From NCBI RefSeq assembly GCF_014270065.1, contig NZ_JACNME010000004.1, positions 186,001 to 250,000 on the forward strand: a DNA stretch of 64,000 nucleotides. The letters run 5' to 3'. This stretch comes from Quadrisphaera sp. RL12-1S. Lineage in GTDB: Bacteria; Actinomycetota; Actinomycetes; Actinomycetales; Quadrisphaeraceae. The notes beneath the pieces are model-generated. The model was given only the letters and a program-made list of their open reading frames with translations. It ran no database searches and was not told where the DNA came from. Both the position numbers and the translations under genes were made by a program. How positions within the stretch are numbered: the first letter of the stretch is position 1; each line of letters opens with the position of its first letter. Shown here one piece after another: positions 1 through 64,000 of the stretch.

Positions 1-134
1 TCCTGGCCAGACCTGCATGGCGTCCTCTCGCGGGCATCCGTGGTGCGCGTCACCGCACGGGGCGGCGGGCTCGGCTCATCCTGGCCGAGCGTCGGCCGGC
101 GCGCCTCGCGGGAGGTCGCGATCGTGGCTGCCCG

Positions 135-166
135 GTGACGTCCCGGTGACCGGCCGGGGACGTCAC
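135..166. repeat. 10-bp perfect inverted repeat before the tRNA cluster
   Basis: GTGACGTCCC at 135-144 is mirrored by GGGACGTCAC at 157-166, with a 12-base GC-rich loop. It could be the terminator of a gene lying left of the window or an operator. There is no following T-run. Positions 1-213 hold no gene I can recognise. Confidence 0.35.
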
Positions 167-188
167 GGCGCGCTGCGGAGGGGGGCGG

Positions 189-219
189 TTCGACGCAGCC
201 CCCCGGCGTGAAGTAATGT
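189..219 (+). promoter_or_regulatory. candidate promoter of the tRNA-Gly/Cys/Val cluster
   Basis: TAATGT at 214-219 matches the actinobacterial -10 pattern TANNNT. TTCGAC at 189-194 is a possible -35 element with a 19-base spacer. The first tRNA starts 28 bases after the -10, which leaves a short 5' leader to be processed. The call is by pattern only. Confidence 0.45.
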
Positions 220-247
220 TCTTCTCGTTCGGCCGTGAGGTCGATAC

Positions 248-320
248 GCGGACGTGGCTCAGTTGGTAGAGCATCACCTTGCCAAGGTGAGGGTCGCGGG
301 TTCGAATCCCGTCGTCCGCT
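248..320 (+). tRNA. tRNA-Gly (anticodon GCC)
   Basis: A 73-base cloverleaf: acceptor arms GCGGACG and CGTCCGC, a five-base anticodon stem around TTGCCAA, and the T arm GCGGGTTCGAATCCCGT. Discriminator base is T. The 3' CCA is not encoded. It is the first of three tRNAs that share one promoter and one terminator. Confidence 0.97.
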
Positions 321-362
321 CGGAGGGCACCGCTCGAGGTAGCTCGGACTCGGATGCCCCTC

Positions 363-433
363 GGTGGAGTGGCCGAGAGGCGAGGCAACGGCCTGCAAAG
401 CCGTGTACACGGGTTCGAATCCCGTCTCCACCT
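363..433 (+). tRNA. tRNA-Cys (anticodon GCA)
   Basis: A 71-base cloverleaf with acceptor arms GGTGGAG and CTCCACC, the anticodon loop CTGCAAA and a canonical T loop TTCGAAT. The CCA tail is not encoded. It lies 42 bases after tRNA-Gly and 21 bases before tRNA-Val, so co-transcription is likely. Confidence 0.97.
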
Positions 434-454
434 CACGCGGGTCCTGACCCGCAC

Positions 455-529
455 GGGCGATTGGCGCAGTGGTAGCGCGCTTCCTTGACACGGAAGAGGT
501 CACTGGTTCGAACCCAGTATCGCCCACCA
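455..529 (+). tRNA. tRNA-Val (anticodon GAC), CCA encoded
   Basis: Acceptor arms are GGGCGAT and ATCGCCC, the anticodon loop is TTGACAC and the T loop is TTCGAAC. Discriminator A at 526 is followed by an encoded CCA (527-529), unlike the other three tRNAs in the window. A strong hairpin follows directly. Confidence 0.96.
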
Positions 530-533
530 GATC

Positions 534-562
534 AGACCCCGGCTCCTCACGGACCGGGGTCT
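534..562 (+). terminator. terminator of the tRNA cluster
   Basis: AGACCCCGG (534-542) pairs with CCGGGGTCT (554-562), giving a nine-base-pair stem with an 11-base loop, five bases after the CCA of tRNA-Val. Confidence 0.75.
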
Positions 563-589
563 TCGTGCGTCTTGGGCCCGCCGGCCCCG

Positions 590-888
590 CCCGCGGGTGA
601 CCTGGGTCTGTTGCGGATGCTGCTGCGCAGGAGTTGGGCCCGCCCGCGAGTGACCTGGGTCAGTTGCGGATGAGTCGGCGCTGGGGCGAGGCCCGCGGGT
701 GACCTGGGTCAGTTGCGGATGAGTCGGCGCGGGAGACGGGCCTGCCCGCGGGTGACCTGGGTCGGTTGCGGATGCATCGGCGCGGGAGGCGGGCCTTCCC
801 GCGAGTGACCTCGGACAGTCGCGGATGCGTCGGCGCTGGGGCGAGGCCCGCGGGTGACCTGGGTCAGTCGCGGACGCGTCGGCAGGGG
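590..888 (+). repeat. array A1: six copies of a 49-53 bp intergenic repeat
   Basis: The 512-base gap between the tRNA terminator and the SsgA-like gene has no convincing gene. Six imperfect direct repeats begin with TGACC at 598, 651, 700, 753, 806 and 855, so the period is 53, 49, 53, 53 and 49. Each unit carries a near-palindrome of the form TGACCTGGGTCA followed by TTGCGGATG and GTCGGCG. The same signature recurs in array A2 at 10931-11215. The copies differ at several positions, so the array is not recent. The function is unknown; a set of protein binding sites or a REP-like element are both possible. Confidence 0.85.
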
Positions 889-1010
889 CACGTCACCGCA
901 GGCCACGGCCGGGCGCTGAGGCTCGCCGCGCCGTCGCGCTCGACGCCCCCGCGCCCGTCGACCCTGCGCGGGGTGCCCCGCGCACGCCCCGTCCACAGGA
1001 CGCAGATGTG

Positions 1011-1048
1011 AGGAGGGCGCCACCCCGTCATCGGGGTGGCGCCCTCCT
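1011..1048 (-). terminator. 17-bp stem terminator downstream of the SsgA-like gene
   Basis: AGGAGGGCGCCACCCCG (1011-1027) is perfectly complementary to 1032-1048 around a TCAT loop. It lies 26 bases beyond the stop codon of the minus-strand gene. The symmetric hairpin could also stop transcripts coming from array A1. Confidence 0.75.
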
Positions 1049-1074
1049 CGTCCGAGCGGGAGCTGGGTCTCGGG

Positions 1075-1497
1075 CTAGACAGCGCGGCCCAGGAGCTCGG
1101 CGAGCTCGTCGTCGACGTGGACGTGGCGGCTCTCGGCCCCTGCGGGCACGAGGGCGTGGGTGCGGTCGAGGAAGTCGCGCAGGTCGGCCGCATCGGCCTC
1201 CAGCACGGCGTGGCCGTCCGGGGAGCTGAGGGAGACCAGCACGACCTCGGTGCCGTCCACCTCACCGGGCCACACCTGGACGTCGCCCTCGCCGGTGGGG
1301 CGGCGCAGGCCCTCGCGCAGCAGGTCGCGGGCGAAGACCCACTCGATGGACCCGCCGTCACCCCGGAACGAGGCGGTCACGGCGAACGGGTCGTGCACGC
1401 CGTAGCCGAACTCCACGGAGACCGGCACCTTGCCCGACTCGGGGACGACGAGGCGCAGCTCGACCTCGGCGTCGACGTGAGCGGAGCCCTTGGGCAC
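1075..1497 (-). CDS. SsgA-like sporulation/cell division regulator (SALP)
   Basis: This 140-residue protein has the SsgA family pattern throughout: the VDAEVELRLVVPES strand near the N-terminus, then PVSVEFGYGVHDPFAVTASF, WVFARDLLREGL and GEGDVQVWPG, and the terminal half with VLVSLSSPDGHAVLEA. In Streptomyces, SsgA-like proteins help place or activate the division machinery, with SsgB recruiting FtsZ. They are cytoplasmic and restricted to actinobacteria with complex morphology. The GTG start at 1497 is chosen because GGGGAGGACCACC precedes it. An upstream in-frame ATG would add 31 unrelated residues. Which SALP subtype it is cannot be told by eye. The gene stands alone, divergent from the next gene. 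Confidence 0.9.
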   Translation of the reverse strand: MPKGSAHVDAEVELRLVVPESGKVPVSVEFGYGVHDPFAVTASFRGDGGSIEWVFARDLLREGLRRPTGEGDVQVWPGEVDGTEVVLVSLSSPDGHAVLEADAADLRDFLDRTHALVPAGAESRHVHVDDELAELLGRAV

Positions 1498-1620
1498 GGT
1501 GGTCCTCCCCGGTGAGCGGCGGCCGGAGCCGGCGGTGCCGACCCCAGCGGGTCGGACACCATCGATGTTCCCCCGCCCGGGGCGGATCAAACACCCCCGG
1601 GCGGCGTGTCGTACGAGACG

Positions 1621-1626
1621 TACCCT
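1621..1626 (+). promoter_or_regulatory. -10 element of a leaderless promoter
   Basis: TACCCT fits TANNNT and lies six bases before an in-frame GTG at 1633. This spacing places transcription start at or near the start codon. It is the main reason for preferring the 1633 start over the GTG at 1606, which has no ribosome binding site. Confidence 0.5.
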
Positions 1627-1632
1627 AGGCGG

Positions 1633-2166
1633 GTGCAGCCCGCGCCGCCGGTCCCTCCGGCACCCGACGACGCCGAGACCGCCGCTCCGGTGCGTCCCGC
1701 CGCAGGTCGGAAGCGCACCAGGGCCTCACGGGGCGGTCCGGGGTCGACCCGCCAGGAGCGCCGTGACCGGTGGGAGTGGCGCGCCAGGGTCCGCGCGGAC
1801 CCCCGCAAGCACCGCGTCTACCGCGTGGTGGTCGCCTGCGTGGGCGTCTTCCTCATCCTCCTGGGCGCCGCGACCGGCTGGCTGCCCGGACCGGGCGGCA
1901 TCCCGCTGGTCCTCGCCGGCCTGGCCGTGCTCGCGAGCGAGTTCGCCTGGGCGCACCGCCTCCTCAAGCGCGCCCGCCTGCTCGTCCACCGGTTCACGCG
2001 CTGGGCGGGCCGGCAACCGCTGTGGCTGCGGCTCACCGGGTCCGGGGTGGCCCTCGCCGGCGCCGTGGGCGGTGCGTGGCTGTTCCTCGTGGTGCTGGGG
2101 CCGCCGTCGGTGCTGCCCGCGGGAGCCGTGGCCCTGCTCGACAGGGTGCCCGGCGTCGACCCCTGA
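1633..2166 (+). CDS. TIGR02611/PGPGW-type small membrane protein
   Basis: A 177-residue protein. The first 60 residues are proline- and arginine-rich and cytoplasmic in character. Two hydrophobic hairpins follow, the first around RVVVACVGVFLILLGAATGW and the signature LPGPGGIPLVLAGLAVLA, the second around GVALAGAVGGAWLFLVVLG. The PGPGG turn between membrane segments followed by SEFAWAHRLLKRA is typical of the actinobacterial TIGR02611 family. No biochemical role is established for that family. The start could also be GTG 1606, nine codons upstream. It is followed by tRNA-Val with its own promoter. Confidence 0.8.
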   Translation: MQPAPPVPPAPDDAETAAPVRPAAGRKRTRASRGGPGSTRQERRDRWEWRARVRADPRKHRVYRVVVACVGVFLILLGAATGWLPGPGGIPLVLAGLAVLASEFAWAHRLLKRARLLVHRFTRWAGRQPLWLRLTGSGVALAGAVGGAWLFLVVLGPPSVLPAGAVALLDRVPGVDP

Positions 2167-2189
2167 CGAGGGAGCCCCCGGAGGACCTG

Positions 2190-2195
2190 TAGTGT
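2190..2195 (+). promoter_or_regulatory. -10 element of tRNA-Val(CAC)
   Basis: TAGTGT lies 13 bases before the mature tRNA 5' end. The bases after it (TTCTCCGC) resemble those after the rpsD -10 at 50138, which suggests similar stable-RNA or ribosomal control. Confidence 0.55.
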
Positions 2196-2208
2196 GTTCT
2201 CCGCACCC

Positions 2209-2280
2209 GGGCGATTGGCTCAGCGGTAGAGCGCCTCGTTCACACCGAGGAGGTCACTGGTTCGATCCCAGTATCGCCCA
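2209..2280 (+). tRNA. tRNA-Val (anticodon CAC)
   Basis: A 72-base cloverleaf with the same acceptor arms (GGGCGAT/ATCGCCC) as tRNA-Val(GAC). The anticodon loop is TTCACAC and the T loop TTCGATC. The base after the discriminator gives CCG, so the CCA tail must be added enzymatically. Confidence 0.97.
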
Positions 2281-2286
2281 CCGGGT

Positions 2287-2321
2287 CCGACGGGCCGTCC
2301 CTGACAGGGGCGGCCCGTCGG
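2287..2321 (+). terminator. terminator after tRNA-Val(CAC)
   Basis: CCGACGGGCCG from 2287 pairs with CGGCCCGTCGG ending at 2321, and the stem extends by a G-T wobble and three G-C pairs. TGCTTTCC follows. It ends just before the ribosome binding site of the next gene. Confidence 0.7.
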
Positions 2322-2342
2322 TGCTTTCCAGGGGGTCTGCCC

Positions 2343-3002
2343 ATGAGCTCGTCGGTCGAGCGCGGCGTCGTCGTCGGGCGGGTCTCGCTACTGCGCCGGT
2401 TCCCGCTGCGCTCCGCTGACGGTGACCTCCCCGAGCGCGTGGCGGTGGACGCGGCCGGCCTCGCCCACGACCGGCGCTGGCAGCTGGTGGACGCCAGCGG
2501 TTCGCCCCTGCGGGCTCGTGACCTGCCGGAGCTCGCGGCGCTCACCGCGTCGGTCGACGACGACGACGCGCTGCGCGTCCGGCCGACCTCCGCCGGCACC
2601 GCGGCCCCGCCCCTCGCGGCGGGCTGGCCGGAGCGCCTGGCCGGTCGTGGCGCGCGGCTGCAGGACTCCCGCGCGGCAGGCGCCGGGCACGCGGGACCCC
2701 ACCGCGCCGGCGCCGCCGTGCACCTCGTGGCCGACGGCGCCGCCGACGCCCCGGACGCGCCCGCGGGCTGCGACCCGGGGGAGCGGGCCAACGTCGTCCT
2801 CGACCTCGACCCCGCCGTCGCCCACCCCGGGGACGAGCGCGGCTGGGCGGGGCGCCGGCTGCGGCTGGGGGAGCCGGGCGGCCGGCCCGGCCCGCTGCTG
2901 CTCGTCACCCGCACCCCGACGCGCTGCCTGGGGGTCTACGCCGACGTGCTCGAGCCGGGCCCGCTGGGCCTGGGCGCCGTCGTCGTCCTCCTGGACCGCT
3001 GA
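2343..3002 (+). CDS. MOSC-type beta-barrel domain protein
   Basis: A 219-residue protein that opens like the MOSC N-terminal beta-barrel family: [18 protein letters not shown], then [21 protein letters not shown]. This region usually precedes a MOSC domain, named after molybdenum cofactor sulfurases. The C-terminal [21 protein letters not shown] resembles the end of a MOSC core, so the protein looks like a short version. I do not see the conserved Cys of active sulfur carriers in its usual context, so activity is uncertain. The start is ATG 2343, with a G-rich stretch 5-10 bases before it. No molybdenum cofactor genes are nearby. Confidence 0.7.
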
Positions 3003-3047
3003 CCGCACGGCGCACCGGGGGCCCAGCGGGCGCGGGGGCCCGCGCCG

Positions 3048-3053
3048 TAGAGT
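3048..3053 (+). promoter_or_regulatory. -10 element of leaderless thrS promoter
   Basis: TAGAGT is followed by exactly seven bases and then the thrS GTG, which predicts a transcript that starts on the start codon. No Shine-Dalgarno sequence is present, which supports this. Confidence 0.6.
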
Positions 3054-3060
3054 CACCGCC

Positions 3061-5055
3061 GTGTCTGAGCCTGGTGTCCTGCGCGTGGTGGTCGACGGTG
3101 CCGAGCGCGAGGTCGCGACGGGCACCACGGCCGCCGAGCTGTACGAGGGGCGCCGCGACGTGGTCGTGGCGCGCATCGGTGGCGACCTGAAGGACCTGAC
3201 CACCGAGCTGGCCGACGGCGACGTGGTGGAGGCGGTCGAGGTCAGCAGCCCGGACGGGCTCGACGTGCTCCGCCACTCCTGCGCCCACGTGCTCGCCCAG
3301 GCCGTGCAGTCGCTGCACCCGCAGGCGAAGCTCGGCATCGGGCCGCCGGTGCGCGACGGCTTCTACTACGACTTCGACGTCGACGTCCCCTTCACCCCCG
3401 AGGACCTCAAGGCCCTCGAGAAGGAGATGCAGCGCATCGTCAAGGAGGGCCAGACCTTCCGCCGCCGCGTGGTGACCGACGAGGAGGCCCGCGCGGAGCT
3501 CGCCGCCGAGCCGTACAAGCTGGAGCTCATCGGCCTCAAGGGCGGTACCGGCAGCCCCGAGGACGGTGACGAGGTGGCCGAGGGCGCCTCGGTCGAGGTG
3601 GGCGCTGGCGAGCTCACCATCTACGACAACGTCAGGCGCAGCGGCGAGGTCGCCTGGAAGGACCTGTGCCGCGGTCCCCACGTGCCGAGCACCCGCCTCC
3701 TGGCCAACGGCTGGCAGCTGACCCGCACCGCCGCCGCCTACTGGCGCGGTGACCAGGCGAACCAGCAGCTGCAGCGCGTGTACGGCACCGCGTGGCCGTC
3801 CAAGGACGAGCTGCGCGCCCACCTGGAGCGCCTGGCCGAGGCCGAGCGGCGCGACCACCGCCGCCTCGGTGCCGAGCTCGACCTGTTCTCCTTCCCCGAC
3901 GAGATCGGCTCCGGCCTGGCGGTGTTCCACCCGCGCGGCGGCGTCGTCAAGCGGGAGATGGAGGACTACGTCCGCCGGCGGCACGTGGAGGAGGGCTTCG
4001 ACTACGTCGGCACGCCCCACATCTCCAAGCAGCACCTCTTCGAGACCTCGGGCCACCTGCCGTACTACGCCGACACGATGTTCCCGCCGATGGAGCTCGA
4101 GAACGCGCAGTACTACCTCAAGGCCATGAACTGCCCGATGCACAACCTGATCTTCAGGTCGCGCGGGCGCTCCTACCGCGAGCTGCCGCTGCGCTTCTTC
4201 GAGTTCGGGTCGGTGTACCGCTACGAGAAGTCCGGCGTCGTGCACGGCCTGACCCGCGTGCGCGGCCTCACCCAGGACGACTCCCACAGCTACTGCACCC
4301 CCGAGCAGGCGCCGGCGGAGGTCGAGAAGCTCCTCGGCTTCGTGCTGGGGCTGCTCAAGGACTTCGGGCTGGACGACTACTACCTGGAGCTGTCCACCCG
4401 CGGCACCGGTGACAAGTTCATCGGCTCCGACTCCGAGTGGGAGCAGGCCACCGAGGTGCTGCGCGGCTGCGCCGAGCGCACCGGCCTGGAGCTGGTCCCC
4501 GACCCGGGCGGCGCCGCCTTCTACGGCCCCAAGATCTCCGTGCAGGCGCGCGACGCCATCGGCCGCACCTGGCAGATGTCGACCATCCAGTACGACTTCA
4601 ACCAGCCGGCCCGCTTCGGGCTGGAGTTCACCGCCGCCGACGGCTCCCACCAGCAGCCGGTGATGATCCACTCCGCCAAGTTCGGCTCCCTGGAGCGGTT
4701 CTTCGGCGTGCTGGTCGAGCACTACGCCGGCGCCTTCCCCCCGTGGCTCGCGCCCGTGCAGGTGGTCGGGGTGCCGGTCGCGGAGGACTTCGCGCCGCAC
4801 CTGCACGACGTGGTCCGCCAGCTCAAGGCGCAGGGGATCCGCGCCGAGGTGGATGACTCCGACGACCGCATGCAGAAGAAGATCCGCACCCACTCCAAGG
4901 CGAAGGTGCCGTTCGTGCTCATCGCGGGCGGCGACGACGTCGAGGCTGGCGCGGTCTCCTTCCGCTACCGCGACGGCCGGCAGGACAACGCCGTCCCGGT
5001 GGCGGAGGCCGTCGAGCGGATCGTCGAGGCGGTCCGCACCCGGGTCCAGGTGTGA
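3061..5055 (+). CDS. thrS: threonine-tRNA ligase
   Basis: A 664-residue ThrRS that charges tRNA-Thr. The order is an N-terminal TGS domain (about 1-62), the editing-associated domain with HSCAH near residue 72, the class II catalytic core and the anticodon-binding domain. The zinc ligands expected in the core are visible as Cys in MNCPMHN and His in MIHSAKFG. Motif 2 is recognisable as [19 protein letters not shown]. Length is normal for actinobacteria. The frame is open far upstream, but homology begins at GTG 3061, seven bases after a TAGAGT element. The stop overlaps the HIT gene by four bases, making thrS the head of the run to pimA. Confidence 0.97.
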
Positions 5056-5669
5056 GCGAGCCGTCCGCCGCACCGTTCGACCCGGCCGGCGCGGAGGACC
5101 CGAGCGGGTTCGCACGCGAGGCCGACGGCTTCGAGCGCCTCTGGACGCCCCACCGCATGGCCTACATCGGCGGGGAGAACAAGCCGCCGAGCGCAGCCGC
5201 CGGGGAGGGCTGCCCGTTCTGCCGGGCGCCGTCGCTGGACGACGACGACGCCCTCGTGGTCGCCCGCGGCGAGCTGTGCTTCGTGGTGCTCAACCTCTAC
5301 CCGTACAACCCGGGGCACCTCATGGTCTGCCCCTACCGGCACGTGGCCGGCTACGTGGACCTCACGCTGGAGGAGACCGCGGAGGTGGCCGCGCTCACGC
5401 AGAGCGCGCTGCGGGTGCTGACGCGCGCCAGCAACCCCTCCGGGTTCAACCTGGGCGTCAACCAGGGCCAGGCGGGCGGGGCCGGCATCGCCGCGCACCT
5501 GCACCAGCACGTGGTGCCCCGCTGGACCGGGGACGCCAACTTCCTGCCGGTGGTCGGGCGCACCAAGGCGCTGCCGGAGCTGCTCGCCGACACCCGGGAC
5601 AAGCTCGCCGCGGCGTGGGCCTCCTCCGGTGAGCCCGGCAGCACGTCCGGCCCATCGGCCGGGACGTGA
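5052..5669 (+). CDS. HIT domain hydrolase/phosphorylase (Rv2613c-like)
   Basis: A 205-residue histidine-triad protein. The nucleotide-binding helix and loop read [19 protein letters not shown], and the catalytic triad is [10 protein letters not shown], an HxHxH motif. A CPFC pair near residue 54 resembles the Cys pair seen in zinc-binding HIT proteins. The actinobacterial orthologue in the same place after thrS acts on diadenosine tetraphosphate. The GTG start overlaps the thrS stop as GTGA, which indicates translational coupling. The substrate in this organism is inferred from family and position. Confidence 0.9.
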
Positions 5670-5695
5670 ACCAGGCCTGGCGCGGCTGAGCCCGC

Positions 5696-5701
5696 TAGCC
5701 T
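5696..5701 (+). promoter_or_regulatory. possible internal -10 before pgsA
   Basis: TAGCCT lies ten bases before the pgsA ATG, in the 42-base gap after the HIT gene. It may supply extra transcription for the phospholipid genes. Confidence 0.35.
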
Positions 5702-5711
5702 GCGTGACGAG

Positions 5712-6356
5712 ATGCTCAACCGCTACGCCCGGGCCTGGCTGGCGCGCGTCCTGACGCCGCTGGCCGCCTTCCTGCTGCGCCGAGGCGTCAGCCCCGACGC
5801 GGTCACGGTGGCCGGCACCCTCGGCGTGGTGGTGTCCGCGCTGGTGGCCTACCCGCAGGGACAGCTGTTCTGGGGCACGATCGCGATCACGTGCTTCGTC
5901 TTCTCCGACGCCGTCGACGGCACGATGGCGCGGATGTCGGGGCGCACGAGCGCCTGGGGCGGCTTCCTCGACTCCACCCTGGACAGGTTCGGCGACGCCG
6001 CCGTCTTCGGGGGCCTGGTCCTGTACGCCACCGGCGCCGGCGCCGACACCCCGTGGGCGCGGGGCCTGGCGGTGCTGGCGCTGGCCAACCTGGCCCTGGG
6101 CTTCGTCGTCTCCTACGCCCGCGCCCGCGCGGAGGCGGCGGGTGCGCGGGCTGACGTCGGCATCGCCGAGCGCAGCGAGCGGCTCGTGGCCACGCTGGTG
6201 GTGACGGCCTTCGTGGGGCTGGGCCTCCCGCAGACCGTGCTCGTGGTGGTGCTGGCGCTGCTCGCGGCGGCCAGCTGCGTCACCATCGGGCAGCGCCTGT
6301 CGCTGGTGCGCCGCCAGCTGCTGCCGGGGGACGAGCCCGCCCGTGCCCGCACCTGA
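5712..6356 (+). CDS. pgsA: phosphatidylinositol phosphate synthase
   Basis: A 214-residue integral membrane CDP-alcohol phosphotransferase. The family signature D-x2-DG-x2-AR-x8-G-x3-D-x3-D is complete: SDAVDGTMARMSG followed by WGGFLDSTLDRFGD at about residues 66-96. About six membrane segments are visible. In actinobacteria the enzyme at this locus joins CDP-diacylglycerol to inositol-1-phosphate, the first step toward PI and PI mannosides. The neighbours (acyltransferase and PimA) support PI rather than glycerophosphate as the acceptor. The stop lies 14 bases inside the next gene. Confidence 0.92.
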   Translation: MLNRYARAWLARVLTPLAAFLLRRGVSPDAVTVAGTLGVVVSALVAYPQGQLFWGTIAITCFVFSDAVDGTMARMSGRTSAWGGFLDSTLDRFGDAAVFGGLVLYATGAGADTPWARGLAVLALANLALGFVVSYARARAEAAGARADVGIAERSERLVATLVVTAFVGLGLPQTVLVVVLALLAAASCVTIGQRLSLVRRQLLPGDEPARART

Positions 6357-7326
6357 GCGGGCCGCTCGCAGCACCGCGCAGCGAGCAGCCGCGCTCGGCT
6401 ACCGCGCCGCGTTCGCCGTCGTCCCCCGCCTGCCGGAGGTCCTGGTGCGCGCGGCGGCGTCGCTGGGCGCCGACCTCGCCGTCCGCCGCCGGGGTGCGGG
6501 CGTGCGCCGGCTGGAGGCCAACCTCGGCGCGGCCACCGGCGCGACCGGTGCCGCGCTGCACCGCCTGGTCCGCGACGGGATGCGCTCCTACGCCCGCTAC
6601 TGGGCCGACGCCTTCCGGCTGCACGTGTGGACGCCGCAGCAGCTGCGCACCCGCACGCGGGTGGAGGGCGAGGGCCTGGCCGAGCTCGTGGCGGCGCTGG
6701 AGGGCGGCCGCGGCGCCGTCGGCTTCCTGGGGCACAGCGGCTCGTGGGACCAGGTCGGCGCCTGGGCGGCCGCCGCGTGGGACCCCCCGGTGGTCACCGT
6801 GGCCGAGCGCCTCGAGCCGGAGGAGGTCTTCGAGGCCTTCCTCTCCTTCCGCGAGCGGCTGGGCCTGACCGTGCTGGCGGTGGCCCCCGGCGGCGGGGGC
6901 GGCACCAGCTTCGCCTCGCTCGTGCGCGCGCTGCGCGGCGGCGCGTTCGTGCCGCTGCTGGCCGACCGCGACCTGTCCGGTGGCGGGGTGCCCGTCACGC
7001 TGCTGGGGCACCCGTCCCGGGCGGCGGGCGGTCCCGCCGCGCTCGCCCTGACGACCGGCGCGCCGCTGTTCCCGGTCTCGGTGCACTACGAGCCCGCCCC
7101 GTCCGGGCGCAGCCCGTGGCGCTCCTGGACCGCGGTCGCCGTCGTCCACCCCCGCGTGACCGCCCCCGAGGGGCTGGTCGCGGGGGCTGGGCAGCGGCCT
7201 GACCGCAAGGCCCAGACGGCCGCCATGACGCAGGCGTGCGTGGACGTGCTCGGTGCCGCAGTGCGGGAGCACCCCGCCGACTGGCACATGCTCCAGCAGG
7301 CGTTCACCGGGCAGGTGGCGCCGTGA
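6343..7326 (+). CDS. phosphatidylinositol mannoside acyltransferase (PatA-like)
   Basis: A 327-residue lipid A biosynthesis-type acyltransferase. The catalytic HxxxxD is GHSGSWDQVG at about residue 130, and the second conserved block is VPLLADRDLSGGGVPV, the actinobacterial counterpart of the LpxL/HtrB pattern. In mycobacteria this protein acylates the mannose of PI mannosides on the cytoplasmic face of the membrane. The N-terminal region has the amphipathic RAAFAVVPRLPEVLVRAAAS helix. It overlaps pgsA by 14 bases and pimA by four, so the three genes are coupled. GTG 6343 is chosen because it keeps the N-terminal helix intact. Confidence 0.92.
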   Translation: MPAPERAARSTAQRAAALGYRAAFAVVPRLPEVLVRAAASLGADLAVRRRGAGVRRLEANLGAATGATGAALHRLVRDGMRSYARYWADAFRLHVWTPQQLRTRTRVEGEGLAELVAALEGGRGAVGFLGHSGSWDQVGAWAAAAWDPPVVTVAERLEPEEVFEAFLSFRERLGLTVLAVAPGGGGGTSFASLVRALRGGAFVPLLADRDLSGGGVPVTLLGHPSRAAGGPAALALTTGAPLFPVSVHYEPAPSGRSPWRSWTAVAVVHPRVTAPEGLVAGAGQRPDRKAQTAAMTQACVDVLGAAVREHPADWHMLQQAFTGQVAP

Positions 7327-8573
7327 GGGTCGGCCTGGTCTGCCCGTACTCCTTCGACGTGCCCGGAGGGGTGCAGGCGCACGTCGCCGACCTCGCCGAG
7401 GTCCTCCTCGCCGAGGGCCACGCCGTGTCCGTGCTGGCCCCGGTCTCAGCGCCCGCGCCCGACCCGGCCGGCGGCGAGCCCGACGCCCTGCCGACGTGGC
7501 TGGTCTCCTCCGGCGGCGCCGTCCCGGTCTCCTACAACGGGTCCGTCGCCCGGGTGAGCTTCGGCCCCGTCGTGGGGCTGCGCGTGCGCCGCTGGCTCGC
7601 CGAGGGCGCCTTCGACGTGGTCCACCTGCACGAGCCGGTCACCCCGAGCATCGCCCTCATCGCCATGCTCGCCGCCGAGGCGCCGCTGGTCGCCACCTTC
7701 CACACCGCCTCGCTGCGCTCGCGGGCGCTGCAGGCCGCCCTGCCGCTGGTGCGGCCCGGTCTGGAGAAGCTCTCGGCCAGGATCGCCGTCAGCGAGGACG
7801 CCCGCCGCCGCGTGGTGGAGCACCTCGGCGGGGACGCCGTGGTCGTCCCCAACGGCGTGCACGTGGACCGCTACGCCGGCGCCGCCGTCCGCGAGGAGTG
7901 GCGGGGGCGGCCGGGGGCGCCGGTGCTGCTGTTCCTCGGGCGGTTCGAGGAGCCCCGCAAGGGCTTCGGGGTGCTCGCCGAGGCGCTCCCCGCCCTGCGC
8001 GCCGCGCACCCCGGGCTGCGCGTGCTCGTCGCCGGGCGCGGAGACCCCCGCGCGGCCCGCGCGCTGGCCGGGGACCACGCCGACTGCCTCGAGCTGCTGG
8101 GCTCGGTCAGCGAGGCCGACAAGGCCTCCCTGCTCGCCTCGGCGGACGCGTACGTGGCCCCGCAGACGGCGGGGGAGAGCTTCGGCATCGTGCTGGTGGA
8201 GGCCATGAGCGCCGGCACGCCCGTGCTGGCCAGCGACCTGCCCGCCTTCTCCCGCGTGCTGGACGGCGGCGCCCTGGGCGTCCTGGTGCCCGTCGGGGAC
8301 CCGGCGGCGCTGGCGGCCGCCGCCTCGGCGCTGCTCGACGACGACGCGCGCCGCCGCCGCCTCGCCGCGGACGCCGCGCGCGCCGTCCGCCGCTACGACT
8401 GGTCGGTGGTGGCCCACCGCGTGCTCACCGTCTACGAGACCGTGCTCAGCGGCGTGCACGGCGGTGACGCCGCGCTCGGCGGACCCGGTGGCGACCCCGC
8501 CGCCGGGCGCCTGCTGTCCCAGTGGCGCGACACCGGCTCCGCCGCGACCCCGGCGGGGGAGCTGCTCGCGTGA
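7323..8573 (+). CDS. pimA: phosphatidylinositol alpha-mannosyltransferase
   Basis: A 416-residue GT4 glycosyltransferase that adds the first mannose from GDP-mannose to PI. The N-terminal domain starts VRVGLVCPYSFDVPGGVQAH, with the PGGVQ loop typical of PimA. HLHEPVTPSIAL, the FHTASLRSRALQ stretch and the C-terminal nucleotide-sugar site GESFGIVLVEAMSAGTPVLA (EX7E) follow. GTG 7323 overlaps the PatA-like stop. A variable tail of about 35 residues follows the last helix. It probably associates peripherally with the inner leaflet. Function is supported by both motifs and the conserved gene order. Confidence 0.95.
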   Translation: MRVGLVCPYSFDVPGGVQAHVADLAEVLLAEGHAVSVLAPVSAPAPDPAGGEPDALPTWLVSSGGAVPVSYNGSVARVSFGPVVGLRVRRWLAEGAFDVVHLHEPVTPSIALIAMLAAEAPLVATFHTASLRSRALQAALPLVRPGLEKLSARIAVSEDARRRVVEHLGGDAVVVPNGVHVDRYAGAAVREEWRGRPGAPVLLFLGRFEEPRKGFGVLAEALPALRAAHPGLRVLVAGRGDPRAARALAGDHADCLELLGSVSEADKASLLASADAYVAPQTAGESFGIVLVEAMSAGTPVLASDLPAFSRVLDGGALGVLVPVGDPAALAAAASALLDDDARRRRLAADAARAVRRYDWSVVAHRVLTVYETVLSGVHGGDAALGGPGGDPAAGRLLSQWRDTGSAATPAGELLA

Positions 8574-9172
8574 ACGACCACGCGTTCTTCGTGCCGGCCG
8601 TGGTGCTGGCCGTCGTCGTCGTCCTCGGGGGTCTGGCCTGGTGGCTGACGGCGCGCGCCGCACGCCTGGACCGCATGCACGTGCGCGTGGAGACCACCCG
8701 CGCCGCCCTGGACGCCGCCCTGCTGCGCCGCGCCGCCGCCACGGAGGCGCTGGCGGCCAGCGGAGCCCTCGACCCGGCCAGCGCGCTGCTGCTCGCCTCT
8801 GCGGCGGCCGAGGCGACGGCACCGCTGGAGGAGCTGGAGCGCGAGGTGGTGGAGTCCGACCTCACCCGAGCGCTGCGCGCCGTGCTGACGCCCGGCGCCG
8901 TGCAGGTGCTGCACGACCGGCGCGAGGCGCTGGTGGAGGAGCTCCTCGCCGACCTGGCCACCGCCTGCGAGCGGGTGGTGCTGGCCCGGCGGTTCGCCAA
9001 CGACGCCGTGGTGGCCGCTCGCCGCACCCGCGGGCGCCGGGTGGAGCGGTGGGCGCACCTGGCCGGCCGGGCACCCCTGCCGCGCACGTTCGACGTCGAC
9101 GACGAGCCGCCCGGGCTGGCCCCCCGCAGCGCCGGCCGACCCCCGGCGCCGGGGGTGCGGCGGGCGGGCTGA
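8570..9172 (+). CDS. membrane-anchored hypothetical protein of the pimA operon
   Basis: A 200-residue protein with one N-terminal membrane segment (about 7-28) followed by a long alpha-helical, charge-rich region, RLDRMHVRVETTRAALDAALLRRAAATEAL, and a proline-rich tail. The helix pattern is LemA-like in look only. The GTG start overlaps the pimA stop by four bases. In other actinobacteria a gene of this type, or a fusion of it to a Nudix domain, follows pimA. Here the Nudix domain is a separate gene just downstream. No function is known to me. Confidence 0.8.
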   Translation: MNDHAFFVPAVVLAVVVVLGGLAWWLTARAARLDRMHVRVETTRAALDAALLRRAAATEALAASGALDPASALLLASAAAEATAPLEELEREVVESDLTRALRAVLTPGAVQVLHDRREALVEELLADLATACERVVLARRFANDAVVAARRTRGRRVERWAHLAGRAPLPRTFDVDDEPPGLAPRSAGRPPAPGVRRAG

Positions 9173-9178
9173 CAGGCT
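9173..9178 (+). promoter_or_regulatory. -10-like element before the Nudix gene
   Basis: CAGGCT followed by six bases and GTG repeats the leaderless geometry seen at thrS and other genes. The T at the first position of the -10 is replaced by C. Confidence 0.35.
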
Positions 9179-9184
9179 GGCGAC

Positions 9185-9784
9185 GTGGTGGGGAGCGCGT
9201 CTGGGGACGGGGCCGGGAGCGGGGCCGAGGCGGTCGACGAGTGGGTGCTCGGCGCGGACGGGCTGTGGTTCCGGCGCGGGGCGCGCGTGCTCCTCGTGGA
9301 CCCCTCAGACGGCGATGGCGACGGCGACGGCGGCCCGCGGCTGCTGCTGGTGCGCGGCCACGACGCGGACCAGCCCGAGCGGTCGTGGTGGTTCACGGTG
9401 GGTGGCGGCATCGGTCCCCGGGAGGACCCGCGCGCCGCGGCGGCGCGCGAGCTGCGCGAGGAGACCGGGCTGGACCTGCCGGCCGAGCAGCTCGTGGGAC
9501 CGGTGGGGGAGCGCAGCGCCGTCTTCGACTTCCTGGCCCGCACGTGCCGGCAGGACGAGGTCTTCTTCCTCGCCGTGGTGCCCGGCGCCCGGGCGCGCGG
9601 GGTCTCCACGGCCGGGTGGACCGAGCTCGAGGGCGACGTGCTCGACGAGCTGCGCTGGTGGTCCCTGCCCGAGCTCGCGGCGGCGCAGGCGGCCGGCGCC
9701 ACCGTCTACCCGCAGGCCCTCGTGGACCTCGTGCGGGAGCTGCTGGGCGGCTGGGACGGTGTGCTGCGCCACATCGGCGACTGA
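9185..9784 (+). CDS. Nudix hydrolase
   Basis: A 199-residue protein with a clear Nudix box: GGGIGPREDPRAAAARELRE continuing into ETGLDL, containing REXXEE at about residues 92-97. The metal-binding glutamates of the box are present. A low-complexity GDGDGDGG loop precedes the box. Nudix enzymes cleave nucleoside diphosphates linked to another moiety. The substrate cannot be read from the sequence. It follows the pimA-operon membrane protein after 12 bases. The next GTG, three bases downstream, is an alternative start. Confidence 0.9.
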   Translation: MVGSASGDGAGSGAEAVDEWVLGADGLWFRRGARVLLVDPSDGDGDGDGGPRLLLVRGHDADQPERSWWFTVGGGIGPREDPRAAAARELREETGLDLPAEQLVGPVGERSAVFDFLARTCRQDEVFFLAVVPGARARGVSTAGWTELEGDVLDELRWWSLPELAAAQAAGATVYPQALVDLVRELLGGWDGVLRHIGD

Positions 9785-9815
9785 CGCCCGCGCGGAGCCC
9801 CTGCTCAGCGGACCC

Positions 9816-9845
9816 GTGCTGGTCAGTGCTGGTCAGTGCTGGTCA
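9816..9845 (+). repeat. three perfect 10-bp direct repeats upstream of pdxS
   Basis: GTGCTGGTCA occurs at 9816-9825, 9826-9835 and 9836-9845 with no spacer. The block ends about 30 bases before the pdxS -10, next to where a -35 would sit. One helical turn per copy would put three identical sites on the same DNA face. MocR-type PdxR regulators of pdxST bind direct repeats, so this is a candidate operator; the link is an inference. Confidence 0.8.
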
Positions 9846-9874
9846 GGCGGTGCGTGAGGCCCGCGGCGCCGCCG

Positions 9875-9880
9875 TACCAT
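9875..9880 (+). promoter_or_regulatory. -10 element of leaderless pdxS promoter
   Basis: TACCAT is followed by seven bases and the pdxS ATG at 9888. An in-frame ATG inside the element (9879) is rejected as the start for this reason. Confidence 0.6.
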
Positions 9881-9887
9881 GGGCGGC

Positions 9888-10799
9888 ATGTCCGAGTCCT
9901 CCACCTCCGCCTCGACGCCCCAGGTCGGCACCTCGCGCGTGAAGCGCGGCATGGCCGAGATGCTCAAGGGCGGCGTCATCATGGACGTCGTCACCGCTGA
10001 GCAGGCGCGCATCGCCGAGGACGCCGGCGCGGTGGCCGTCATGGCCCTGGAGCGCGTCCCCGCCGACATCCGCGCGCAGGGCGGCGTGGCCCGCATGAGC
10101 GACCCCGACCTCATCGACGCCATCCAGGCCGAGGTCTCCATCCCCGTCATGGCGAAGGCCCGCATCGGCCACTTCGTCGAGGCGCAGGTGCTGCAGAGCC
10201 TGGGCGTCGACTACGTCGACGAGTCCGAGGTCCTCACCCCGGCCGACTACGCGCACCACATCGACAAGTGGCAGTTCACGGTGCCCTTCGTCTGCGGCGC
10301 CACCAACCTCGGCGAGGCCCTGCGGCGCATCACCGAGGGCGCGGCGATGATCCGCTCCAAGGGCGAGGCCGGCACCGGTGACGTCTCCAACGCCACCACC
10401 CACATGCGCACCATCCGCGCGGAGATCGCCCGGCTCACCTCGCTGAGCAAGGACGAGCTGTACGTCGCCGCCAAGGAGCTGCAGGCCCCCTACGACCTCG
10501 TCGTCGAGGTCGCCGAGGCCGGGCGCCTGCCCGTCGTGCTCTTCACCGCGGGCGGCATCGCCACCCCGGCGGACGCGGCGATGATGATGCAGCTCGGCGC
10601 CGACGGCGTGTTCGTGGGCTCCGGCATCTTCAAGTCCGGCAACCCGCAGCAGCGCGCCGAGGCGATCGTGCAGGCCACCACCTTCCACGACGACCCCGAC
10701 GTCATCGCCAAGGTCTCCCGCGGCCTGGGCGAGGCCATGGTCGGCCTCAACGTCGAGGCGATCCCGGAGCCGCACCGCCTGGCGCAGCGCGGCTGGTGA
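9888..10799 (+). CDS. pdxS: pyridoxal 5'-phosphate synthase lyase subunit
   Basis: A 303-residue TIM-barrel subunit that makes PLP from ribose 5-phosphate, glyceraldehyde 3-phosphate and ammonia supplied by PdxT. The start of the barrel is [20 protein letters not shown], and the substrate Lys is in [15 protein letters not shown]. The second lysine region [16 protein letters not shown] and the phosphate-binding [14 protein letters not shown] are intact. The 14 residues before GTSRVKRG are variable in the family. Twin hairpins terminate the gene. Its usual partner pdxT lies 4.6 kb away rather than next to it. Confidence 0.98.
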
Positions 10800-10806
10800 G
10801 CTGACA

Positions 10807-10828
10807 GCTCGCCGCACCAGCGGCGAGC
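10807..10828 (+). terminator. first pdxS terminator hairpin
   Basis: GCTCGCCGC and GCGGCGAGC form a perfect nine-base-pair stem with an ACCA loop, seven bases after the stop codon. Confidence 0.7.
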
Positions 10829-10831
10829 GAC

Positions 10832-10875
10832 CGACGACGGCCGGCGTCCCCTCCGGGGGCCGCCGGCCGTCGTCG
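10832..10875 (+). terminator. second pdxS terminator hairpin
   Basis: CGACGACGGCCGGCG (10832-10846) pairs perfectly with CGCCGGCCGTCGTCG (10861-10875). The tandem arrangement insulates pdxS from the repeat array downstream. Confidence 0.7.
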
Positions 10876-10930
10876 TCCTGCGGTGGCTGCTCGGCGGTGC
10901 GCGCCGGCTCGCCGTCCCCCCGTCCGCAGC

Positions 10931-11215
10931 TGACCGCGGTCACCTGCGGATGCGTCCGCCCAGGGGCGGTCCCCGGAACTGACCTGGGTCACCTCTGGTC
11001 TGGTCGTCCGCGGCCGACCGCGGTCACGTGCGGACGCGTCCGCCCAGGAACTACCCGCTGCACCTGACCGCGGTCACCTGCGGATGCATCCGTCCAGGGG
11101 CGGTCCCCCGGAACTGACCTGGGTCACTTCTGGTCTGGTCGTCCGCGGCTGACCGCGGTCACCTGCGGATGCGTCCGCCCTGGGAGGGTCCGCCGGAACC
11201 GACCTCGGTCACTTC
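10931..11215 (+). repeat. array A2: seven-copy palindrome-containing repeat
   Basis: The 508-base gap after pdxS has no convincing gene. TGACC or CGACC motifs start at 10931, 10980, 11015, 11065, 11115, 11150 and 11200, a spacing of 49-35-50-50-35-50. This is a 134-135 bp higher-order unit repeated twice. Most copies contain the perfect palindrome TGACCGCGGTCA followed by the near-palindrome GCGGATGCGTCCGC. The 35-base units contain TGACCTGGGTCA and TCTGGTCTGGTCGTCCGC. The shared TGACCNNGGTCA-TGCGGATG core ties it to array A1 at 590-888. Confidence 0.85.
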
Positions 11216-11221
11216 CGGATC

Positions 11222-11262
11222 GGCCCGGGGCCACCGTCGAGACCGCGTCACGGCCCCGGGCC
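11222..11262 (-). terminator. candidate terminator of the PH-like/TetR pair
   Basis: GGCCCGGGGCC (11222-11232) is the exact reverse complement of GGCCCCGGGCC (11252-11262), with a 19-base loop. It lies 46 bases beyond the stop of the minus-strand PH-like gene. The long loop makes this tentative. Confidence 0.4.
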
Positions 11263-11307
11263 ACCGGTGACGGGCCCGCGGCTGCAGGTCGGCACCGAGC
11301 CGGCGCC

Positions 11308-11676
11308 TCAGCGCTGGCTCAGCGCCCGGTTGACGTCGTCGACGGCGGCGCGGGGGTCCGGGACCTCCACCACCGCCCGGGCGAAGCCCGCCGTGTCCGC
11401 CCCCGGCTCCAGCTGGACGACGACGGTCCGCCGCCCCGAGTGCACGGCGTAGAGCGTCTTGTCCCCGCCGCGGTGGAAGGTGCCCACGGCAGCCACGCCC
11501 GGCAGGTGCAGCCCCGGGGCGCGGACGCCCTTGGGCTCGGCGGCGGCGCCGGGGTCGGCGGTCGCCCCGCGCACCGCCGACAGCGGCACCACCAGGCGCC
11601 GCCGGAGCGACCACAGGGCGTCCAGGCCCGTGAGCCGGACCTCCAGCTGTCCGTCGCTGACCCTGATGCGTGCCAT
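11308..11676 (-). CDS. PH-domain-like conserved hypothetical protein
   Basis: A 122-residue protein of a common actinobacterial family. It has an N-terminal strand pattern MARIRVSDGQLEVRLTGLDA, the SAVRGATADP turn, APGLHLPGVAAVGTFH and KTLYAVHSGRRTVVVQLEP. The pattern of short strands with one C-terminal helix (DPRAAVDDVNRALSQ) resembles bacterial PH folds. No enzyme motif is present. ATG 11676 follows GAGGAGGACGTG and overlaps the last base of the TetR stop codon, so the two are translationally coupled and it may act with or downstream of the regulator. Confidence 0.8.
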   Translation of the reverse strand: MARIRVSDGQLEVRLTGLDALWSLRRRLVVPLSAVRGATADPGAAAEPKGVRAPGLHLPGVAAVGTFHRGGDKTLYAVHSGRRTVVVQLEPGADTAGFARAVVEVPDPRAAVDDVNRALSQR

Positions 11677-12359
11677 CACGTCCTCCTCGTCGCAGGTGGG
11701 GCCGGGGTCGGGCCGGCGGGGACCGGTGCAGCCGCGTCCGCGTCGGGGAGACCGTCCTCGAGGCGGGCTCGCTCCAGCAGACGCCGCCCGAGGACCGTGG
11801 CGGCGGCCGGGCCGAGCGCGCCGCAGGCCTCGCGGACGAGGTCTCGGACCTCGTCGTCGTGGGGTGCCAGCTCGAGTGCGGCCACCAGCAGCAGGTCGAG
11901 CGCACCCGTGCTGCTCCCGCCACCGGGGAACCGCTCGAGCGCGTCGTCGAGCTGGTGCTCGGGGACGAGGACGGCGCGCGGGCTCGCCTGCTGGGCGGGA
12001 CCGACCACCCCGCGGCGCTCCAGGGCGTCCATGAGGCCCTCCGCTTCCGCGAAGCCCACCCCGAGCACGCGCTGCAGCATCGAGGTCGAGCCGAACTGCG
12101 TGGCGATCACGCGCTCGGCAGCCGCGCGCAGCTGCTCGTCGTCGTCGTCGGTGCGCTCGCGGGGGGCGGAGGCGTGGCGGGCCAGGGCGGCGAGGAAGAG
12201 GCCGCGCTTGCTCCCGAAGGCGCCGTAGAGGCTGCCGCGGTGCAGTCCGGTGGCGCCGACGAGGTCGTCCACCGAGGTCGCCGCGTACCCGAGGTCGGTG
12301 AAGCACCGCGCGGCGGCGTCCACGACGACGCCCTCCTCGAAGCTCCTGGGGCGGGCCAT
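11676..12359 (-). CDS. TetR family transcriptional regulator
   Basis: A 227-residue regulator. The N-terminal helix-turn-helix is typical: SFEEGVVVDAAARCFTDLGY, then ATSVDDLVGATGLHRGSLYG and AFGSKRGLFLAAL (about residues 5-52). The C-terminal ligand domain is not recognisable by substrate. ATG 12359 is preferred because GAGGATGGGCCC precedes it; ATG 12377 is an alternative. A TetR-like palindrome lies right upstream, which suggests autoregulation. The co-transcribed PH-like gene or the divergent monooxygenase-cupin genes are the natural targets. Confidence 0.92.
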   Translation of the reverse strand: MARPRSFEEGVVVDAAARCFTDLGYAATSVDDLVGATGLHRGSLYGAFGSKRGLFLAALARHASAPRERTDDDDEQLRAAAERVIATQFGSTSMLQRVLGVGFAEAEGLMDALERRGVVGPAQQASPRAVLVPEHQLDDALERFPGGGSSTGALDLLLVAALELAPHDDEVRDLVREACGALGPAAATVLGRRLLERARLEDGLPDADAAAPVPAGPTPAPPATRRT

Positions 12360-12375
12360 GGGCCCATCCTCGTAC

Positions 12376-12395
12376 ATGGATGAACGGTCAGTCAA
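12376..12395. promoter_or_regulatory. candidate TetR operator
   Basis: ATGGATGAACGGTCAGTCAA is an imperfect palindrome around TGAACGGTCA. It sits 17-36 bases upstream of the regulator's start codon. This is the usual place for a TetR-family autoregulatory site. The region 12396-12549 toward the divergent gene shows no other strong motif. Confidence 0.45.
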
Positions 12396-12549
12396 TAACG
12401 CGTCCGACACCGTCCGGACCAGCGCCCTGCCGGAGGTCGCGCTCGTGCTCGCGTCTCGGTCTGAGACGCGACCTTCCCCGCGGGTGCGGCGGGGTGCCAG
12501 CGTGCGAGCGCGCCCGGGGCGGACCCGGGCACCTCAGCGAGGAGGCCCC

Positions 12550-12867
12550 ATGACCACCCCCACCGACGAGCGCCGCGACCTGCTGACCGTGGTGGCCACC
12601 ATGCGCGCCCGCGCCGGCAAGGAGCAGGAGCTGCGCGAGGCCCTCGAGGCGCTGGTGGAGCCGACCACCGGCGAGGCCGGCTGCGTCAACTACGACCTCC
12701 ACCAGAACCTCGAGGACCCGGGGGAGTTCGCCTTCTACGAGAACTGGGAGAGCCCCGACCAGCTCGACGCCCACCTGGCGGCGCCCCACCTGGTCGCGTT
12801 CGTCGACAGGATCCCCGACCTGCTCGACGGCCCGCTGGTCGTGCGCCGCATGCGCCGGATCGCCTGA
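12550..12867 (+). CDS. antibiotic biosynthesis monooxygenase (ABM) domain protein
   Basis: A 105-residue single-domain protein with the dimeric alpha/beta-barrel ABM pattern: LLTVVATMRARAGKEQELRE, CVNYDLHQNLEDPGEFAFYE, then NWESPDQLDAHLAAPHL. Relatives include YgiN-type quinol monooxygenases and many uncharacterised proteins. The specific substrate is unknown. The start is well supported by GAGGAGGCCCC before ATG 12550. The cupin gene follows ten bases later, so they are probably an operon, possibly under the divergent TetR regulator. Confidence 0.88.
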   Translation: MTTPTDERRDLLTVVATMRARAGKEQELREALEALVEPTTGEAGCVNYDLHQNLEDPGEFAFYENWESPDQLDAHLAAPHLVAFVDRIPDLLDGPLVVRRMRRIA

Positions 12868-12877
12868 GGCACGCCGC

Positions 12878-13357
12878 GTGAGCGACGACCACGGGCACAG
12901 CTACACCCCTGAGCAGGGCCTGCACGGCGGGCGGTCGGTGAGCGCGGACGTCGACGTCTCGGTGGTCACCCCCGACCAGCGCGACGCCGGCACCGCGCAG
13001 ACCGCCGGCGGGCTCCACCGCTGGGCCGCGGTGAGCGAGGCCATGAACGGCGCCAGCTTCTGGATGGGCTTCGCCGTGCTCGACCCCGGGGGCCAGACCG
13101 GCGTGCACCACCACGGCGAGGCCGAGACCGCGATCTACATCCTCAAGGGCACCACTCGCTGGTGGGTGGGGGACCGGCTCGACGAGCCGCGCGAGGCCCG
13201 GGCCGGTGACTTCGTGCACATCCCGGCGGGCGTCGTGCACTGGGAGCAGAACGCCAGCGACACCGAGCCGGTGGAGATGGTGGTGGTGCGCAGCACGCAG
13301 GAGGCCGTGGTGGTGAACCTCCACGACCACCCGCACGCGCCGGACCACGCCCGCTGA
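12878..13357 (+). CDS. cupin domain protein
   Basis: A 159-residue protein with both cupin motifs. Motif 1 is GGQTGVHHHGEAETAIYILKG and motif 2 is AGDFVHIPAGVVHWEQN. The metal ligands HxH, E and the second-motif His are all present. A His-rich tail ends the protein. Such single cupins may be enzymes or small-molecule binders; the reaction cannot be assigned. GTG 12878 follows the monooxygenase closely. It converges with the Pth2-like gene after 21 bases. Confidence 0.85.
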   Translation: MSDDHGHSYTPEQGLHGGRSVSADVDVSVVTPDQRDAGTAQTAGGLHRWAAVSEAMNGASFWMGFAVLDPGGQTGVHHHGEAETAIYILKGTTRWWVGDRLDEPREARAGDFVHIPAGVVHWEQNASDTEPVEMVVVRSTQEAVVVNLHDHPHAPDHAR

Positions 13358-13378
13358 CCGGCCCTGCGGCCGGGCCCC

Positions 13379-14089
13379 TCACTCGAAGCCGGCGCTCACG
13401 GTGACGGTGCCGGGGGCCACCTCGGTGTAGCCGGCGTCGCGGACGTCCACCCGCCGCGACGCCGGCAGCACCGGCGCCCCCTGGACGACGACGACGGCGA
13501 GGCCCGTGGCCACGTCGGGCTCGGCGCCGGCCAGCCACGCGGCGACGGCGGCGCGGTCGAGGCGCTCCAGCGCGAGCTGCGCCGCGTGACCGACCTGCGC
13601 GACGGCCTTGCCGGTGCTCATGGCCACGCCCGGCGCCAGCCGGACGGTGAGCACCGGCTGCCTCGGCGGGCGGGTGGCCGACTGCCCATGATCACGGAGA
13701 GGGGGGTCGGGGTCGGTGAGCTCCAGGCCGCCGACCTGCAGGTCGCGCAGCACCGTCGGGGCGTCGTCGCGCGGGTGCGGAGCGAACGCCCTGACCTGGG
13801 CGGACCCCGAGCGCGCCTCGACGTGGGGCAGGTCGGCCGTGCGCTCCCACCGCGAGCCGCGCGCGCGACGACCGATCTTGCGGATCCGCTGGCCGCGCCA
13901 CCGGGCCACGGCGTCGTGGAAGGCGCCTTCGGGGTCGGTGGTGCGCTCGTCGACCAGCAGGGCGACGACGGCGCGGGCCGCGGAGACCAGCACGTCGGTG
14001 TGCGCCGGAGGCGCGTCCCGCTCGACCCTGACGACCAGCGAGAGCGCCCACGGCTCCTCCTCCGGCGGCAGCCAGGTGGGCTCGCTCAC
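13379..14089 (-). CDS. Pth2-type peptidyl-tRNA hydrolase-like protein
   Basis: A 236-residue protein. The C-terminal half carries a Pth2-like core, [20 protein letters not shown] followed by [11 protein letters not shown], with the Lys and His arrangement of the archaeal-type enzyme. The N-terminal half ([20 protein letters not shown]) is a conserved actinobacterial extension. The variable linker between them, around residues 129-140, is encoded by a copy of the CCATGATCACGG repeat (13672-13697) and reads [15 protein letters not shown] 14089 overlaps the kynU stop as GTGA, so it is the second gene of a kynU operon. Bacteria normally use the unrelated Pth1. Confidence 0.8.
13672..13697. repeat. 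repeat family B copy inside the Pth2-like gene
   Basis: GGGTGGCCGACTGCCCATGATCACGG differs from the intergenic copy at 33511-33535 only by one extra base in the GAC-GCCC junction. It ends in the family core CCATGATCACGG. It is in frame in the Pth2-like gene and codes part of a variable linker. Confidence 0.8.
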
Positions 14090-15369
14090 GTGACCGTCGG
14101 CCGCTCGGCGCGCTCGGCGGCCTCGTGCTCACCGCCGTCGAGCACGGCCCGCAGGGCGACGACGGCGGCCAGCACGTCGGCGTGGGAGAGGTACAGCGGC
14201 GCGACGCCCCACCGCACGACGTCGGGCGCGCGGAAGTCCCCCTCCACGCCGCGGGCATGCAGCGCCCGGGTCAGCCCCCACGCCTGCGGGTGGCGCAGCG
14301 CGAGGGCGCTGCCGCGGCGGCCGGGCTCGCGCGGGGTGACGACCTCCACCTCGGGCACCAGCGCGTCGAGGGCCTCCAGGGCGAAGCCGGTCAGCGACAG
14401 CGACCTCGCGCGCACCGCGACGACGTCGACGTCGTCGTAGGCGGTCAGGGCCGCCTCCAGCGCCAGCAGGCTGATCATCTGCGGCGTGCCCGTCCTGGCC
14501 ACCGCGATGTCGGGAGCCGGGGTGTACTCGCCGGTCATGGCGAAGGGCTGCGCGGCGGAGTTCCAGCCGGGCACGGGGTTGGCGAAGCCCGCCTGCAGGC
14601 GGTGGGGCACGTAGACCCATGCCGGGGCGCCCGGGCCGCCGTTGAGGAACTTGTAGCTGCAGCCGACCGCGTAGTCGACGTCGTGCGCGTCGAGGTCGGC
14701 GGGGACCACGCCGGCGGAGTGGCACAGGTCCCACAGCACCGGCGCGCCGGCGTCGTGGGCGGCGCGGGTCAGGCCCGGCAGGTCCCACAGCTCACCGGTG
14801 CGGTAGTCGACCTGGCTGAGGGCCACCAGGGCGACCTCGTCGCCGCGGGCCGCGAGCACGGCCGGCACCTCCGGCGGCGCGGCGAGCACCACCTCCAGCC
14901 CCGCCAGGCGGGCGTCGGAGGCCAGCACGAACAGGTCGGTGGGGAAGGAGCCGGGGTCGGCGACGACGACGCGGCGGACCGGCTGGCCGGTGCCGGTGCT
15001 GCGCCGCCTGGCCTCGGAGGCCGCCGCCAGGTGCACCTTGTGCAGCTGGACGCTGGTGCAGTCGCCCACGACCACCTGGCCCGGCGCGGCGCCCAGCAGC
15101 GCGCCGATGCGGTCGCCGACGCGCTGCGGGGCGGCCCACCAGCCCTCGGTGTTCCACCCGCCCACGCGCGAGCGGCCCCACTGGCGCTGCACGGCGTCGG
15201 CGACGGCCGGCGCCACCGCGCGCGGCAGGGCGCCCAGGCTGTTCCCGACGAGGTAGACCGAGCCGTCGTCCGGGAGGTCGAAGCGCTCGCGCAGGTCGCC
15301 CAGGGCGTCAGCGGCCTCGAGCCGCGCCGCGCGCTGCGCCAGGACGGTCGTGTCAGCAGCAGCGGTCAC
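14086..15369 (-). CDS. kynU: kynureninase
   Basis: A 427-residue fold-type I PLP enzyme that cleaves kynurenine to anthranilate and alanine in tryptophan breakdown. Landmarks are [12 protein letters not shown] near the N-terminus, the substrate region [12 protein letters not shown], the PLP-binding Asp in [15 protein letters not shown] and the Schiff-base lysine in [19 protein letters not shown]. Length is typical. No kynurenine formamidase or tryptophan dioxygenase is seen nearby. The start is taken as GTG 15369, placed by the mirrored promoter geometry; GTG 15372 is the alternative. Its divergent neighbour makes PLP, its cofactor. Confidence 0.96.
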
Positions 15370-15406
15370 CACCCCATCCTGCCGGGCTGGGAGGATGGGG
15401 TGGTGA
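15366..15406. promoter_or_regulatory. palindromic divergent promoter of kynU and pdxT
   Basis: Eighteen bases, TCACCACCCCATCCTGCC (15366-15383), are mirrored at 15389-15406 with one mismatch around a five-base centre. The palindrome covers both GTG starts. Each arm reads outward as AGGAT, then GGGGTG, then GTG, matching the -10-to-start spacing of leaderless promoters seen elsewhere here. So the two promoters face opposite ways and must overlap. Confidence 0.75.
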
Positions 15407-16062
15407 GCACGGTTCCCCTGGCCCCGGCTGAGCCGACCTCCACCACCCCCGGCGACGGACCGCTCGTGGGGGTGCTCGCCCTGCAGGGCGACGTCCGCGA
15501 GCACGCCCGGGCGCTGGAGGCCGTCGGCGCGCGGGCCGTCCCGGTGCGCCGGCCGAGCGAGCTGCGCGCGGTGGACGCGCTCGTGCTGCCCGGCGGGGAG
15601 TCGACCACCATCGACAAGCTCGCCCGCCGCTTCGAGCTGCACGACCTGCTGCGCGAGCGGATCGCCGACGGCATGCCGGCCTACGGCTCGTGCGCCGGGC
15701 TGATCATGCTGGCCGACCGCCTCGTGGACGCCATCCCCGGCCAGCAGACCTTCGGCGGGCTGGACGTGCTGGTCCGCCGCAACGCCTTCGGCCGGCAGGT
15801 GGAGTCGTTCGAGGAGGACCTCGACGTCGAGGGCGTCGAGGGCGGTCCGGTCCGCGCGGCCTTCATCCGCGCGCCGTGGGTCGAGCAGGTCGGAGACGGC
15901 GTGGAGGTGCTCGCGCGCACCCGCACGGCGGCCGCGGCCGACCGCGTGGTGGCCGTGAGGTCGGGCGCCCTGCTCGCCACGTCCTTCCACCCGGAGATCA
16001 CGGGCGACCACCGCGTCCACGCGCTGTTCGTCCGGATGATCGAGGCCGCCGCTCGGCGGTGA
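15403..16062 (+). CDS. pdxT: pyridoxal 5'-phosphate synthase glutaminase subunit
   Basis: A 219-residue class I glutamine amidotransferase that feeds ammonia to Pdx[21 protein letters not shown] is the conserved start. The oxyanion region LPGGESTTI, the nucleophile Cys in [11 protein letters not shown] and the His-Glu pair in [14 protein letters not shown] complete the triad. About 18 variable residues precede the domain. GTG 15403 is preferred over GTG 15400 by promoter spacing. It is separated from pdxS by an accessory block and from yebC by 71 bases with its own promoter. Confidence 0.97.
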
Positions 16063-16082
16063 GCGGTGCCGCCCGCCCTCGG

Positions 16083-16088
16083 TAACAT
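16083..16088 (+). promoter_or_regulatory. -10 element upstream of yebC
   Basis: TAACAT lies 45 bases before the yebC ATG. GAGGAGGTGTGCG provides a strong ribosome binding site, so this is an ordinary leadered transcript. Confidence 0.5.
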
Positions 16089-16133
16089 GGGCTGCTGACC
16101 TGATCTGACCAGCGAGCCCCGAGGAGGTGTGCG

Positions 16134-16880
16134 ATGTCGGGCCACTCCAAGTGGGCGACCACCAAGCACCAGAAGGCCGTCAAGGACGCCAAGCGCAGCT
16201 CGGCCTTCGCCAAGCTCATCAAGAACATCGAGGTCGCGGCCCGCACGGGCGGTGGCGACCCCGCCGGCAACCCGACGCTCTACGACGCCATCCAGAAGGC
16301 GAAGAAGAACTCGGTGCCCAACGACAACATCGACAGGGCGGTCAAGCGCGGCTCCGGCCAGGAGACCGGCGGCGCCGACTACCAGACGATCATGTACGAG
16401 GGCTACGCCGCCCACGGCGTGGCCGTGCTCGTCGAGTGCCTCACCGACAACCGCAACCGCGCGGCCTCCGACGTCCGCGTGGCCTTCACGCGCAACGGCG
16501 GCACCATGGCGGACCCGGGCAGCGTGGCGTACCTCTTCACGCGCAAGGGCGTCGTCGAGGTCCCCGCGGCCGGGCACGACGAGGACGACGTCCTGGGCGC
16601 CGTCCTCGACGCGGGCGCCGAGGAGGTCAACCGCGTCGGTGACTCCTTCGAGGTGCTCTCGGAGGCGACCGACCTGGTGGCCGTGCGCACCGCGCTGCAG
16701 GAGGCCGGCATCGAGTACGACTCCGCCGAGGCGCAGTTCGTCCCGTCGATGCAGGTCCCGCTCGACGGCGAGCAGGCGCGCTCGGTGCTCAAGCTCATCG
16801 ACGCCCTCGACGACCTCGACGACGTGCAGAACGTCTACGCGAACCTCGACGTCCCGGACGGGGTCCTCGAGGACGCCTGA
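16134..16880 (+). CDS. yebC: YebC/PmpR family DNA-binding regulatory protein
   Basis: A 248-residue TACO1/YebC protein. It begins [20 protein letters not shown], the diagnostic motif. It continues with [20 protein letters not shown] and [19 protein letters not shown]. The family has been described as transcriptional regulators and, for TACO1-type members, as helpers of translation through proline-rich stretches. The gene normally leads the ruvCAB operon. Here it is followed head-to-tail by a ruvC on the opposite strand, with only three bases between stop codons. Confidence 0.97.
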
Positions 16881-16883
16881 GCC

Positions 16884-17522
16884 TCACCGCGTCTTCGCGG
16901 GGAGCTTCCACTCCTTGGGCTGGGCCCGTGCCGCTGCGGCGGCACGGGCCCACGCCGTCTGCGCCGCCGTGGGGGCGCCGGCGCTGCCGGCGACGGAGGC
17001 GAGCGGGTCGTGGTGGTACGCGGTGTCCTGGCCCGCGGCCAGGGCCGTCGGGCCGCCGCGCCACAGGTGGCAGATCGCCAGCGCCAGCCCGTCGGCGGCG
17101 TCCGCCGGCCGCGGGGCCTCCGCCAGGGCGAGGATCTTGGTGATCATCAGGGTGACCTGCGCCTTGTCCGCGCGCCCGTTGCCGGTGACGGCGGCCTTGA
17201 CCTCGCTGGGAGTGTGGGTCGCCACCGGGAGGCCGTGCTGGGCCGCGAGCATCATGGCGATGCCGCTGGCCTGCGCCGTGCCCATGATCGTCGAGACGTC
17301 GTTGCGGGCGAAGACCCGCTCCACGGCCACCGCGTCCGGGAGGCACTCCCGCAGGACGGTGGTGAGCCCGTCCGCCACCTGCAGCAGGCGCTGCGCCAGC
17401 GGGAGCTCCGGCTCGGTGCGGACCACTCCGACGGCCACGAGCTTCGCGCGGCGGCCCGGCAGGCCGTCCACCACGCCCCACCCGCAGCGGGTGAGGCCCG
17501 GGTCGACCCCCATGACGCGCAC
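16884..17522 (-). CDS. ruvC: Holliday junction resolvase RuvC, inverted in the ruv block
   Basis: A 212-residue RNase H-fold endonuclease that resolves Holliday junctions with RuvAB. The catalytic acids are visible in [32 protein letters not shown] and [17 protein letters not shown] 17522 follows GAGGGTGG; ATG 17513 is possible. The C-terminal 40 residues are Ala-rich and variable. The gene is on the minus strand although yebC, ruvA and ruvB are on the plus strand. It is convergent with yebC and divergent from ruvA (119 bases), so it cannot be co-transcribed with its partners. Confidence 0.95.
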
Positions 17523-17641
17523 AGGGCCACCCTCGCACGTCGCACGCCCGTTCGGGTGACGCCCCGTCACGTGGCGTCACGCCGTCGCCGCGGCCCGCGG
17601 GGTGTCGGTGCCCCGTGCGAGGCTTCCCGGGTGATGAGGTC

Positions 17642-18292
17642 ATGATCGCTTCGGTCCGCGGCACCGTGCTCTCCCTGCGGCTCGACGGCGTCGTCGTGGA
17701 GGTGGGGGGCGTCGGCATGCTCGTCCACACCACCCCCCGCGCCCTCGCCGACCTGCGCCGCGGCTCCGAGGCGCTGCTGCACACGAGCCTGGTGGTGCGC
17801 GAGGACTCCCTGACCCTGTTCGGGTTCGCCGAGGCCGACGAGCGCGAGGTCTTCGAGGTGCTGCAGTCCGTCACGGGCGTCGGTCCCCGCCTGGCGCTGG
17901 CCGTGCTGGCGGTCCACTCGCCCGAGGAGCTGCGCGTCGCCGTCGCCTCCCAGGACCTCGTGGCCCTCAAGCGCGTGCCGGGCATCGGCCAGAAGGGCGC
18001 CCAGCGCATGGTGCTCGACCTGGCGGACCGGATCGGCGCCCCCAGCGGTGAGGTCCCGGCGCCGCGGGCCGGCCGCGCCGCTCCGGTCGCCGCCCCGGCG
18101 GCCGCGAAGCCCGCTCCCTCCCCGGTGGTGGAGGCGCTGGTCGGCTTCGGGTTCTCCGCGAAGCAGGCGGAAGACGCCGTGGCCGCGGTGACCGCTGACG
18201 ACGCGGAGGGCGCCGCGGAGGGTGACGGCGGGTCCTCCGCCGAGCTCGCGACCACGCTGCGCGCCGCGCTGCGCCACCTCGGGCGGCACTGA
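17642..18292 (+). CDS. ruvA: Holliday junction branch migration protein RuvA
   Basis: A 216-residue RuvA. The N-terminal OB fold begins [20 protein letters not shown]. The two helix-hairpin-helix elements are [19 protein letters not shown] and [19 protein letters not shown]. An Ala/Pro-rich linker (about 140-160) leads to the RuvB-binding domain [22 protein letters not shown] further upstream in-frame start lacks homology. Its stop overlaps the ruvB ATG as TGATG, so the two subunits are coupled. Confidence 0.97.
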
Positions 18293-19476
18293 TGGCGGAC
18301 CGCTCGCGCGAGCTCTCGGGGCAGCCGGGAGGGCCGGAGGAGGACGACGGCGCGCTGGGGGTCCGCCTCGTCGAGCCGGGAGCGGACGACACCGAGCGCG
18401 CGGCCGAGAGCGCGCTGCGCCCCAAGCGCCTGCGCGACTTCGTCGGCCAGCAGGTGGTGCGCGCCCAGCTGTCGATCGTGCTGGAGTCGGCCCGCGCCCG
18501 CGGCCGCGCCCCCGACCACGTGCTGCTCTCGGGGCCCCCGGGCCTCGGGAAGACCACGCTGTCGATGATCATCGCGGCCGAGCTGGGCACCAACCTGCGC
18601 ATCACCTCCGGTCCGGCCATCCAGCACGCGGGAGACCTGGCCGCGGTGCTCACGTCCCTGGAGGAGGGCGACGTGCTCTTCGTGGACGAGGTGCACCGCG
18701 TGGCGCGCCCCGCTGAGGAGCTGCTCTACGTGGCCATGGAGGACTTCCGGGTGGACGTGGTGGTCGGCAAGGGGCCGGGCGCCACCGCCATCCCGCTGGA
18801 CCTGCCGCCGTTCACCCTGGTCGGGGCCACCACGCGCGCCGGGCTCCTGCCCGCGCCGCTGCGCGACAGGTTCGGCTTCACCGCCCACCTCGACTTCTAC
18901 TCGCCCGCGGAGCTGCAGCAGGTGCTGCACCGGTCCGCCGCCCTGCTCGGGGTGGCGCTGACCAGCGAGGGCGCCGCCGAGGTCGCGCGCCGCTCCCGGG
19001 GCACGCCCCGCATCGCCAACCGCCTGCTGCGCCGCGTGCGCGACTGGTCGCTCGTGCGCGGCAGCGGGGCCACCGGGGGCGGGGCCGTGGTGGACGAGGC
19101 GTCGGCGCGCGCCGCGCTGGAGGTCTACGAGGTCGACCCGCTCGGCCTGGACCGGATCGACAGGGCCGTGCTGCGCGCCCTGTGCCGCACCTTCGGCGGC
19201 GGCCCGGTCGGGCTCTCGACGCTCGCGGTGTCCGTGGGGGAGGAGGCCGAGACCGTCGAGACCGTCGTGGAGCCGTTCCTCGTGCGGGAGGGCATGATCG
19301 GCCGCACCCCGAGGGGCCGGGTGGCCACCGACGCCGCGTGGCGCCACCTCGGCCTGGAGCCGCCGCTGCAGCGCCCTGGCGGGCTGCCCGGGCAGCTGGA
19401 GCTGGGGGAGCCCGGCGGGGGCCGCTCCCCGGAGCACCTTCCGCGAACCCCGGATGCTCCCGGCGACGGCAGGTAG
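18292..19476 (+). CDS. ruvB: Holliday junction DNA helicase RuvB
   Basis: A 394-residue AAA+ motor of branch migration. Walker A is [16 protein letters not shown], Walker B is [11 protein letters not shown], sensor 1 is [11 protein letters not shown] and the arginine finger region is APLRDRFGF. The C-terminal winged helix ([19 protein letters not shown]) is present. An N-terminal extension of about 40 charged residues and a glycine/proline-rich tail of about 30 residues make it longer than the usual 330-360. Confidence 0.97.
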
Positions 19477-19479
19477 GGT
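19474..19479 (+). promoter_or_regulatory. -10 element of the yajC-secDF transcript
   Basis: TAGGGT lies eight bases before the yajC ATG, the leaderless geometry. It overlaps the ruvB stop codon (TAG at 19474-19476). Confidence 0.55.
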
Positions 19480-19487
19480 CGCTGCCG

Positions 19488-19841
19488 ATGGACGCCTTGA
19501 TCCTGCTGCTCCCGATCGCCCTGCTGCTCTTCCTCATCCTGCGAGGACGCAAGCAGCAGCGGTCGGTCTCCGACCTGCAGGCCTCCCTGGCCGTCGGCCA
19601 GCGCGTCATGACGGCCTCCGGCCTCTACGGCACGGTCGTCGACGTCACGGACACCACCGTCGACCTCGAGCCGTCCCCGGGCGTGCGCCTGACCTGGGCC
19701 CGCGCCGCGGTCGCCCGCGTCGTCGACGAGCCCAGCACCACCTCGCCCACCGAGCCGGAGGCCCTGCCGCCGGTCTCCGGTGGCACCGCCCCCGGCGCCG
19801 CGGGCACCGCTGACGAGGCGCCGGAGCGCCACGACCGCTGA
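19488..19841 (+). CDS. yajC: preprotein translocase accessory subunit YajC
   Basis: A 117-residue protein with one N-terminal membrane segment (ILLLPIALLLFLILRG) followed by the YajC domain: RKQQRSVSDLQASLAVGQRV and MTASGLYGTVVDVTDTTVDL. An acidic, low-complexity tail of about 35 residues follows. YajC forms a complex with SecDF at the Sec channel. The next gene, secD, starts 66 bases later. Confidence 0.95.
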   Translation: MDALILLLPIALLLFLILRGRKQQRSVSDLQASLAVGQRVMTASGLYGTVVDVTDTTVDLEPSPGVRLTWARAAVARVVDEPSTTSPTEPEALPPVSGGTAPGAAGTADEAPERHDR

Positions 19842-19907
19842 TCCCGCGCCGCACCCGCGCCGCTCACCGCCGACCCCCGGGCCGGCCTCCGTCCGGAAGA
19901 GACCCCG

Positions 19908-21941
19908 TTGGCACGCTCCCGATCCTCAACGTCCCGCGCCCGGCGCTCCCTGCTCTGGCTGACCGCGGTCGTCGCCGTCCTCGTCGCCGGTCTCGGGTCG
20001 GCGGTCCGCTTCAGCGACGCCGGCTGGACGCCCAAGCTGGCCCTGGACCTGGCCGGCGGCACGCAGATCATCCTGACGCCGCAGCTGCGGGGCGGTGAGA
20101 CCGCCAACCAGATCACGCCGCAGACCATCGCCGACGCGATCACCATCATCCGCCAGCGCGTGGACTCCTCCGGCCTCACCGAGGCGGAGATCACCAGCTC
20201 CGGCGGCAACAACATCGTGGTCAGCCTCCCCGGTGACCCGGCCTCGCAGTCGGGCGCCGTCGCGCTGGTCTCGCAGTCCGCGCAGATGCGCTTCCGGCCG
20301 GTCCTCTACGTGGCCTCGGCCGCCCCCGCGGCGGCGGCCACCCCGACCGCCGGCGCCACGCCCACCGCCGGTGCCACCCCGACTGACGGCGCCACCCCCG
20401 CCGCGACCGGCGAGGCCCCCGCGGCCAGCCAGAGCGCCACCGGCGGCGCGGCGCCGTCCGAGAGCCAGCAGGGCAGCCGCCTGCCGGGAGCGCTGCTGTC
20501 GGGGGCCACTCCGTCCGCCGCGGCCTCCGGAGCGGCGTCCAGCGCGGCGGCGAGCCCCGCGGCGTCCAGCACCGCGGCGACGCCCGCCCCGAGCCCGACC
20601 AGCCCCAGCGACCTCAGCCAGGTCACCCCGGAGCTGCTCGCGAAGTTCCAGGCGCTCGACTGCAGCAACCCGGTGCAGGTCGGCACGCAGCTGGACGACG
20701 TCGTCACCGGGCCCATCGTCACCTGCGACAGCACCGGCGCCGAGAAGTACATCCTCGGTCCGGTCGAGGTCGAGGGCACCGACATCAGCGACGCCACCGC
20801 CGGGCTGCGCACCACCAGCACCGGCGCCACCACCAACGAGTGGGTGGTCAACCTCAGCTTCGACAGCCGCGGTCGCGACGAGTTCGCCACGACCAGCACC
20901 CGGCTGTTCGGCCTGCAGGCCCCGCAGAACCGCTTCGCCATCGTCCTCGACGGCACGGTGGTCTCGGCGCCGACCATCCAGAGCCCCATCACGGACGGCA
21001 ACGCCCAGATCAGCGGCTCCTTCACGCAGGACTCCGCCACCACGCTGGCGAACCAGCTGAAGTTCGGCGCCCTGCCGATCTCCTTCACCACCCAGAGCGT
21101 GGACCGCATCTCCGCCGTCCTGGGCACCGAGCAGCTGGAGCGAGGTCTCCTGGCGGGTGCCATCGGCCTGCTGCTGGTGGTCCTGTACTCCCTGGCGCAG
21201 TACCGGGCCCTCGGCCTGGTGACCGTCGCCAGCCTGGTGCTCGCCGGAGGCATCTCCTACCTGCTGACGGTGCTGCTGGGCTGGTACCAGGGCTACCGCC
21301 TCAGCCTGGCCGGCGTCGCCGGCTTCATCGTCTCCATCGGCATCACCGCCGACTCGTTCATCGTGTTCTTCGAACGCGTCCGGGACGAGGTCCGCGAGGG
21401 CCGGTCCCTGACGTCGGCCGTGGAGACGGGCTGGGCCCGTGCCCGTCGGACGATCATCATCTCCGACGTCGTGAACTTCATGGCGGCCGCCGTGCTGTAC
21501 TTCCTCGCCGTCGGCGGGGTGAAGGGCTTCGCCTTCATCCTCGGTCTGACCACGGTCATCGACCTGCTGGTGGTGGCGCTCTTCACGCACCCCGTGCTGG
21601 TGCTGCTGGCCCGGCGGAGGTTCTTCGCCTCGGGCCACCGGCTCTCCGGCTTCGACGGCGAGCGCCTCGGCCGCGCGCCCGCCTACGCCGGTCGCGGACG
21701 CGTGCGCACCCCCGTCGAGCAGGCCCCCCGCGCGGCGAGGTCGCGCTCGAGGGACGGCGAGGGCGCGTCCTCCGGCAGCGGCTTCGACACCCCCGACGAC
21801 GGCGCCGAGCGCCGCGAGCCGGTGACCACCGGCTCGGGGGGCCGCACCACCATCGCCCAGCGCCGCGCCGCGGAGGCAGCGCGCCAGCGCGGTGCCGACG
21901 GGGACGACGGCGCCTCCGGCACGACCACCGAGGAGCGCTGA
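19908..21941 (+). CDS. secD: protein translocase subunit SecD
   Basis: A 677-residue membrane protein that uses proton motive force to help pull preproteins across the membrane. The first membrane segment is at about 14-33, and LALDLAGGTQIILTPQL (the LDLxGG motif) follows. The periplasmic domain is interrupted at about residues 137-235 by Ala/Thr/Pro/Ser-rich repeats such as ATPTAGATPTAGATPT. The five C-terminal membrane segments carry ITADSFIVFFERVRDEVREG. A 100-residue charged cytoplasmic tail ends it. The start is TTG 19908, the first codon before MARSRSS. Confidence 0.95.
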   Translation: MARSRSSTSRARRSLLWLTAVVAVLVAGLGSAVRFSDAGWTPKLALDLAGGTQIILTPQLRGGETANQITPQTIADAITIIRQRVDSSGLTEAEITSSGGNNIVVSLPGDPASQSGAVALVSQSAQMRFRPVLYVASAAPAAAATPTAGATPTAGATPTDGATPAATGEAPAASQSATGGAAPSESQQGSRLPGALLSGATPSAAASGAASSAAASPAASSTAATPAPSPTSPSDLSQVTPELLAKFQALDCSNPVQVGTQLDDVVTGPIVTCDSTGAEKYILGPVEVEGTDISDATAGLRTTSTGATTNEWVVNLSFDSRGRDEFATTSTRLFGLQAPQNRFAIVLDGTVVSAPTIQSPITDGNAQISGSFTQDSATTLANQLKFGALPISFTTQSVDRISAVLGTEQLERGLLAGAIGLLLVVLYSLAQYRALGLVTVASLVLAGGISYLLTVLLGWYQGYRLSLAGVAGFIVSIGITADSFIVFFERVRDEVREGRSLTSAVETGWARARRTIIISDVVNFMAAAVLYFLAVGGVKGFAFILGLTTVIDLLVVALFTHPVLVLLARRRFFASGHRLSGFDGERLGRAPAYAGRGRVRTPVEQAPRAARSRSRDGEGASSGSGFDTPDDGAERREPVTTGSGGRTTIAQRRAAEAARQRGADGDDGASGTTTEER

Positions 21942-21942
21942 C

Positions 21943-23103
21943 ATGCCGTCCTTCTCCCAGTTCGGCAACGACCTCTACGCCGGCAGGCGCGGACTCGACG
22001 TCATGCGCACCCGCCGCGTCTGGTACGCCGTGGCGGCGGTCATGGTGGGCCTGTCGGTGGTGCTGCTGCTCACCAAGGGCCTCAACGCGGGCATCGAGTT
22101 CCGGGGCGGGTCGGAGTTCCGCGTCTCCGGCGTGAGCACCACCGCCCAGGACCCGGCGGAGGCCGCCGTCCGCTCCGTCGTGCCCGACGGTCAGCCCCCG
22201 CTCATCTCCACCGTCGGCGACAACGCCATCCGCGTGCAGACCGAGCAGCTGAGCCAGCAGCAGACCGACGCCGTCGCCAGCGCGCTGGCGAAGGGCTACT
22301 CCGTGCCGGCCGGCAACGTCACCGACTCCTTCGTCGGTCCCAGCTGGGGCGCCGACGTCACCAGCAACGCGCTGACGGGCCTGGGCATCTTCGTCCTGCT
22401 GGCGGCGGTGGTGCTGGCGCTGTACTTCCGCACCTGGAAGATGTCGGTGGCGGCGCTGGTGGCCCTCGTCCACGACGTGGTGATCACCGCCGGGGTCTAC
22501 TCGCTGTCGGGCTTCGAGGTCACGCCCGCCACGGTCATCGGCTTCCTGACCATCCTCGGCTACTCCCTCTACGACACCGTGGTGGTCTTCGACAAGATCC
22601 GCGAGAACACCGAGCACGTGCTCTCCAGCGGCTCCAAGACCTTCGCCGAGGCGTCCAACCTGGCGGTCAACCAGACGCTGGTCCGCTCCATCAACACCTC
22701 GGTGGTCGCCCTGCTCCCCGTCGCGTCGATCCTCTTCATCGGCGCGCTGCTGCTGGGTGCGGGCACCCTGCGCGACATCTCGCTGGCCCTGTTCGTCGGC
22801 ATCATCGCCGGCACGTACTCGTCGGTCTTCCTCGCGCCGCCGCTGTACGTGCAGATGCGCGAGCGCGAGCCCGACATCGCCCGCCAGCGCGAGAAGGTGC
22901 TCGCCCGCCGCGGCGGCACCGCCGTCCCCACCACGGGCTCCACGTCGGCCGTGTCCGCCGGTTCCGGAGGCGACCGCGGTGACGGCACCTCCACCGGGAC
23001 CGCGACGGCCGTGCTCGAGCGCCCCTCGACGCGCCGCACGCCGCGCAGCCCCTCCGGGGGCCAGCGAAGCCAGCCGCGCCGCCCGGGGGGGCGCCGTCGA
23101 TGA
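21943..23103 (+). CDS. secF: protein translocase subunit SecF
   Basis: A 386-residue partner of SecD. It begins with a short cytoplasmic segment, then a membrane helix near residue 30 and the GLNAGIEFRGGSEF motif. Five C-terminal membrane segments include the conserved TILGYSLYDTVVVFDKIREN. The tail of about 60 residues is basic and Ser/Arg-rich. The ATG starts one base after the secD stop codon. The last four bases overlap apt. Confidence 0.96.
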   Translation: MPSFSQFGNDLYAGRRGLDVMRTRRVWYAVAAVMVGLSVVLLLTKGLNAGIEFRGGSEFRVSGVSTTAQDPAEAAVRSVVPDGQPPLISTVGDNAIRVQTEQLSQQQTDAVASALAKGYSVPAGNVTDSFVGPSWGADVTSNALTGLGIFVLLAAVVLALYFRTWKMSVAALVALVHDVVITAGVYSLSGFEVTPATVIGFLTILGYSLYDTVVVFDKIRENTEHVLSSGSKTFAEASNLAVNQTLVRSINTSVVALLPVASILFIGALLLGAGTLRDISLALFVGIIAGTYSSVFLAPPLYVQMREREPDIARQREKVLARRGGTAVPTTGSTSAVSAGSGGDRGDGTSTGTATAVLERPSTRRTPRSPSGGQRSQPRRPGGRRR

Positions 23104-23696
23104 GCAGCGGCACGTCGCACCGCGCCACCCACCGCGCGACCACCACCGACGACGACGCCGCCGGCCTGCTGGCCCTGCTGCGCGCCGTGCCCGACCACCC
23201 GGCGCCGGGCATCACCTTCTGGGACATCACGCCGCTGCTGGGTGACGCCGACGCCCTGGCGAGGGCCACCGGGGCGCTGGCCGAGGCCGCACGGGCCATG
23301 CCCGGCGGAGGGGTCGACCTGGTGGCCGGGGTCGAGGCGCGCGGCTTCGTGCTCGGCGCCCCGCTGGCCCTCGCGCTGGGCGCGGGCTTCGTGCCGCTGC
23401 GCAAGGCCGGCAAGCTGCCGTGGCGCACCGTCCGCCAGGACTACTCCCTGGAGTACGGCGAGGCGTCCATCGAGGCCCACGAGGACGCCGTCCCCGCCGG
23501 AGCGCGCGTGCTCGTCATCGACGACGTCCTCGCCACCGGAGGCACCGCGTCCGCGGCGTGCTCGCTGGTGCGGCGCCTCGGCGGCGAGCTGGCGGGGGCG
23601 CTGTTCCTGCTGGAGCTGACCGACCTCGACGGCCGCGCCGCCCTGGCCGGCGCGCTGGGCGGCGCCCCCGTCGGCGCCGTCCTGCAGACCCCCTGA
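23100..23696 (+). CDS. apt: adenine phosphoribosyltransferase
   Basis: A 198-residue purine salvage enzyme that converts adenine and PRPP to AMP. It has the PDHPAPGITFWDITPLLGD region, GVEARGFVLGAPLALALG, the RKAGKLPWRTV hood and the PRPP motif VLVIDDVLATGGTASA. The position between secF and rel is the common actinobacterial arrangement. ATG 23100 overlaps the secF stop as ATGA. An extra 20-residue N-terminal stretch is variable. Confidence 0.95.
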   Translation: MSSGTSHRATHRATTTDDDAAGLLALLRAVPDHPAPGITFWDITPLLGDADALARATGALAEAARAMPGGGVDLVAGVEARGFVLGAPLALALGAGFVPLRKAGKLPWRTVRQDYSLEYGEASIEAHEDAVPAGARVLVIDDVLATGGTASAACSLVRRLGGELAGALFLLELTDLDGRAALAGALGGAPVGAVLQTP

Positions 23697-23774
23697 CGCC
23701 CTGACGCGCTGACCCCCGGGCGGGCGGTGACGACGGGAGTGGTCAGGGGCCCGGGAGCGTGGACCGACCAGCCG

Positions 23775-23780
23775 TAGACT
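23775..23780 (+). promoter_or_regulatory. -10 element upstream of rel
   Basis: TAGACT lies 30 bases before the rel GTG. GGGAGG at 23799-23804 gives a good ribosome binding site. Confidence 0.5.
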
Positions 23781-23809
23781 CGGCGCACCCAGCGGGCCCG
23801 GGAGGTGTG

Positions 23810-26188
23810 GTGGACCAGACAGCGCAGTCGTCGTCGTCCGTGACCGGAGGCGGTGCAGTCAGCGCTCCCGGTGCGCCCGTGCCCGCTCCGGCTCCGGCGC
23901 CCGCGCCGGACCCCGCTCCCAGCGAGACGGAGGCCGCGCCCCCGGGCAACGGCATCCGCCGCCGCCTCGCCCGCCTGGGCACCCGCGCGCCCACCACGCC
24001 CGCGGCGCTGGAGCCGCTGCTCAAGGCGGTCAGGGCCAACCACCCCCGCGCCGACACGGCTGTGCTCGAGCGCGCCTACGCCGTGGCTGAGAAGGCCCAC
24101 CGCGGCCAGCGCCGCAAGAGCGGCGACCCGTACATCACCCACCCGGTGGCCGTCGCCACCATCCTCGCCGAGCTGGGCATGACGCCGCCCACGCTGGCCG
24201 CGGCGCTCCTGCACGACACCGTGGAGGACACCGGGTACGCCCTGGCGGAGCTGCGCCGGGAGTTCGGCGACGAGGTCGCCGACATGGTCGACGGCGTCAC
24301 CAAGCTCGACAAGGTCACCTACGGTGACGCCGCCCAGGCCGAGACCGTGCGCAAGATGGTCGTGGCGATGGCCAAGGACATCCGCGTGCTGGTCATCAAG
24401 CTGGCCGACCGCCTCCACAACGCCCGCACCTGGAAGTTCGTGCCAGCGGCCTCGGCGGAGAAGAAGGCCCGCGAGACCCTCGAGATCTACGCGCCGCTGG
24501 CCCACCGGCTGGGCATGAACACCATCAAGTGGGAGCTGGAGGACCTCTCCTTCGCCACGCTCTACCCGCGCATGCACGAGGAGGTGGTGCGCCTCGTCGC
24601 CGAGCGCACCCCCGCGCGCGAGGAGTACCTCGCCACCGTGCGCGAGCAGGTGAGCGCCGACCTGCGCGCCGCCAAGATCCGCGCCACCGTCTCCGGACGC
24701 CCCAAGCACTACTACTCCGTGTACCAGAAGATGATCGTGAGGGGCCACGACTTCACGGACATCTACGACCTGGTCGGCCTGCGCGTCCTGGTCGACACGG
24801 TGCGTGACTGCTACGCCGTCCTCGGTGCGCTGCACGCGCGCTGGAACCCGGTGCCCGGCCGGTTCAAGGACTACATCGCCATGCCCAAGTTCAACATGTA
24901 CCAGTCGCTGCACACGACGGTCGTGGGGCCCGAGGGCAAGGCCGTCGAGATCCAGATCCGCACCCACGACATGCACCGCCGCGCCGAGTACGGCGTGGCC
25001 GCGCACTGGAAGTACAAGGACGCCGCCGTCCGCGGGGTGGGCCCGACCGGCAAGGGCAACCTCGAGGACATGTCCTGGCTGCGCCAGCTGGTGGACTGGC
25101 AGTCCGAGACGGCGGACCCGGGGGAGTTCCTCGACAGCCTGCGCTTCGAGATCAACGCGCAGGAGGTCTTCGTCTTCACGCCCAAGGGCGAGGTCATCGG
25201 CCTGCCCGCGGGGTCCACGCCCGTCGACTTCGCCTACGCGGTCCACACCGAGGTCGGCCACCGCACGATGGGCGCGCGCGTCAACGGCCGGCTCGTGCCG
25301 CTGGAGAGCCAGCTCGACAACGGCGACGTGGTGGAGATCTTCACCTCCCGCGTCGAGGGCGCTGGGCCGAGCCGCGACTGGCTGACCTTCGTCAAGAGCC
25401 CGCGGGCCCGCAACAAGATCCGCGCGTGGTTCTCCAAGGAGCGCCGCGAGGAGGCCGTCGAGCAGGGCAAGGACGCCATCGCCAAGGCGATGCGCAAGCA
25501 GCACCTGCCCATCCAGCGCCTCATGAGCCACGAGGCCCTCGTGGGCCTGGCCAACGAGATGCGCTACGCCGACGTCTCCGCGCTGTACGCCGCGGTCGGC
25601 GAGGGCCACGTCTCGGCGCAGTCGGTGGTGGAGAAGCTCGTCACCGCCCTCGGCGGGGAGGAGGGCGCCACCGAGGACCTCGCCGAGGCCACACTGCCCT
25701 CACCGGCGGTCCGGCGCCCCCGCACCGGTGACCCGGGCGTGGTGGTCAAGGGCGTCGAGGACGTCTGGGTCAAGCTCGCCCGCTGCTGCACGCCCGTCCC
25801 CGGGGACCCGATCGTCGGCTTCGTCACCCGCGGCGCCGGCGTCTCGGTGCACCGCGAGGACTGCGGCAACGTGGTCGGCCTGCGCGCCGAGCCCGACCGC
25901 ATCGTCGACGTGGAGTGGGACGTCAGCTCCGCCAGCGTCTTCCTCGTGCAGATCCAGGTGGAGGCGCTCGACAGGTCCCGCCTGCTCTCCGACGTGACGC
26001 GGGTGCTGTCCGACAGCCACGTGAACATCCTCTCGGCGCAGGTCACGACGTCACGCGACCGCGTGGCCCTGTCGCGCTTCACCTTCGAGATGGCCGACGC
26101 CGGCCACCTCGGCCACGTCATCAACGCGGTGCGCCGCGTGGACGGCGTCTTCGACGCCTACCGCGTCACCGGCAGCCGCCAGGCCTGA
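23810..26188 (+). CDS. rel: bifunctional (p)ppGpp synthetase/hydrolase
   Basis: A 792-residue Rel protein that makes and degrades the stringent-response alarmones. After a 45-residue Ala/Pro-rich extension come the HD hydrolase domain ([15 protein letters not shown] and LLHDTVEDT), the synthetase domain ([46 protein letters not shown]), the TGS domain ([20 protein letters not shown]), a zinc-finger/RIS-type region with [11 protein letters not shown], and the ACT domain at the end. RFKDYIA has the RxKD motif of bifunctional enzymes. GTG 23810 is chosen for its ribosome binding site. Its 3' end is overlapped by 138 bases by an antisense reading frame. Confidence 0.95.
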
Positions 26189-26782
26189 GAGCACCTGCTC
26201 GGGCGACCTGCGCGCGCCGGGCAGGCGGCGCAGCTGGCGCCGGCCCGCGCGCTGGCCGGGCCGGCGGCGGACGGCGAGCAGGTCGAGCGCGAGGGCCGGG
26301 TCGGCGCCGGCCTCCACCGCCGCCCGCAGCAGGGGAGCGGCCTCCCGTGCGGGGTGCCACACGGCGATGTCCGTGGCGGTCCGCTCCAGCGTGGTGACCG
26401 GCACGCCGCACACCACCTCGACGTGGTGCTCGGGCAGCAGCACCGTGCGGCTGCGACGCCACGCGGGGTCGCGGCGCGAGCCGCCCGACCGGCCGTGGCG
26501 GACGATGACGTCGACGACGCCGAGCCGCTGCAGGCACCCGCGCAGCCACAGCGCTGCTGCCCCACCGACGACGACGCCGTCGTCCAGCCGCTGCGCCAGG
26601 AACGCCGCGCGCTCGGCCGGGACGGCGTGGACGTCCGCCGGCAGCACACCGTCAGCGGCGCACACGAGGACCCCCTCGGCCACCAGCGCGGCCACGTCGC
26701 GGGGATCCAGCCCGCCGACCCCGCCGACCCCGCCGGAGGGCGCCTCGAGCAACCAGGACAGGGCGGGGGAGACCACCCCCAC
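26051..26782 (-). CDS. AbiEi-like antitoxin-domain protein, 3' end antisense to rel
   Basis: Reading from GTG 26782, the first 180 residues look like the AbiEi antitoxin/DUF559-associated family: a winged-helix-like start ([20 protein letters not shown]), [16 protein letters not shown], and [21 protein letters not shown] plausible reading then continues antisense through the rel 3' end to a stop at 26051. The last 45 residues (after about 26188) are therefore a rel shadow and not family sequence. The gene may have lost its own stop and C-terminus. A related gene with a full C-terminal domain is at 43236. No AbiEii toxin is adjacent. Confidence 0.6.
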
Positions 26783-26845
26783 AGCCTGCCCGGACGGCGC
26801 GAGCTCCCGCTCGCGCCGTCCACAGGCACGCCGTGCGTCAGCCGG

Positions 26846-28627
26846 TCAGCCCGACGCCTCCTCGGCGGTGCGGCGAGCCGCGTCCAGCCAGAGGCGACGC
26901 GCCTCGAGCGCGGCCTTCGCCTGCGCCTCGGCGCGCGCGTCGCCCTTGGCCTGGGCCGCAGCGAGGTCGGCCTCGAGACCCGCGACCGCGCGCTCCAGCT
27001 GCTCCACGGCGCTGTCGGCGCGGGCCTTCACCTCGGGGTTGGTGCGCTTCCACGTGGCGCGCTCGGCGTCGCTGACCGCCTGCTCCACCGCCCGCAGGCG
27101 CTTCTCCACGCGCTGCAGGTCGGCGCGCGGCACCTTGCCGGCGGCGTCCCACCGCTCCTGGATGCCGCGCAGCGCGCGGCGGGCGGAGCGGTGGTCGGTG
27201 ACGGGGAGCAGCTTCTCGGCCTCGACCAGCAGCTCCTCCTTCACCACGAGGTTGCCGCGGAAGGACTCGTCCTCGGCCTCGTTGGCGGAGGTCCGCGCGG
27301 CGAAGAACGCGTCCTGGGCCGCGCGGAAGCGGGCCCACAGCGCGTCGTCGTCCTTGCGCGAGCCCCGCGGCGCCGCCTTCCAGCGGTCCATGAGCTGGCG
27401 GTAGGCGGTGGAGGTCGGACCCCACGCGGTGGAGGTGGACAGCTCCTCCGCCTCGGTGACGATGCGCTCCTTGGTGCCCTTGGCCTCGGAGTTGCGGTCC
27501 TCGAGGGCCGAGAAGTACGCCCGGCGGGCCCGGTCGAAGCTGGTGCGGGCGGCGCTGAACCGCTTCCAGAGGTCGTCCTCGGACTTCTTGTCCAGGCGCT
27601 GCGCGCGCTGGGCGTCCTTCCAGGACTCCAGCAGCTCCCGCAGGCGGTCACCGCTGGGACGCCACTGCATGCGCTCGGGGTCGGTGGCCGCGATGTGCTC
27701 GGCCTCCTCCACGATCGCCGTGCGCGTGGACAGGCCGGCCTCCCGGGCGGCGGCGCGGGCGGCGTCGGCCTCCTCACGACGGGCGGCGGCCACGGCCTCG
27801 AGGTCGCGGGTGCGCTGGGCCAGGCCCTCGACGTCTCCGACGGCCTGGACCTCGGCGAGCGAGCCGCGCAGCGAGCGCAGCTGCCCCACCACCTCACCGG
27901 GAGCGACCTCGGCGGACATGAGCCGCTGCTCGGCGATGTCCACCTGGGCCACGAGCGCGTCGAACTCGCGGCCGTAGTGCGCGAGCGCCTCCGCCTCCGT
28001 GGCGTCGACGACCGTGCCGACCTGGCGCTCGCCCTCGGCCGTGCGGAGCCAGACCACGCCCTGGTCGTCCATGCGCCCCCACGGGGTGGGGTCGGACGGC
28101 GGGCGCACGGCGGGACGCGTGGTGGGCGCGTGCGGACGCGGAGCCCGGCGCGGCTTGGGCGCCGGGCGCGGACGCCCGCCGGGGCCGGCCCCCGCGCCGG
28201 GCTTCGGGGCCGCGGGGGTCGCGGCGGCGTCGGCGGGGGCACCGCCCTCGGCAGGCTGCTCGCCGCCGTCGGCGGGCTGCTCGCCACCCTCGGCAGGCTG
28301 CTCCGCGGCAGCGGCCGGAACGGCCTCCGCGGGGGCGTCCGCCTCCGGCTCAGCAGCGGCGGGCTCGGTGGCTGCGGGCTCGGTGGCCGCCGCCTGCTCG
28401 CTGGCGGGCTCGGTGGCTGCGGCCTGCTCGGTGGCGTCCACCGCAGCCGGCTCGACACCCTCCTGCGCGGCCTGCTCGGCGCTCTCCGCGCTGTCCTGGG
28501 CCGCGGCCTCGTGCAGGGCCTCGGCGACCTCGGCCACCTCGGTCCGTCCGGAGGTGCTGGTGGGCTCGGTCACGGCGTCTCCGGGCTCCTCGCCGACGGC
28601 GGGGGTGGGGGTCGTCTGGTCGCTCAC
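26846..28627 (-). CDS. DUF349 repeat protein
   Basis: A 593-residue soluble protein. The first 180 residues are an Ala/Glu/Pro-rich disordered region that becomes a basic patch (KPRRAPRPHAP). The rest is built from helical DUF349 repeats, recognisable by WKDAQRAQRLDKKSEDDLWK, DRWKAAPRGSRKDDDALWAR and ERWDAAGKVPRADLQRVEKR, with coiled-coil character. The family is widespread in actinobacteria next to rel and is thought to bind nucleic acid or ribosomes, but its role is not settled. GTG 28627 overlaps the cyclophilin stop by four bases. Confidence 0.9.
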   Translation of the reverse strand: MSDQTTPTPAVGEEPGDAVTEPTSTSGRTEVAEVAEALHEAAAQDSAESAEQAAQEGVEPAAVDATEQAAATEPASEQAAATEPAATEPAAAEPEADAPAEAVPAAAAEQPAEGGEQPADGGEQPAEGGAPADAAATPAAPKPGAGAGPGGRPRPAPKPRRAPRPHAPTTRPAVRPPSDPTPWGRMDDQGVVWLRTAEGERQVGTVVDATEAEALAHYGREFDALVAQVDIAEQRLMSAEVAPGEVVGQLRSLRGSLAEVQAVGDVEGLAQRTRDLEAVAAARREEADAARAAAREAGLSTRTAIVEEAEHIAATDPERMQWRPSGDRLRELLESWKDAQRAQRLDKKSEDDLWKRFSAARTSFDRARRAYFSALEDRNSEAKGTKERIVTEAEELSTSTAWGPTSTAYRQLMDRWKAAPRGSRKDDDALWARFRAAQDAFFAARTSANEAEDESFRGNLVVKEELLVEAEKLLPVTDHRSARRALRGIQERWDAAGKVPRADLQRVEKRLRAVEQAVSDAERATWKRTNPEVKARADSAVEQLERAVAGLEADLAAAQAKGDARAEAQAKAALEARRLWLDAARRTAEEASG

Positions 28628-29460
28628 TGGACGGTCACCTGCTCGATGCTGATCGGGGTGGTCGGGGTGCCATCACCGGCACCTCCACTGACGCCGGCCT
28701 CGGCCACGCGCTCCACGACGTCCAGGCCGCTGGTGATGCGGCCGAACACCGTGTAGCCGCCCGCCGAGTCCGACGGGATGGTCGAGTCCTTGTACACGAG
28801 GAAGAACTGGCTGCCCTGGCTGTCGCCGTTGCCGCCCTGGCGGGCCATCGCGATGGTGCCCGCCGGGTACACGTTGTCAGACGGCGCGTTCTCGACGGGA
28901 CCGAAGGAGTACCCGGGGCCCCCGGTGCCCGTGCCGGTGGGGTCGCCGCACTGCAGCACGTAGATGCCCGCCGTCACCAGGCGGTGGCACGGGGTGCCGT
29001 TGAAGAACCCCTTCTCGGCGAGCGAGACGAAGGAGGCCACGGCCTTCGGGGCCTGCGCCCCCTCCAGCTGGATGCCGATCGGGCCGCACGACGTGGTGAT
29101 GGTGCCGGTCCAGGCGCGGGCCTGCGCGACCGACGCGTCGGGAGCGGTGCCGCTGGCGACCGGCGTGGCCGCCGGGGTGGACGTCGGCGCCGGGCAGGCG
29201 TTCGCGGGCAGCGAGGCGGACGAGGACGCCGACGCCGCGCTGGTGGCGCCGTCCCCGGCGGCCTGCTGCGTCGAGCTGCCGGTGAGCTGCGTGAACGCGA
29301 GCACCGCGATGGCACCCACCACGACCACCACGACCGCCGCGGCGATCGCCGTGTTCCGGCGGCGCCGTCGCTCGGCGGCCTTGGCCGCCTGGCGGCGCTG
29401 CCACGCCTCGTGGCGCCGTCGCTCGTAGTCGCGCTCGCGCTCGCTCTTGCTGGGTGTCAC
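28624..29460 (-). CDS. membrane-anchored cyclophilin-type peptidyl-prolyl isomerase
   Basis: A 278-residue protein with a basic cytoplasmic N-terminus (RRRHEAWQRRQAAKAAERRR), one membrane segment at about 36-57, and a Ser/Ala/Thr linker leading to an extracytoplasmic cyclophilin domain from about residue 115. The domain has GFFNGTPCHRLVTAG, TIAMARQGGNGDSQGSQFFL and GGYTVFGRITSGLDVVE. Active-site residues differ from the classic FxxxxR set, as is common for this actinobacterial group. It is a folding helper outside the membrane. A minus-strand TAGACT at 29534-29539 precedes it. Confidence 0.92.
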   Translation of the reverse strand: MTPSKSERERDYERRRHEAWQRRQAAKAAERRRRRNTAIAAAVVVVVVGAIAVLAFTQLTGSSTQQAAGDGATSAASASSSASLPANACPAPTSTPAATPVASGTAPDASVAQARAWTGTITTSCGPIGIQLEGAQAPKAVASFVSLAEKGFFNGTPCHRLVTAGIYVLQCGDPTGTGTGGPGYSFGPVENAPSDNVYPAGTIAMARQGGNGDSQGSQFFLVYKDSTIPSDSAGGYTVFGRITSGLDVVERVAEAGVSGGAGDGTPTTPISIEQVTVQ

Positions 29461-29533
29461 GCCGCCCCCACCTCCTGCGGCCTCGTCGTGAGCCGGGTCG
29501 TCTGCGATCCCGCTGGACGAACGGGCCCGGGGG

Positions 29534-29539
29534 AGTCTA
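29534..29539 (-). promoter_or_regulatory. -10 element of the cyclophilin-DUF349 operon
   Basis: TAGACT on the minus strand, 74 bases before the GTG start. It is divergent from the promoter of the MBL-fold gene. Confidence 0.45.
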
Positions 29540-29566
29540 CGGCGCGGCCCTGTCGCCGGGGCTGGC

Positions 29567-29572
29567 TAGGCT
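29567..29572 (+). promoter_or_regulatory. -10 element of leaderless MBL-fold gene
   Basis: TAGGCT followed by six bases and GTG 29579, repeating the leaderless geometry. Confidence 0.55.
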
Positions 29573-29578
29573 CCCCGC

Positions 29579-30313
29579 GTGCTGGCCTCCGCGATCCCGG
29601 ACACCGTCCTGGGCACCAACTGCTGGGTGCTCGCGACCGGTCCGGGCACCGAGTGCGTGGTCGTCGACCCCGGCTTCGACGTGCTCGACGGGCTGCGCGA
29701 GGAGCTGGCCGCGCACCGGCTGCGCCCTGCCGCCGTCGTCCTGACCCACGGCCACGCCGACCACGTCTGGTCGGTGACGCCGGTCTGCCGCTCGGGCGCC
29801 AGCAGCACCGGCGGCGTCCCCGCGCTGCTGCACGGCGACGACCGCTACCGCCTCACCGACCCCCTGGCCAGCCTCTCGGCGCCGCTGCGGGCGATGCTCG
29901 AGCAGCAGTTCGGCCCGTCCGCGCGCTGGGAGGAGCCGGACGACGTCCGCGACCTCGTGCCCGACCAGGTGCTGGAGGTGGCGGGGCTGTCCCTGCGGGT
30001 CCAGCACGCGCCCGGGCACACCGAGGGCTCCGCCGTCCTGAGCCTCGACGGGGTGCCCGACGTGCTGTCCGGAGCGCTCGCCGGCACCGAGCGGGTGGTG
30101 GCGACGACGACGTCGACGCTGCTGGCCGGCGACGTCCTCTTCGCCGGGAGCATCGGGCGCTGCGACCTGCCCGGCGGCGACCCGGCCGCCATGGAGCGCA
30201 CGCTGCGCGACGTGGTGGTGCCCATGCCCGACGACCGGCTCGTGCTGCCCGGGCACGGACCCGTGACCACCATCGGCCGCGAGCGCGCGACCAACCCGTT
30301 CCTGCCCCGCTGA
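29579..30313 (+). CDS. MBL-fold metallo-hydrolase, glyoxalase II-like
   Basis: A 244-residue protein with a complete zinc site: THGHADHVW (HxHxDH), HAPGHTEGS and the Asp of LLAGDVLFAGSIGRCDLPGG, ending with LPGHGPVTTIGRE. The pattern matches hydroxyacylglutathione hydrolase-like proteins. Actinobacteria lack glutathione, so the true substrate is probably another thioester. It precedes hisS by 32 bases, a common actinobacterial pairing. Confidence 0.92.
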   Translation: MLASAIPDTVLGTNCWVLATGPGTECVVVDPGFDVLDGLREELAAHRLRPAAVVLTHGHADHVWSVTPVCRSGASSTGGVPALLHGDDRYRLTDPLASLSAPLRAMLEQQFGPSARWEEPDDVRDLVPDQVLEVAGLSLRVQHAPGHTEGSAVLSLDGVPDVLSGALAGTERVVATTTSTLLAGDVLFAGSIGRCDLPGGDPAAMERTLRDVVVPMPDDRLVLPGHGPVTTIGRERATNPFLPR

Positions 30314-30345
30314 CTCCTCGACACCCCCTGAGACTGGAGACCCCC

Positions 30346-31710
30346 GTGGCCCGCCCCACCCCGCTGTCCGGCTTCCCCGAGCTGCTGCCCCAGGCCCGCC
30401 TGGTCGAGCAGCACGTGCTCGACGTGCTGCGCGAGGTGTTCGAGCTGCACGGCTTCTCCAGCATCGAGACGCGCGCGGTGGAGCCGCTGTCGGTGCTGCT
30501 GCGCAAGGGCGAGATCGACAAGGAGGTCTACGGCGTGCGCCGGCTCGCTGACGGCACAGCGGACGGCGGGGGGAGCGGGGACGACCTCGCGCTCCACTTC
30601 GACCTCACCGTGCCGTTCGCGCGGTACGTCACCGAGAACGCCGGCCACCTGCAGTTCCCCTTCCGCCGCTACCAGGTGCAGAAGGTGTGGCGCGGGGAGC
30701 GCCCGCAGGAGGGCCGCTACCGCGAGTTCACGCAGGCCGACATCGACGTGGTGGACCGCGGCACCCTGGCGGTGCACCACGACGCCGACATGGCCCGCGT
30801 CATGGGCGAGGCCCTGGCGCGCCTGCCGCTGCCCGGCGTGACCCTCCAGGTCAACAACCGGCGCCTGGTGGAGGGCTTCTACCGGGGGCTCGGACTCGAG
30901 GGCGACGTGCTGACGGGCTCCATCGGGGCGACGATGCGCGCGGTCGACAAGCTCGACAAGGTGGGCGTCCGCGGCGTCGCGGACCTCCTCGCGCAGGCCG
31001 GTCTCACGCAGGCCCAGGCCGACGGCGCGCTCGCCCTCGCGCAGGTCCGCGCCGGCGCCGGGGACCTCGTGGAGCGCGTGCGCGGTCTCGGCGTCGCCCA
31101 CGAGCTGCTGGAGCAGGGCCTGGAGGAGCTGCTGGCGGTGCTCACCGCCGTCGACGACCTCCCCGCAGACCGCGTGGCCGTGGTGGCCGACCTGTCCGTG
31201 GCCCGCGGCCTGGACTACTACACCGGCACCGTCTACGAGACGCGGATGCGCGGGTGGGAGTCGCTCGGCTCGATCTGCTCGGGCGGGCGCTACGACGCCC
31301 TCGCCGACGACGGCCGCGACGTCTACCCCGGCGTCGGCATCAGCCTCGGCGTGACCCGGGCGATCATCCCGCTGCTCGGCAAGGGCGCCGTGCGCGCGAG
31401 CCGCCCGACGCCGACGGCCGTCGTCGTCGCCGTGTCCGACGAGGCGCACCGCCGGGACGCGGACCGGGTGGCGCAGCAGCTGCGGGCGCGCGGCGTGGCC
31501 ACCGAGGTGTCGCCGACGGCGGCGAAGTTCGGCAAGCAGATCCGCTACGCCGACCGCCGGGGGGTGCCGTTCGTGTGGTTCGCGCAGGAGGACGGCGGCC
31601 ACGAGGTGAAGGACATCCGCTCCGGCGAGCAGGTCCCCGCCGACCCGGCGTCCTGGCTGCCGCCGGCGGGCGACCTGCGCCCGACGGTGGTCTCGGGAGA
31701 CCCGGCCTAG
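30346..31710 (+). CDS. hisS: histidine-tRNA ligase
   Basis: A 454-residue class II enzyme charging tRNA-His. Motifs are SGFPELLPQARLVEQHVLDV, the motif 2 loop VWRGERPQEGRYREFTQADI and GLDYYTGTVYETRM. The C-terminal anticodon-binding domain ends with GVPFVWFAQEDG. It is of the longer actinobacterial type. GTG 30346 matches the start of homology, but the ribosome binding site is weak. The stop overlaps the convergent HhH gene by four bases. Confidence 0.96.
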   Translation: MARPTPLSGFPELLPQARLVEQHVLDVLREVFELHGFSSIETRAVEPLSVLLRKGEIDKEVYGVRRLADGTADGGGSGDDLALHFDLTVPFARYVTENAGHLQFPFRRYQVQKVWRGERPQEGRYREFTQADIDVVDRGTLAVHHDADMARVMGEALARLPLPGVTLQVNNRRLVEGFYRGLGLEGDVLTGSIGATMRAVDKLDKVGVRGVADLLAQAGLTQAQADGALALAQVRAGAGDLVERVRGLGVAHELLEQGLEELLAVLTAVDDLPADRVAVVADLSVARGLDYYTGTVYETRMRGWESLGSICSGGRYDALADDGRDVYPGVGISLGVTRAIIPLLGKGAVRASRPTPTAVVVAVSDEAHRRDADRVAQQLRARGVATEVSPTAAKFGKQIRYADRRGVPFVWFAQEDGGHEVKDIRSGEQVPADPASWLPPAGDLRPTVVSGDPA

Positions 31711-32360
31711 CGGCCGGAAGCGCGGAGCTCGTCGGCGTCGTCGGCGATCGAGCAGCGGACGAGGGCGGCGCCGAGCACCGACAGGTCGTCGGTCCCGGCG
31801 AGCTCGGCCAGGCCGCCCGCAGTGGTGGGGAGGCCGAGGGCCTTCGCGGTGGCGCTGACCCGGTCGTCGGCGAAGGGGCGCAGCGAGGGCCAGACGGCCT
31901 GCGCCTCGCGGCAGAACACGTCGGCGCCCACCGGCCCGATGCCGGAGAACCGCTGCACGGCCTCGTGCACGCGGGCGCGCTCACCGTCGCAGTCGTCGCG
32001 CAGGCGGCGCAGGTCGCCGTGGTGCTCCTCCAGCAGGAGGTCGGCGAGCTGGCCCAGCTGGTGGGCGGTCTGGCGCTTGCGCAGGTAGCGGGCGTCGGCC
32101 AGGGCCTGCCACCGGCCGTCATCGCCGGCGTCGCGCAGGTGCTCCGCGGTCGTCAGGCCCGCGGAGCGCAGGCCCCGGGCGGCCCGCACGCCGAGCTCGG
32201 CGGAGACGCCGGAGCTCATCAGGCTGGACAGGACCAGCAGCTGCAGCAGCGGGGCGGGGGTGTCGCGCAGGGCGATGCCCGCCTCGTCGGCGTAGGTGCG
32301 GCCGTGGCGCGCGAGGAGGGCCCGCAGGACCTCGTCCCGCGGGCCCTCCTGCTGCGTCAC
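31707..32360 (-). CDS. HhH-GPD (endonuclease III-like) protein
   Basis: A 217-residue all-helical protein with LLVLSSLMSSGVSAELGVRA and RFSGIGPVGADVFCREAQAV, the second being a helix-hairpin-helix followed by the region where GPD-type DNA glycosylases keep their catalytic Asp (FADDR). No iron-sulfur Cys cluster of true Nth is present. A DNA repair or base-excision role is likely but not proved. GTG 32360 overlaps the upstream antitoxin-like gene by four bases. Confidence 0.75.
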   Translation of the reverse strand: MTQQEGPRDEVLRALLARHGRTYADEAGIALRDTPAPLLQLLVLSSLMSSGVSAELGVRAARGLRSAGLTTAEHLRDAGDDGRWQALADARYLRKRQTAHQLGQLADLLLEEHHGDLRRLRDDCDGERARVHEAVQRFSGIGPVGADVFCREAQAVWPSLRPFADDRVSATAKALGLPTTAGGLAELAGTDDLSVLGAALVRCSIADDADELRASGR

Positions 32361-32566
32361 CGGCGGGGCTCGCCGCCAGCCGCGTCGCCCTGGCCGTCGA
32401 GGAAGGCGTTCGCCTTCTCCTGGCCGACGTCGACCTTGTCGGCGTACTTGCCGCCGGTGCGGGCGTCGATCGCGTCGCCGCCCTTCTCCACCAGCTGGTC
32501 CGCCTGGTCGGGGTGCTTGCCGGCGAGGTCCTTGGCCTTGTCCGCGAGGCCCTTGAAGTCCACCAC
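32357..32566 (-). CDS. Rv0909-like small antitoxin-family protein
   Basis: A 69-residue hydrophilic protein: VDFKGLADKAKDLAGKHPDQ, then ADQLVEKGGDAIDARTGGKY. This resembles the Rv0909/CsbD-like small helical family annotated as putative antitoxins in actinobacteria. No adjacent toxin is visible; the downstream partner is the HhH gene. The GTG start follows GAGGAGGAGACC. A minus-strand TAGCGT at 32605-32610 is a likely promoter. Confidence 0.75.
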   Translation of the reverse strand: MVDFKGLADKAKDLAGKHPDQADQLVEKGGDAIDARTGGKYADKVDVGQEKANAFLDGQGDAAGGEPRR

Positions 32567-32604
32567 GGTCTCCTCCTCATCTCTCGGTCCGTCGTGCGAG
32601 ACCG

Positions 32605-32610
32605 ACGCTA
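32605..32610 (-). promoter_or_regulatory. -10 element of the antitoxin-like/HhH operon
   Basis: TAGCGT on the minus strand, 38 bases before the GTG at 32566. Confidence 0.45.
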
Positions 32611-32642
32611 CGACCGCCTCGTCGATCTCGCCTCCCGTGCGG

Positions 32643-32648
32643 CAGGCT
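32643..32648 (+). promoter_or_regulatory. -10-like element of the P-loop gene
   Basis: CAGGCT, seven bases and then GTG 32656, the leaderless geometry, divergent from the antitoxin-like promoter. Confidence 0.35.
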
Positions 32649-32655
32649 GGCGCGG

Positions 32656-33066
32656 GTGGCGGACCTCCTCGTGGTGAGCGGCCCGCCGGGGGCCGGGAAG
32701 TCCACGGCCGCCGGTGCGCTGGCGGCGGGCGGGTGCCCCGTGGTCTACGACGGCGTGGTGGGGCCGTGGTTCCTGCCGGCCTTCGCGGACGCGGCCTCCC
32801 GCCAGGGACTGCGGGTGCCGGGCGAGCTGCACGTCGTCGTCCTGCTGCCTGACCTCGCGCGCACGTCCCGGCAGGTGGCGGCCCGCACGGGGCACGGCTT
32901 CACCGACCAGGCCGCCACGGCGCGGATGCACGCGGACTTCGAGGCCGCAGCTGCCGACCTGCCTCCGCGGCACGTGCTGCGCGACCCGCCCGGGACGCCC
33001 GAGGAGGTCGCGGCCCTGGTGGGTCGGCGCTGGCGGTCCGGGGAGCTGCTGCTCAGCCAGCGGTGA
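32656..33066 (+). CDS. small P-loop kinase-like ATP-binding protein
   Basis: A 136-residue protein with Walker A VVSGPPGAGKSTAAGAL at residues 6-22 and YDGVVGPWFLPAF in the place of the acceptor region. RTGHGFTDQAATARMHADFE is lid-like. The layout resembles zeta-toxin, shikimate kinase and chloramphenicol phosphotransferase-like proteins, but it is short and the substrate is unknown. Its 3' end overlaps the convergent DUF1232 gene by 14 bases. Confidence 0.8.
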   Translation: MADLLVVSGPPGAGKSTAAGALAAGGCPVVYDGVVGPWFLPAFADAASRQGLRVPGELHVVVLLPDLARTSRQVAARTGHGFTDQAATARMHADFEAAAADLPPRHVLRDPPGTPEEVAALVGRRWRSGELLLSQR

Positions 33067-33499
33067 GGCCGCAGAGCGAGCGGATGGCGGCGAGGCCGTC
33101 GGGGGTCCCCGGCCAGTGCCGCTCCAGGGCCTGCGGCCCCGCGCGGCGCACCACCGAGCGCAGCACCAGGACGACGACGAGGACGTCGTCCGCCCAGCCG
33201 ATGACCGGCAGCACGTCGGGCACCAGGTCGACGGGGGAGGCCAGGTAGGCCACCAGCAGCCACAGGCGCACCCGGACCCCACGGGGCAGGGTGCGGTCGG
33301 CGGCGAGGCGGCGGACCAGGCGGAGGAGGTCGGGCAGGAGCCGCAGCGCGTCGCGCCACGAGGTCCGCCCCCGCGAGACCCGCCAGAGGACGGCGAGGAG
33401 CAGCAGCCAGCAGAGCACCAGCGCGACGACCAGCCCGCCCGCCACCGCGAGCGCCGTCCCCCAGGCACCGCTCAGGTCCACGCCGCTGACCGTACCCAC
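33053..33499 (-). CDS. DUF1232 (YkvA-like) membrane protein
   Basis: A 148-residue protein with one strong membrane segment (about 12-38) and the family signature YLASPVDLVPDVLPVIGWAD. DDVLVVVLVLRSVVRRAGP continues it. YkvA-like proteins are widespread and uncharacterised. A basic segment between the two parts suggests membrane association. The gene lies alone and convergent to the P-loop gene. Confidence 0.9.
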   Translation of the reverse strand: MGTVSGVDLSGAWGTALAVAGGLVVALVLCWLLLLAVLWRVSRGRTSWRDALRLLPDLLRLVRRLAADRTLPRGVRVRLWLLVAYLASPVDLVPDVLPVIGWADDVLVVVLVLRSVVRRAGPQALERHWPGTPDGLAAIRSLCGLTAG

Positions 33500-33510
33500 C
33501 GCCTGCCGGA

Positions 33511-33535
33511 GGGTGGCCGACGCCCATGATCACGG
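33511..33535. repeat. repeat family B, intergenic copy
   Basis: GGGTGGCCGACGCCCATGATCACGG lies between divergent DUF1232 and CLC genes. It is nearly identical to the copy inside the Pth2-like gene at 13672. Confidence 0.8.
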
Positions 33536-33561
33536 TGGTGGGGGTGTGGGAGGGTGGCCGC

Positions 33562-34797
33562 GTGCCGCTTCCGCTGAGGTGGGCCGCCGCCGTGGTGGCC
33601 ACCGGCGTGGTCGCCGGCTTGGCCGGGGCGGCGCTCATGGGGGTGCTGCGGCTCGTGCAGCAGCTGGCGTACGGCTCCCTCGCGGGCGGCTTCGGCGCGG
33701 CCGTGGAGGCCGCGGACCCCGCGCGCCGGGTGGTGGCCATGGCCGCGGGCGGTCTGCTGGTGGGCCTGGGCTGGTGGGCGCTGCGGCGGCGGGCCGCTCC
33801 GGTGCGCCAGGCCGAGGACGTCGTCCGCGGCGCTCCCGGGCAGCGGATGCGGCTGCGCAGCACCTCCCTCGACGCGCTGCTGCAGGTGGTCGCGGTGGGC
33901 GCGGGCGCGTCGCTGGGGCGCGAAGGGGCGCCGCGGCAGGTCGGCGCCGCCGCCGGCGGGTGGCTGGCCGCCCGCTGCGGCCTCGACGGACGGGCCCAGC
34001 GCCTGCTCCTGGCGTGCGGCGCCGGAGCCGGCCTGGCCGCCGTCTACGACGTGCCGCTCGGGGGAGCGCTGTTCACCCTGGAGGTGCTGCTCGCGACGGT
34101 GGCTCCGGCTGCCGCGCTGGCCGCCGTCGCCACGTCCGTCATCGCCACCGTGGTGGCCTGGCCGTTCCTGGGGCAGCAGCAGGTCTTCACGGTCGCGGGC
34201 CCGGCCTCTCCGAGCGCGTCCCTGGTGGTGGCGGCCGTCGCCGTCGGGCCGCTCGCCGCGGGGACGGGCCTGGCGTTCCGGGCCCTCGCGGGCCGGGCGA
34301 GGGCGCTGGCGCCGTCCGGGTGGCGGCTGCCCGTGGCCACGACGGTGGCGTTCACGGCTGTCGGGCTCCTCGCCGTGCCGCTGCCGCAGGTGCTGGGGAA
34401 CGGGCACGCCCCGGCCGAGCTGGTCTTCGTCGGGCGGCTGGGGCTGGGCACCGCCGCGGTGCTGCTGCTCGCGCGGCCGCTCGCCACCGCCCTGTGCCTG
34501 GGATCGGGGGCGCGCGGCGGCCTGCTGACGCCGGCCGTCGCGCTGGGGGCGCTGCTCGGCCTGCTGGGTGCCGCGGCGTGGGCGCAGCTGTGGCCGGGGG
34601 CCCCCGCGTCGGCGCTGGCAGTGGCCGGTGCGGCGGCGGTGCTGGCCGTCACGCAGCGCGCGCCCCTGACCGCGACCGTGCTGCTGCTGGAGTTCACCGG
34701 CAGCGCGTCGGCGCTGCTCGTGCCCGTGCTCGCCGCGGTGACGACGGCGACGGCGACGGCCGGGCTGGTGGGCTCCCGCTCGCGCCGGACCCCGTGA
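33562..34797 (+). CDS. CLC family chloride channel/transporter
   Basis: A 411-residue polytopic membrane protein of the ClC family. Selectivity-filter motifs are VGAGASLGREGAPRQVGA (the GREGP equivalent, with the gating Glu) and CLGSGARGGLLTPAVALGA. The expected GSGIP motif is replaced by a poorly matching VRGAPGQRM, so this is a diverged subgroup. About ten hydrophobic segments are present and no cytoplasmic CBS domains. Whether it is a channel or a H+/Cl- exchanger is unknown. GTG 33562 is preferred for GGGAGGGTGGCCGC before it. The upstream in-frame ATG lies inside a repeat B copy. Confidence 0.88.
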   Translation: MPLPLRWAAAVVATGVVAGLAGAALMGVLRLVQQLAYGSLAGGFGAAVEAADPARRVVAMAAGGLLVGLGWWALRRRAAPVRQAEDVVRGAPGQRMRLRSTSLDALLQVVAVGAGASLGREGAPRQVGAAAGGWLAARCGLDGRAQRLLLACGAGAGLAAVYDVPLGGALFTLEVLLATVAPAAALAAVATSVIATVVAWPFLGQQQVFTVAGPASPSASLVVAAVAVGPLAAGTGLAFRALAGRARALAPSGWRLPVATTVAFTAVGLLAVPLPQVLGNGHAPAELVFVGRLGLGTAAVLLLARPLATALCLGSGARGGLLTPAVALGALLGLLGAAAWAQLWPGAPASALAVAGAAAVLAVTQRAPLTATVLLLEFTGSASALLVPVLAAVTTATATAGLVGSRSRRTP

Positions 34798-34901
34798 CCA
34801 CCCGGGCAGCGCGGCGCGTCCTCCCGCGTGCGGGGGACCACGACCACGGGGGAGGGGATCGCCCACAGCGGAACGCCCTGGCGGCTGTCAGCCCCGCGTC
34901 C

Positions 34902-34907
34902 TAGCCT
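34902..34907 (+). promoter_or_regulatory. -10 element of the ABC exporter operon
   Basis: TAGCCT, 66 bases before the first ABC gene's GTG. The rest of the 176-base gap after the CLC gene shows only a weak hairpin near 34818-34838. Confidence 0.45.
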
Positions 34908-34973
34908 CGTTCGCCGGGGCAACCGGCTGTCCGGGGGTCGGTGCGCGCCCCGTCGTCGTGGAGGTGGGCCGCC

Positions 34974-36743
34974 GTGCTCCTTCGGCTCCTGAGGCGCTAC
35001 CTGCGTCCGTACTGGTCCCTGCTGGCGGGAGTCGTCGTCTTCCAGACCCTGCAGACGCTCGCGTCGCTGTACCTGCCGACCCTCAACGCCGACATCATCG
35101 ACAACGGCGTCGTCACCGGTGACACGCACTACGTGCTGGTCACGGGCCTGTGGATGCTCCTGGTGACGCTCGGGCAGGTGGCGGCCACCGTCGTCGCCGT
35201 CTGGTTCGGCGCCCGCACGGCCATGGGGTTCGGGCGCGACGTCCGCGCCGCCGTCTTCGGCCACGTCGCAGCGCTGAGCGAGCGCGAGGTCGGGCGCTTC
35301 GGCGCCGCCAGCCTCATCACCCGCACCACCAACGACGTCCAGCAGGTGCAGATGCTCGTGCTCATGGGCGCGACGCTGCTCGTCACCAGCCCCATCACCG
35401 CCGTCGGCGGCGTGGCGCTCGCGCTGCACCAGGACGTCGGGATGGCGTGGGTGCTCGTCGTGGCCGTGCCGGTGCTGCTGGGGGCGGTCGGCGCGATCGT
35501 CGTGAGGATGGTGCCGCAGTTCCGGCTCATGCAGGTCCGCCTCGACGGGGTGAACCGGGTGCTGCGCGAGCAGCTCACGGGCGTGCGCGTGGTGCGCGCG
35601 TTCGTGCGCGAGCCGGTGGAGGAGGCCCGCTTCGCCGCCGCCAGCACCGACCTCACCACCACCGCGCTGCGGGCCGGGCGGCTCATGGCGCTGATGTTCC
35701 CCACGGTGATGCTGGTCATGAACGCCTCCACGGTGGCCGTCGTGTGGCTCGGCGCCTACCGGATCGCCGACGGCGACCTCCAGATCGGCCAGCTGACGGC
35801 GTTCATCTCCTACCTCGTGCAGATCCTCATGGCCGTGATGATGACGACGATGCTGGCGTTCCTCCTGCCGCGCGCCGCCGTCTCCGCCGACCGCATCGGG
35901 GAGGTCCTCGACGCCTCACCGTCCGTGGTGCCGCCCGCCACCTCCGAGGCGGTGCACGAGGCCGACCTCGACCCCGCGCTGCGCGGCACCGTCGAGCTGC
36001 GCGGCGCCACGTTCGCCTACCCCGGCGCCGAGGCCCCGGTGCTGCACGACATCAGCTTCACCGCCGCCCCGGGGACGACGACGGCGGTGGTCGGGTCCAC
36101 CGGAGGCGGCAAGACCACGCTGGTCAACCTGCTGCCCCGCCTCTTCGACGCCACCGGCGGCCAGGTGCTGGTCGACGGCGTGGACGTGCGCCGGCTCGAC
36201 CCGGACGTGCTGTGGGACCGGATCGGCCTGGTGCCGCAGCGCGCCCTGCTCTTCGCCGGGACCATCGCCTCCAACCTCAGGTTCGGCAGGCCCGAGGCCA
36301 CCGACGCCGAGCTGTGGCAGGCCCTGGAGATCGCCCAGGCCGCCGACTTCGTGCGGGCCATGCCCGGGCAGCTGGACGAGCCCGTCACGCAGGGCGGCAC
36401 GAGCGTGTCCGGGGGCCAGCGCCAGCGGCTCGCCATCGCCCGCGCCCTGGTCAAGCGCCCGGCGGTCTACGTCTTCGACGACGCGTTCAGCGCCCTCGAC
36501 ACCGCCACCGACGCCCGGCTGCGCGCCGCGCTGGACACCGCCGAGGGGGCGCGCGACGCCACCCGGGTGGTGGTGGCCCAGCGGGTGGCCACGGTGGTCT
36601 CCGCCGACCAGATCCTCGTGCTCGAGCACGGGAGGGTGGTGGCGCGTGGCACGCACGCGCAGCTGCTGGAGACCTCGCCGGAGTACCAGGAGATCGTCAC
36701 CAGCCAGCTGTCCGCGGCCGAGGCGACGGAGGTCCGGGCGTGA
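34974..36743 (+). CDS. ABC exporter half-transporter with degenerate ATP site
   Basis: A 589-residue protein: a six-helix type I exporter domain (about 1-320) and an ATPase domain. Walker A is VGSTGGGKTTLVNLL, the signature SVSGGQRQRLAIARAL, and Walker B VYVFDDAFSALD. The catalytic Glu after Walker B is Asp and the switch His is Gln (VVAQRVATV), so this ATP site is degenerate. Its intact signature would serve the site of the partner. GTG 34974 follows GGAGGTG; GTG 34941 is possible. It overlaps the second subunit by four bases. Substrate unknown. Confidence 0.93.
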   Translation: MLLRLLRRYLRPYWSLLAGVVVFQTLQTLASLYLPTLNADIIDNGVVTGDTHYVLVTGLWMLLVTLGQVAATVVAVWFGARTAMGFGRDVRAAVFGHVAALSEREVGRFGAASLITRTTNDVQQVQMLVLMGATLLVTSPITAVGGVALALHQDVGMAWVLVVAVPVLLGAVGAIVVRMVPQFRLMQVRLDGVNRVLREQLTGVRVVRAFVREPVEEARFAAASTDLTTTALRAGRLMALMFPTVMLVMNASTVAVVWLGAYRIADGDLQIGQLTAFISYLVQILMAVMMTTMLAFLLPRAAVSADRIGEVLDASPSVVPPATSEAVHEADLDPALRGTVELRGATFAYPGAEAPVLHDISFTAAPGTTTAVVGSTGGGKTTLVNLLPRLFDATGGQVLVDGVDVRRLDPDVLWDRIGLVPQRALLFAGTIASNLRFGRPEATDAELWQALEIAQAADFVRAMPGQLDEPVTQGGTSVSGGQRQRLAIARALVKRPAVYVFDDAFSALDTATDARLRAALDTAEGARDATRVVVAQRVATVVSADQILVLEHGRVVARGTHAQLLETSPEYQEIVTSQLSAAEATEVRA

Positions 36744-38740
36744 GCGGCACCCAGCCGGCGAGCAGGCCCATCCCCGCACCGCGCCGCGGGCCGATGGGCG
36801 GCGGCGGGATGATGGGCATGGCGGTGCCCGCGGAGAAGTCGAAGGACTTCTGGCCCGCCGCGAAGCGCCTCCTGGGCCGGCTGCGCCCCGAGCGGGCGTG
36901 GATCGCGCTCGTCGTCGTCGTCGGGGCCACCTCGGTGGCCCTCGCGGTGGCCGGCCCGAAGATGCTCGGGAAGGCGACCGACCTCGTGGTGGCCGGCGCT
37001 GTCGGCGCGCAGTTCCCCGCGGGCGCCACCCGCGACGCCGTGCTCGCCCGGCTGGCCGGTTCGGGGCAGGGCTCGCAGGCGGACTTCCTGCGCACCGTCG
37101 ACTTCACGCCCGGCCAGGGCGTCGACTTCGGGGCGCTCGGCGCGCTGCTGACCCTCGTGCTCGGGCTGTACGCGGGCTCCAGCCTGCTCGGGTGGCTGCA
37201 GGGGTACGTGCTGGCCGGCGTCACCCAGCGCACCGTCTACCGGCTCCGCGAAGACGTCGAGCGCAAGATCAACGCGCTGCCGCTGTCGCACCTCGACCGC
37301 ACGCCCCGCGGCGAGCTGCTGAGCCGCGTCACCAACGACATCGACAACATCTCCCAGACCGTCCAGCAGACCCTCAGCCAGCTGGTGACGTCGCTGCTGA
37401 CGGTGGTCGGCGTGGTCGTGATGATGGTGTGGATCTCCCCGGTGCTGGCGCTGGTGGCGCTGGTGACGATCCCGCTGACGATCGTCGTGACAGGGGCGAT
37501 CGCTCGGCGGTCGCAGGGGCTGTTCGTGGCCCAGTGGAAGACCACCGGCGAGCTCAACGCGCAGGTCGAGGAGGCCTACACCGGCCACGCGCTGGTCAAG
37601 GTGTTCGGGCGGCGCCGGGAGGTGGCGGAGCGCTTCGCGGTCACCAACGGCGAGCTGCACGACGCCGCCTTCGGCGCCCAGTTCGTCTCCGGGCTGATCA
37701 TGCCGGCGTTGACGTTCGTGGGGAACCTCGTCTACGTGGGCATCGCCGTCGTCGGTGGGCTCATGGTGGCCGGCGGGTCGCTGGGGATCGGCAGCGTGCA
37801 GGCCTTCGTGCAGTACTCCCGCCAGTTCACCCAGCCGCTGGCGCAGCTCGGGTCCATGGCCAACCTCCTGCAGTCCGGCGTGGCCAGCGCCGAGCGCGTC
37901 TTCGAGCTGCTCGACGCCGAGGAGCAGTCACCCGACGGCGCGGGGTCGGCAGCGGCCGGCGCCGCGGTCCCCGACGGGCCCGGACGGCTGGAGTTCGAGC
38001 ACGTCTCCTTCAGCTACGACCCCTCCAAGCCCCTCATCGAGGACCTGTCCCTGGTCGCCGAGCCCGGCCACACCGTCGCCATCGTCGGCCCCACCGGCGC
38101 GGGCAAGACGACGCTGGTCAACCTCGTCATGCGGTTCTACGAGGTGGACGGCGGGCGGATCCTGCTGGACGGCGTGGACGTCCGCGACCTGCCCCGGGCC
38201 GCGCTGCGCGCCGCCACCGGCATGGTGCTGCAGGACACGTGGCTGTTCGGCGGCTCCATCCGCGACAACATCCGCTACGGCCGCCCCGACGCCACCGAGG
38301 CCGAGGTCGAGCAGGCCGCTCGCGACGCGCTCGCGGACCGCTTCGTGAGGTCCCTGCCGGACGGGTACGACACCGTCATCGACGACGAGGCCTCCAACCT
38401 CTCCGCGGGGGAGCGGCAGCTGCTGACCATCGCGCGGGCGTTCCTGCGGCGGCCCAAGCTGCTGATCCTCGACGAGGCCACCAGCTCGGTGGACACCCGC
38501 ACCGAGCTGCTCGTGCAGCGGGCCATGGCGGAGCTGCGGCGCGACAGGACGGCCTTCGTCATCGCCCATCGCCTGTCGACCATCCGCGACGCCGACCTCA
38601 TCCTCGTCATGGAGTCCGGCCGGCTGGTGGAGCAGGGCACGCACGCGGAGCTGCTCGCTGCGGGTGGTGCGTACGCGCGCCTCTACGAGGCGCAGTTCGC
38701 CGCCCCCACCGACGAGGTCGCCGCGCCCGCCGCTCGCTGA
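36740..38740 (+). CDS. ABC exporter half-transporter with canonical ATP site
   Basis: A 666-residue partner of the preceding protein. A disordered N-terminus with MGGGGMMGMAVPAEKSKDFW precedes the membrane domain, which has an extra extracytoplasmic stretch of about 75 residues between the first two helices. Walker A is VGPTGAGKTTLVNLV, Walker B is LLILDEATSSVD and the H-loop is FVIAHRLSTI. The signature is altered to NLSAGERQLLTIARAF. Together the subunits form one competent and one degenerate site, as in heterodimeric exporters. GTGA overlap with the first gene supports a fixed pair. Confidence 0.94.
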   Translation: MSGTQPASRPIPAPRRGPMGGGGMMGMAVPAEKSKDFWPAAKRLLGRLRPERAWIALVVVVGATSVALAVAGPKMLGKATDLVVAGAVGAQFPAGATRDAVLARLAGSGQGSQADFLRTVDFTPGQGVDFGALGALLTLVLGLYAGSSLLGWLQGYVLAGVTQRTVYRLREDVERKINALPLSHLDRTPRGELLSRVTNDIDNISQTVQQTLSQLVTSLLTVVGVVVMMVWISPVLALVALVTIPLTIVVTGAIARRSQGLFVAQWKTTGELNAQVEEAYTGHALVKVFGRRREVAERFAVTNGELHDAAFGAQFVSGLIMPALTFVGNLVYVGIAVVGGLMVAGGSLGIGSVQAFVQYSRQFTQPLAQLGSMANLLQSGVASAERVFELLDAEEQSPDGAGSAAAGAAVPDGPGRLEFEHVSFSYDPSKPLIEDLSLVAEPGHTVAIVGPTGAGKTTLVNLVMRFYEVDGGRILLDGVDVRDLPRAALRAATGMVLQDTWLFGGSIRDNIRYGRPDATEAEVEQAARDALADRFVRSLPDGYDTVIDDEASNLSAGERQLLTIARAFLRRPKLLILDEATSSVDTRTELLVQRAMAELRRDRTAFVIAHRLSTIRDADLILVMESGRLVEQGTHAELLAAGGAYARLYEAQFAAPTDEVAAPAAR

Positions 38741-38810
38741 GCGCCCCATCGGGCGAGTTCCCGCCCCATCGAGGCATCGGAAGGGGCGTGGAGTCGCGCG
38801 AAGGGGCGCT
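38740..38810. terminator. nested inverted repeats between convergent genes
   Basis: AGCGCCCC (38740-38747) mirrors GGGGCGCT (38803-38810), and CGCCCC (38762-38767) mirrors GGGGCG (38783-38788). The short motifs GCCCCATCG and GAAGGGGCG each occur twice. This may form a two-way terminator between the ABC operon and the VOC gene. Confidence 0.45.
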
Positions 38811-38829
38811 TCCTCGCACCGGAGGGGGC

Positions 38830-39222
38830 TCAGAAGGCGTCGCCGGTGCGCCAGGGCATCTGCTGGAGCACGAGGGAGTTGCCGTCGGGGTCCTGCACAC
38901 CGGCGTAGAGCACCCCACCGCCCGCGTCGGTGACCTCACCGACGTCCACGCCCCGGCCGAGCAGCTCCGCGCGGGCGGCCTGGATGTCCGCGACCACGAG
39001 GTGCAGGCCGCGTGCCGAACCGGGAGCGCCCTCGTAGACCGGCAGCCCGGTGCCGAAGCCGATCGAGCAGCCCGATCCCGGCGGCGTCACCTGCACCACG
39101 CGGATCCCCGGGGCGGGCGTGACGTCGACGTCGACGGTGAAGCCGAGGCGGCCGGCGTAGAAGGCCTTCGCGGCGTCGACGTCGGAGACGGACAGCGGCA
39201 CCAGCTCGAGCTTCATGTCCAC
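38830..39222 (-). CDS. VOC family (glyoxalase-like) protein
   Basis: A 130-residue vicinal-oxygen-chelate fold protein. The start is MKLELVPLSVSDVDAAKAFY, with the second repeat beginning GLHLVVADIQAARAELLGRG and VQDPDGNSLVLQQ. The glyoxalase metal ligands are not all obvious, so the role may be binding or resistance rather than catalysis. GTG 39222 aligns best with the family; ATG 39216 is possible. It is divergent from the aldo/keto reductase, with a hexanucleotide repeat tract between. Confidence 0.85.
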   Translation of the reverse strand: MDMKLELVPLSVSDVDAAKAFYAGRLGFTVDVDVTPAPGIRVVQVTPPGSGCSIGFGTGLPVYEGAPGSARGLHLVVADIQAARAELLGRGVDVGEVTDAGGGVLYAGVQDPDGNSLVLQQMPWRTGDAF

Positions 39223-39312
39223 AGCGCGCAGCCTGGCACGCGGGTCCCGTGCTGTCGGCGGGTGCCGACCGGGGATGTGGCGCGGAGCTGCATGATCGTC
39301 GCGGTCGTCGTC

Positions 39313-39378
39313 GCGGTCGCGGTCGCGGTCGCGGTCGCGGTCACGGTCACGGTCACGGTCACGGTCACGGTCACGGAC
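39313..39378. repeat. hexanucleotide tandem repeat tract
   Basis: Five GCGGTC units (39313-39342) are followed by five ACGGTC units (39343-39372) and one ACGGAC. The tract sits in the divergent promoter region of the VOC and aldo/keto reductase genes. A two-step origin (change of one base and then expansion) explains the two blocks. Confidence 0.9.
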
Positions 39379-39443
39379 ACCGGGAGAGGTCGGGCCGTCG
39401 TCGTCCCCAGGGGTCTCTGAGAGCGCTCACAGCGGTCGGGCCG

Positions 39444-39449
39444 TAGCGT
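39444..39449 (+). promoter_or_regulatory. -10 element of leaderless aldo/keto reductase gene
   Basis: TAGCGT followed by seven bases and ATG 39457. Confidence 0.6.
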
Positions 39450-39456
39450 GCGGAGC

Positions 39457-40464
39457 ATGACGGATCTGGAGACCAGGACGCTCGGCCGCACGGGGGCGCA
39501 GGTCAGCGTGATCGGGCTGGGGTGCTGGCAGATCGGCGGCGGCTGGGGCGACGTCAGCGACGCCGACGCGACCGCCGCGCTGCACGCGGCCCTGGAGAGC
39601 GGGATCACCCTCTTCGACACCGCGGACGTGTACGGCGACGGCCGCAGCGAGCAGCTCATCGGGGCCTTCCTGCGCGAGCTGCCCGAGGCGGACCGGCCGT
39701 TCGTGGCCACCAAGTGCGGCCGCCGCGCGGACCCGCACGTGCCGGGCGCGTACACCGCCGAGAACTTCCGCGCGTGGACGGACAGGTCGCGCAGGAACCT
39801 CGGCGTGGACCGGCTCGACCTCGTGCAGCTGCACTGCCCGCCGACGCCGGTGTTCTCCGACGACGCCGCCTTCGACGCGCTCGACCAGCTGGTCGCCGAC
39901 GGCGCGATCGCCGCGTACGGCGTCTCGGTGGAGACCGTCGACGAGGCGCTCACCGCCATCGCCCGGCCGGGCGTGGCCAGCGTGCAGATCATCCTCAACG
40001 CGTTCCGCCGCAAGCCGCTCGAGCGGGTGCTGCCCGCGGCGGCCGAGGCCGGCGTGGGGATCCTCGCGCGCGTGCCGCTGGCGTCGGGCCTGCTCACCGG
40101 CAAGTACGACGAGAGCACGCAGTTCGGTGCGGACGACCACCGCAGCTTCAACCGCAACGGCGAGCAGTTCGACAAGGGGGAGACGTTCTCCGGCGTGCCC
40201 TACGACGTCGGCGTGGCCGCCGCCCGCGAGGTGGCGGCGCTCGCGGCGCAGGCCGGCGAGGGCGTGACGACCGCCCAGCTCGCGCTGCGGTGGATCCTCG
40301 ACCAGACCGGCGTGACCGCCGCGATCCCCGGGGCCCGCAACGCCGACCAGGCGCGCGGGAACGCCGCGGCCGCGGCGGTGGCCCCGCTCGGCCACGACGT
40401 GCTGGCGGCGTTCGAGCGCATCTACGACGAGCGCATCCGCGAGCACGTGCACGGCAGCTGGTGA
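39457..40464 (+). CDS. aldo/keto reductase
   Basis: A 335-residue (beta/alpha)8 oxidoreductase. Landmarks are TLGRTGAQVSVIGLGCWQIG, the catalytic Asp-Tyr in ITLFDTADVYGDGRSEQL, Lys in VATKCG, and LRWILDQTGVTAAIPGARN near the NADPH site. The His usually found in the tetrad is in LVQLHCPP. It reduces an unknown carbonyl with NADPH. It is a single gene with its own leaderless promoter. Eight bases separate it from the rhomboid-like gene. Confidence 0.93.
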   Translation: MTDLETRTLGRTGAQVSVIGLGCWQIGGGWGDVSDADATAALHAALESGITLFDTADVYGDGRSEQLIGAFLRELPEADRPFVATKCGRRADPHVPGAYTAENFRAWTDRSRRNLGVDRLDLVQLHCPPTPVFSDDAAFDALDQLVADGAIAAYGVSVETVDEALTAIARPGVASVQIILNAFRRKPLERVLPAAAEAGVGILARVPLASGLLTGKYDESTQFGADDHRSFNRNGEQFDKGETFSGVPYDVGVAAAREVAALAAQAGEGVTTAQLALRWILDQTGVTAAIPGARNADQARGNAAAAAVAPLGHDVLAAFERIYDERIREHVHGSW

Positions 40465-40471
40465 CCCCGCG

Positions 40472-41200
40472 GTGACGACTGTCGGTGCGCCCCCGGCCGG
40501 GCAGGACGGCGACGCCCGTCCCGCCCGGCCGGCGGGCGCGCAGGCGCGCCGGTGGCCGCGGTGGGCCCGCGGCGGTGAGCTGGCGCTGGCCTACGCGGGC
40601 CTGGTGCTCGCGGTGGCCGTCGTCCTCGCCGTCCTGCCGGAGGGCGTCCACCGGCAGGCGGTGCTGTCCGCCAGCACCAACATCGAGAACCTCCGGCACA
40701 CCCCTGCGGCCGTGCTGCTGCTGAGCGCCTTCGTGGTCCGCGACTTCGCCGAGGTGCTGCTCCTGCTGCCCCTGGTGGTGGTGATGACGCTGTGCAGCCG
40801 CAGGATCGGGCGCCTCTCCACGGTCATCGCCGCCCTGTTCGGGCACGTGGGCGCGACGCTCCTCGTGGCGACGTTCCTCGCCGCGGGCGTGCGCCGAGGG
40901 TTCGTGCCGCACAGCGTCACCACCGCCCCCGACGTCGGCGTCAGCTACGCGCTCGCCGGAATGGCCGGTCTGCTCGCGGCCGCGGTGCCCCACCGGTGGC
41001 GGTGGGCCTACGTGGTCGGCGGTCTCGTGGCCCTGGTGCTGCTCATCAGCGTCGACACGGACTTCACCAACGCGGGGCACCTGCTGGCGTTCGGCACGGG
41101 CCTCGGCCTGTCGGTCGTCGCGGTGCAGGGCGGCCGCCGCCCGCCGGAGGGGACCGCGCCTCGGACCGCACCCCGCTCGGGCTCCGGCGCCGCCGACTAG
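40472..41200 (+). CDS. rhomboid-like membrane protein
   Basis: A 242-residue protein with about six membrane segments after a 45-residue disordered N-terminus. [16 protein letters not shown] is in the place of the catalytic GxSG, with Ser kept but the second Gly replaced. [16 protein letters not shown] keeps the His. This matches the rhomboid-like family of actinobacteria, whose protease activity is uncertain. GTG 40472 is the first start after the reductase. Its TAG stop is part of the -10 element for aspS. Confidence 0.7.
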
Positions 41201-41203
41201 GCT
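41198..41203 (+). promoter_or_regulatory. -10 element of aspS, overlapping a stop codon
   Basis: TAGGCT begins with the TAG stop of the rhomboid-like gene. It is 54 bases before the aspS GTG. Confidence 0.45.
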
Positions 41204-41256
41204 CGACGCCGCCGCCGCCGCTCTGGCAGCAGCGAAGATGGTCGACAGGAAGGTCG

Positions 41257-43110
<1,854 letters not shown>

Positions 43111-43123
43111 CCCTCCCCTCCGT

Positions 43124-43183
43124 CCGTGATCATGGACTTCCCGAGCACTTTCCCGCCGTGATCATGGACCTCCCGAACACCCG
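43124..43183. repeat. repeat family B, two tandem copies (left flank)
   Basis: Two units begin CCGTGATCATGGAC at 43124 and 43156 and continue CTTCCCGAGCACTTTCC, with a 32-base period. They are in the reverse orientation to the pair at 44175-44237, so the gene between is bracketed by inverted repeats. Confidence 0.88.
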
Positions 43184-43235
43184 TTCCTGTGGACGGTCGG
43201 AGCGGGGGTAGCGCGATCTTCGCAAGGCTGCACCG

Positions 43236-44177
43236 GTGCCCCAGGTGCCGCGCATCCTCGCCCCGACGTCGCTGCTGCCCCCGTTCCGGCGGGCTGACCT
43301 TCCGTCACTGGGGCTCGACCCCCGCTGGCTCGACGGGGCGCTGGCGGCCGGCTTCGTCGTCCAGGTGAACCGGGGCGCCTACCTCGACGCTCGGCTGCTC
43401 GGCGACCCGCTCGCCGTCGCCCAGGCCTCGGCGCTCGTCCTGCCGCCGCACGTGGTCCGGTGCCGAGCCACCGCGGCGATGATCCACGGGGTCGACCCGC
43501 GCGGCCCGGCGCTGGACACCTCCCCGGTACCGCTCCAGGGCCTGGTGCCGGCCACCAACCGCACCCCGAAGTGGCGCGGAGCGTCGATCTTCGAGGCGCC
43601 GCTGGCCCCGCACGACGTCATGGAGGTCGGCGGGGTGCTCGTCACCACCCCGGAGCGCACGGCGCTGGACTGCGCCCGCTACCTGAGCCCGCCGATGGCG
43701 CTGGCGGTGCTGGACCGCATGGCCGGGCTGGGCCTGGTCGACCCCGAGGTGCTGCGGGTGCGCATCGAGGAGTTCAAGGGCGACCGCGGAGTGGGGCAGG
43801 CGCGCTACCTCATCGTCCACATCGAGGCGGATGCTGAGTCCTACGGAGAGTCCTGGTTCCGGCTGCGGCTGCTGGACGCTGGGTTCCCGCGCCCCGACGT
43901 GCAGATCTGGGTCCCAGAGCAGAGACCTGGCGCGATGCGGCTGGACCTGGGGTGGGAGGCGCTGCGCAAGGCTGGGGAGTACGACGGGGAGGAGTTCCAC
44001 TCCTCGCGGGAGCAGCAGGACGCCGATGACGCCCGGCGCGAGCGGCTGGAGCGGGAGTTCGGCTGGCGGGTGCTGCCGGCGCGCAAGGGCGCCGTGCTGG
44101 GGCGGTCGCTGGAGCTGGAGCTCGCGTTCGGTGAACTGCTGGGGATGGCACCGAGGATCCGCACCCGTGCCTGGTGA
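43236..44177 (+). CDS. AbiEi antitoxin-like protein fused to a DUF559/Vsr-like nuclease domain
   Basis: A 313-residue protein. The N-terminal half is a winged-helix-like AbiEi region: LGLDPRWLDGALAAGFVVQV, NRGAYLD, and the GVLVTTPERTALDCARYLSP block. The C-terminal half from about residue 198 has ESYGESWFRLRLLDAGFPRP, MRLDLGWEALRKAGEYDGEE and ERLEREFGWRVL, the layout of DUF559 with its PD-(D/E)xK-type residues (Glu, Asp and Glu). The stop codon TGA lies within the right-hand repeat. It may be one half of a defence or toxin-antitoxin module, or a domesticated single gene. Confidence 0.8.
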   Translation: MPQVPRILAPTSLLPPFRRADLPSLGLDPRWLDGALAAGFVVQVNRGAYLDARLLGDPLAVAQASALVLPPHVVRCRATAAMIHGVDPRGPALDTSPVPLQGLVPATNRTPKWRGASIFEAPLAPHDVMEVGGVLVTTPERTALDCARYLSPPMALAVLDRMAGLGLVDPEVLRVRIEEFKGDRGVGQARYLIVHIEADAESYGESWFRLRLLDAGFPRPDVQIWVPEQRPGAMRLDLGWEALRKAGEYDGEEFHSSREQQDADDARRERLEREFGWRVLPARKGAVLGRSLELELAFGELLGMAPRIRTRAW

Positions 44178-44237
44178 AAGTGCTTGGCAAGTCCATGATC
44201 ACGGGGGGAAAGTGCTTCGGACGTCCATGATCACGGA
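44175..44237. repeat. repeat family B, two tandem copies (right flank)
   Basis: Two units with GAAAGTGCTTGGCAAGTCC and GAAAGTGCTTCGGACGTCC, each ending CCATGATCACGG. They are inverted relative to the left-flank pair. The first supplies the stop codon of the AbiEi-DUF559 gene, and the second ends 12 bases before the next gene's stop. Confidence 0.88.
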
Positions 44238-44248
44238 GGGGGTGGGGG

Positions 44249-46327
44249 CTAGGAGGCGCGGCGGCTGCCGGACGAGCCGTTGCGGGCGCGCAGGTAGTCG
44301 GAGACCACGTACTCCCCGAGCCGGTCCAGCGAGGGCGCGAACACCCGACCCCCGTTGCGCCGAGCCATCGCGTCGGCGAAGCGCCGCAGGCCCGGGTCCT
44401 CGCCCAGCAGGAACGTGTTGATCGCCACGCGCGAGCGGGTCATGGCGTCGACCTCGCCGACCGTCCGGCGCAGCGTCTCCGGGGACGTCGGCCAGTCGAA
44501 CCACGCCTCGCCGTCGTCGTCGAGGTGGGCGGTCGGCTCCCCGTCGGTGACCACCAGGACGATCGGCTGCGCGTCCGGGTGCCGTGAGACGTGGCGTCGC
44601 GCCAGCGCGAGGGCGTGCTGGAGGTTGGTGCCCTGGATCCAGGCCGGCTCGACGGCGGCCAGCTCGGCGGTGGACATCGTCCGCGCGGTCCTGTCGAACC
44701 CGATGATCTCGAACGCGTCGTTCGGGTGCTGCGTGGCCACGAGGTGCGCCAGCGCCATCGCCGTCTGCTTCATCGGCGCCCAGCGGTCCTCGGCGTACAT
44801 CGACCACGACAGGTCCACGCACAGCGCCACGGCCGCGCTGGAGCGCCGCTCGGTCTCGGCCACCGCGAAGTCCTCCGGGAGCAGCCGCACCCCCCTCTGC
44901 TGAGCCGACGACGACGGCGAGCGCGTCGCCGCCGAGCGCATGACGGCCCGGCGCACCGTGGCGACGGCGTCGAGGGGCTGCTCGTCACCGAACTGCCACT
45001 CGCGCCAGGTGCCCGTGGCCTCTCCGGCCGCACCGGCGGAGCGCTCGTCGTGCGAGCCCCGTCGTGACGACTCGAGGTCGGCGAAGACCCGGCGCAGCGC
45101 GGTCTGCCCGAGCCGGCGCAGCGCCTTGGGCGACAGCTGCAGCTGGCTGGCCGGCCCGGTCAGCCAGCCCTGCTTCTTGAGCTCGCGCTCCAGCTCGGCC
45201 AGGCGCCGCAGCTGGTTGGCGGCACCGGTGCCGAGCTGGCGCTCGACGGCCTCGACGTCGACGTCGTCGAGACCCTGCCCCGGACCGTCCATGGCGAGCT
45301 GGTCGTCGAGGTCGTCCAGGTCCGCCAGTTCGGCGAGCGCGCCGGTGGCGTCGTCCATCCCCAGCGGCTGGGAGCCGTTGAAGCTCTCCCGGCCCCGCCC
45401 GCGCACGAAGGCGCCGGGGCGCAGGTCCTGCAGGTGCTGGTTGAGCGCGCTGACCTCGGCCTCCAGCCCGGCGTCGGCCATGGCCTGCGCCATGAGCTGC
45501 TGCAGCTGGCTGCGCTCCTCCTTGGACAGGGACCGCATGAGCCGCTGCATGGCGGCAGCGCGCTGCGCGAGGGCGTCGAGCAGCTCGTCGACGTCCTTCG
45601 GGTCCTCGGGGAACGCGTCGCCGTGCTTGGCCATGAACTCGGCGAACTGCTCGGTGGTGTCCTCACCGCGCTCGTGGGCGGCGAGCAGGGCGTTGAGGTC
45701 GCCGAGGAGCTCCTTGACGCCCTCCATCGACTGACCGGACTGGCCCTGGCCGCCCTCGCCCTGCTGCCCCATCTGGCCGAGCCCGGGGATCTGGGCCCTC
45801 AGCGCCTGCTGGCGCAGGTCGTCGAGGAGCTCCTCGTAGGTCTGCTGCGCGGCGGGGGAGGTCCACTCGTAGTCGGCGAGCTCCCGCACCGCGGCGGCCG
45901 TGCGGCGGGGGAGCGCGTCGAGCTGGGCGTGGGCGAGCGCCGCCTCGCTGGCGTCGGCCCCGGCCCCCTCCTCGCCGGCTGACTCGCGCTCGGCCGCCTC
46001 GGCGGCCTTCTGGTCCAGCGCGGCGCGCTCCGTGGTCAGCGCCTGCTCGAGCTTCTCCCGCGCCTGCTGCAGCGACCCGGCCAGGTCGCCGGAGGAGCGC
46101 AGCTGCTCGCGCCGCCGCCGGACCCGCTCGCGCAGGGCGTCCAGCCCCTCCCGCCGCCCCCGCTCGTCCTCGAGGCCGTTGCGCAGCAGGTCGCGCAGGG
46201 CCTCCTGCAGCGACCGACCCTGCATGACGTCCCGCCCGATCGCGTCGACGGCGGCGCGCACGTCGTACGGAGGGGCGAGCGGGTCCGCGCCGCCGTCCCA
46301 CGCGCCGTACCGGTAGGCCCTGCTCAT
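44249..46327 (-). CDS. VWA domain protein, partner of a MoxR-type ATPase
   Basis: A 692-residue protein. The N-terminal 400 residues are helical, acidic and Gln-rich, with coiled-coil segments such as DALRERVRRRREQLRSSGDL. The C-terminal third is a von Willebrand A domain with the MIDAS motif in CVDLSWSMYAEDRW (DxSxS), TDGEPTAH and the Thr of IQGTNLQHAL. The pair of a VWA protein and an AAA+ ATPase acts as a chelatase or chaperone in known systems such as CoxD/E and RavA-ViaA. The target here is unknown. ATG 46327 follows GAGGGGGACGCG, 46 bases after the ATPase gene. Confidence 0.88.
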   Translation of the reverse strand: MSRAYRYGAWDGGADPLAPPYDVRAAVDAIGRDVMQGRSLQEALRDLLRNGLEDERGRREGLDALRERVRRRREQLRSSGDLAGSLQQAREKLEQALTTERAALDQKAAEAAERESAGEEGAGADASEAALAHAQLDALPRRTAAAVRELADYEWTSPAAQQTYEELLDDLRQQALRAQIPGLGQMGQQGEGGQGQSGQSMEGVKELLGDLNALLAAHERGEDTTEQFAEFMAKHGDAFPEDPKDVDELLDALAQRAAAMQRLMRSLSKEERSQLQQLMAQAMADAGLEAEVSALNQHLQDLRPGAFVRGRGRESFNGSQPLGMDDATGALAELADLDDLDDQLAMDGPGQGLDDVDVEAVERQLGTGAANQLRRLAELERELKKQGWLTGPASQLQLSPKALRRLGQTALRRVFADLESSRRGSHDERSAGAAGEATGTWREWQFGDEQPLDAVATVRRAVMRSAATRSPSSSAQQRGVRLLPEDFAVAETERRSSAAVALCVDLSWSMYAEDRWAPMKQTAMALAHLVATQHPNDAFEIIGFDRTARTMSTAELAAVEPAWIQGTNLQHALALARRHVSRHPDAQPIVLVVTDGEPTAHLDDDGEAWFDWPTSPETLRRTVGEVDAMTRSRVAINTFLLGEDPGLRRFADAMARRNGGRVFAPSLDRLGEYVVSDYLRARNGSSGSRRAS

Positions 46328-46373
46328 CGCGTCCCCCTCGCAGCCCGTGCCACCGTCGTCGTCGAGAGCTCTC

Positions 46374-47828
46374 TCAGCCGCCGTAGACGGCGCGGTCGCC
46401 GTGGCCGTCGCTGCCGGCCTCGACGTCCTTGGCCAGCCGGCGCGTGAGGTGCAGGCCCTCGAGGACCATCTCCACCCCCGAGGCGGCCTGCCCGGGCGTC
46501 GGGGCCTCCGGCAGGTCGAGGCGCGCCAGCACGCGTGCGAGCCCCTCGACCCTGCCGATCTGCGACAGCAGCTCGGCACTGCTCACCAGCTCGCCGGTGA
46601 AGACCGTGCCGCCCTCGGCCACCAGCGTGGTGAAGCCCGAGAGGTCGGCGCCGCCGAGCCGCGCCCGGAAGACCTCCGCCACGGCCGTGCGGAGCAGGTG
46701 CACCAGCACCTCCTCCTCGCGGCCCTCCTCGCCGGACTCGAACTCGACCTTGCCGCGCAGCGTCGGCACCACGCCGTACGCGTCGCCCACGCGGGCCACC
46801 GGCTCGTCGCCCGTGAGCGCCGCGCGCCGCAGGGCAGCGCCGGACAGCGTCTCGGCGGCGGCCACGGCGAAGCGCGCCGAGACCCCCGAGCGGGCGTCGA
46901 CGGCCGGAGACTCGCGCACCGCCCGCGTGAACCGGGCGACCACCTCGAGCAGGTGGCGGGGCACGTCGGCCACCAGCCGGGCCTCCTGCGCCACGAGCTC
47001 CACCTCGAGGTCGACGTCGAGCGGGTAGTGCGTGCGCACCTCGGCCCCGAACCGGTCCTTGAGCGGCGTGATGATCCGGCCGCGGTTGGTGTAGTCCTCG
47101 GGGTTGGCGCTGGCCACCACGAGCACGTCCAGCGGCAGGCGCAGCGTGTAGCCGCGCACCTGCACGTCGCGCTCCTCGAGCACGTTGAGCAGTGAGACCT
47201 GGATGCGCTCGGCGAGGTCGGGCAGCTCGTTGACGGCGAAGATCCCGCGGTGCGTGCGGGGGACCAGGCCGAAGTGGATGGTCTCGGGGTCGCCCAGGGT
47301 GCGGCCCTCGGCGATGCGGACGGGGTCGACGTCGCCGATGAGGTCGCCGACGGACGTGTCCGGGGTGGCCAGCTTCTCGGCGTACCGCTCGGAGCGGTGC
47401 CGCCAGCTCACCGGCAGGTCGTCACCCAGCTCGCGCGCCCGCCGGGCCGAGGCCGGCGTGATGGGCTCGAGGGGGTGCTCGCCCAGCTCGGAGCCCTCGA
47501 TGACCGGCGTCCACTCGTCGAGCAGCGCCACGAGGGAGCGGATGAGGCGGGTCTTGCCCTGGCCGCGCTCGCCGAGGAGCACGAGGTCGTGCCCGGCGAG
47601 CAGGGCCCGCTCCACCTCGGGCAGCACCGTGTCGTCGAAGCCGACGACGCCGGGGAAGCGGGGCTCACCGGCGCGCATGCGGGCCAGGAGGTTCTCGCGC
47701 AGCTCGGCCTTGACCGAGCGGGGCTCGGCCTGCGGCAGGCCGCTGGCGCGCAGGGCGCCGAGCGTGGTCGGCAGGTCGTCGGGGAAGGAGCTGAGGACGG
47801 ACGTCGACGGTGTCGCGCTACCAGTCAC
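46374..47828 (-). CDS. MoxR/Mg-chelatase-like AAA+ ATPase
   Basis: A 484-residue ATPase. Walker A is LLGERGQGKTRLIRSLV, Walker B is GIFAVNELPDLAERIQ, sensor 1 is VVASANPEDYTNRG and the arginine finger region is ITPLKDRFGAEV. A C-terminal extension of about 170 residues follows the lid. It heads the two-gene unit with the VWA protein. GTG 47828 is chosen because TAGCGT lies six bases before it; GTG 47831 is also possible. Its upstream region is bounded by repeat B copies. Confidence 0.9.
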   Translation of the reverse strand: MTGSATPSTSVLSSFPDDLPTTLGALRASGLPQAEPRSVKAELRENLLARMRAGEPRFPGVVGFDDTVLPEVERALLAGHDLVLLGERGQGKTRLIRSLVALLDEWTPVIEGSELGEHPLEPITPASARRARELGDDLPVSWRHRSERYAEKLATPDTSVGDLIGDVDPVRIAEGRTLGDPETIHFGLVPRTHRGIFAVNELPDLAERIQVSLLNVLEERDVQVRGYTLRLPLDVLVVASANPEDYTNRGRIITPLKDRFGAEVRTHYPLDVDLEVELVAQEARLVADVPRHLLEVVARFTRAVRESPAVDARSGVSARFAVAAAETLSGAALRRAALTGDEPVARVGDAYGVVPTLRGKVEFESGEEGREEEVLVHLLRTAVAEVFRARLGGADLSGFTTLVAEGGTVFTGELVSSAELLSQIGRVEGLARVLARLDLPEAPTPGQAASGVEMVLEGLHLTRRLAKDVEAGSDGHGDRAVYGG

Positions 47829-47834
47829 CACCTC

Positions 47835-47840
47835 ACGCTA
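47835..47840 (-). promoter_or_regulatory. -10 element of leaderless MoxR-VWA operon
   Basis: TAGCGT on the minus strand, with GTG codons three and six bases downstream. The arrangement copies the GTGGTG starts of kynU and pdxT. Confidence 0.5.
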
Positions 47841-47885
47841 CGTCCGGATCGTCCCGAGCGCGCCACCCCGGACCCCACCCCCGAT

Positions 47886-47968
47886 CGTGATCATGGGCTT
47901 CCCGAGCGGCGGTGCGCGGGAAGCCCATGATCACGGCCGGAAAGTGCTTCGGAAGTCCATGATCACGG
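47886..47968. repeat. repeat family B, triple copy with 18-bp stem
   Basis: CGTGATCATGGGCTTCCC (47886-47903) is the exact reverse complement of 47919-47936, with a 15-base loop. A third unit, GGAAAGTGCTTCGGAAGTCC followed by ATGATCACGG, ends at 47968. It lies between the divergent MoxR and dienelactone hydrolase genes. Confidence 0.88.
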
Positions 47969-48010
47969 ACGGGAGGGGTGGGTGTCGGCGGCACGTGCTG
48001 GGATGTGGGG

Positions 48011-48688
48011 GTGAGCGAGCAGAACGTCGAGTTCCCCAGCGGTGACGGCACGGCCCACGGCTACCTCGAGCTCCCGCCCGGGGGCTCGGGCCCGGGGCTC
48101 GTGGTCATCCAGGAGTGGTGGGGCCTCACCACGCACATCGCCGACCTCACCCGGCGCTTCGCCGCCGAGGGGTTCGTGGCTCTCGCGCCCGACCTGTACG
48201 GCGGCGCCACCACGCACGACGGCGCGGAGGCGATGCGCCTCATGCAGGAGCTGCCCGTCGACAGGGCCGCCCGCGACCTCGCCGGCGCCGTCGACCACCT
48301 GCTCGGGCGCCCCGAGGTCACCTCGGGCACGGTCGGCGTGGTCGGCTTCTGCATGGGCGGCTCCTTCGTGCTGACGCTGGCCGCCCAGCAGGGCGAGCGC
48401 GTCAGCGCCGCCGTCCCCTTCTACGGCCTGCCCGACCTCGACGCCACGGACTACTCCGGCCTGCGCGCCGCCGTGCAGGGCCACTACGCCACCCGCGACC
48501 GCATCACGCGCGAGGCCGTCGAGGCCACCGCCGCGAAGATCCGCGAGCAGTCCGGCGTCCAGGCCGACGTGCGCTTCTACGAGGCCGACCACGCCTTCGT
48601 CAACGACGAGCGCCCCTCCTACGACGAGGCCTCCGCCACGGCCGCCTGGGCCGCCGCCGTCGCGTTTCTGAAGGAGCACGTCCGCTGA
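48011..48688 (+). CDS. dienelactone hydrolase family protein
   Basis: A 225-residue alpha/beta hydrolase. The nucleophile elbow is [16 protein letters not shown], with Cys as in classic dienelactone hydrolase. [20 protein letters not shown] is the family's N-terminal signature, and the His is in [14 protein letters not shown]. The Asp of the triad is likely in the strand before it. The natural substrate is unknown. GTG 48011 is the start of homology. It ends one base before rarA. Confidence 0.92.
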
Positions 48689-48689
48689 G

Positions 48690-50129
48690 ATGACGGCCGA
48701 CCTCTTCAGCGGCGGCCTGGGCGACGACGACGACGCGAGCGGCGGCCCGGGCGGGGCCGCACCGACCTCCCGATCGGTGCGCGCTCCGCTCGCCGTCCGG
48801 ATGCGCCCGCGCACCCTCGACGAGGTGGCCGGTCAGCAGCACCTGCTGACCCCCGGCGCCCCGCTGCGCCGCCTCGTCGAGGGCGGTGACGGGCGCGCCG
48901 GGCCGGCGAGCGTCCTGCTGTGGGGCCCGCCCGGCACCGGCAAGACCACGCTGGCCCACGTGGTCGCGCGCGGCACGGGGTGGCGCTTCGAGGAGCTGAG
49001 CGCCGTCACCGCCGGCGTCAAGGACGTCCGCCGCGTGCTCGACGCCGCCAAGACCGCCCGCGACCTGCACGACCGCCGGACCGTCCTCTTCCTCGACGAG
49101 ATCCACCGCTTCACCAAGGCCCAGCAGGACGCGCTGCTGCCCGGTGTGGAGGAGCGCTGGGTGGTGCTCATCGCCGCGACCACGGAGAACCCCAGCTTCT
49201 CGGTGGTCTCGCCGCTGCTGAGCCGGTCGCTGCTGCTGCGCCTGGCGCCGCTCACCGACGACGACGTGCGCGACCTGCTCCAGCGCGCCGTCTCCGACCA
49301 GCGGGGCCTGGCCGGCCAGGTGGCCCTCGACGACGACGCCCTGGCCCACCTCGTGCGCCTGGCCGGCGGTGACGCCCGCCGCGCGCTGACGGCCCTGGAG
49401 GCCGCGGCCGGCCTCGCGCTGGACGCCCGGGCGCTGTCGTCGTCCTCCTCGTCCTCCGACGACGACGACCACGACGACGACGGCGAGGGGCCGGCCCGGG
49501 TGGACCTGGCCGCCGCGGAGCGCGCCGTCGACATCGCCGCCGTCCGGTACGACCGCGGCGGCGACCAGCACTACGACGTCGCCAGCGCGCTCATCAAGAG
49601 CCTGCGCGGCTCCGACGTCGACGCCGCGCTGCACTACCTGGCGCGGATGCTGGAGGCGGGGGAGGACCCGCGCTTCGTGGCGCGGCGCCTGGTCATCTCG
49701 GCCAGCGAGGACGTCGGCATGGCCGACCCCAGCGCCCTGCAGACGGCGGTGGCCGCGGCGCAGGCCGTGCAGCTCATCGGCATGCCGGAGGCGCGCATCG
49801 TGCTGGCGCAGGCCGTGGTGCACCTGGCGACAGCGCCCAAGAGCAACGCCGCCTACCTCGGGATCGACGCGGCCGTCGCCGACGTCCGCGCCGGGCGGGG
49901 CGGCCCGGTGCCGCCGCACCTGCGCGACGCGCACTACGCGGGGGCCCAGAGGATCGGGCACGGCAAGGGGTACGTGTACGCCCACGACGCCCCGCACGCC
50001 GTCGCCCCGCAGCAGTACGCCCCCGACGACCTCGCCGACCGGGAGTACTACCGCCCCACCGACCGGGGGGTGGAGCGCGGCATCGGCGAGCGCCTGCAGC
50101 GGATCCGCGCGCTGCTCAGGAGCCGGTAG
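48690..50129 (+). CDS. rarA: replication-associated recombination protein RarA
   Basis: A 479-residue AAA+ ATPase of the RarA/MgsA/WRNIP1 family, acting at stalled replication forks. [20 protein letters not shown], Walker [16 protein letters not shown], Walker [16 protein letters not shown], and [20 protein letters not shown] mark the motor. The C-terminal tetramerisation half has [21 protein letters not shown]-like sequence and [17 protein letters not shown] Ser/Asp-rich acidic loop interrupts it at about residues 249-266. ATG 48690 is a base after the preceding stop. Confidence 0.95.
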
Positions 50130-50137
50130 ACCTGCGG

Positions 50138-50143
50138 TAGTGT
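50138..50143 (+). promoter_or_regulatory. -10 element of rpsD
   Basis: TAGTGT followed by TCTCCGC. This resembles the tRNA-Val(CAC) promoter at 2190. It starts a 5' leader of about 158 bases. Confidence 0.5.
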
Positions 50144-50149
50144 TCTCCG

Positions 50150-50307
50150 CTGGTGCTGCGCCGTCTGGCGCCCGCGCCTCGTGGTCACCCTGGTCCGGCA
50201 GCCGCCGGTCGGGGGAGGCCGCCGTCGTTCGCTGGTCGTCCCACTCGGTCCGAGAGGTGGGAGCCCCGACCGCGAGTGCCCGCCCCGAGAAGGAGAGCCA
50301 CCCGCTC
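50150..50307 (+). promoter_or_regulatory. long rpsD 5' leader, possible autoregulatory site
   Basis: The predicted leader is about 158 bases, longer than others here, and has no open reading frame of note. GAAGGAGAG gives the ribosome binding site. S4 represses its own mRNA in other bacteria. No known S4 leader consensus can be confirmed by eye. Confidence 0.35.
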
Positions 50308-50934
50308 GTGTCCCACTCCAACCGCAACCGTCGCCAGGTCCGCCTGTCCCGCGCCCTCGGGGTGCCGCTCACGCCGAAGGCGGCGCGCTACTTCGAGGTC
50401 CGCCCCTACCCGCCGGGCGAGCACGGCCGCGCCCGTCGCCGCACGGAGTCCGAGTACTCCCTCGGCCTGCGCCAGAAGCAGCTCCTCCGCGCTCAGTACG
50501 GCATCCGCGAGGCGCAGCTGCGCAACACGTTCGAGGAGGCCCGCCGTTCGCAGGGCCGCACCGGTGACGTGCTGATCGAGCTGCTCGAGATGCGCCTGGA
50601 CGCCCTCGTCCTGCGCTCCGGCCTGGCCCGCACCATCGCCCAGGCCCGCCAGCTGGTCGTGCACCGCCACATCCTGGTCGACGGCCAGCGCGTCGACCGC
50701 CCGTCCTTCCGCGTGAGCCCGGGCCAGATCATCTCGGTGCACGCCAAGAGCGCGGCCACCACGCCGTTCCAGGTGGCTGCCGCCGGCGCCCACCGCGACG
50801 TGCTGCCCACGCTGCCCGGCTACCTCGAGGTGCAGCTCGCCGACCTCAAGGTGCGCCTGGCGCGCCGCCCCACCCGCGAGGAGGTCCCCGTGACCTGTGA
50901 GGTCTCCCGCGTCGTCGAGTTCTACGCGCGCTGA
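50308..50934 (+). CDS. rpsD: 30S ribosomal protein S4, zinc-less form
   Basis: A 208-residue S4, a primary 16S rRNA-binding and translational fidelity protein. YFEVRPYPPGEHGRARRRTE and LRQKQLLRAQYGIREAQLRN are typical. The S4 RNA-binding domain has MRLDALVLRSGLARTIAQAR, then HRHILVDGQRVDRPSFRV. The N-terminal zinc-binding Cys residues of the C+ form are absent, so this is the C- form. It stands alone rather than in the alpha operon, as is usual in many actinobacteria. Confidence 0.97.
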   Translation: MSHSNRNRRQVRLSRALGVPLTPKAARYFEVRPYPPGEHGRARRRTESEYSLGLRQKQLLRAQYGIREAQLRNTFEEARRSQGRTGDVLIELLEMRLDALVLRSGLARTIAQARQLVVHRHILVDGQRVDRPSFRVSPGQIISVHAKSAATTPFQVAAAGAHRDVLPTLPGYLEVQLADLKVRLARRPTREEVPVTCEVSRVVEFYAR

Positions 50935-50979
50935 CCTCCTTCCGGGCTCTGCGCGGCCACGGCCGCTGACCCAGCACCA

Positions 50980-51013
50980 CGACCCCCGTCCCGCTCTCGC
51001 GGGGCGGGGGTCG
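50980..51013 (+). terminator. rpsD terminator
   Basis: CGACCCCCGTCCCGC pairs with GCGGGGCGGGGGTCG (one G-T wobble) around a TCTC loop, 46 bases after the stop codon. Confidence 0.75.
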
Positions 51014-51079
51014 CGGCGTTCCCCGGGGGTGTGCCGCCGGTGGGCCGCCGCGCTCGACGGCCCGGTGACGGCTGCGCGG

Positions 51080-51085
51080 TAGGGT
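51080..51085 (+). promoter_or_regulatory. -10 element of the DUF948 gene
   Basis: TAGGGT, 37 bases before the TTG start; AGGAG precedes the start. Confidence 0.45.
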
Positions 51086-51122
51086 CGCCGAGCACGTCAC
51101 CGCCCCAAGCTCAGGAGTCCCC

Positions 51123-51500
51123 TTGTCCGTCGGAGATGTCGCGGGGCTCATCGCGGCCCTCGCGTTCGTCGTCCTGGTCGCCCTGCTGGCGCGGCCCATC
51201 CTCAAGCTGGGCCAGGTGCTCGACGAGGCCCGCGCCGCCATCAAGGGGGTGTCGGACTCCACCGTCCCGCTCATCGCCGAGGTCACCACCACGGTCGGCC
51301 AGGCGAACGAGCAGATGGAGAAGATCGACACCATCACCACGAACGCGGCGCAGATCACCACCAACGCCTCCGCGCTGACGGCCCTGTTCGCCGCCACCCT
51401 CGGGTCTCCCGTGGTGCGCGTGGCCGCGTTCACCTACGGCGTGCGCCAGGCCGTGAACGGCCGCCGCGCCGGCCGCCGCGCCGCGCGCCAGGGGGCCTGA
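51123..51500 (+). CDS. DUF948 membrane protein
   Basis: A 125-residue protein with one N-terminal membrane segment (GLIAALAFVVLVALLARPI) and a long amphipathic helix with heptad character (VGQANEQMEKIDTITTNAAQ), as in methyl-accepting or spacer proteins. It is a conserved neighbour of alaS in actinobacteria. Function unknown. TTG 51123 is used because CAGGAGTCCCC precedes it. Confidence 0.88.
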   Translation: MSVGDVAGLIAALAFVVLVALLARPILKLGQVLDEARAAIKGVSDSTVPLIAEVTTTVGQANEQMEKIDTITTNAAQITTNASALTALFAATLGSPVVRVAAFTYGVRQAVNGRRAGRRAARQGA

Positions 51501-51503
51501 GCG

Positions 51504-51776
51504 GTGGGCAGGCTCGTGCTCGTGGGCCTCGGCGTGGTGGCCGCCGCCGTGGGCGCCGTGCAGGCGGCCCGCTCGGTGAGCACCTCCGAGGGCGGGTGGT
51601 CGGGACTGGCCGACGGGCTGCGCGACTTCGCCGCCGACGTGCGCTCCGGCGCCGCCGAGCGCGAGGAGGAGCTGCGCATCGCCCTCGGCGTCGACACCGG
51701 CACCATCGACGAGGCCACCGCCCGCGACCTGCTCGAGAACCCCACCGCGCCCCGGCGCGGCCAGCACGCCGGCTGA
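51504..51776 (+). CDS. DUF6167-like small membrane protein
   Basis: A 90-residue protein with a membrane segment at about 3-22, then GWSGLADGLRDFAADVRSGA and AEREEELRIALGVDTGT. It is a conserved companion of the DUF948 gene and alaS. The two genes are separated by three bases, so they are an operon. No function is known; the family name is from memory of the gene order and carries moderate confidence. Confidence 0.75.
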   Translation: MGRLVLVGLGVVAAAVGAVQAARSVSTSEGGWSGLADGLRDFAADVRSGAAEREEELRIALGVDTGTIDEATARDLLENPTAPRRGQHAG

Positions 51777-51836
51777 CGCCGGCCCGCTGACCACCACACC
51801 ACCAGACCACCAGACCACCCCCAGGAGGGGACCCCC

Positions 51837-54560
51837 GTGGAGACCGCCGAGATCCGCCGGCGCTGGCTCGACTTCTTCGAGGCGCGCGGCCACACCGTGG
51901 TGCCCAGCGCCTCGCTGATCAGCCCCGACCCGAGCCTGCTGTTCACGGTGGCCGGCATGGTGCCGTTCATCCCGTACCTCACGGGCCAGCAGACCCCGCC
52001 CTACCCGCGCGCCACGAGCGTGCAGAAGTGCGTGCGCACGCTCGACATCGACGAGGTCGGCAAGACCACGCGCCACGGCACGTTCTTCCAGATGAACGGC
52101 AACTTCTCCTTCGGCGACTACTTCAAGGAGGGGGCGATCTCCTACGCGTGGGAGCTCGTCACCACCCCGCAGTCGCAGGGGGGCTACGGCTTCGACCCCG
52201 ACAGCCTGTGGGCCACCGTCTACGTCGACGACGACGAGGCGCACCGCCTCTGGCAGACCGTCGCCGGCCTGCCGCCCGAGCGCATCCAGCGCCTGGGCAT
52301 GGAGGACAACTACTGGTCCACCGGGCAGCCCGGACCGGCCGGCCCGTGCTCGGAGATCTACGTCGACCGCGGCCCCGCCTACGGCCCCGACGGCGGTCCC
52401 GCCAACGACCCCGCGGGCGACCGGTACCTGGAGATCTGGAACCTCGTCTTCATGCAGTTCCAGCGCGGGGAGGGCCAGGGGAAGGACTTCCCCATCCTCC
52501 ACGAGCTGCCCAAGAAGAACATCGACACCGGCATGGGCCTGGAGCGCACCGCGCTGCTCCTGCAGGGCGTCGACAACATGTACGAGATCGACCAGGTCGC
52601 CCCCGTGCTGCGGCACGCCGCCGAGCTGGCCGGTGTCCGCTACGGCGCCGACCGGGACGCCGACGTGCGCCTGCGCGTGGTGGCCGACCACGTCCGCGCC
52701 TCCCTCATGCTCATGGGCGACGGCGTCACCCCCGGCAACGAGGGCGGCGGCTACGTGCTGCGCCGCCTCGTGCGGCGCGCGGTGCGCGCGATGCGCCTGC
52801 TCGGCGTGGACGCCCCGACGCTGCCGGAGCTGCTGCCGGTCTCCCTGGACGCCATGGCCCCGGCCTACCCCGAGCTGCGCGAGGGCTTCGGGCGCATCAG
52901 CGCCGTCGCCTACGCCGAGGAGGAGGCGTTCCGGCGCACCCTCGTCTCGGGCACCACCATCCTCGACACCGCCGTGGCGCAGGCCAAGAAGAGCTCCGCC
53001 TCCACCGGCGCCGCCGCCGTGCTGTCCGGAGAGCGCGCCTTCGAGCTGCACGACACCTTCGGCTTCCCCATCGACCTCACCCTGGAGATGGCCGCCGAGC
53101 AGGGCGTCTCGGTGGACGCCGACGGCTTCCGCCGCCTCATGACCGAGCAGCGCACCCGCGCCCGCGAGGACGCCCGCGCCAAGCGCGCCGGCCGCACGGA
53201 CACCGCCGGCTACCGGCAGGTGGCCGACGAGCTCGGGCGCGACGTGGACTTCGTCGGGTACGAGGTGCTCTCCGCGGAGGGCCGCGTGGTGGGCCTGCTG
53301 CGCGACGGCGCCGGCGTGCCCGTCGCCCTCGCCGGCGACGACGTCGAGCTGGTCCTGGACCGGACCCCCTTCTACGCCGAGAGCGGCGGCCAGCTGGCCG
53401 ACCGCGGGCGCCTCACCGTGACCGGCCCGACGGGCGTGCGCGCGGTGGTGGACGTCACCGACGTGCAGCGGCCCATCCCCGGCCTCAACGTCCACCACGC
53501 CACGGTGGTCTCCGGCGAGATAGCGGTCGGGGACCCGGTGGAGGCCGTCGTCGACGCGGGCCGCCGCCTGGCCGTGGCCCGCGCGCACACCGCCACGCAC
53601 CTGGTCCACCAGGGCCTGCGCGACGCGCTCGGCCCGGACGGCACGCGCCAGGCCGGGTCGGAGAACGCCCCCGGACGCCTGCGCTTCGACTACACCGCGC
53701 TGGCCGCGCCCACCCCGGCGCAGCTGGCCGACGTCGAGGCGGAGGTCAACACCTTCCTCGCCGACGACCTCGCCGTCACCACCACGGTCACCGACCCCGA
53801 GTCGGCGCGCCGCGCCGGCGCGCTGGCGTTCTTCGGGGACAAGTACGGCGACCGCGTGCGCATGGTCGGCATCGGCGAGTGGTCCAAGGAGCTGTGCGGC
53901 GGCACCCACGTGGAGCGCACCGGGCAGCTGGGCGTCGTCGCGCTGCTCGGGGAGCAGTCCATCGGCTCCGGCACCCGTCGTGTGGAGGCCCTCGTCGGCC
54001 CTGACGCCCACGCCCACCTGGCGCGGGAGTCCGCGCTGGTCAGCCAGCTGACGGGCCTGCTCAAGGTGCGCTCCGAGGAGCTGCCCGACCGCATCGCCAC
54101 CCTGCTCGACCAGCTCAAGGAGGCCGACCGCACCATCGCCGCGGCCCGCGCCAAGGAGGTCCTCGCGGCAGCGGGCGCCCTCGCCGCGGGCGCCGAGCTC
54201 GTGGGCGGCTCGGCCGCCGACGCGGTGCGCCTGGTGGCGACGAGCGCCGGCGAGGTGGCCTCCGCCGACGACCTGCGCACCCTCGCGCTCGACGTGCGGG
54301 GCCGCCTCGGTGAGTCCGCGTCCGTGGTCGCCGTCGGCGGCGTCGCGAAGGGCCGCCCCGTCGTGGTCATCGCCACCAGCCCCGCGGCCCGCGCGGCAGG
54401 GCTCAAGGCCGGTGCGCTCGTCCGCGTGGCCGCCACCGCCCTCGGCGGCGGCGGGGGCGGCAAGGACGACGTCGCGCAGGGCGGCGGCACCGACGCCCAG
54501 GCGCTGCCCGCAGCCCTGGACGCCGTGCGCGACGCCGTGGCGTCGTCCGTCGGCGCCTGA
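51837..54560 (+). CDS. alaS: alanine-tRNA ligase
   Basis: A 907-residue class II enzyme. The catalytic domain opens [35 protein letters not shown] and the [13 protein letters not shown] motif are intact. The editing domain has [11 protein letters not shown] and [13 protein letters not shown], its zinc-binding residues. The C-terminal DHHA1-like domain is rich in Ala/Gly and ends [23 protein letters not shown] 51837 follows AGGAGGGGACCCCC, which is preceded by ACCACCAGACC repeats. Confidence 0.97.
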
Positions 54561-54594
54561 CCGGTCCTGAGGGACCTGACCCGGTGGAGCGCGC

Positions 54595-55071
54595 GTGAGG
54601 GACGGGGTCCGGCTCGGCGTGGACGTCGGGTCGGTCCGCGTCGGGCTCGCGGTCTGCGACCCGAGCGGCTCGATCGCCTCGCCCGTCGAGACGCTCAAGA
54701 GGGATCGCACGCAGCGCTCTGACCTGCGACGCATCGCAGCGGAGATCGCTGAGAGGGACGCCCTCGAGGTGGTCATCGGGCTGCCGGTCTCGCTCTCCGG
54801 ACGTGAAGGTCCAGCGGCGGCGGCTGTGCGTGACTACGCTGCTGACCTGGCAGGCATGGTCGCGCCGGTGCCGGTGCGGCTCGTGGACGAGCGGTTGAGC
54901 ACGGTCAGCGCCCACCAGGCGCTGACAGCCTCCGGGCGGTCCGGCCGTCGCCACCGAGAGGTGGTCGACCAGGTCGCGGCGGTGCTCATCCTGCAGACGG
55001 CCCTTGACGCTGAGCGCGCCACGGGCCGGCCGCCGGGGTCGACCGTCGACCCCGGGCCCGCCCCGGGCTGA
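54595..55071 (+). CDS. ruvX: Holliday junction resolvase-like RuvX/YqgF
   Basis: A 158-residue RNase H-fold protein needed for 16S rRNA 5' maturation in several bacteria. RLGVDVGSVRVGLAVCDPSG is the first motif, VIGLPVSLSGREGPAAAAV the second, and RLVDERLSTVSAHQAL and HREVVDQVAAVLILQ complete the site. The final 20 residues are variable. GTG 54595 starts at the homology boundary. Codon bias in the central part is less extreme in GC3 than its neighbours. Confidence 0.93.
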   Translation: MRDGVRLGVDVGSVRVGLAVCDPSGSIASPVETLKRDRTQRSDLRRIAAEIAERDALEVVIGLPVSLSGREGPAAAAVRDYAADLAGMVAPVPVRLVDERLSTVSAHQALTASGRSGRRHREVVDQVAAVLILQTALDAERATGRPPGSTVDPGPAPG

Positions 55072-55105
55072 GGCCGGGGGCGGGAGGAAGGGGCTGTGCG
55101 CGTCG

Positions 55106-56284
55106 ATGGCTGGCTTGTCGCTGGAGGACCTGCCGGGGACCCCGGAGTCCCGCTCGTCCTCCGGGGACGGCGCGGGCGGGGGCTCGCGGTCGTCGCAGCG
55201 CCTGGCCGAGAAGGGTGACCGCCAGCGGCGCCGCAAGCGCCGCCGCACCGTCACCCTCGTGGTGCTCGCCGTGTGCGCGGTGCTCTTCGGGGCCTCCGCG
55301 GTGCTCGTGGGAGGTCAGGTCAAGGGCCTCGTGGCCAGCATGACCGAGAGCGGGGACTACGAGGGCGAGGGCAGCGGGACCGTGACGGTGCAGGTCCCCG
55401 ACGGGGCCTCCGGCCGCACGATCGCGTCGGTGCTCGCCGAGGCCGGCGTGGTGAAGACCCCCGGCGCCTTCGTCTCGGCGGCCGCCGCGGACCCGAAGTC
55501 GGCGGGCATCCAGCCCGGCACGTACCAGCTGCGCAAGGAGATGTCCGGCGCCTCGGCGCTGGCGCTCCTGCTCGACCCCTCCTCGCGCACCTCCTGGAAG
55601 GTGCAGGTGCCCGAGGGCTACACGGCCTCGCAGATCTACCAGCGCCTCTCGGAGTCCACCGGCCTGCCCGTCTCCGCCTACGAGGCGGCCGCCAAGGACC
55701 CGCAGCTCGGCCTGCCCGCAGACGCGGGGGGCGCCGTCGAGGGCTACCTCTTCCCCGCCACGTACACCTTCGACCCGGGCACCACGGCCCTGCAGCAGCT
55801 GCAGCAGATGGTGCAGCGCACCACCAAGGCCATGGACGACGTCGGGTTCCCCGCCGACGCCTCCGAGCGCCACCGCCTCATGACCGAGGCGAGCCTGGTG
55901 CAGAAGGAGGGGGCCAACGCCGAGGACATGGCCAAGGTGGCGCGCGTCATCGAGAACCGCGTCGCCGCGGGCCAGCCGCTGCAGTTCGACACCACGGTCA
56001 ACTACGCCAACGGCAAGACCGGCCTGACCACCACCGACGCCGACCGCGCGAACCCCTCGCCGTACAACACCTACCTGCACCCCGGTCTGCCGCCGGGCCC
56101 CATCGCCTCGCCCGGCGAGGACGCCATGCGCGCGGTGCTCGACCCCACCCCGGGAGACTGGCTGTACTTCGTGGTGGTCAACCCCTCCACGGGTGAGACG
56201 AAGTTCGCGGCCACCTTCGCCGAGCACCAGCAGAACGTGGCCGAGTTCCAGGCGTGGCTGCGCGCCAACCCGCAGCAGGGGTGA
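55106..56284 (+). CDS. mltG: endolytic transglycosylase MltG
   Basis: A 392-residue YceG-family enzyme that cuts nascent peptidoglycan strands. The cytoplasmic N-terminus is basic (RQRRRKRRRTV), and one membrane segment lies at about 49-70. The extracytoplasmic part has a LysM-like region (VPDGASGRTIASVLAEAGVV) and the catalytic core with EGYLFPATYTF, EASLVQKEGANAEDMAKVAR (catalytic Glu), and LHPGLPPGPIASPGEDAMRA. ATG 55106 is the only suitable start. GTGA overlap with aroE. Confidence 0.93.
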   Translation: MAGLSLEDLPGTPESRSSSGDGAGGGSRSSQRLAEKGDRQRRRKRRRTVTLVVLAVCAVLFGASAVLVGGQVKGLVASMTESGDYEGEGSGTVTVQVPDGASGRTIASVLAEAGVVKTPGAFVSAAAADPKSAGIQPGTYQLRKEMSGASALALLLDPSSRTSWKVQVPEGYTASQIYQRLSESTGLPVSAYEAAAKDPQLGLPADAGGAVEGYLFPATYTFDPGTTALQQLQQMVQRTTKAMDDVGFPADASERHRLMTEASLVQKEGANAEDMAKVARVIENRVAAGQPLQFDTTVNYANGKTGLTTTDADRANPSPYNTYLHPGLPPGPIASPGEDAMRAVLDPTPGDWLYFVVVNPSTGETKFAATFAEHQQNVAEFQAWLRANPQQG

Positions 56285-57168
56285 GCGTGCAGGCCGCCGT
56301 CTGGGGCTCACCGATCGCCCACTCCCTGTCCCCGGCCCTGCACCGGGCCGCCTACGCCGAGCTCGGCCTGGACTGGGCGTACGGCCGGCGCGAGGTGGAC
56401 GCCGCCGCGCTGCCCGCCGCCGTCGCCGAGCTCGACGAGAGCTGGGCGGGGGTGTCGCTGACCATGCCGCTCAAGCAGGCCGTGCTGCCCCTGCTGGCGC
56501 AAGCCTCGGAGCTGGCGCTGGCCGTGGGCGCCGTGAACACGCTGCTGCCGGTCCCCGGGCGCCCCGGCGCGTGGCGCGGGGAGAACACGGACGTGCACGG
56601 CGTCGTCGCCGCCCTCGCCGAGGCGGGGGTGCAGCGGGCCGAGTCGGCCGCGGTGCTGGGCGGTGGGGCGACGGCCGCGTCCGCGGTCGCCGCGCTGGCG
56701 CAGCTGGGCGTCGCCGAGCCGGTGGTGCTGGTCCGCTCCGTGGAGCGCGCCCGGGCGCTGCTCGACGTCGCCGAGCGCCTCGGGGTGCGGGTGCGCCTGC
56801 AGCCCTGGGGGGACGCCGGGCACGCCGCCGCGGTCCTGGCGGGCTGCGGCGCGGTGGTCTCGACGGCACCGGCCGGAGCCGCCGACGCCGTCGCCGCTGC
56901 ACTGGTCGACAGCGGTGCGCGACCGGCGGGAGCCCTCCTCGACGTCGTCTACGCCCCCTGGCCCACAGCCCTGGCCCGGGCGTGGGACCGGCTCGGCGCG
57001 CCCGTCGTCGGCGGCTTCTCGATGCTCGTGCACCAGGCCGAGCGCCAGGTCGAGCTCATGACCGGGCGCGAGGCCCCGCTGGAGGCCATGCGCACCGCCG
57101 GCGAGGCGGCCATGGCCGCCACCCCGGACGACGACGAGGACGCGGCCTCCCGCCTCGTCAGCCGCTGA
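56281..57168 (+). CDS. aroE: shikimate dehydrogenase
   Basis: A 295-residue enzyme reducing 3-dehydroshikimate in aromatic amino acid synthesis. WGSPIAHSLSPALHRAAY is the substrate motif, VSLTMPLKQAVLPL has the catalytic Lys, NTDVHGVVAAL the Asp, and VLGGGATAASAVAAL the NADP-binding loop. Length is slightly more than usual. GTG 56281 overlaps the mltG stop. In many actinobacteria a pilus or aroCKB cluster follows, as here. Confidence 0.95.
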   Translation: MSVQAAVWGSPIAHSLSPALHRAAYAELGLDWAYGRREVDAAALPAAVAELDESWAGVSLTMPLKQAVLPLLAQASELALAVGAVNTLLPVPGRPGAWRGENTDVHGVVAALAEAGVQRAESAAVLGGGATAASAVAALAQLGVAEPVVLVRSVERARALLDVAERLGVRVRLQPWGDAGHAAAVLAGCGAVVSTAPAGAADAVAAALVDSGARPAGALLDVVYAPWPTALARAWDRLGAPVVGGFSMLVHQAERQVELMTGREAPLEAMRTAGEAAMAATPDDDEDAASRLVSR

Positions 57169-57255
57169 CGCCCAGCGCTCAAGCCCCCCGCCCGCCGCGC
57201 CGATGGGACGCAGGACGGGAGGGCTGTGCCCTCGGTGCGTGAGCAGGAGGACCGC

Positions 57256-58605
57256 GTGAGCAGCTGGAGCGGTGGGACGGGCGACGACTTCGGCGTCACG
57301 TGGAGCGGCGCCGACGGCTCCACCACCGCCGCGCACCCCGCGGTGGCTGCCCCGGCTGCGGGTCCCGCTGCGGTTCCGGCGGCGACGTGGCACCCGTCCT
57401 CCCTGCTCCAGGACGACCCGCTCCTGCCGCCGCCCGCGCGCACGCCCGACCCCGGGCACCCCGCGGTCTCCGTGCCGGTGCAGCACGCACCGGAGCAGCC
57501 CCGGGCCGGTGTCGGTGGTGGTGCCGCTGACGACGAGTCCGTGCTGGACATCACGGCGGTGCTGCGGGCCATGCTGGCCACCGGCGCCTCCGACCTGCAC
57601 CTCACGGCGGGGGCCCCGCCCACCATCCGGCTCCACGGTGGACTGCGCCCGCTGGAGGGGTTCGAGGTGCTCAGCGGCGCCGTCCTGCAGCGCAGCCTCT
57701 TCGGGATGCTCACGCAGAAGCAGCGCGCTCGCTTCGAGGAGGACCTGGAGCTCGACTTCGCGCACTCCGTCCCCGGCCGGGGGCGCTTCCGCGTCAACGT
57801 CTACCGCCAGCGGGAGTCCCTCGGTGCCGCGTTCCGCGTGATCCCCGCGGAGATCAAGCCCCTGGACACCCTCGGCGTGCCGCCGTCGGTGGCGCACTTC
57901 GCCACGCTGCCGCGCGGCCTCGTGCTCGTCACCGGTCCCACCGGGTCAGGCAAGTCGACCACGCTCGCAGCCCTGGTGGACCTGGCCAACTCGACGCGCA
58001 GCGACCACATCATGACCGTCGAGGACCCCATCGAGTTCCTCCACCGCCACAAGAAGTGCCTGGTCAACCAGCGCGAGGTGGGGGAGGACACCCACTCCTT
58101 CGCCACCGCCCTCAAGCACGTGCTGCGCCAGGACCCCGACATCATCCTCGTCGGTGAGCTGCGCGACCTGGAGACCATCTCGGTGGCGCTCACCGCCGCC
58201 GAGACCGGTCACCTGGTGTTCGCCACCCTCCACACGCAGGACGCCGCGCAGACCATCGACCGCGTGGTGGACGTGTTCCCCGCCGAGCAGCAGGAGCAGG
58301 TCCGCACCCAGCTGGCCGGCGCCATCCAGGGCGTGGTCTGCCAGACGCTGTGCAAGACCGCGGACGGCAAGGGCCGCGCCGTGGCCACCGAGGTGATGAT
58401 GGCCACCCCGGCCATCCGCAACCTCATCCGCGAGGGCAAGACCCACCAGATCTACTCGGCCATGCAGGCCGGTGCCGCGCACGGCATGCACACCATGGAC
58501 CAGCACCTGGCCGACCTGGTGCGCCGCGGCCGCGTCACCCGCGGTGAGGCCGCGGAGAAGGCGCACAGCCCCGAGGACTTCGCCCGGCTGGTGGGCGGCG
58601 TCTGA
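57256..58605 (+). CDS. pilT: type IV pilus retraction ATPase PilT
   Basis: A 449-residue hexameric ATPase that drives pilus retraction. The N-terminal 100 residues are Pro/Ala-rich and disordered. The core has LDITAVLRAMLATGASDLHL, Walker A VTGPTGSGKSTTLAALV, the Asp box IMTVEDPIEFLH, Walker B DIILVGELRDLETI and the PilT-type C-terminal AIRNLIREGKTHQIYSAMQ. GTG 57256 follows GCAGGAGGACCGC; GTG 57226 has a closer, poorer site. No extension ATPase PilB is present in this stretch. It overlaps pilC by one base. Confidence 0.92.
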   Translation: MSSWSGGTGDDFGVTWSGADGSTTAAHPAVAAPAAGPAAVPAATWHPSSLLQDDPLLPPPARTPDPGHPAVSVPVQHAPEQPRAGVGGGAADDESVLDITAVLRAMLATGASDLHLTAGAPPTIRLHGGLRPLEGFEVLSGAVLQRSLFGMLTQKQRARFEEDLELDFAHSVPGRGRFRVNVYRQRESLGAAFRVIPAEIKPLDTLGVPPSVAHFATLPRGLVLVTGPTGSGKSTTLAALVDLANSTRSDHIMTVEDPIEFLHRHKKCLVNQREVGEDTHSFATALKHVLRQDPDIILVGELRDLETISVALTAAETGHLVFATLHTQDAAQTIDRVVDVFPAEQQEQVRTQLAGAIQGVVCQTLCKTADGKGRAVATEVMMATPAIRNLIREGKTHQIYSAMQAGAAHGMHTMDQHLADLVRRGRVTRGEAAEKAHSPEDFARLVGGV

Positions 58606-59825
58606 TGGCCACCTCGACGCTGTACGAGTACACGGTCCGCGACGCGGCCGGCAAGCTCGTCACCGGCAAGCTCGAGGCCGCCGACGAGGCGGCCCTGGTG
58701 AGCCGGCTGCGGGCGCAGGGCCACGCGCCGCTGTCGGTGAAGCCGGCCGGTGTCGGCCTCAACCGCGAGATCCGCCTGCCCGGCAGCGACCGGGTGGCGC
58801 TGAAGGACCTCGCTGTGATGTCCCGCCAGTTCGCCACCATGATCAGCTCGGGGCTGTCGCTGCTGCGGGCGCTGACCATCCTGTCCGACCAGACGCAGAA
58901 CAAGGCGCTGGCCAAGGTGCTCGGTGCGGTGTCCATCGACGTGCAGGGCGGCTCCTCGCTGTCCGTGGCGATGGCCAAGCACCCGCGCGTCTTCCCGCCC
59001 CTGATGATCAACATGACGCGCGCCGGCGAGGTCGGCGGCTTCCTCGAGGCGGTGCTGCTGCAGGTCGCTGACAACTTCGAGGCCGAGGTCAAGCTCCAGG
59101 CCAAGATCAAGTCAGCCATGGCCTACCCGGTGGTCGTCTTCGTCATCGCCATCCTGGCGGTGGTGGGCATGCTGCTCTTCATCGTGCCGATCTTCGCCGG
59201 CATGTTCGCCTCGCTCGGAGGGCAGCTGCCGCTGCCCACGCGGATCCTCGTGGTGCTCTCCGACGGACTGCGCGTCGGAGCGCCGGTCATCCTCGTGGTG
59301 GGCGTCGCCGGGGCGGTCGCGTGGATGCGCTGGAAGCACCACCCGAAGGTCCGGGGGGTCGTGGACCCCCTCAAGATCAAGCTGCCGGTGTTCGGCCAGC
59401 TCTTCGCCAAGATCGCTCTCAGCAGGTACACCCGCAACCTCGGGATGATGATGCGCTCGGGGGTGCCCATCCTCCAGAGCCTCGAGATCGTCGGGGCGAC
59501 CGCGGGCAACGTGGTGCTGGAGCGGGCCTCGGAGGACCTCCAGGAGAGCGTGCGGCGCGGTGACTCCATGGCGGCGCCGCTGACGCGGCACAAGATCTTC
59601 CCACCGATGGTCTCGCAGATGCTCGCGGTCGGTGAGGACACCGGAGCGCTGGACACGATGCTCGAGAAGGTGTCGCAGTTCTACGACCAGGAGGTCGAGG
59701 CGACCACCGACGCCCTCACGAGCCTCATCGAGCCGCTCATGATCGCCGTCCTCGGCAGCATCATCGGCGGCATGATCATCGCGCTGTACATGCCGATCTT
59801 CTCGGTGTTCAACCTCATCAAGTGA
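58605..59825 (+). CDS. pilC: type IV pilus inner membrane platform protein PilC
   Basis: A 406-residue polytopic platform protein (T2SF domain twice). YEYTVRDAAGKLVTGKLEAA, then LAVMSRQFATMISSGLSLLR begin the first repeat, and ALSRYTRNLGMMMRSGVPIL the second. KIKSAMAYPVVVFVIAILAV and the final LYMPIFSVFNLI are membrane parts. It joins the ATPases to the pilin base. ATG 58605 overlaps the pilT stop. A stem-loop follows. Confidence 0.95.
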   Translation: MATSTLYEYTVRDAAGKLVTGKLEAADEAALVSRLRAQGHAPLSVKPAGVGLNREIRLPGSDRVALKDLAVMSRQFATMISSGLSLLRALTILSDQTQNKALAKVLGAVSIDVQGGSSLSVAMAKHPRVFPPLMINMTRAGEVGGFLEAVLLQVADNFEAEVKLQAKIKSAMAYPVVVFVIAILAVVGMLLFIVPIFAGMFASLGGQLPLPTRILVVLSDGLRVGAPVILVVGVAGAVAWMRWKHHPKVRGVVDPLKIKLPVFGQLFAKIALSRYTRNLGMMMRSGVPILQSLEIVGATAGNVVLERASEDLQESVRRGDSMAAPLTRHKIFPPMVSQMLAVGEDTGALDTMLEKVSQFYDQEVEATTDALTSLIEPLMIAVLGSIIGGMIIALYMPIFSVFNLIK

Positions 59826-59843
59826 CCCTCCGTCACTGACCTC

Positions 59844-59879
59844 CGCAGGGCGCTCACCGACCGTGGTGGGCGCCCTGCG
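59844..59879 (+). terminator. terminator after pilC
   Basis: CGCAGGGCGCTCACC (59844-59858) pairs with 59865-59879 (one wobble) around a GACCGT loop. It splits the pilTC transcript from pilA. Confidence 0.7.
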
Positions 59880-59996
59880 CCGTCCGGGTGAGCGGGCGTT
59901 TGGCCGGTCAAGGGGTGCTCCCCGGTGTCGATACCAGGACTGCAACGGGGGCGTGCGGGGGTCGCGCGTCCAGGACTCGAGAAGGGGGAGCTGGCC

Positions 59997-60479
59997 ATGA
60001 TGGCTCGCATCCGCAAGGCCATGGAGGAGAAGGACCAGGGCTTCACCCTGATCGAGCTCCTCGTCGTCATGATCATCATCGGCATCCTCGCGGCGATCGC
60101 TGTGCCGGTGTTCCTCAACCAGCGCCAGAAGGCCGTGGACAGCAGCATCAAGTCCGACCTGCGCACGGTGGCGCAGAGCGCCGAGACGTCGATGGTCGAC
60201 ACGCAGATCTATCCGGCCAGCGCGAACAGCACCAATCCCTCGAGCGGGGCAAACCAGATCACGATCGGCACCGCCACCATCACGTTGAGCTCAGGCAACG
60301 TCATCGCCTACAAGCAGAGCTCGGACAAGGCCAGTTACTGCGTGGTGGGCTCCAATGCGCGAGCGTCCGCCACTGGTGCCACCGGTTCGACGGCCGGCAC
60401 CTTCTACTACTACTCCAGCCTCAACGGTGGTCTGGGCGGATCGGCTGTGCTCGCCTCCGCCCTTCCTGCCGGCTGCTGA
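59997..60479 (+). CDS. pilA: type IVa major pilin-like PilA
   Basis: A 160-residue prepilin. The leader MMARIRKAMEEKDQG is cut before Phe16 in GFTLIELLVVMIIIGILAAI, with Glu at +5 and a 22-residue membrane helix. NQRQKAVDSSIKSDLRTVAQ is the start of the pilin head. It is Ser/Thr/Gly/Ala-rich, with a disulfide-prone Cys near residue 119 and at the C-terminus (LPAGC). Size and layout fit a major pilin. ATG 59997 follows GGGGAG. Its own terminator sits right behind it. Confidence 0.93.
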   Translation: MMARIRKAMEEKDQGFTLIELLVVMIIIGILAAIAVPVFLNQRQKAVDSSIKSDLRTVAQSAETSMVDTQIYPASANSTNPSSGANQITIGTATITLSSGNVIAYKQSSDKASYCVVGSNARASATGATGSTAGTFYYYSSLNGGLGGSAVLASALPAGC

Positions 60480-60487
60480 TGTGGCTC

Positions 60488-60519
60488 GACAGGCCCGCAC
60501 CTCCGGGTGCGGGCCTGTC
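60488..60519 (+). terminator. pilA terminator
   Basis: GACAGGCCCGCACC (60488-60501) pairs perfectly with GGTGCGGGCCTGTC (60506-60519), a 14-base-pair stem with a TCCG loop, eight bases after the stop codon. Confidence 0.85.
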
Positions 60520-60582
60520 GTTCGTCACCCGGAGCTGTTACCCGTCGAGGAACGAGCCGAGACGCACAGACGAGGAGGAACC

Positions 60583-61524
60583 ATGAACGATGCAGCTGGG
60601 ACTGCGCTCCGCGGCGACGATGCCGTGGACGATGGCTTCACCCTCGTCGAGGTGGTCGTCGCCCTCGGGCTGCTCGGCATCATCGCCACCGCCACCCTCG
60701 GCTTCTTCATCTCGGGCGTGCGCACCTCCACCGACCTCCAGCGCCGCCAGGTCGCCGTCGCCCTGGCCAACGCCGCCGTCGAGGACTCCCGGCGGCTGCC
60801 GGTCACCATGCAGTCCACGACGGTGAACGGCACCACCACCACGTGGCCGCTCCTGGTCAAGGGGCGGCCCCAGGCCGACGTCACCACCCAGTGGGCCAGC
60901 GCTCCGTCCTCGGTCACCTCGACCACCTTCCCGGCCTCCGACCCCTCGGCGACGACGCCCGCAGCGGCGCTGGCGCCCCTGTCGTCGACGAGCACCGTGG
61001 GCAGCGCCTCCTACACCACCTCCGTGGTGATCGGCACGTGCTACCGGCTGCGCTCCACAGCGAGCGCCCCCTGCGACCAGGCGGGACGCGCCCGCTCGGC
61101 GACGCCGCCCGCGGGCTACGAGGAGCTGGTCCGCATCAGCGCGACGACGTCGTGGGGGACCGCCCTGGACTGCGCGAGCGGCACGTGCTCGTACACCGCG
61201 AGCGTGCTCGTCGACACCAGTCCCGACCCGCTGTGGAACACCAGCGGCGGTCGTGCCGTCGACGACGTCGCCTCGGCCGCGAAGGGCACCACCGTGGAGC
61301 TCAACGTGCTCGCCAACGACACCATGATTCCGGCGGCGAACAACCCGGTCACCGTCGTCTCCACGCCTGCTGGCATGACCGCGTCGGCCGACGCGAACGG
61401 CAGGATCCTCCTGACCGTGCCCGCCTCGGCGAGCACCGGCACGGTGGTGCTCACGTACTCCGTGCGCGATGCGTACGGGGCTACGTCCAACACGGCCAGC
61501 GTGCAGATCACGGTGACGCAGTGA
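60583..61524 (+). CDS. PilV-like minor pilin with C-terminal Ig-like domain
   Basis: A 313-residue prepilin-like protein. The leader ends DDG, with cleavage before Phe19 in GFTLVEVVVALGLLGIIATA and Glu at +5. The head (about 50-210) is Thr/Ser-rich with two Cys pairs (residues 153/164 and 197/202). The last 90 residues start AVDDVASAAKGTTVELNVLA and NDTM, and continue LTYSVRDAYGATSNTASVQI. This is the tandem-95/cadherin-like Ig fold seen in bacterial adhesins. ATG 60583 follows CGAGGAGGAACC. It is the first gene of a three-gene overlap unit. Confidence 0.85.
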   Translation: MNDAAGTALRGDDAVDDGFTLVEVVVALGLLGIIATATLGFFISGVRTSTDLQRRQVAVALANAAVEDSRRLPVTMQSTTVNGTTTTWPLLVKGRPQADVTTQWASAPSSVTSTTFPASDPSATTPAAALAPLSSTSTVGSASYTTSVVIGTCYRLRSTASAPCDQAGRARSATPPAGYEELVRISATTSWGTALDCASGTCSYTASVLVDTSPDPLWNTSGGRAVDDVASAAKGTTVELNVLANDTMIPAANNPVTVVSTPAGMTASADANGRILLTVPASASTGTVVLTYSVRDAYGATSNTASVQITVTQ

Positions 61525-62177
61525 ACCGGCGCCCGCGGTGGTCCCCGCCGCTGCGCTCGAGCGGCGAGCCGGACGGAGACGAGGGCGTCACCCTGGTCGA
61601 GACGCTCGTCGCCATGAGCATCTTCTCGGTGGTGCTGACCATCTTCATGGCCGCCGTGCTGTCGATGACGACGAGCACGGGGCGCGTCAACGCCACCACG
61701 GACGCCGGCGACGGCGTGCGGGCGGCGTTCCTGAGGCTCGACCGGCAGGTGCGCTACGCCGACGCCATCAACCAGCCCGTGCAGAGCTCGAGCGGGAGCT
61801 GGTACGTGGAGTTCCGCACGTCCCAGCGCGCCGACGGCCAGCCCACGCTCTGCACCCAGTGGCGCTTCGACCCGTCCGCCCAGGTGCTGCAGCTCCGGTC
61901 GTGGGCGGACGGCCAGGCGCCGGCCTCCGCGTTCCAGACCATCACCACCGACGTGCTGCCCCCCGAGACCGCCGGCTCGTCCCCGTTCGTCGTGGAGAAG
62001 GCGGACGCGGACCACGCCAACCAGAAGCTCACGGTGGCGGTGTCGGCGGGGTCGGGTTCCGGCGCCTACGCGGGGAGGGCGTCCATGCAGACGTCGTTCG
62101 TGGCGCGCAACAGCTCGATGTCGTCTGCCAGCAACACGCCGGGCACCTCCGTGTGCCCGCAGGCGACACGACCGTGA
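61521..62177 (+). CDS. PilW/PulJ-like minor pilin
   Basis: A 218-residue prepilin-like protein. Its leader is long and basic, and cleavage is predicted after Gly22 in EGVTLVETLVAMSIFSVVLT, with Glu27 at +5 and a membrane helix following. The head has RAAFLRLDRQVRYADAINQP, a typical PilW/PulJ N-terminal helix, then Ser/Thr-rich strands and QTSFVARNSS. Cys residues are few. It overlaps the preceding and next genes by four bases each. It likely belongs to the priming or tip complex. Confidence 0.85.
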   Translation: MNRRPRWSPPLRSSGEPDGDEGVTLVETLVAMSIFSVVLTIFMAAVLSMTTSTGRVNATTDAGDGVRAAFLRLDRQVRYADAINQPVQSSSGSWYVEFRTSQRADGQPTLCTQWRFDPSAQVLQLRSWADGQAPASAFQTITTDVLPPETAGSSPFVVEKADADHANQKLTVAVSAGSGSGAYAGRASMQTSFVARNSSMSSASNTPGTSVCPQATRP

Positions 62178-63859
62178 CCCGCCGACCGACTCGAGGGGTG
62201 CGCATGTTCCGCTCCGCTGTGCGACACCTGCGAGCCCGCGCCGCGACGGGGGTGTCCGGTGGTCCCGACGGTCCCGACGCCGGCGCGGCCCTGCTCACGG
62301 TCGTCCTGCTGATGTTCGTCGTCATGGCGCTCGCCACGCTGGTCCTCGGAGCCGTGGTCAGCCAGGTCGGCCCGACGCAGGCCACCCAGCAGAGCACCCA
62401 GGTGGTCTTCGCCGCGGAGACCGGCCTGCAGACCACGCTCTCCCAGCTGCGCACGAGCACGGGCACCACCGGAGCGGGGCAGCTCAGCGCCCTGCCGTGC
62501 TCGGTCTCGGACAGCGTGCCCAGCAGCACCGGTGCGCTGTCCTTCACCGCGCGGGTCACGTACTTCACCCAGGACCCGTCCGGCAAGGACGCCACCTGGC
62601 TGAAGGCCAACCGCATCCCGCCGTGCACCGGGGAGGCGACCGGTCCCACCGCCGCCGGTGCCGCCATGACGACGCAGCCCGCCTTCGCCCTGCTGAGCGT
62701 CACCGGGACCGACAGCGGCAGCGGGGCCCGGGTGCACTCCCGCTCGCTGCTGGCCCAGTACGCGTTCAGCGTCAGCAACCGCAACATCCCCGGCGGCGTG
62801 CTCTTCACCGCGACCAACCAGGCGTGCCTGCAGGCCACCTCCGACACCGCCGGATCGACGATCACCTACGCACCGGGCACCGGCTGCTCCGCCGACACAC
62901 CCACCCAGCGCTGGGTCTACGACACCGGCTACCATCTGGCGCTCGCGTCCACCATCACCACCACGACGACGACGGCGCAGAACGGCACGCAGACCACCAC
63001 CACGAGCGCCCTGTGCATCACCCAGCCGGACCTGAGCGCGACTGACCGCACGGTGACCCTGCAGGCCTGCACCCTGGACTCGCGCAACCCGATGCAGCTG
63101 TGGAGCTACGAGGGCGGGGGCCACTTCCGAGGGCAGAACGCGGACAACACCAACTACGGGAGCAACTGCCTCTACGCCGGCCACACCTACCTGGCGGGTG
63201 GCGACGTGCTCCAGGCCGGCGGCGACAGCACCTGCTCGTCGTCGACGCAGGACTGGGGCTCCTTCAGCCCCGAGGCGCGGGTGGGCGCCGGTGCGGCGTC
63301 GATGCAGACGTCGCAGATCGTCAACTACAAGCAGTTCGGGCGCTGCGCCGACGTCACCAACCAGAACTCCGGCTACAGCTACATGATCCTCTACCCGTGC
63401 AAGCAGGACCCCAGCGGCGGGACCAAGCTCAACTGGAACCACCGCTGGTACTACGGCGCCGAGAGCGGCACCGCCAACGAGCCGAGCGGTGCTGACGGCA
63501 TGTCCACGCGGATCCGCATCCGCGTGAACAACGACCCGAACCAGACGCTGTGCCTCACCACGCCCTCGGCGGCGGCGACCCCCGCGTACGTGGTCTTCCG
63601 CACCTGCGACAACACGGCCTCCCAGCAGTACACGCGCTTCTACACCACCGGCAGCTACGCCAGCAGCTACACGTTCGTCACCTCGGACGGCCGCTGCCTC
63701 GGCATCGGCCCCCAGCAGCAGCCCGGCGGTGGCGGCGTGTACTGGTCGACGATCATCGCCGACACCTGCTCCGGCGGCCCCGACCAGAAGTGGAACGCCC
63801 CGCCCACGGCGCTCGACTCCAGCGTGACCCGCCAGCTCGAGACCTCCACCGGGTCGTGA
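62174..63859 (+). CDS. PilX-like minor pilin with six QxW beta-trefoil lectin repeats
   Basis: A 561-residue protein. The N-terminus has a membrane segment (about 37-61, AGAALLTVVLLMFVVMALAT) of PilX type and no Glu at +5, as in GspK-like tip proteins. From residue 210 there are six blocks of the form C...C...QxW: Cys218 to Trp247, Cys281 to Trp310, Cys332 to Trp361, Cys391 to Trp425, Cys460 to Phe489 and Cys508 to Trp540. This is two complete ricin-type beta-trefoils. Their common ligand is sugar. GTG 62174 overlaps the PilW-like stop; ATG 62204 is a possible alternative. Confidence 0.88.
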   Translation: MTRRPTRGVRMFRSAVRHLRARAATGVSGGPDGPDAGAALLTVVLLMFVVMALATLVLGAVVSQVGPTQATQQSTQVVFAAETGLQTTLSQLRTSTGTTGAGQLSALPCSVSDSVPSSTGALSFTARVTYFTQDPSGKDATWLKANRIPPCTGEATGPTAAGAAMTTQPAFALLSVTGTDSGSGARVHSRSLLAQYAFSVSNRNIPGGVLFTATNQACLQATSDTAGSTITYAPGTGCSADTPTQRWVYDTGYHLALASTITTTTTTAQNGTQTTTTSALCITQPDLSATDRTVTLQACTLDSRNPMQLWSYEGGGHFRGQNADNTNYGSNCLYAGHTYLAGGDVLQAGGDSTCSSSTQDWGSFSPEARVGAGAASMQTSQIVNYKQFGRCADVTNQNSGYSYMILYPCKQDPSGGTKLNWNHRWYYGAESGTANEPSGADGMSTRIRIRVNNDPNQTLCLTTPSAAATPAYVVFRTCDNTASQQYTRFYTTGSYASSYTFVTSDGRCLGIGPQQQPGGGGVYWSTIIADTCSGGPDQKWNAPPTALDSSVTRQLETSTGS

Positions 63860-63863
63860 CGGC

Positions 63864-64000
63864 GTGAGCGCGCTCCTGAGCGCCCCGGTGGACGTCTTCG
63901 CCGCGCTCGCGGCGGGGCTGGTCGGGCTGGCCGTCGGCTCCTTCCTCAACGTGGTGGTCTGGCGGGTGCCGCGCGGCCTGTCGGTGGTGCGGCCCGCCAG
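63864..64000 (+). CDS. pilD: prepilin peptidase, N-terminal part (cut by window end)
   Basis: Forty-five residues are visible. GTG 63864 starts VSALLSAPVDVFAALAAGL, followed by VGLAVGSFLNVVVWRVPRGL and SVVRPA. The GSFLNVVVWRVPRG motif is the classic start of the bifunctional leader peptidase/methylase. It lies four bases after the PilX-like gene, so it belongs to the same operon and would process the pilins upstream. The rest is outside the window. Confidence 0.9.
   Translation, partial: MSALLSAPVDVFAALAAGLVGLAVGSFLNVVVWRVPRGLSVVRPA

Follow-up and report, generated by a model that had tools for sequence, protein, structure and literature searches.

A nuclease-like gene between inverted arrays of a dispersed short-repeat family in Quadrisphaera

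The locus and its predicted product

The 64,000-nt stretch of DNA analysed here (the window) belongs to a 4.62-Mb draft genome of the genus Quadrisphaera, designated G000, and carries a gene for a 313-aa protein between two arms of inverted tandem repeat units (Table 1). The left arm directly adjoins the stop codon of aspS on its 3′ side, and the right arm abuts the stop codon of a converging VWA-type gene. That the tandem pairs on the two sides face opposite ways, as a first-pass annotation of this DNA had described, is confirmed by their coordinates and by the 83% complementarity of the wider arms (43112-43180 against 44180-44248) across 69 nt. Its claim that the right-hand pair supplies the stop codon of the gene was also borne out, the stop falling within the right-hand array. 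A 119-bp solo element, made of units of the same repeat family and bounded by the termini ACCC...GGGT, is present elsewhere in the window. A search of Rfam gave no matches across positions 42900-48200.

Table 1. Positions of the repeat arms, units and bracketed genes (window coordinates unless a locus is named)
Feature	Position	Strand	Remarks
Left arm	43112..43180	+	C-rich end and two tandem units; cores CGTGATCATGGAC at 43125 and 43157
Left-arm tandem units	43119-43148, 43151-43180	+	32 bp apart
Gene for 313-aa protein	43236..44177	+	AbiEi-like, ~5-197; Vsr/EDxHD-like nuclease fold, ~200-304
Right-arm tandem units	44173-44204, 44205-44236	-	32 bp apart, inward-facing
Right arm	44173..44248	-	Two inward-facing tandem units (44191, 44223) and G-rich end
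Solo (gene-less) element	47865..47983	.	Units + - -; same repeat family as the arms
Single dispersed unit core CGTGATCATGGGC	33522..33534	-	
Bracketed ordinary gene, hisF	L037 7848-8838		
Bracketed ordinary gene, ybaK-like	L049 1279-1962		
Bracketed ordinary gene, sigma-factor-like	L070 2496-3958		
Bracketed gene in Williamsia	L251, L252, L253		FAD-oxidoreductase-like (named by eye); array pairs in three genomes
DUF349-like/rel-type neighbourhood	L138, L139, L140, L144, L149, L154, L157, L158, L162, L163, L176		

The label initially given to the gene, an AbiEi-DUF559 fusion, proved right in kind when judged from a structure model and weak when judged from sequence, since the Pfam matches of the protein to MTES_1575 (E 6e-4) and AbiEi_1 (E 9e-4) both lie under their cut-offs. 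PADLOC models for AbiEi match it with an E-value of 2.5e-7, and Pfam gave no match to the Y1 transposase family PF01797. The structure model, built from 69 sequences, has a pLDDT of 94; residues 5-197 resemble the AbiEi antitoxin (6y8q; Foldseek E 5.6e-5), and the fold of residues 200-304 finds its best match in I-Bth0305I (3r3p, Z 11.3), with Vsr (1cw0) at Z 9.5. Active-site-like residues are kept across 69 homologs (E205 in 68, D237 in all 69, E/D248 in 68, D250 in 67 and H255 in 61), and these conserved acidic and histidine residues form what we take to be the EDxHD motif. The model supports a protein consisting of an AbiEi-like DNA-binding part followed by a Vsr-fold nuclease with putative activity. 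In PMC7319586, AbiEi and Rv2827c are described as binding 23-bp repeats, in pairs or in fours, a site length that would fit one unit per molecule.

Repeat families in Quadrisphaera and around distant homologs

Within the window, GTGATCATGGA occurs 10 times with at most one mismatch, against 0.28 expected, and none of 100 shuffles reached this number. Across G000 there are 74 copies of CGTGATCATGGAC and 197 exact-pattern copies of the unit core CGTGATCATGGRC, the reversed control giving 0 in this genome for both. Counts of CGTGATCATGGRC range from 97 to 295 in five further Quadrisphaera genomes and from 0 to 11 in the other 143 genomes sampled from the order, so that the repeats form a genus-specific dispersed family. 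A CGTGATCATGGGC unit at window positions 13684-13696 lies inside a called coding gene, and may be a genuine insertion into coding sequence or an error of gene calling.

The close clade of the gene (at least 70% identity) comprises nine copies at two loci in five Quadrisphaera genomes, all nine with inward-facing CGTGATCATGG units on their assembled flanks, two copies in G087 being split by contig ends. The named close hits are from Quadrisphaera granulorum, Quadrisphaera sp. INWT6 and “Streptomyces” sp. NP160. The last of these records (L128, NZ_VDMJ01000024.1; L129, NZ_VDMJ01000006.1) shares contigs and gene content with G073, a genome placed by genome search in the genus of the window, and is probably misnamed.

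One half of each Quadrisphaera unit is constant and the other variable, and the types found among dispersed variable halves include those that flank the resident gene in G000, G087 and G101, mainly so in G000. With unit classes drawn by eye, G000 has 73 dispersed variable halves of class I and 9 of class IV among 116, its resident gene flanks being I and IV; G087 has 24 of class II and 23 of class III (47 of 98), with resident flanks II and III; and G101 has 8 of class V among 47, with resident flank V. The distribution of classes I-IV differs between G000 and G087 with p 6e-15. A sizeable share of the dispersed variable halves in G087 and G101 is of types that flank no resident gene (class I, 18/98 and 10/47), which counts against reading the protein as the cognate enzyme of the repeats (see below). 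So do the 122 units of G129, a genome without a homolog of at least 70% identity; G129 shows that the repeat family can persist after loss of the gene or be kept up by other means. Two further paralogs in G000 (L107 = C6 and L108 = C3; ~47-49% identity) have flanking inverted repeats of their own with a different sequence. In the DNA examined, the units of the L108 paralog occur solely beside members of that gene family, which also counts against a cognate enzyme of dispersed repeats.

Beyond the genus, 80 named homolog loci taken from 148 stretches matching a pattern were examined de novo by setting the 400 bp upstream of each gene against the reverse complement of the 400 bp downstream, with a pass at 38 or above, a cut chosen after the shuffle maxima (22-34) were known. 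Inverted flanking repeats were found at 60 of the 80, a set that is not independent (a rel-type gene adjoins 12 of the loci and a DUF349-like gene 11, both named by eye). Only 1 of 139 control intervals taken from those loci passed, and 1 of 117 taken from the window; these controls supersede a null drawn from mixed related loci (maximum 78). Random orientation of the repeats and a lack of related occurrences, either of which the first-pass annotation would have taken as evidence against its picture, were therefore not observed. The 20 loci without a flanking inverted repeat at this cut count against a cognate enzyme. At least two units stand on each side in 40 of the 60 flanked loci, and 136 of 184 unit spacings are 21 or 22 bp; the orientation totals of 308 to 7 are biased because the unit finder penalised wrong-way units. 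Repeat sequence depends on lineage, and distant homologs in other genera are flanked by inverted tandem units of other sequence, such as CGTGATCTTGCAC in G016 and CGTGATCATGCAC in G023. Strict helical phasing was rejected: periods of 21-22 or 31-33 bp predominate, yet spacings of 35-41 bp exist.

Each repeat tested is dispersed in the genome of its gene, and most comparison genomes have few copies of it or none. By exact pattern, the unit of Nocardioides acrostichi has 69 copies, that of a Williamsia MAG 17 and that of G023 76, each with none in seven other genomes. CGTTCGTTGGGC has 75 and 58 copies in the two Williamsia genomes where it flanks the gene, 15 in another genome and 0-2 in the remaining five, while CGTCGAGTGGGC discriminates less cleanly, with 7-101 copies in all eight Williamsia genomes and controls that are low but non-zero. 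We find here the arrangement that characterises REP/RAYT systems, in which inverted copies of a repeat flank a gene and further copies are scattered over its genome, and also a repeat type specific to the enzyme, although this specificity is weak at family scale and not clean for CGTCGAGTGGGC. Over 42 loci, unit similarity tracks protein similarity weakly (rho 0.19), and a recognition code in the N-terminal part was rejected at family scale, since N-terminal, middle and C-terminal identity all correlate equally weakly with unit similarity.

Of the homolog loci at which a gene was called on each side (42), 35 lie between convergent neighbours, in many cases no more than 15 bp from either stop codon; this count, the bracketed ordinary genes of G000 and the placement of arrays after stop codons rest on simple custom gene callers. 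Many of these loci represent one conserved neighbourhood, running from a DUF349-like to a rel-type gene and found from Nocardioidaceae to Motilibacter, at which the homologs retain inverted arrays despite differing unit sequence.

Presence, absence and placement of arrays

Sites empty in relatives, which the first-pass annotation had proposed to look for, do exist. The 119-bp solo element is cleanly missing from G101 and G143, with no target duplication visible at the empty site, and only arm remnants of it are left in G129. The interval between aspS and the VWA-type gene holds the gene in G000, G143, G073 and G087, and solely a hairpin of two facing units in G101. The suggestion that rearrangement between the arms would invert the gene found no example, its orientation being constant at the aspS locus (four genomes) and at the second locus (five).

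The two copies of the gene in G073 (L112 and L113) are almost the same in the C-terminal part, where both carry one frameshift at about codon 140, and differ in their N-terminal part and upstream array, a pattern that fits gene conversion between loci; the copies in G087 are similar as far as their split contigs show. Programmed frameshifting was considered and rejected, as the breaks in several copies fall at differing positions (G143, G129) or at one common position (both copies of G073), for which decay together with gene conversion is the better fit.

Among one-sided arrays away from the gene, those of G000 stand behind a stop codon, in the sense direction, in 30 of 36 cases (28 within 30 bp), against 20/36 for a 3′-side control, and those of N. 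acrostichi do so in 17 of 19 (14 within 30 bp; control 8/19). The bias is absent in G023 (7/14), and the 10/12 seen in Williamsia is not above the control of 9/12; as a general law it was rejected, being true in two of the four genomes examined. Other genes flanked by the same inverted units, a further check proposed by the first-pass annotation, were found in the same genome, among them hisF, a ybaK-like and a sigma-factor-like gene (named by eye), all bracketed by inward-facing units. The tendency of arrays to trail stop codons in sense orientation may account for the bracketing of such ordinary genes. It may equally explain why brackets of ~1 kb failed as a predictor of new nuclease genes, with 0/3 in Williamsia, all three containing one other orthologous gene.

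A candidate repeat-associated enzyme and its relation to known systems

The pairing of gene and repeat is well supported, and we regard it as very probably real. An enzyme that acts on the repeats, spreading or converting them, is the simplest account that we can infer from these comparisons and by analogy with RAYT and REPINs (PMC2817692, PMC3116915), and a reasonably likely one. On this account the AbiEi-like part would bind one unit (~22 bp, or the 32-bp variant) and neighbouring molecules would align along the phased array, placing the Vsr/EDxHD-like nuclease to nick or cut at the array or at a hairpin that two facing arrays would form. Arrays could then spread, be converted and expand in trans, through repair or through copying of an array. 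The gene itself mostly keeps fixed loci between convergent genes, as RAYT genes do, while the repeats turn over fast. Association between gene and repeat is seen directly by comparison of genomes; cleavage and mobilisation are what the sequences suggest would follow.

The arrays could instead be binding sites and nothing more, recognised by a protein regulator of the AbiEi autorepressor type, with the dispersed arrays forming a regulon or 3′-end elements acting on DNA or RNA (termination, mRNA ends) and maintained by selection. AbiEi-type proteins bind tandem and inverted promoter repeats of ~23 bp, according to PMC7319586, and the sense-oriented trailing of stop codons in G000 and N. acrostichi also favours this reading. 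We nevertheless consider it unlikely: mirror-image arrays also stand downstream of the gene, almost every homolog retains the nuclease residues, whole elements are present or absent between species, and the orientation rule is missing in G023 and does not exceed its control in Williamsia. Insertion sequences land in REPs, and by the same token the nuclease gene might land in an independent repeat family, or survive between convergent genes where repeats collect. The predominance of convergent neighbours, the bracketing of other genes and the retention of repeats in G129 without a close gene copy are all in keeping with this; however, the flanking unit is lineage-specific and matches the unit dispersed in that genome, control intervals are almost never bracketed, and inverted arrays are kept at one conserved locus despite differing unit sequence, so that we hold this alternative to be improbable, more so than a regulator.

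Least probable of all, and in our view very doubtful, is a composite element in which the gene is passive cargo moved by an unrelated transposase in trans. The inverted ends and the clean empty site of the solo element speak for it. Against it, the Y1 transposase family (searched as PF01797) was not found in six Quadrisphaera genomes, a control search being positive in 5 of 14 genomes; no target duplication marks the empty site; and 60 of 80 loci, in a set chosen by gene, flank the same gene family and not varied cargo. The composite-element picture of the first-pass annotation accordingly survives in part: the bracketed gene recurs, gene-less repeat sites exist and other genes are bracketed. 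Passive cargo in need of a transposase in trans is the part that is not supported: a nuclease fold and a DNA-binding part are both present in the protein, and its homologs carry repeats of their own, dispersed in every genome in which they were counted.

We thus return to an enzyme acting on its repeats, and suggest that the gene probably encodes the cognate enzyme of a genome-wide short-repeat family, REP/RAYT-like in its organisation but non-homologous. More tentatively, it is possible that such genes constitute a separate class, widespread in Actinobacteria, in which a Vsr-type nuclease with a swappable AbiEi-like guide carries its own phased arrays in trans into the 3′ ends of genes, by copying or conversion. 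The repeat and the part that recognises it would co-diversify, and the catalytic part would be homogenised between gene copies. If this is true, the lifestyle of paired repeat and enzyme would have evolved more than once, with a second, non-homologous solution in another phylum. Many “AbiEi/DUF559 domain” genes that are at present annotated as antitoxins or unknowns would also gain a function, and repeat families of actinobacterial genomes an explanation. The proposal is directly testable, each genome offering a matched enzyme and target sequence.

Among known systems, AbiE toxin-antitoxin modules share the AbiEi fold (residues 5-197) and the ~23-bp repeated binding sites known for AbiEi. They differ in that the protein described here has a C-terminal nuclease part and its repeats lie on both sides of the gene and genome-wide. 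In the window the gene stands between aspS and the VWA-type gene, and no DUF1814 toxin was recognised by eye as its neighbour; at homolog loci, 242 neighbouring proteins fall into 143 clusters. Vsr and the EDxHD homing endonuclease I-Bth0305I (3r3p) resemble residues 200-304 in fold, the latter comparison extending to a stand-alone nuclease of selfish type, whereas here the nuclease is fused to an AbiEi-like part and linked to dispersed repeats and not to an intron, an intein or mismatch repair. A search of the open-access PMC literature, outside which subscription papers and bioRxiv preprints fall, gave no earlier report, and no paper there that mentions DUF559 deals with such repeats, as judged by titles and abstracts.

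REP/RAYT is the main known example of short repeats scattered through a genome together with an enzyme encoded there. By the description of REP/RAYT in PMC2817692 and PMC3116915, the two systems are alike in that inverted repeats, present in tens to hundreds of dispersed copies, flank the gene of the enzyme, each gene has a repeat type of its own, gene-less hairpin doublets exist and the gene keeps a low copy number. The 313-aa protein is not a RAYT, no Y1 transposase having been found in the gene or in the six genomes of the genus: the enzyme here is AbiEi-like with a Vsr/EDxHD-type nuclease fold, in contrast to the HUH Y1 fold of RAYTs, its repeats form tandem arrays with a period of 21-22 or 31-33 bp where REPs are single hairpins with a GTAG-type head, and the system is found in Actinobacteria. 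None of the known systems compared here, with the open-access literature as the basis, pairs a nuclease of this type with dispersed repeats, in an architecture that works like REP/RAYT.

What the first reader, a model, noticed from the sequence alone, without database searches (positions are those of the whole stretch)
62174..63859. PilX-like pilus protein carrying two complete beta-trefoil lectin domains
The sequence shows a PilX-type N-terminal membrane helix followed by six regularly spaced C...C...QxW blocks (the fifth ends in Phe instead of Trp). A beta-trefoil needs three such blocks, so six make two trefoils. Ricin-type trefoils bind sugars. A tip-located minor pilin with two of them would make a sugar-binding pilus. 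I know of type IV pilus adhesins with lectin-like folds, such as PilC/PilY1 and PilA variants, but not this arrangement in actinobacteria.
Basis: partly seen in the sequence, partly recalled or inferred. Interest (0 to 1): 0.78.

Follow-up and report, generated by a model that had tools for sequence, protein, structure and literature searches.

The report
Sugar-binding-type tip pilin, swappable head
A soil actinobacterium makes a hair-like pilus whose probable tip protein ends in two sugar-binding-type (ricin-like) domains, and its relatives carry at the same chromosomal spot either this head or quite different ones, so the tip looks like an exchangeable gripping tool.

Summary
Window 62204-63859 encodes a 551-residue minor pilin-like protein with six C...C...QxW-type blocks in two sets of three. 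Each set alone passes Pfam's Ricin_B_lectin cut-off (31.6 and 40.4 bits against 29); 20,000 shuffles gave at most three blocks. The gene lies between pilT-pilC-pilA-pilV-pilW and pilD-pilM-pilN-pilO; relatives occur across the class. The mature N-terminus lacks Glu5 and the gene sits in the GspK/PilK slot, so it most likely caps the pilus tip; the PilX_N model does not match. Only block 4 keeps the canonical sugar-site pair (Asp in C-x-D, Asn before [Q/H]-x-W), in 30 of 32 relatives against 0-1 for every other block: one probable working site. In 21 lectin-free T4P loci the same slot holds large pilins of three other kinds, and on a PilC tree the state changes at least six times: the tip set is repeatedly exchanged. 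Modular lectin pilins are known (S. sanguinis PilC); a Glu5-less capping pilin with two ricin trefoils and recurrent exchange I did not find described. Sugar binding and tip location are inferred.

The parts
62204..62284 (+). leader peptide (27 aa, basic, ends Gly) of the lectin pilin; alternative GTG start at 62174
   Evidence: translation; start choice from RBS GAGGGG and relatives
62285..62362 (+). hydrophobic N-terminal helix, Thr at mature position 5 (no Glu5): capping-type (K) pilin signature
   Evidence: weak GspK/ComGG profile matches; PilX_N not matched
62363..62782 (+). pilin head, with invariant C99 and C141
   Evidence: alignment A2
62783..63277 (+). first ricin-type trefoil unit (blocks 1-3)
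   Evidence: Ricin_B_lectin 31.6 bits alone, cut-off 29
62825..62914 (+). block 1 (C208...C228...QRW)
63014..63103 (+). block 2 (C271...C289...QLW); in three relatives a Laminin_G_3 domain is nested here
63167..63256 (+). block 3 (C322...C344...QDW), the least conserved block
63278..63823 (+). second ricin-type trefoil unit (blocks 4-6)
   Evidence: Ricin_B_lectin 40.4 bits alone for 63287-63823; low-confidence model of this part aligned mostly to solved beta-trefoils
63344..63448 (+). block 4 (C381-A-D383...C399-K-Q...W411-N412-H-R-W415), the only block with the canonical sugar-site pair D+N; best-conserved of the segments compared
   Evidence: D 30/32, N 31/32, both 30/32 against 0-1 of 31-32 in other blocks
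63551..63631 (+). block 5 (C450...C468...QQY)
63695..63793 (+). block 6 (C498...C522...QKW)
61521..62177 (+). pilW-like minor pilin (Glu5 present), overlaps the GTG start of the lectin gene
   Evidence: N_methyl 23 bits; weak gspI; found in all lectin loci whose contig reaches it
60583..61524 (+). pilV-like minor pilin with a C-terminal Big_9 Ig domain; long homologues only beside lectin pilins
   Evidence: Big_9 39.6 bits, N_methyl 25.4 bits
59997..60479 (+). major pilin pilA
   Evidence: N_methyl 38.1 bits
58605..59825 (+). pilC platform protein
   Evidence: T2SSF 216 bits; PilC-type models
57226..58605 (+). pilT retraction ATPase
   Evidence: TIGR01420 PilT family 485.6 bits
63864..64000 (+). 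start of pilD prepilin peptidase, followed outside the window by pilM, pilN, pilO
   Evidence: A24_N_bact/Peptidase_A24, PilM_2, PilN, PilO in L002

Best explanation
It is the capping (K-type, GspK/PilK position) minor pilin of a retractable type IVa pilus, with two ricin-type beta-trefoil units grafted on as head. PilD cleaves the leader after Gly27. The Glu5-less helix lets the protein sit first in the fibre, on top of PilW and PilV, so the head ends up at the tip. The second trefoil binds a sugar through block 4 (Asp383, Asn412, His413, Trp415); the first trefoil is mainly a spacer or supporting unit in this lineage. PilT retraction then pulls the cell to whatever glycan the tip holds (another cell, hypha, exopolysaccharide, plant or soil polymer). 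The pilV-pilW-lectin set is inherited as a block and exchanged against other tip sets at the same locus. Shown by sequence: pilin-like gene in a T4P locus, two ricin-type units, one conserved site, co-inheritance, exchange. Inferred: cleavage, tip location, sugar binding, adhesion.
For: Each half passes the Ricin_B_lectin cut-off; the whole protein scores 57.6 bits; 15 of 16 relatives match. T1 and T2 profiles align with each other (E = 4.1e-7, 92.7%) and not with the pilin part. T4P locus: PilT, PilC, N_methyl pilins, PilD, PilM, PilN, PilO around it. All 19 lectin-bearing genomes of 198 in the order are among the 76 with PilM. pilW lies next to it in every locus whose contig reaches that far. 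No Glu5 in any of 16 relatives, and the capping subunit of T4F tip complexes lacks Glu5 (PMC10191384). Block 4 keeps D and N in 30/32 relatives, other blocks 0-1, and has the highest pairwise identity of the compared segments, 0.48. Long pilV and pilW homologues go with the lectin. Same slot, other heads. At least six state changes on the PilC tree, nine by parsimony, shuffled mean 11.7.
Against: AlphaFold models are poor (mean pLDDT 42.6 and 39.9), so the fold is not shown by prediction. PilX_N and N_methyl profiles do not match the protein; the GspK match is far below its cut-off (18.6 against 130 bits). No binding data. Only one of six sites looks canonical, so the trefoils could serve as protein-protein scaffolds. 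The best extension-ATPase candidate lies on another contig (C3), so assembly of this pilus is inferred.
Confidence: 0.66

Rival explanations
1. The trefoils are structural: they bind a protein partner (for example PilV's Ig domain or PilW) or stabilise the tip complex, without recognising sugars. Beta-trefoils are common protein-binding scaffolds.
For: Five of six blocks lack the canonical Asp/Asn pair; pilV, pilW and the lectin are inherited together, as interacting partners would be.
Against: Block 4 keeps exactly the sugar-contact pair in 30 of 32 relatives, and three relatives add a second lectin-type fold (Laminin_G_3) to the same protein.
Confidence: 0.2
2. A sugar-binding minor pilin that is spread along the shaft rather than at the tip, acting in aggregation as meningococcal PilX does.
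For: Modular pilins could sit in the shaft if the linker is flexible (PMC8179133); some minor pilins are distributed along fibres (PMC10191384).
Against: It lacks Glu5, the mark of the capping subunit, and occupies the K slot between pilW and pilD in most loci.
Confidence: 0.1
3. The locus is a type II-secretion-like pseudopilus and the lectin is a cargo-gathering subunit rather than an adhesin.
For: The K position and GspK-like N-terminus resemble T2SS.
Against: A PilT-family retraction ATPase (485.6 bits) and PilM (141 bits) are in the locus; actinobacteria have no outer membrane for a T2SS.
Confidence: 0.04

Closest known systems
Streptococcus sanguinis PilC (modular minor pilin with ConA-like lectin; PMC9934059)
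   Same: Monoderm T4P; large minor pilin with a glycan-binding module grafted after the pilin part; proposed at the tip with partner minor pilins.
   Different: PilC has Glu5 and a concanavalin-type lectin after an Ig module in one protein; here the carrier is Glu5-less, the lectin is two ricin-type units, and an Ig (Big_9) domain is on the neighbouring pilin PilV.
Modular pilins surveyed by Raynaud et al. 2021 (PMC8179133; 264 architectures)
   Same: Same design: functional domain grafted on a pilin for presentation.
   Different: That survey started from the IPR012902 (N_methyl) signature, whose Pfam model does not match this protein, so K-type carriers of this kind would tend to be missed. 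Its data set could not be read here.
GspK / PilK / ComGG capping minor (pseudo)pilins
   Same: No Glu5, bulky, last of the minor-pilin genes, weak N-terminal profile similarity.
   Different: GspK's extra domain is alpha-helical and inserted in the pilin sheet (PMC8179133); here the extra domains are C-terminal ricin-type units.
ComZ (minor pilin with beta-solenoid module, DNA-related; PMC8179133)
   Same: Large extra module on a minor pilin; some lectin-free loci here carry heads with weak solenoid-type matches.
   Different: Different head; no direct sequence comparison was made.
Rv1419-family secreted ricin-type lectin of actinobacteria (NCBIfam NF052302)
   Same: Same lectin superfamily; 8 of 16 relatives match weakly.
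   Different: Not a pilin and a single trefoil (own knowledge).
Zoospore type IV pili of Actinoplanes missouriensis (Kimura 2019, cited in PMC8325347)
   Same: Actinobacterial T4P required for adhesion to surfaces.
   Different: That paper is not held here; whether its locus has this lectin was not checked.

Membership tests
Ricin_B_lectin / CBM13 (PF00652) | profile match above the curated cut-off for each unit | tested here: met
   31.6 and 40.4 bits against 29
Ricin_B_lectin / CBM13 (PF00652) | three repeats per unit, each with two Cys and QxW | tested here: met
   six blocks; block 4 has H for Q and block 5 Y for W in this member
Ricin_B_lectin / CBM13 (PF00652) | sugar-contact residues Asp (C-x-D) and Asn before QxW in at least one repeat | tested here: met
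   block 4 only: 30 of 32 relatives; that these are the contact residues is established knowledge of ricin-type sites
Ricin_B_lectin / CBM13 (PF00652) | beta-trefoil fold | tested here: inconclusive
   AlphaFold pLDDT 42.6 and 39.9; best alignments of the second unit are mostly solved beta-trefoils at Z 7.8-8.8, in the range the tool calls middling
Ricin_B_lectin / CBM13 (PF00652) | binds carbohydrate | not testable with these tools
   needs a glycan array
PilX_N (PF14341) | N-terminal profile match | tested here: not met
   no match at E <= 1 for this protein; one of 16 relatives at E = 0.041
K-type capping minor pilin (GspK/PilK/ComGG) | hydrophobic helix after a Gly-ending leader, no Glu5 | tested here: met
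   sequence and alignment A2
K-type capping minor pilin (GspK/PilK/ComGG) | gene follows the other minor pilins and goes with the core T4P genes | tested here: met
   pilV-pilW-lectin-pilD-pilM-pilN-pilO
K-type capping minor pilin (GspK/PilK/ComGG) | GspK profile above cut-off | tested here: not met
   18.6 bits against 130, E = 0.0011; 9 of 16 relatives weakly, best 1.4e-5. I therefore say 'works like a K subunit', not 'is GspK'
K-type capping minor pilin (GspK/PilK/ComGG) | located at the pilus tip | not testable with these tools
   needs imaging
Modular type IV pilin (PMC8179133) | pilin part plus a domain not specific to T4P | tested here: met
Modular type IV pilin (PMC8179133) | IPR012902/N_methyl signature used in that survey | tested here: not met
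   PF07963 does not match this protein, while it matches pilA, pilV and pilW; the defining design (pilin part plus graft) does not itself require it

The most novel reading that the evidence does not exclude
Actinomycete type IV pili have an exchangeable tip: at one conserved locus the pilV-pilW-cap set is repeatedly replaced, giving lectin, two other large-head types and at least one more, so that a fixed motor and shaft are re-tooled for different targets by swapping a tip cassette.
Probability: 0.5. Interest if true: 0.68.

Novelty: new variant of a known kind. Interest (0 to 1): 0.55.

Why it matters
How a rather uniform pilus machine does so many jobs is an open question in T4P biology; grafted modules are the current answer. 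This family gives a natural series: the same locus, motor and platform with different caps, some in close relatives (PilC 87% identical). It makes the tip-head hypothesis directly testable in soil bacteria, and it names one sugar site to mutate. Surveys based on the N_methyl signature would tend to miss Glu5-less carriers like this one.

Tried and rejected
Structure prediction: two AlphaFold jobs (full length, then both trefoils) on the five sequences the tool permits gave pLDDT 42.6 and 39.9; not used as evidence for the fold. The VIA alignment on the second model listed mostly beta-trefoil entries at Z about 8, which the tool calls middling; kept only as weak support. A viral contig scan and a plasmid protein search found no relatives: no sign of phage or plasmid carriage. 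A phmmer search of the PDB with the protein found nothing; the profile found ricin-type lectins and CBM13 xylanases weakly. PilY1 was sought in the own genome and not found, but the control genomes did not ring either, so absence is not shown. My first pilV coordinates (60576) were out of frame; corrected, and the pilV rows of the earlier calls are void. Literature: no paper in the held open-access library was found that describes a ricin-type head on a type IV pilin, but subscription papers and supplementary data sets could not be read.

Full report
Observation. The coding frame 62174-63859 is open and conserved; ATG 62204 is the likelier start. The translation has a basic leader ending in Gly, a hydrophobic helix, a head with two invariant cysteines, then six cysteine-paired blocks. 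The block pattern appears six times; 20,000 shuffles of the same residues never gave more than three.

Domains. Pfam finds only Ricin_B_lectin, 57.6 bits. Cut in half, residues 194-358 score 31.6 and 362-540 score 40.4 bits against a cut-off of 29, and the halves of a relative score 32.7 and 33.3. The two halves' profiles match each other (E = 4.1e-7) and not the pilin part. Fifteen of 16 relatives match Ricin_B_lectin. A second look at the low-confidence model of the trefoil region listed mainly beta-trefoil entries at Z 7.8-8.8, in the range that the tool itself calls middling.

Sugar site. In ricin-type repeats the sugar is held by an Asp just after the first Cys and an Asn just before the QxW, with an aromatic residue (established knowledge). 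Over 32 relatives both Asp and Asn are kept in block 4 in 30, and in the other five blocks in 0, 0, 0, 0 and 1. Block 4 is also the best conserved of the compared segments (mean pairwise identity 0.48 against 0.25-0.42), with a motif C-K-[QH]-x-P...W-N-[QH]-x-W. Blocks 1 and 2 keep the Asp alone in about a third of relatives (13 and 10 of 31). So I predict one working site per protein in this lineage. That it binds a sugar is inference.

Locus. Upstream are pilT (485.6 bits), pilC, pilA, pilV with a Big_9 Ig domain (39.6 bits) and pilW (coordinates of pilV corrected there). Downstream are pilD, pilM, pilN and pilO, and the whole lies between aroE and aroC. The best extension-ATPase candidate is on another contig. 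The lectin gene's mature N-terminus has Thr, not Glu, at position 5; a review states that the tip complex is capped by a subunit lacking Glu5 (PMC10191384). Nine of 16 relatives weakly match GspK (best 1.4e-5) and four ComGG, all below the cut-offs. I call it a K-type cap by position and sequence logic, not by family membership.

Spread. In 198 genomes of the order 21 match, 19 of them with the lectin part (the matches of G073 and G149 cover only the pilin part). All 19 are among the 76 genomes with PilM. A class-wide sample of 395 genomes adds relatives in five further families (the matches of G001 and G362 cover only the pilin part). Wherever the contig reaches it, pilW is the next gene upstream. 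pilD follows in most; in the loci read from family f35 pilV-pilW-lectin come after pilO, and in two loci (L055, L057) no core genes lie in the stretch read. A contig that ends can hide neighbours (L060, L068).

Exchange of the tip. I read 21 T4P loci that lack the lectin. In all, the gene just upstream of pilD encodes a large protein with a hydrophobic N-terminal stretch, 451-687 residues from that stretch on. By sequence they fall into a cluster of 13, a cluster of 7 and one single, none linked to the lectin. Weak Pfam matches (Bactofilin, an ice-binding-like adhesive domain, DUF4900) suggest solenoid-type heads for some; this is a lead. Long pilV homologues (214 residues or more) occur beside lectins in all 20 loci whose contig reaches pilV, and in none of the 21 others (107 residues at most). 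Long pilW homologues (186 or more) occur in the same 20 and in one of the others, with two intermediate cases. G073, of the same genus, has PilC 87%, PilT 85% and PilM 76% identical at the same locus but a different tip set. On a PilC tree of 35 loci the state lectin/other needs nine changes, at least six on well-supported branches, against a shuffled mean of 11.7. The 'other' loci were chosen as lectin-free, so the ratio of states is not a frequency; the number of changes is a quick-method estimate, and loss from an ancestor with several sets is possible, since L003 and L004 carry two tandem sets.

Mechanism. Best supported: a tip cap with two ricin-type units, one probable working sugar site, on a retractable T4aP; a grappling hook with a sugar-binding tip. 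Shown: gene, domains, locus, conserved site, co-inheritance, exchange. Inferred: cleavage, tip location, sugar binding, adhesion. Rivals: protein-binding scaffold (0.2), shaft-distributed lectin (0.1), T2SS-like role (0.04).

Known or new. Modular pilins are a known class (PMC8179133) and a lectin pilin with measured glycan binding is known (PMC9934059). New here, as far as the held library shows, are the ricin-type double head, the Glu5-less carrier, and its repeated exchange at a fixed locus. I file it as a new variant of a known kind.

Noticed in passing
L020 776-3064 (-), L021 1483-3726 (-), L031 658-2361 (-): In three genomes of one family (f15) a Laminin_G_3 (ConA-like lectin) domain, 56-59 bits, is nested inside block 2 of the first trefoil of this pilin: a second lectin-type fold inserted into a trefoil. 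In L031 the gene is split over two frames.
   Followed up: partly
window 60583-61524: The neighbouring PilV-like pilin carries a C-terminal bacterial Ig domain (Big_9, 39.6 bits), so a second minor pilin of the set is modular too.
   Followed up: partly
L003 1-8439 and L004 1-8222: Two tandem V-W-lectin-pilD sets in Quadrisphaera sp. INWT6 (L004) and a related MAG (L003). In L004 the upstream lectin gene and the downstream pilD appear spread over several frames.
   Followed up: no
L067 8109-9878; L113 8236-9975; L115 8543-10012; L106 7199-9124: Large K-slot pilins with other heads at the same position; two clusters and one single. Their folds are unassigned.
   Followed up: partly
window 51837-64000 and beyond: The T4P cluster sits between housekeeping genes (alaS-ruvX-mltG-aroE ... 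aroC-aroK-aroB), a position shared by several actinomycete families.
   Followed up: no
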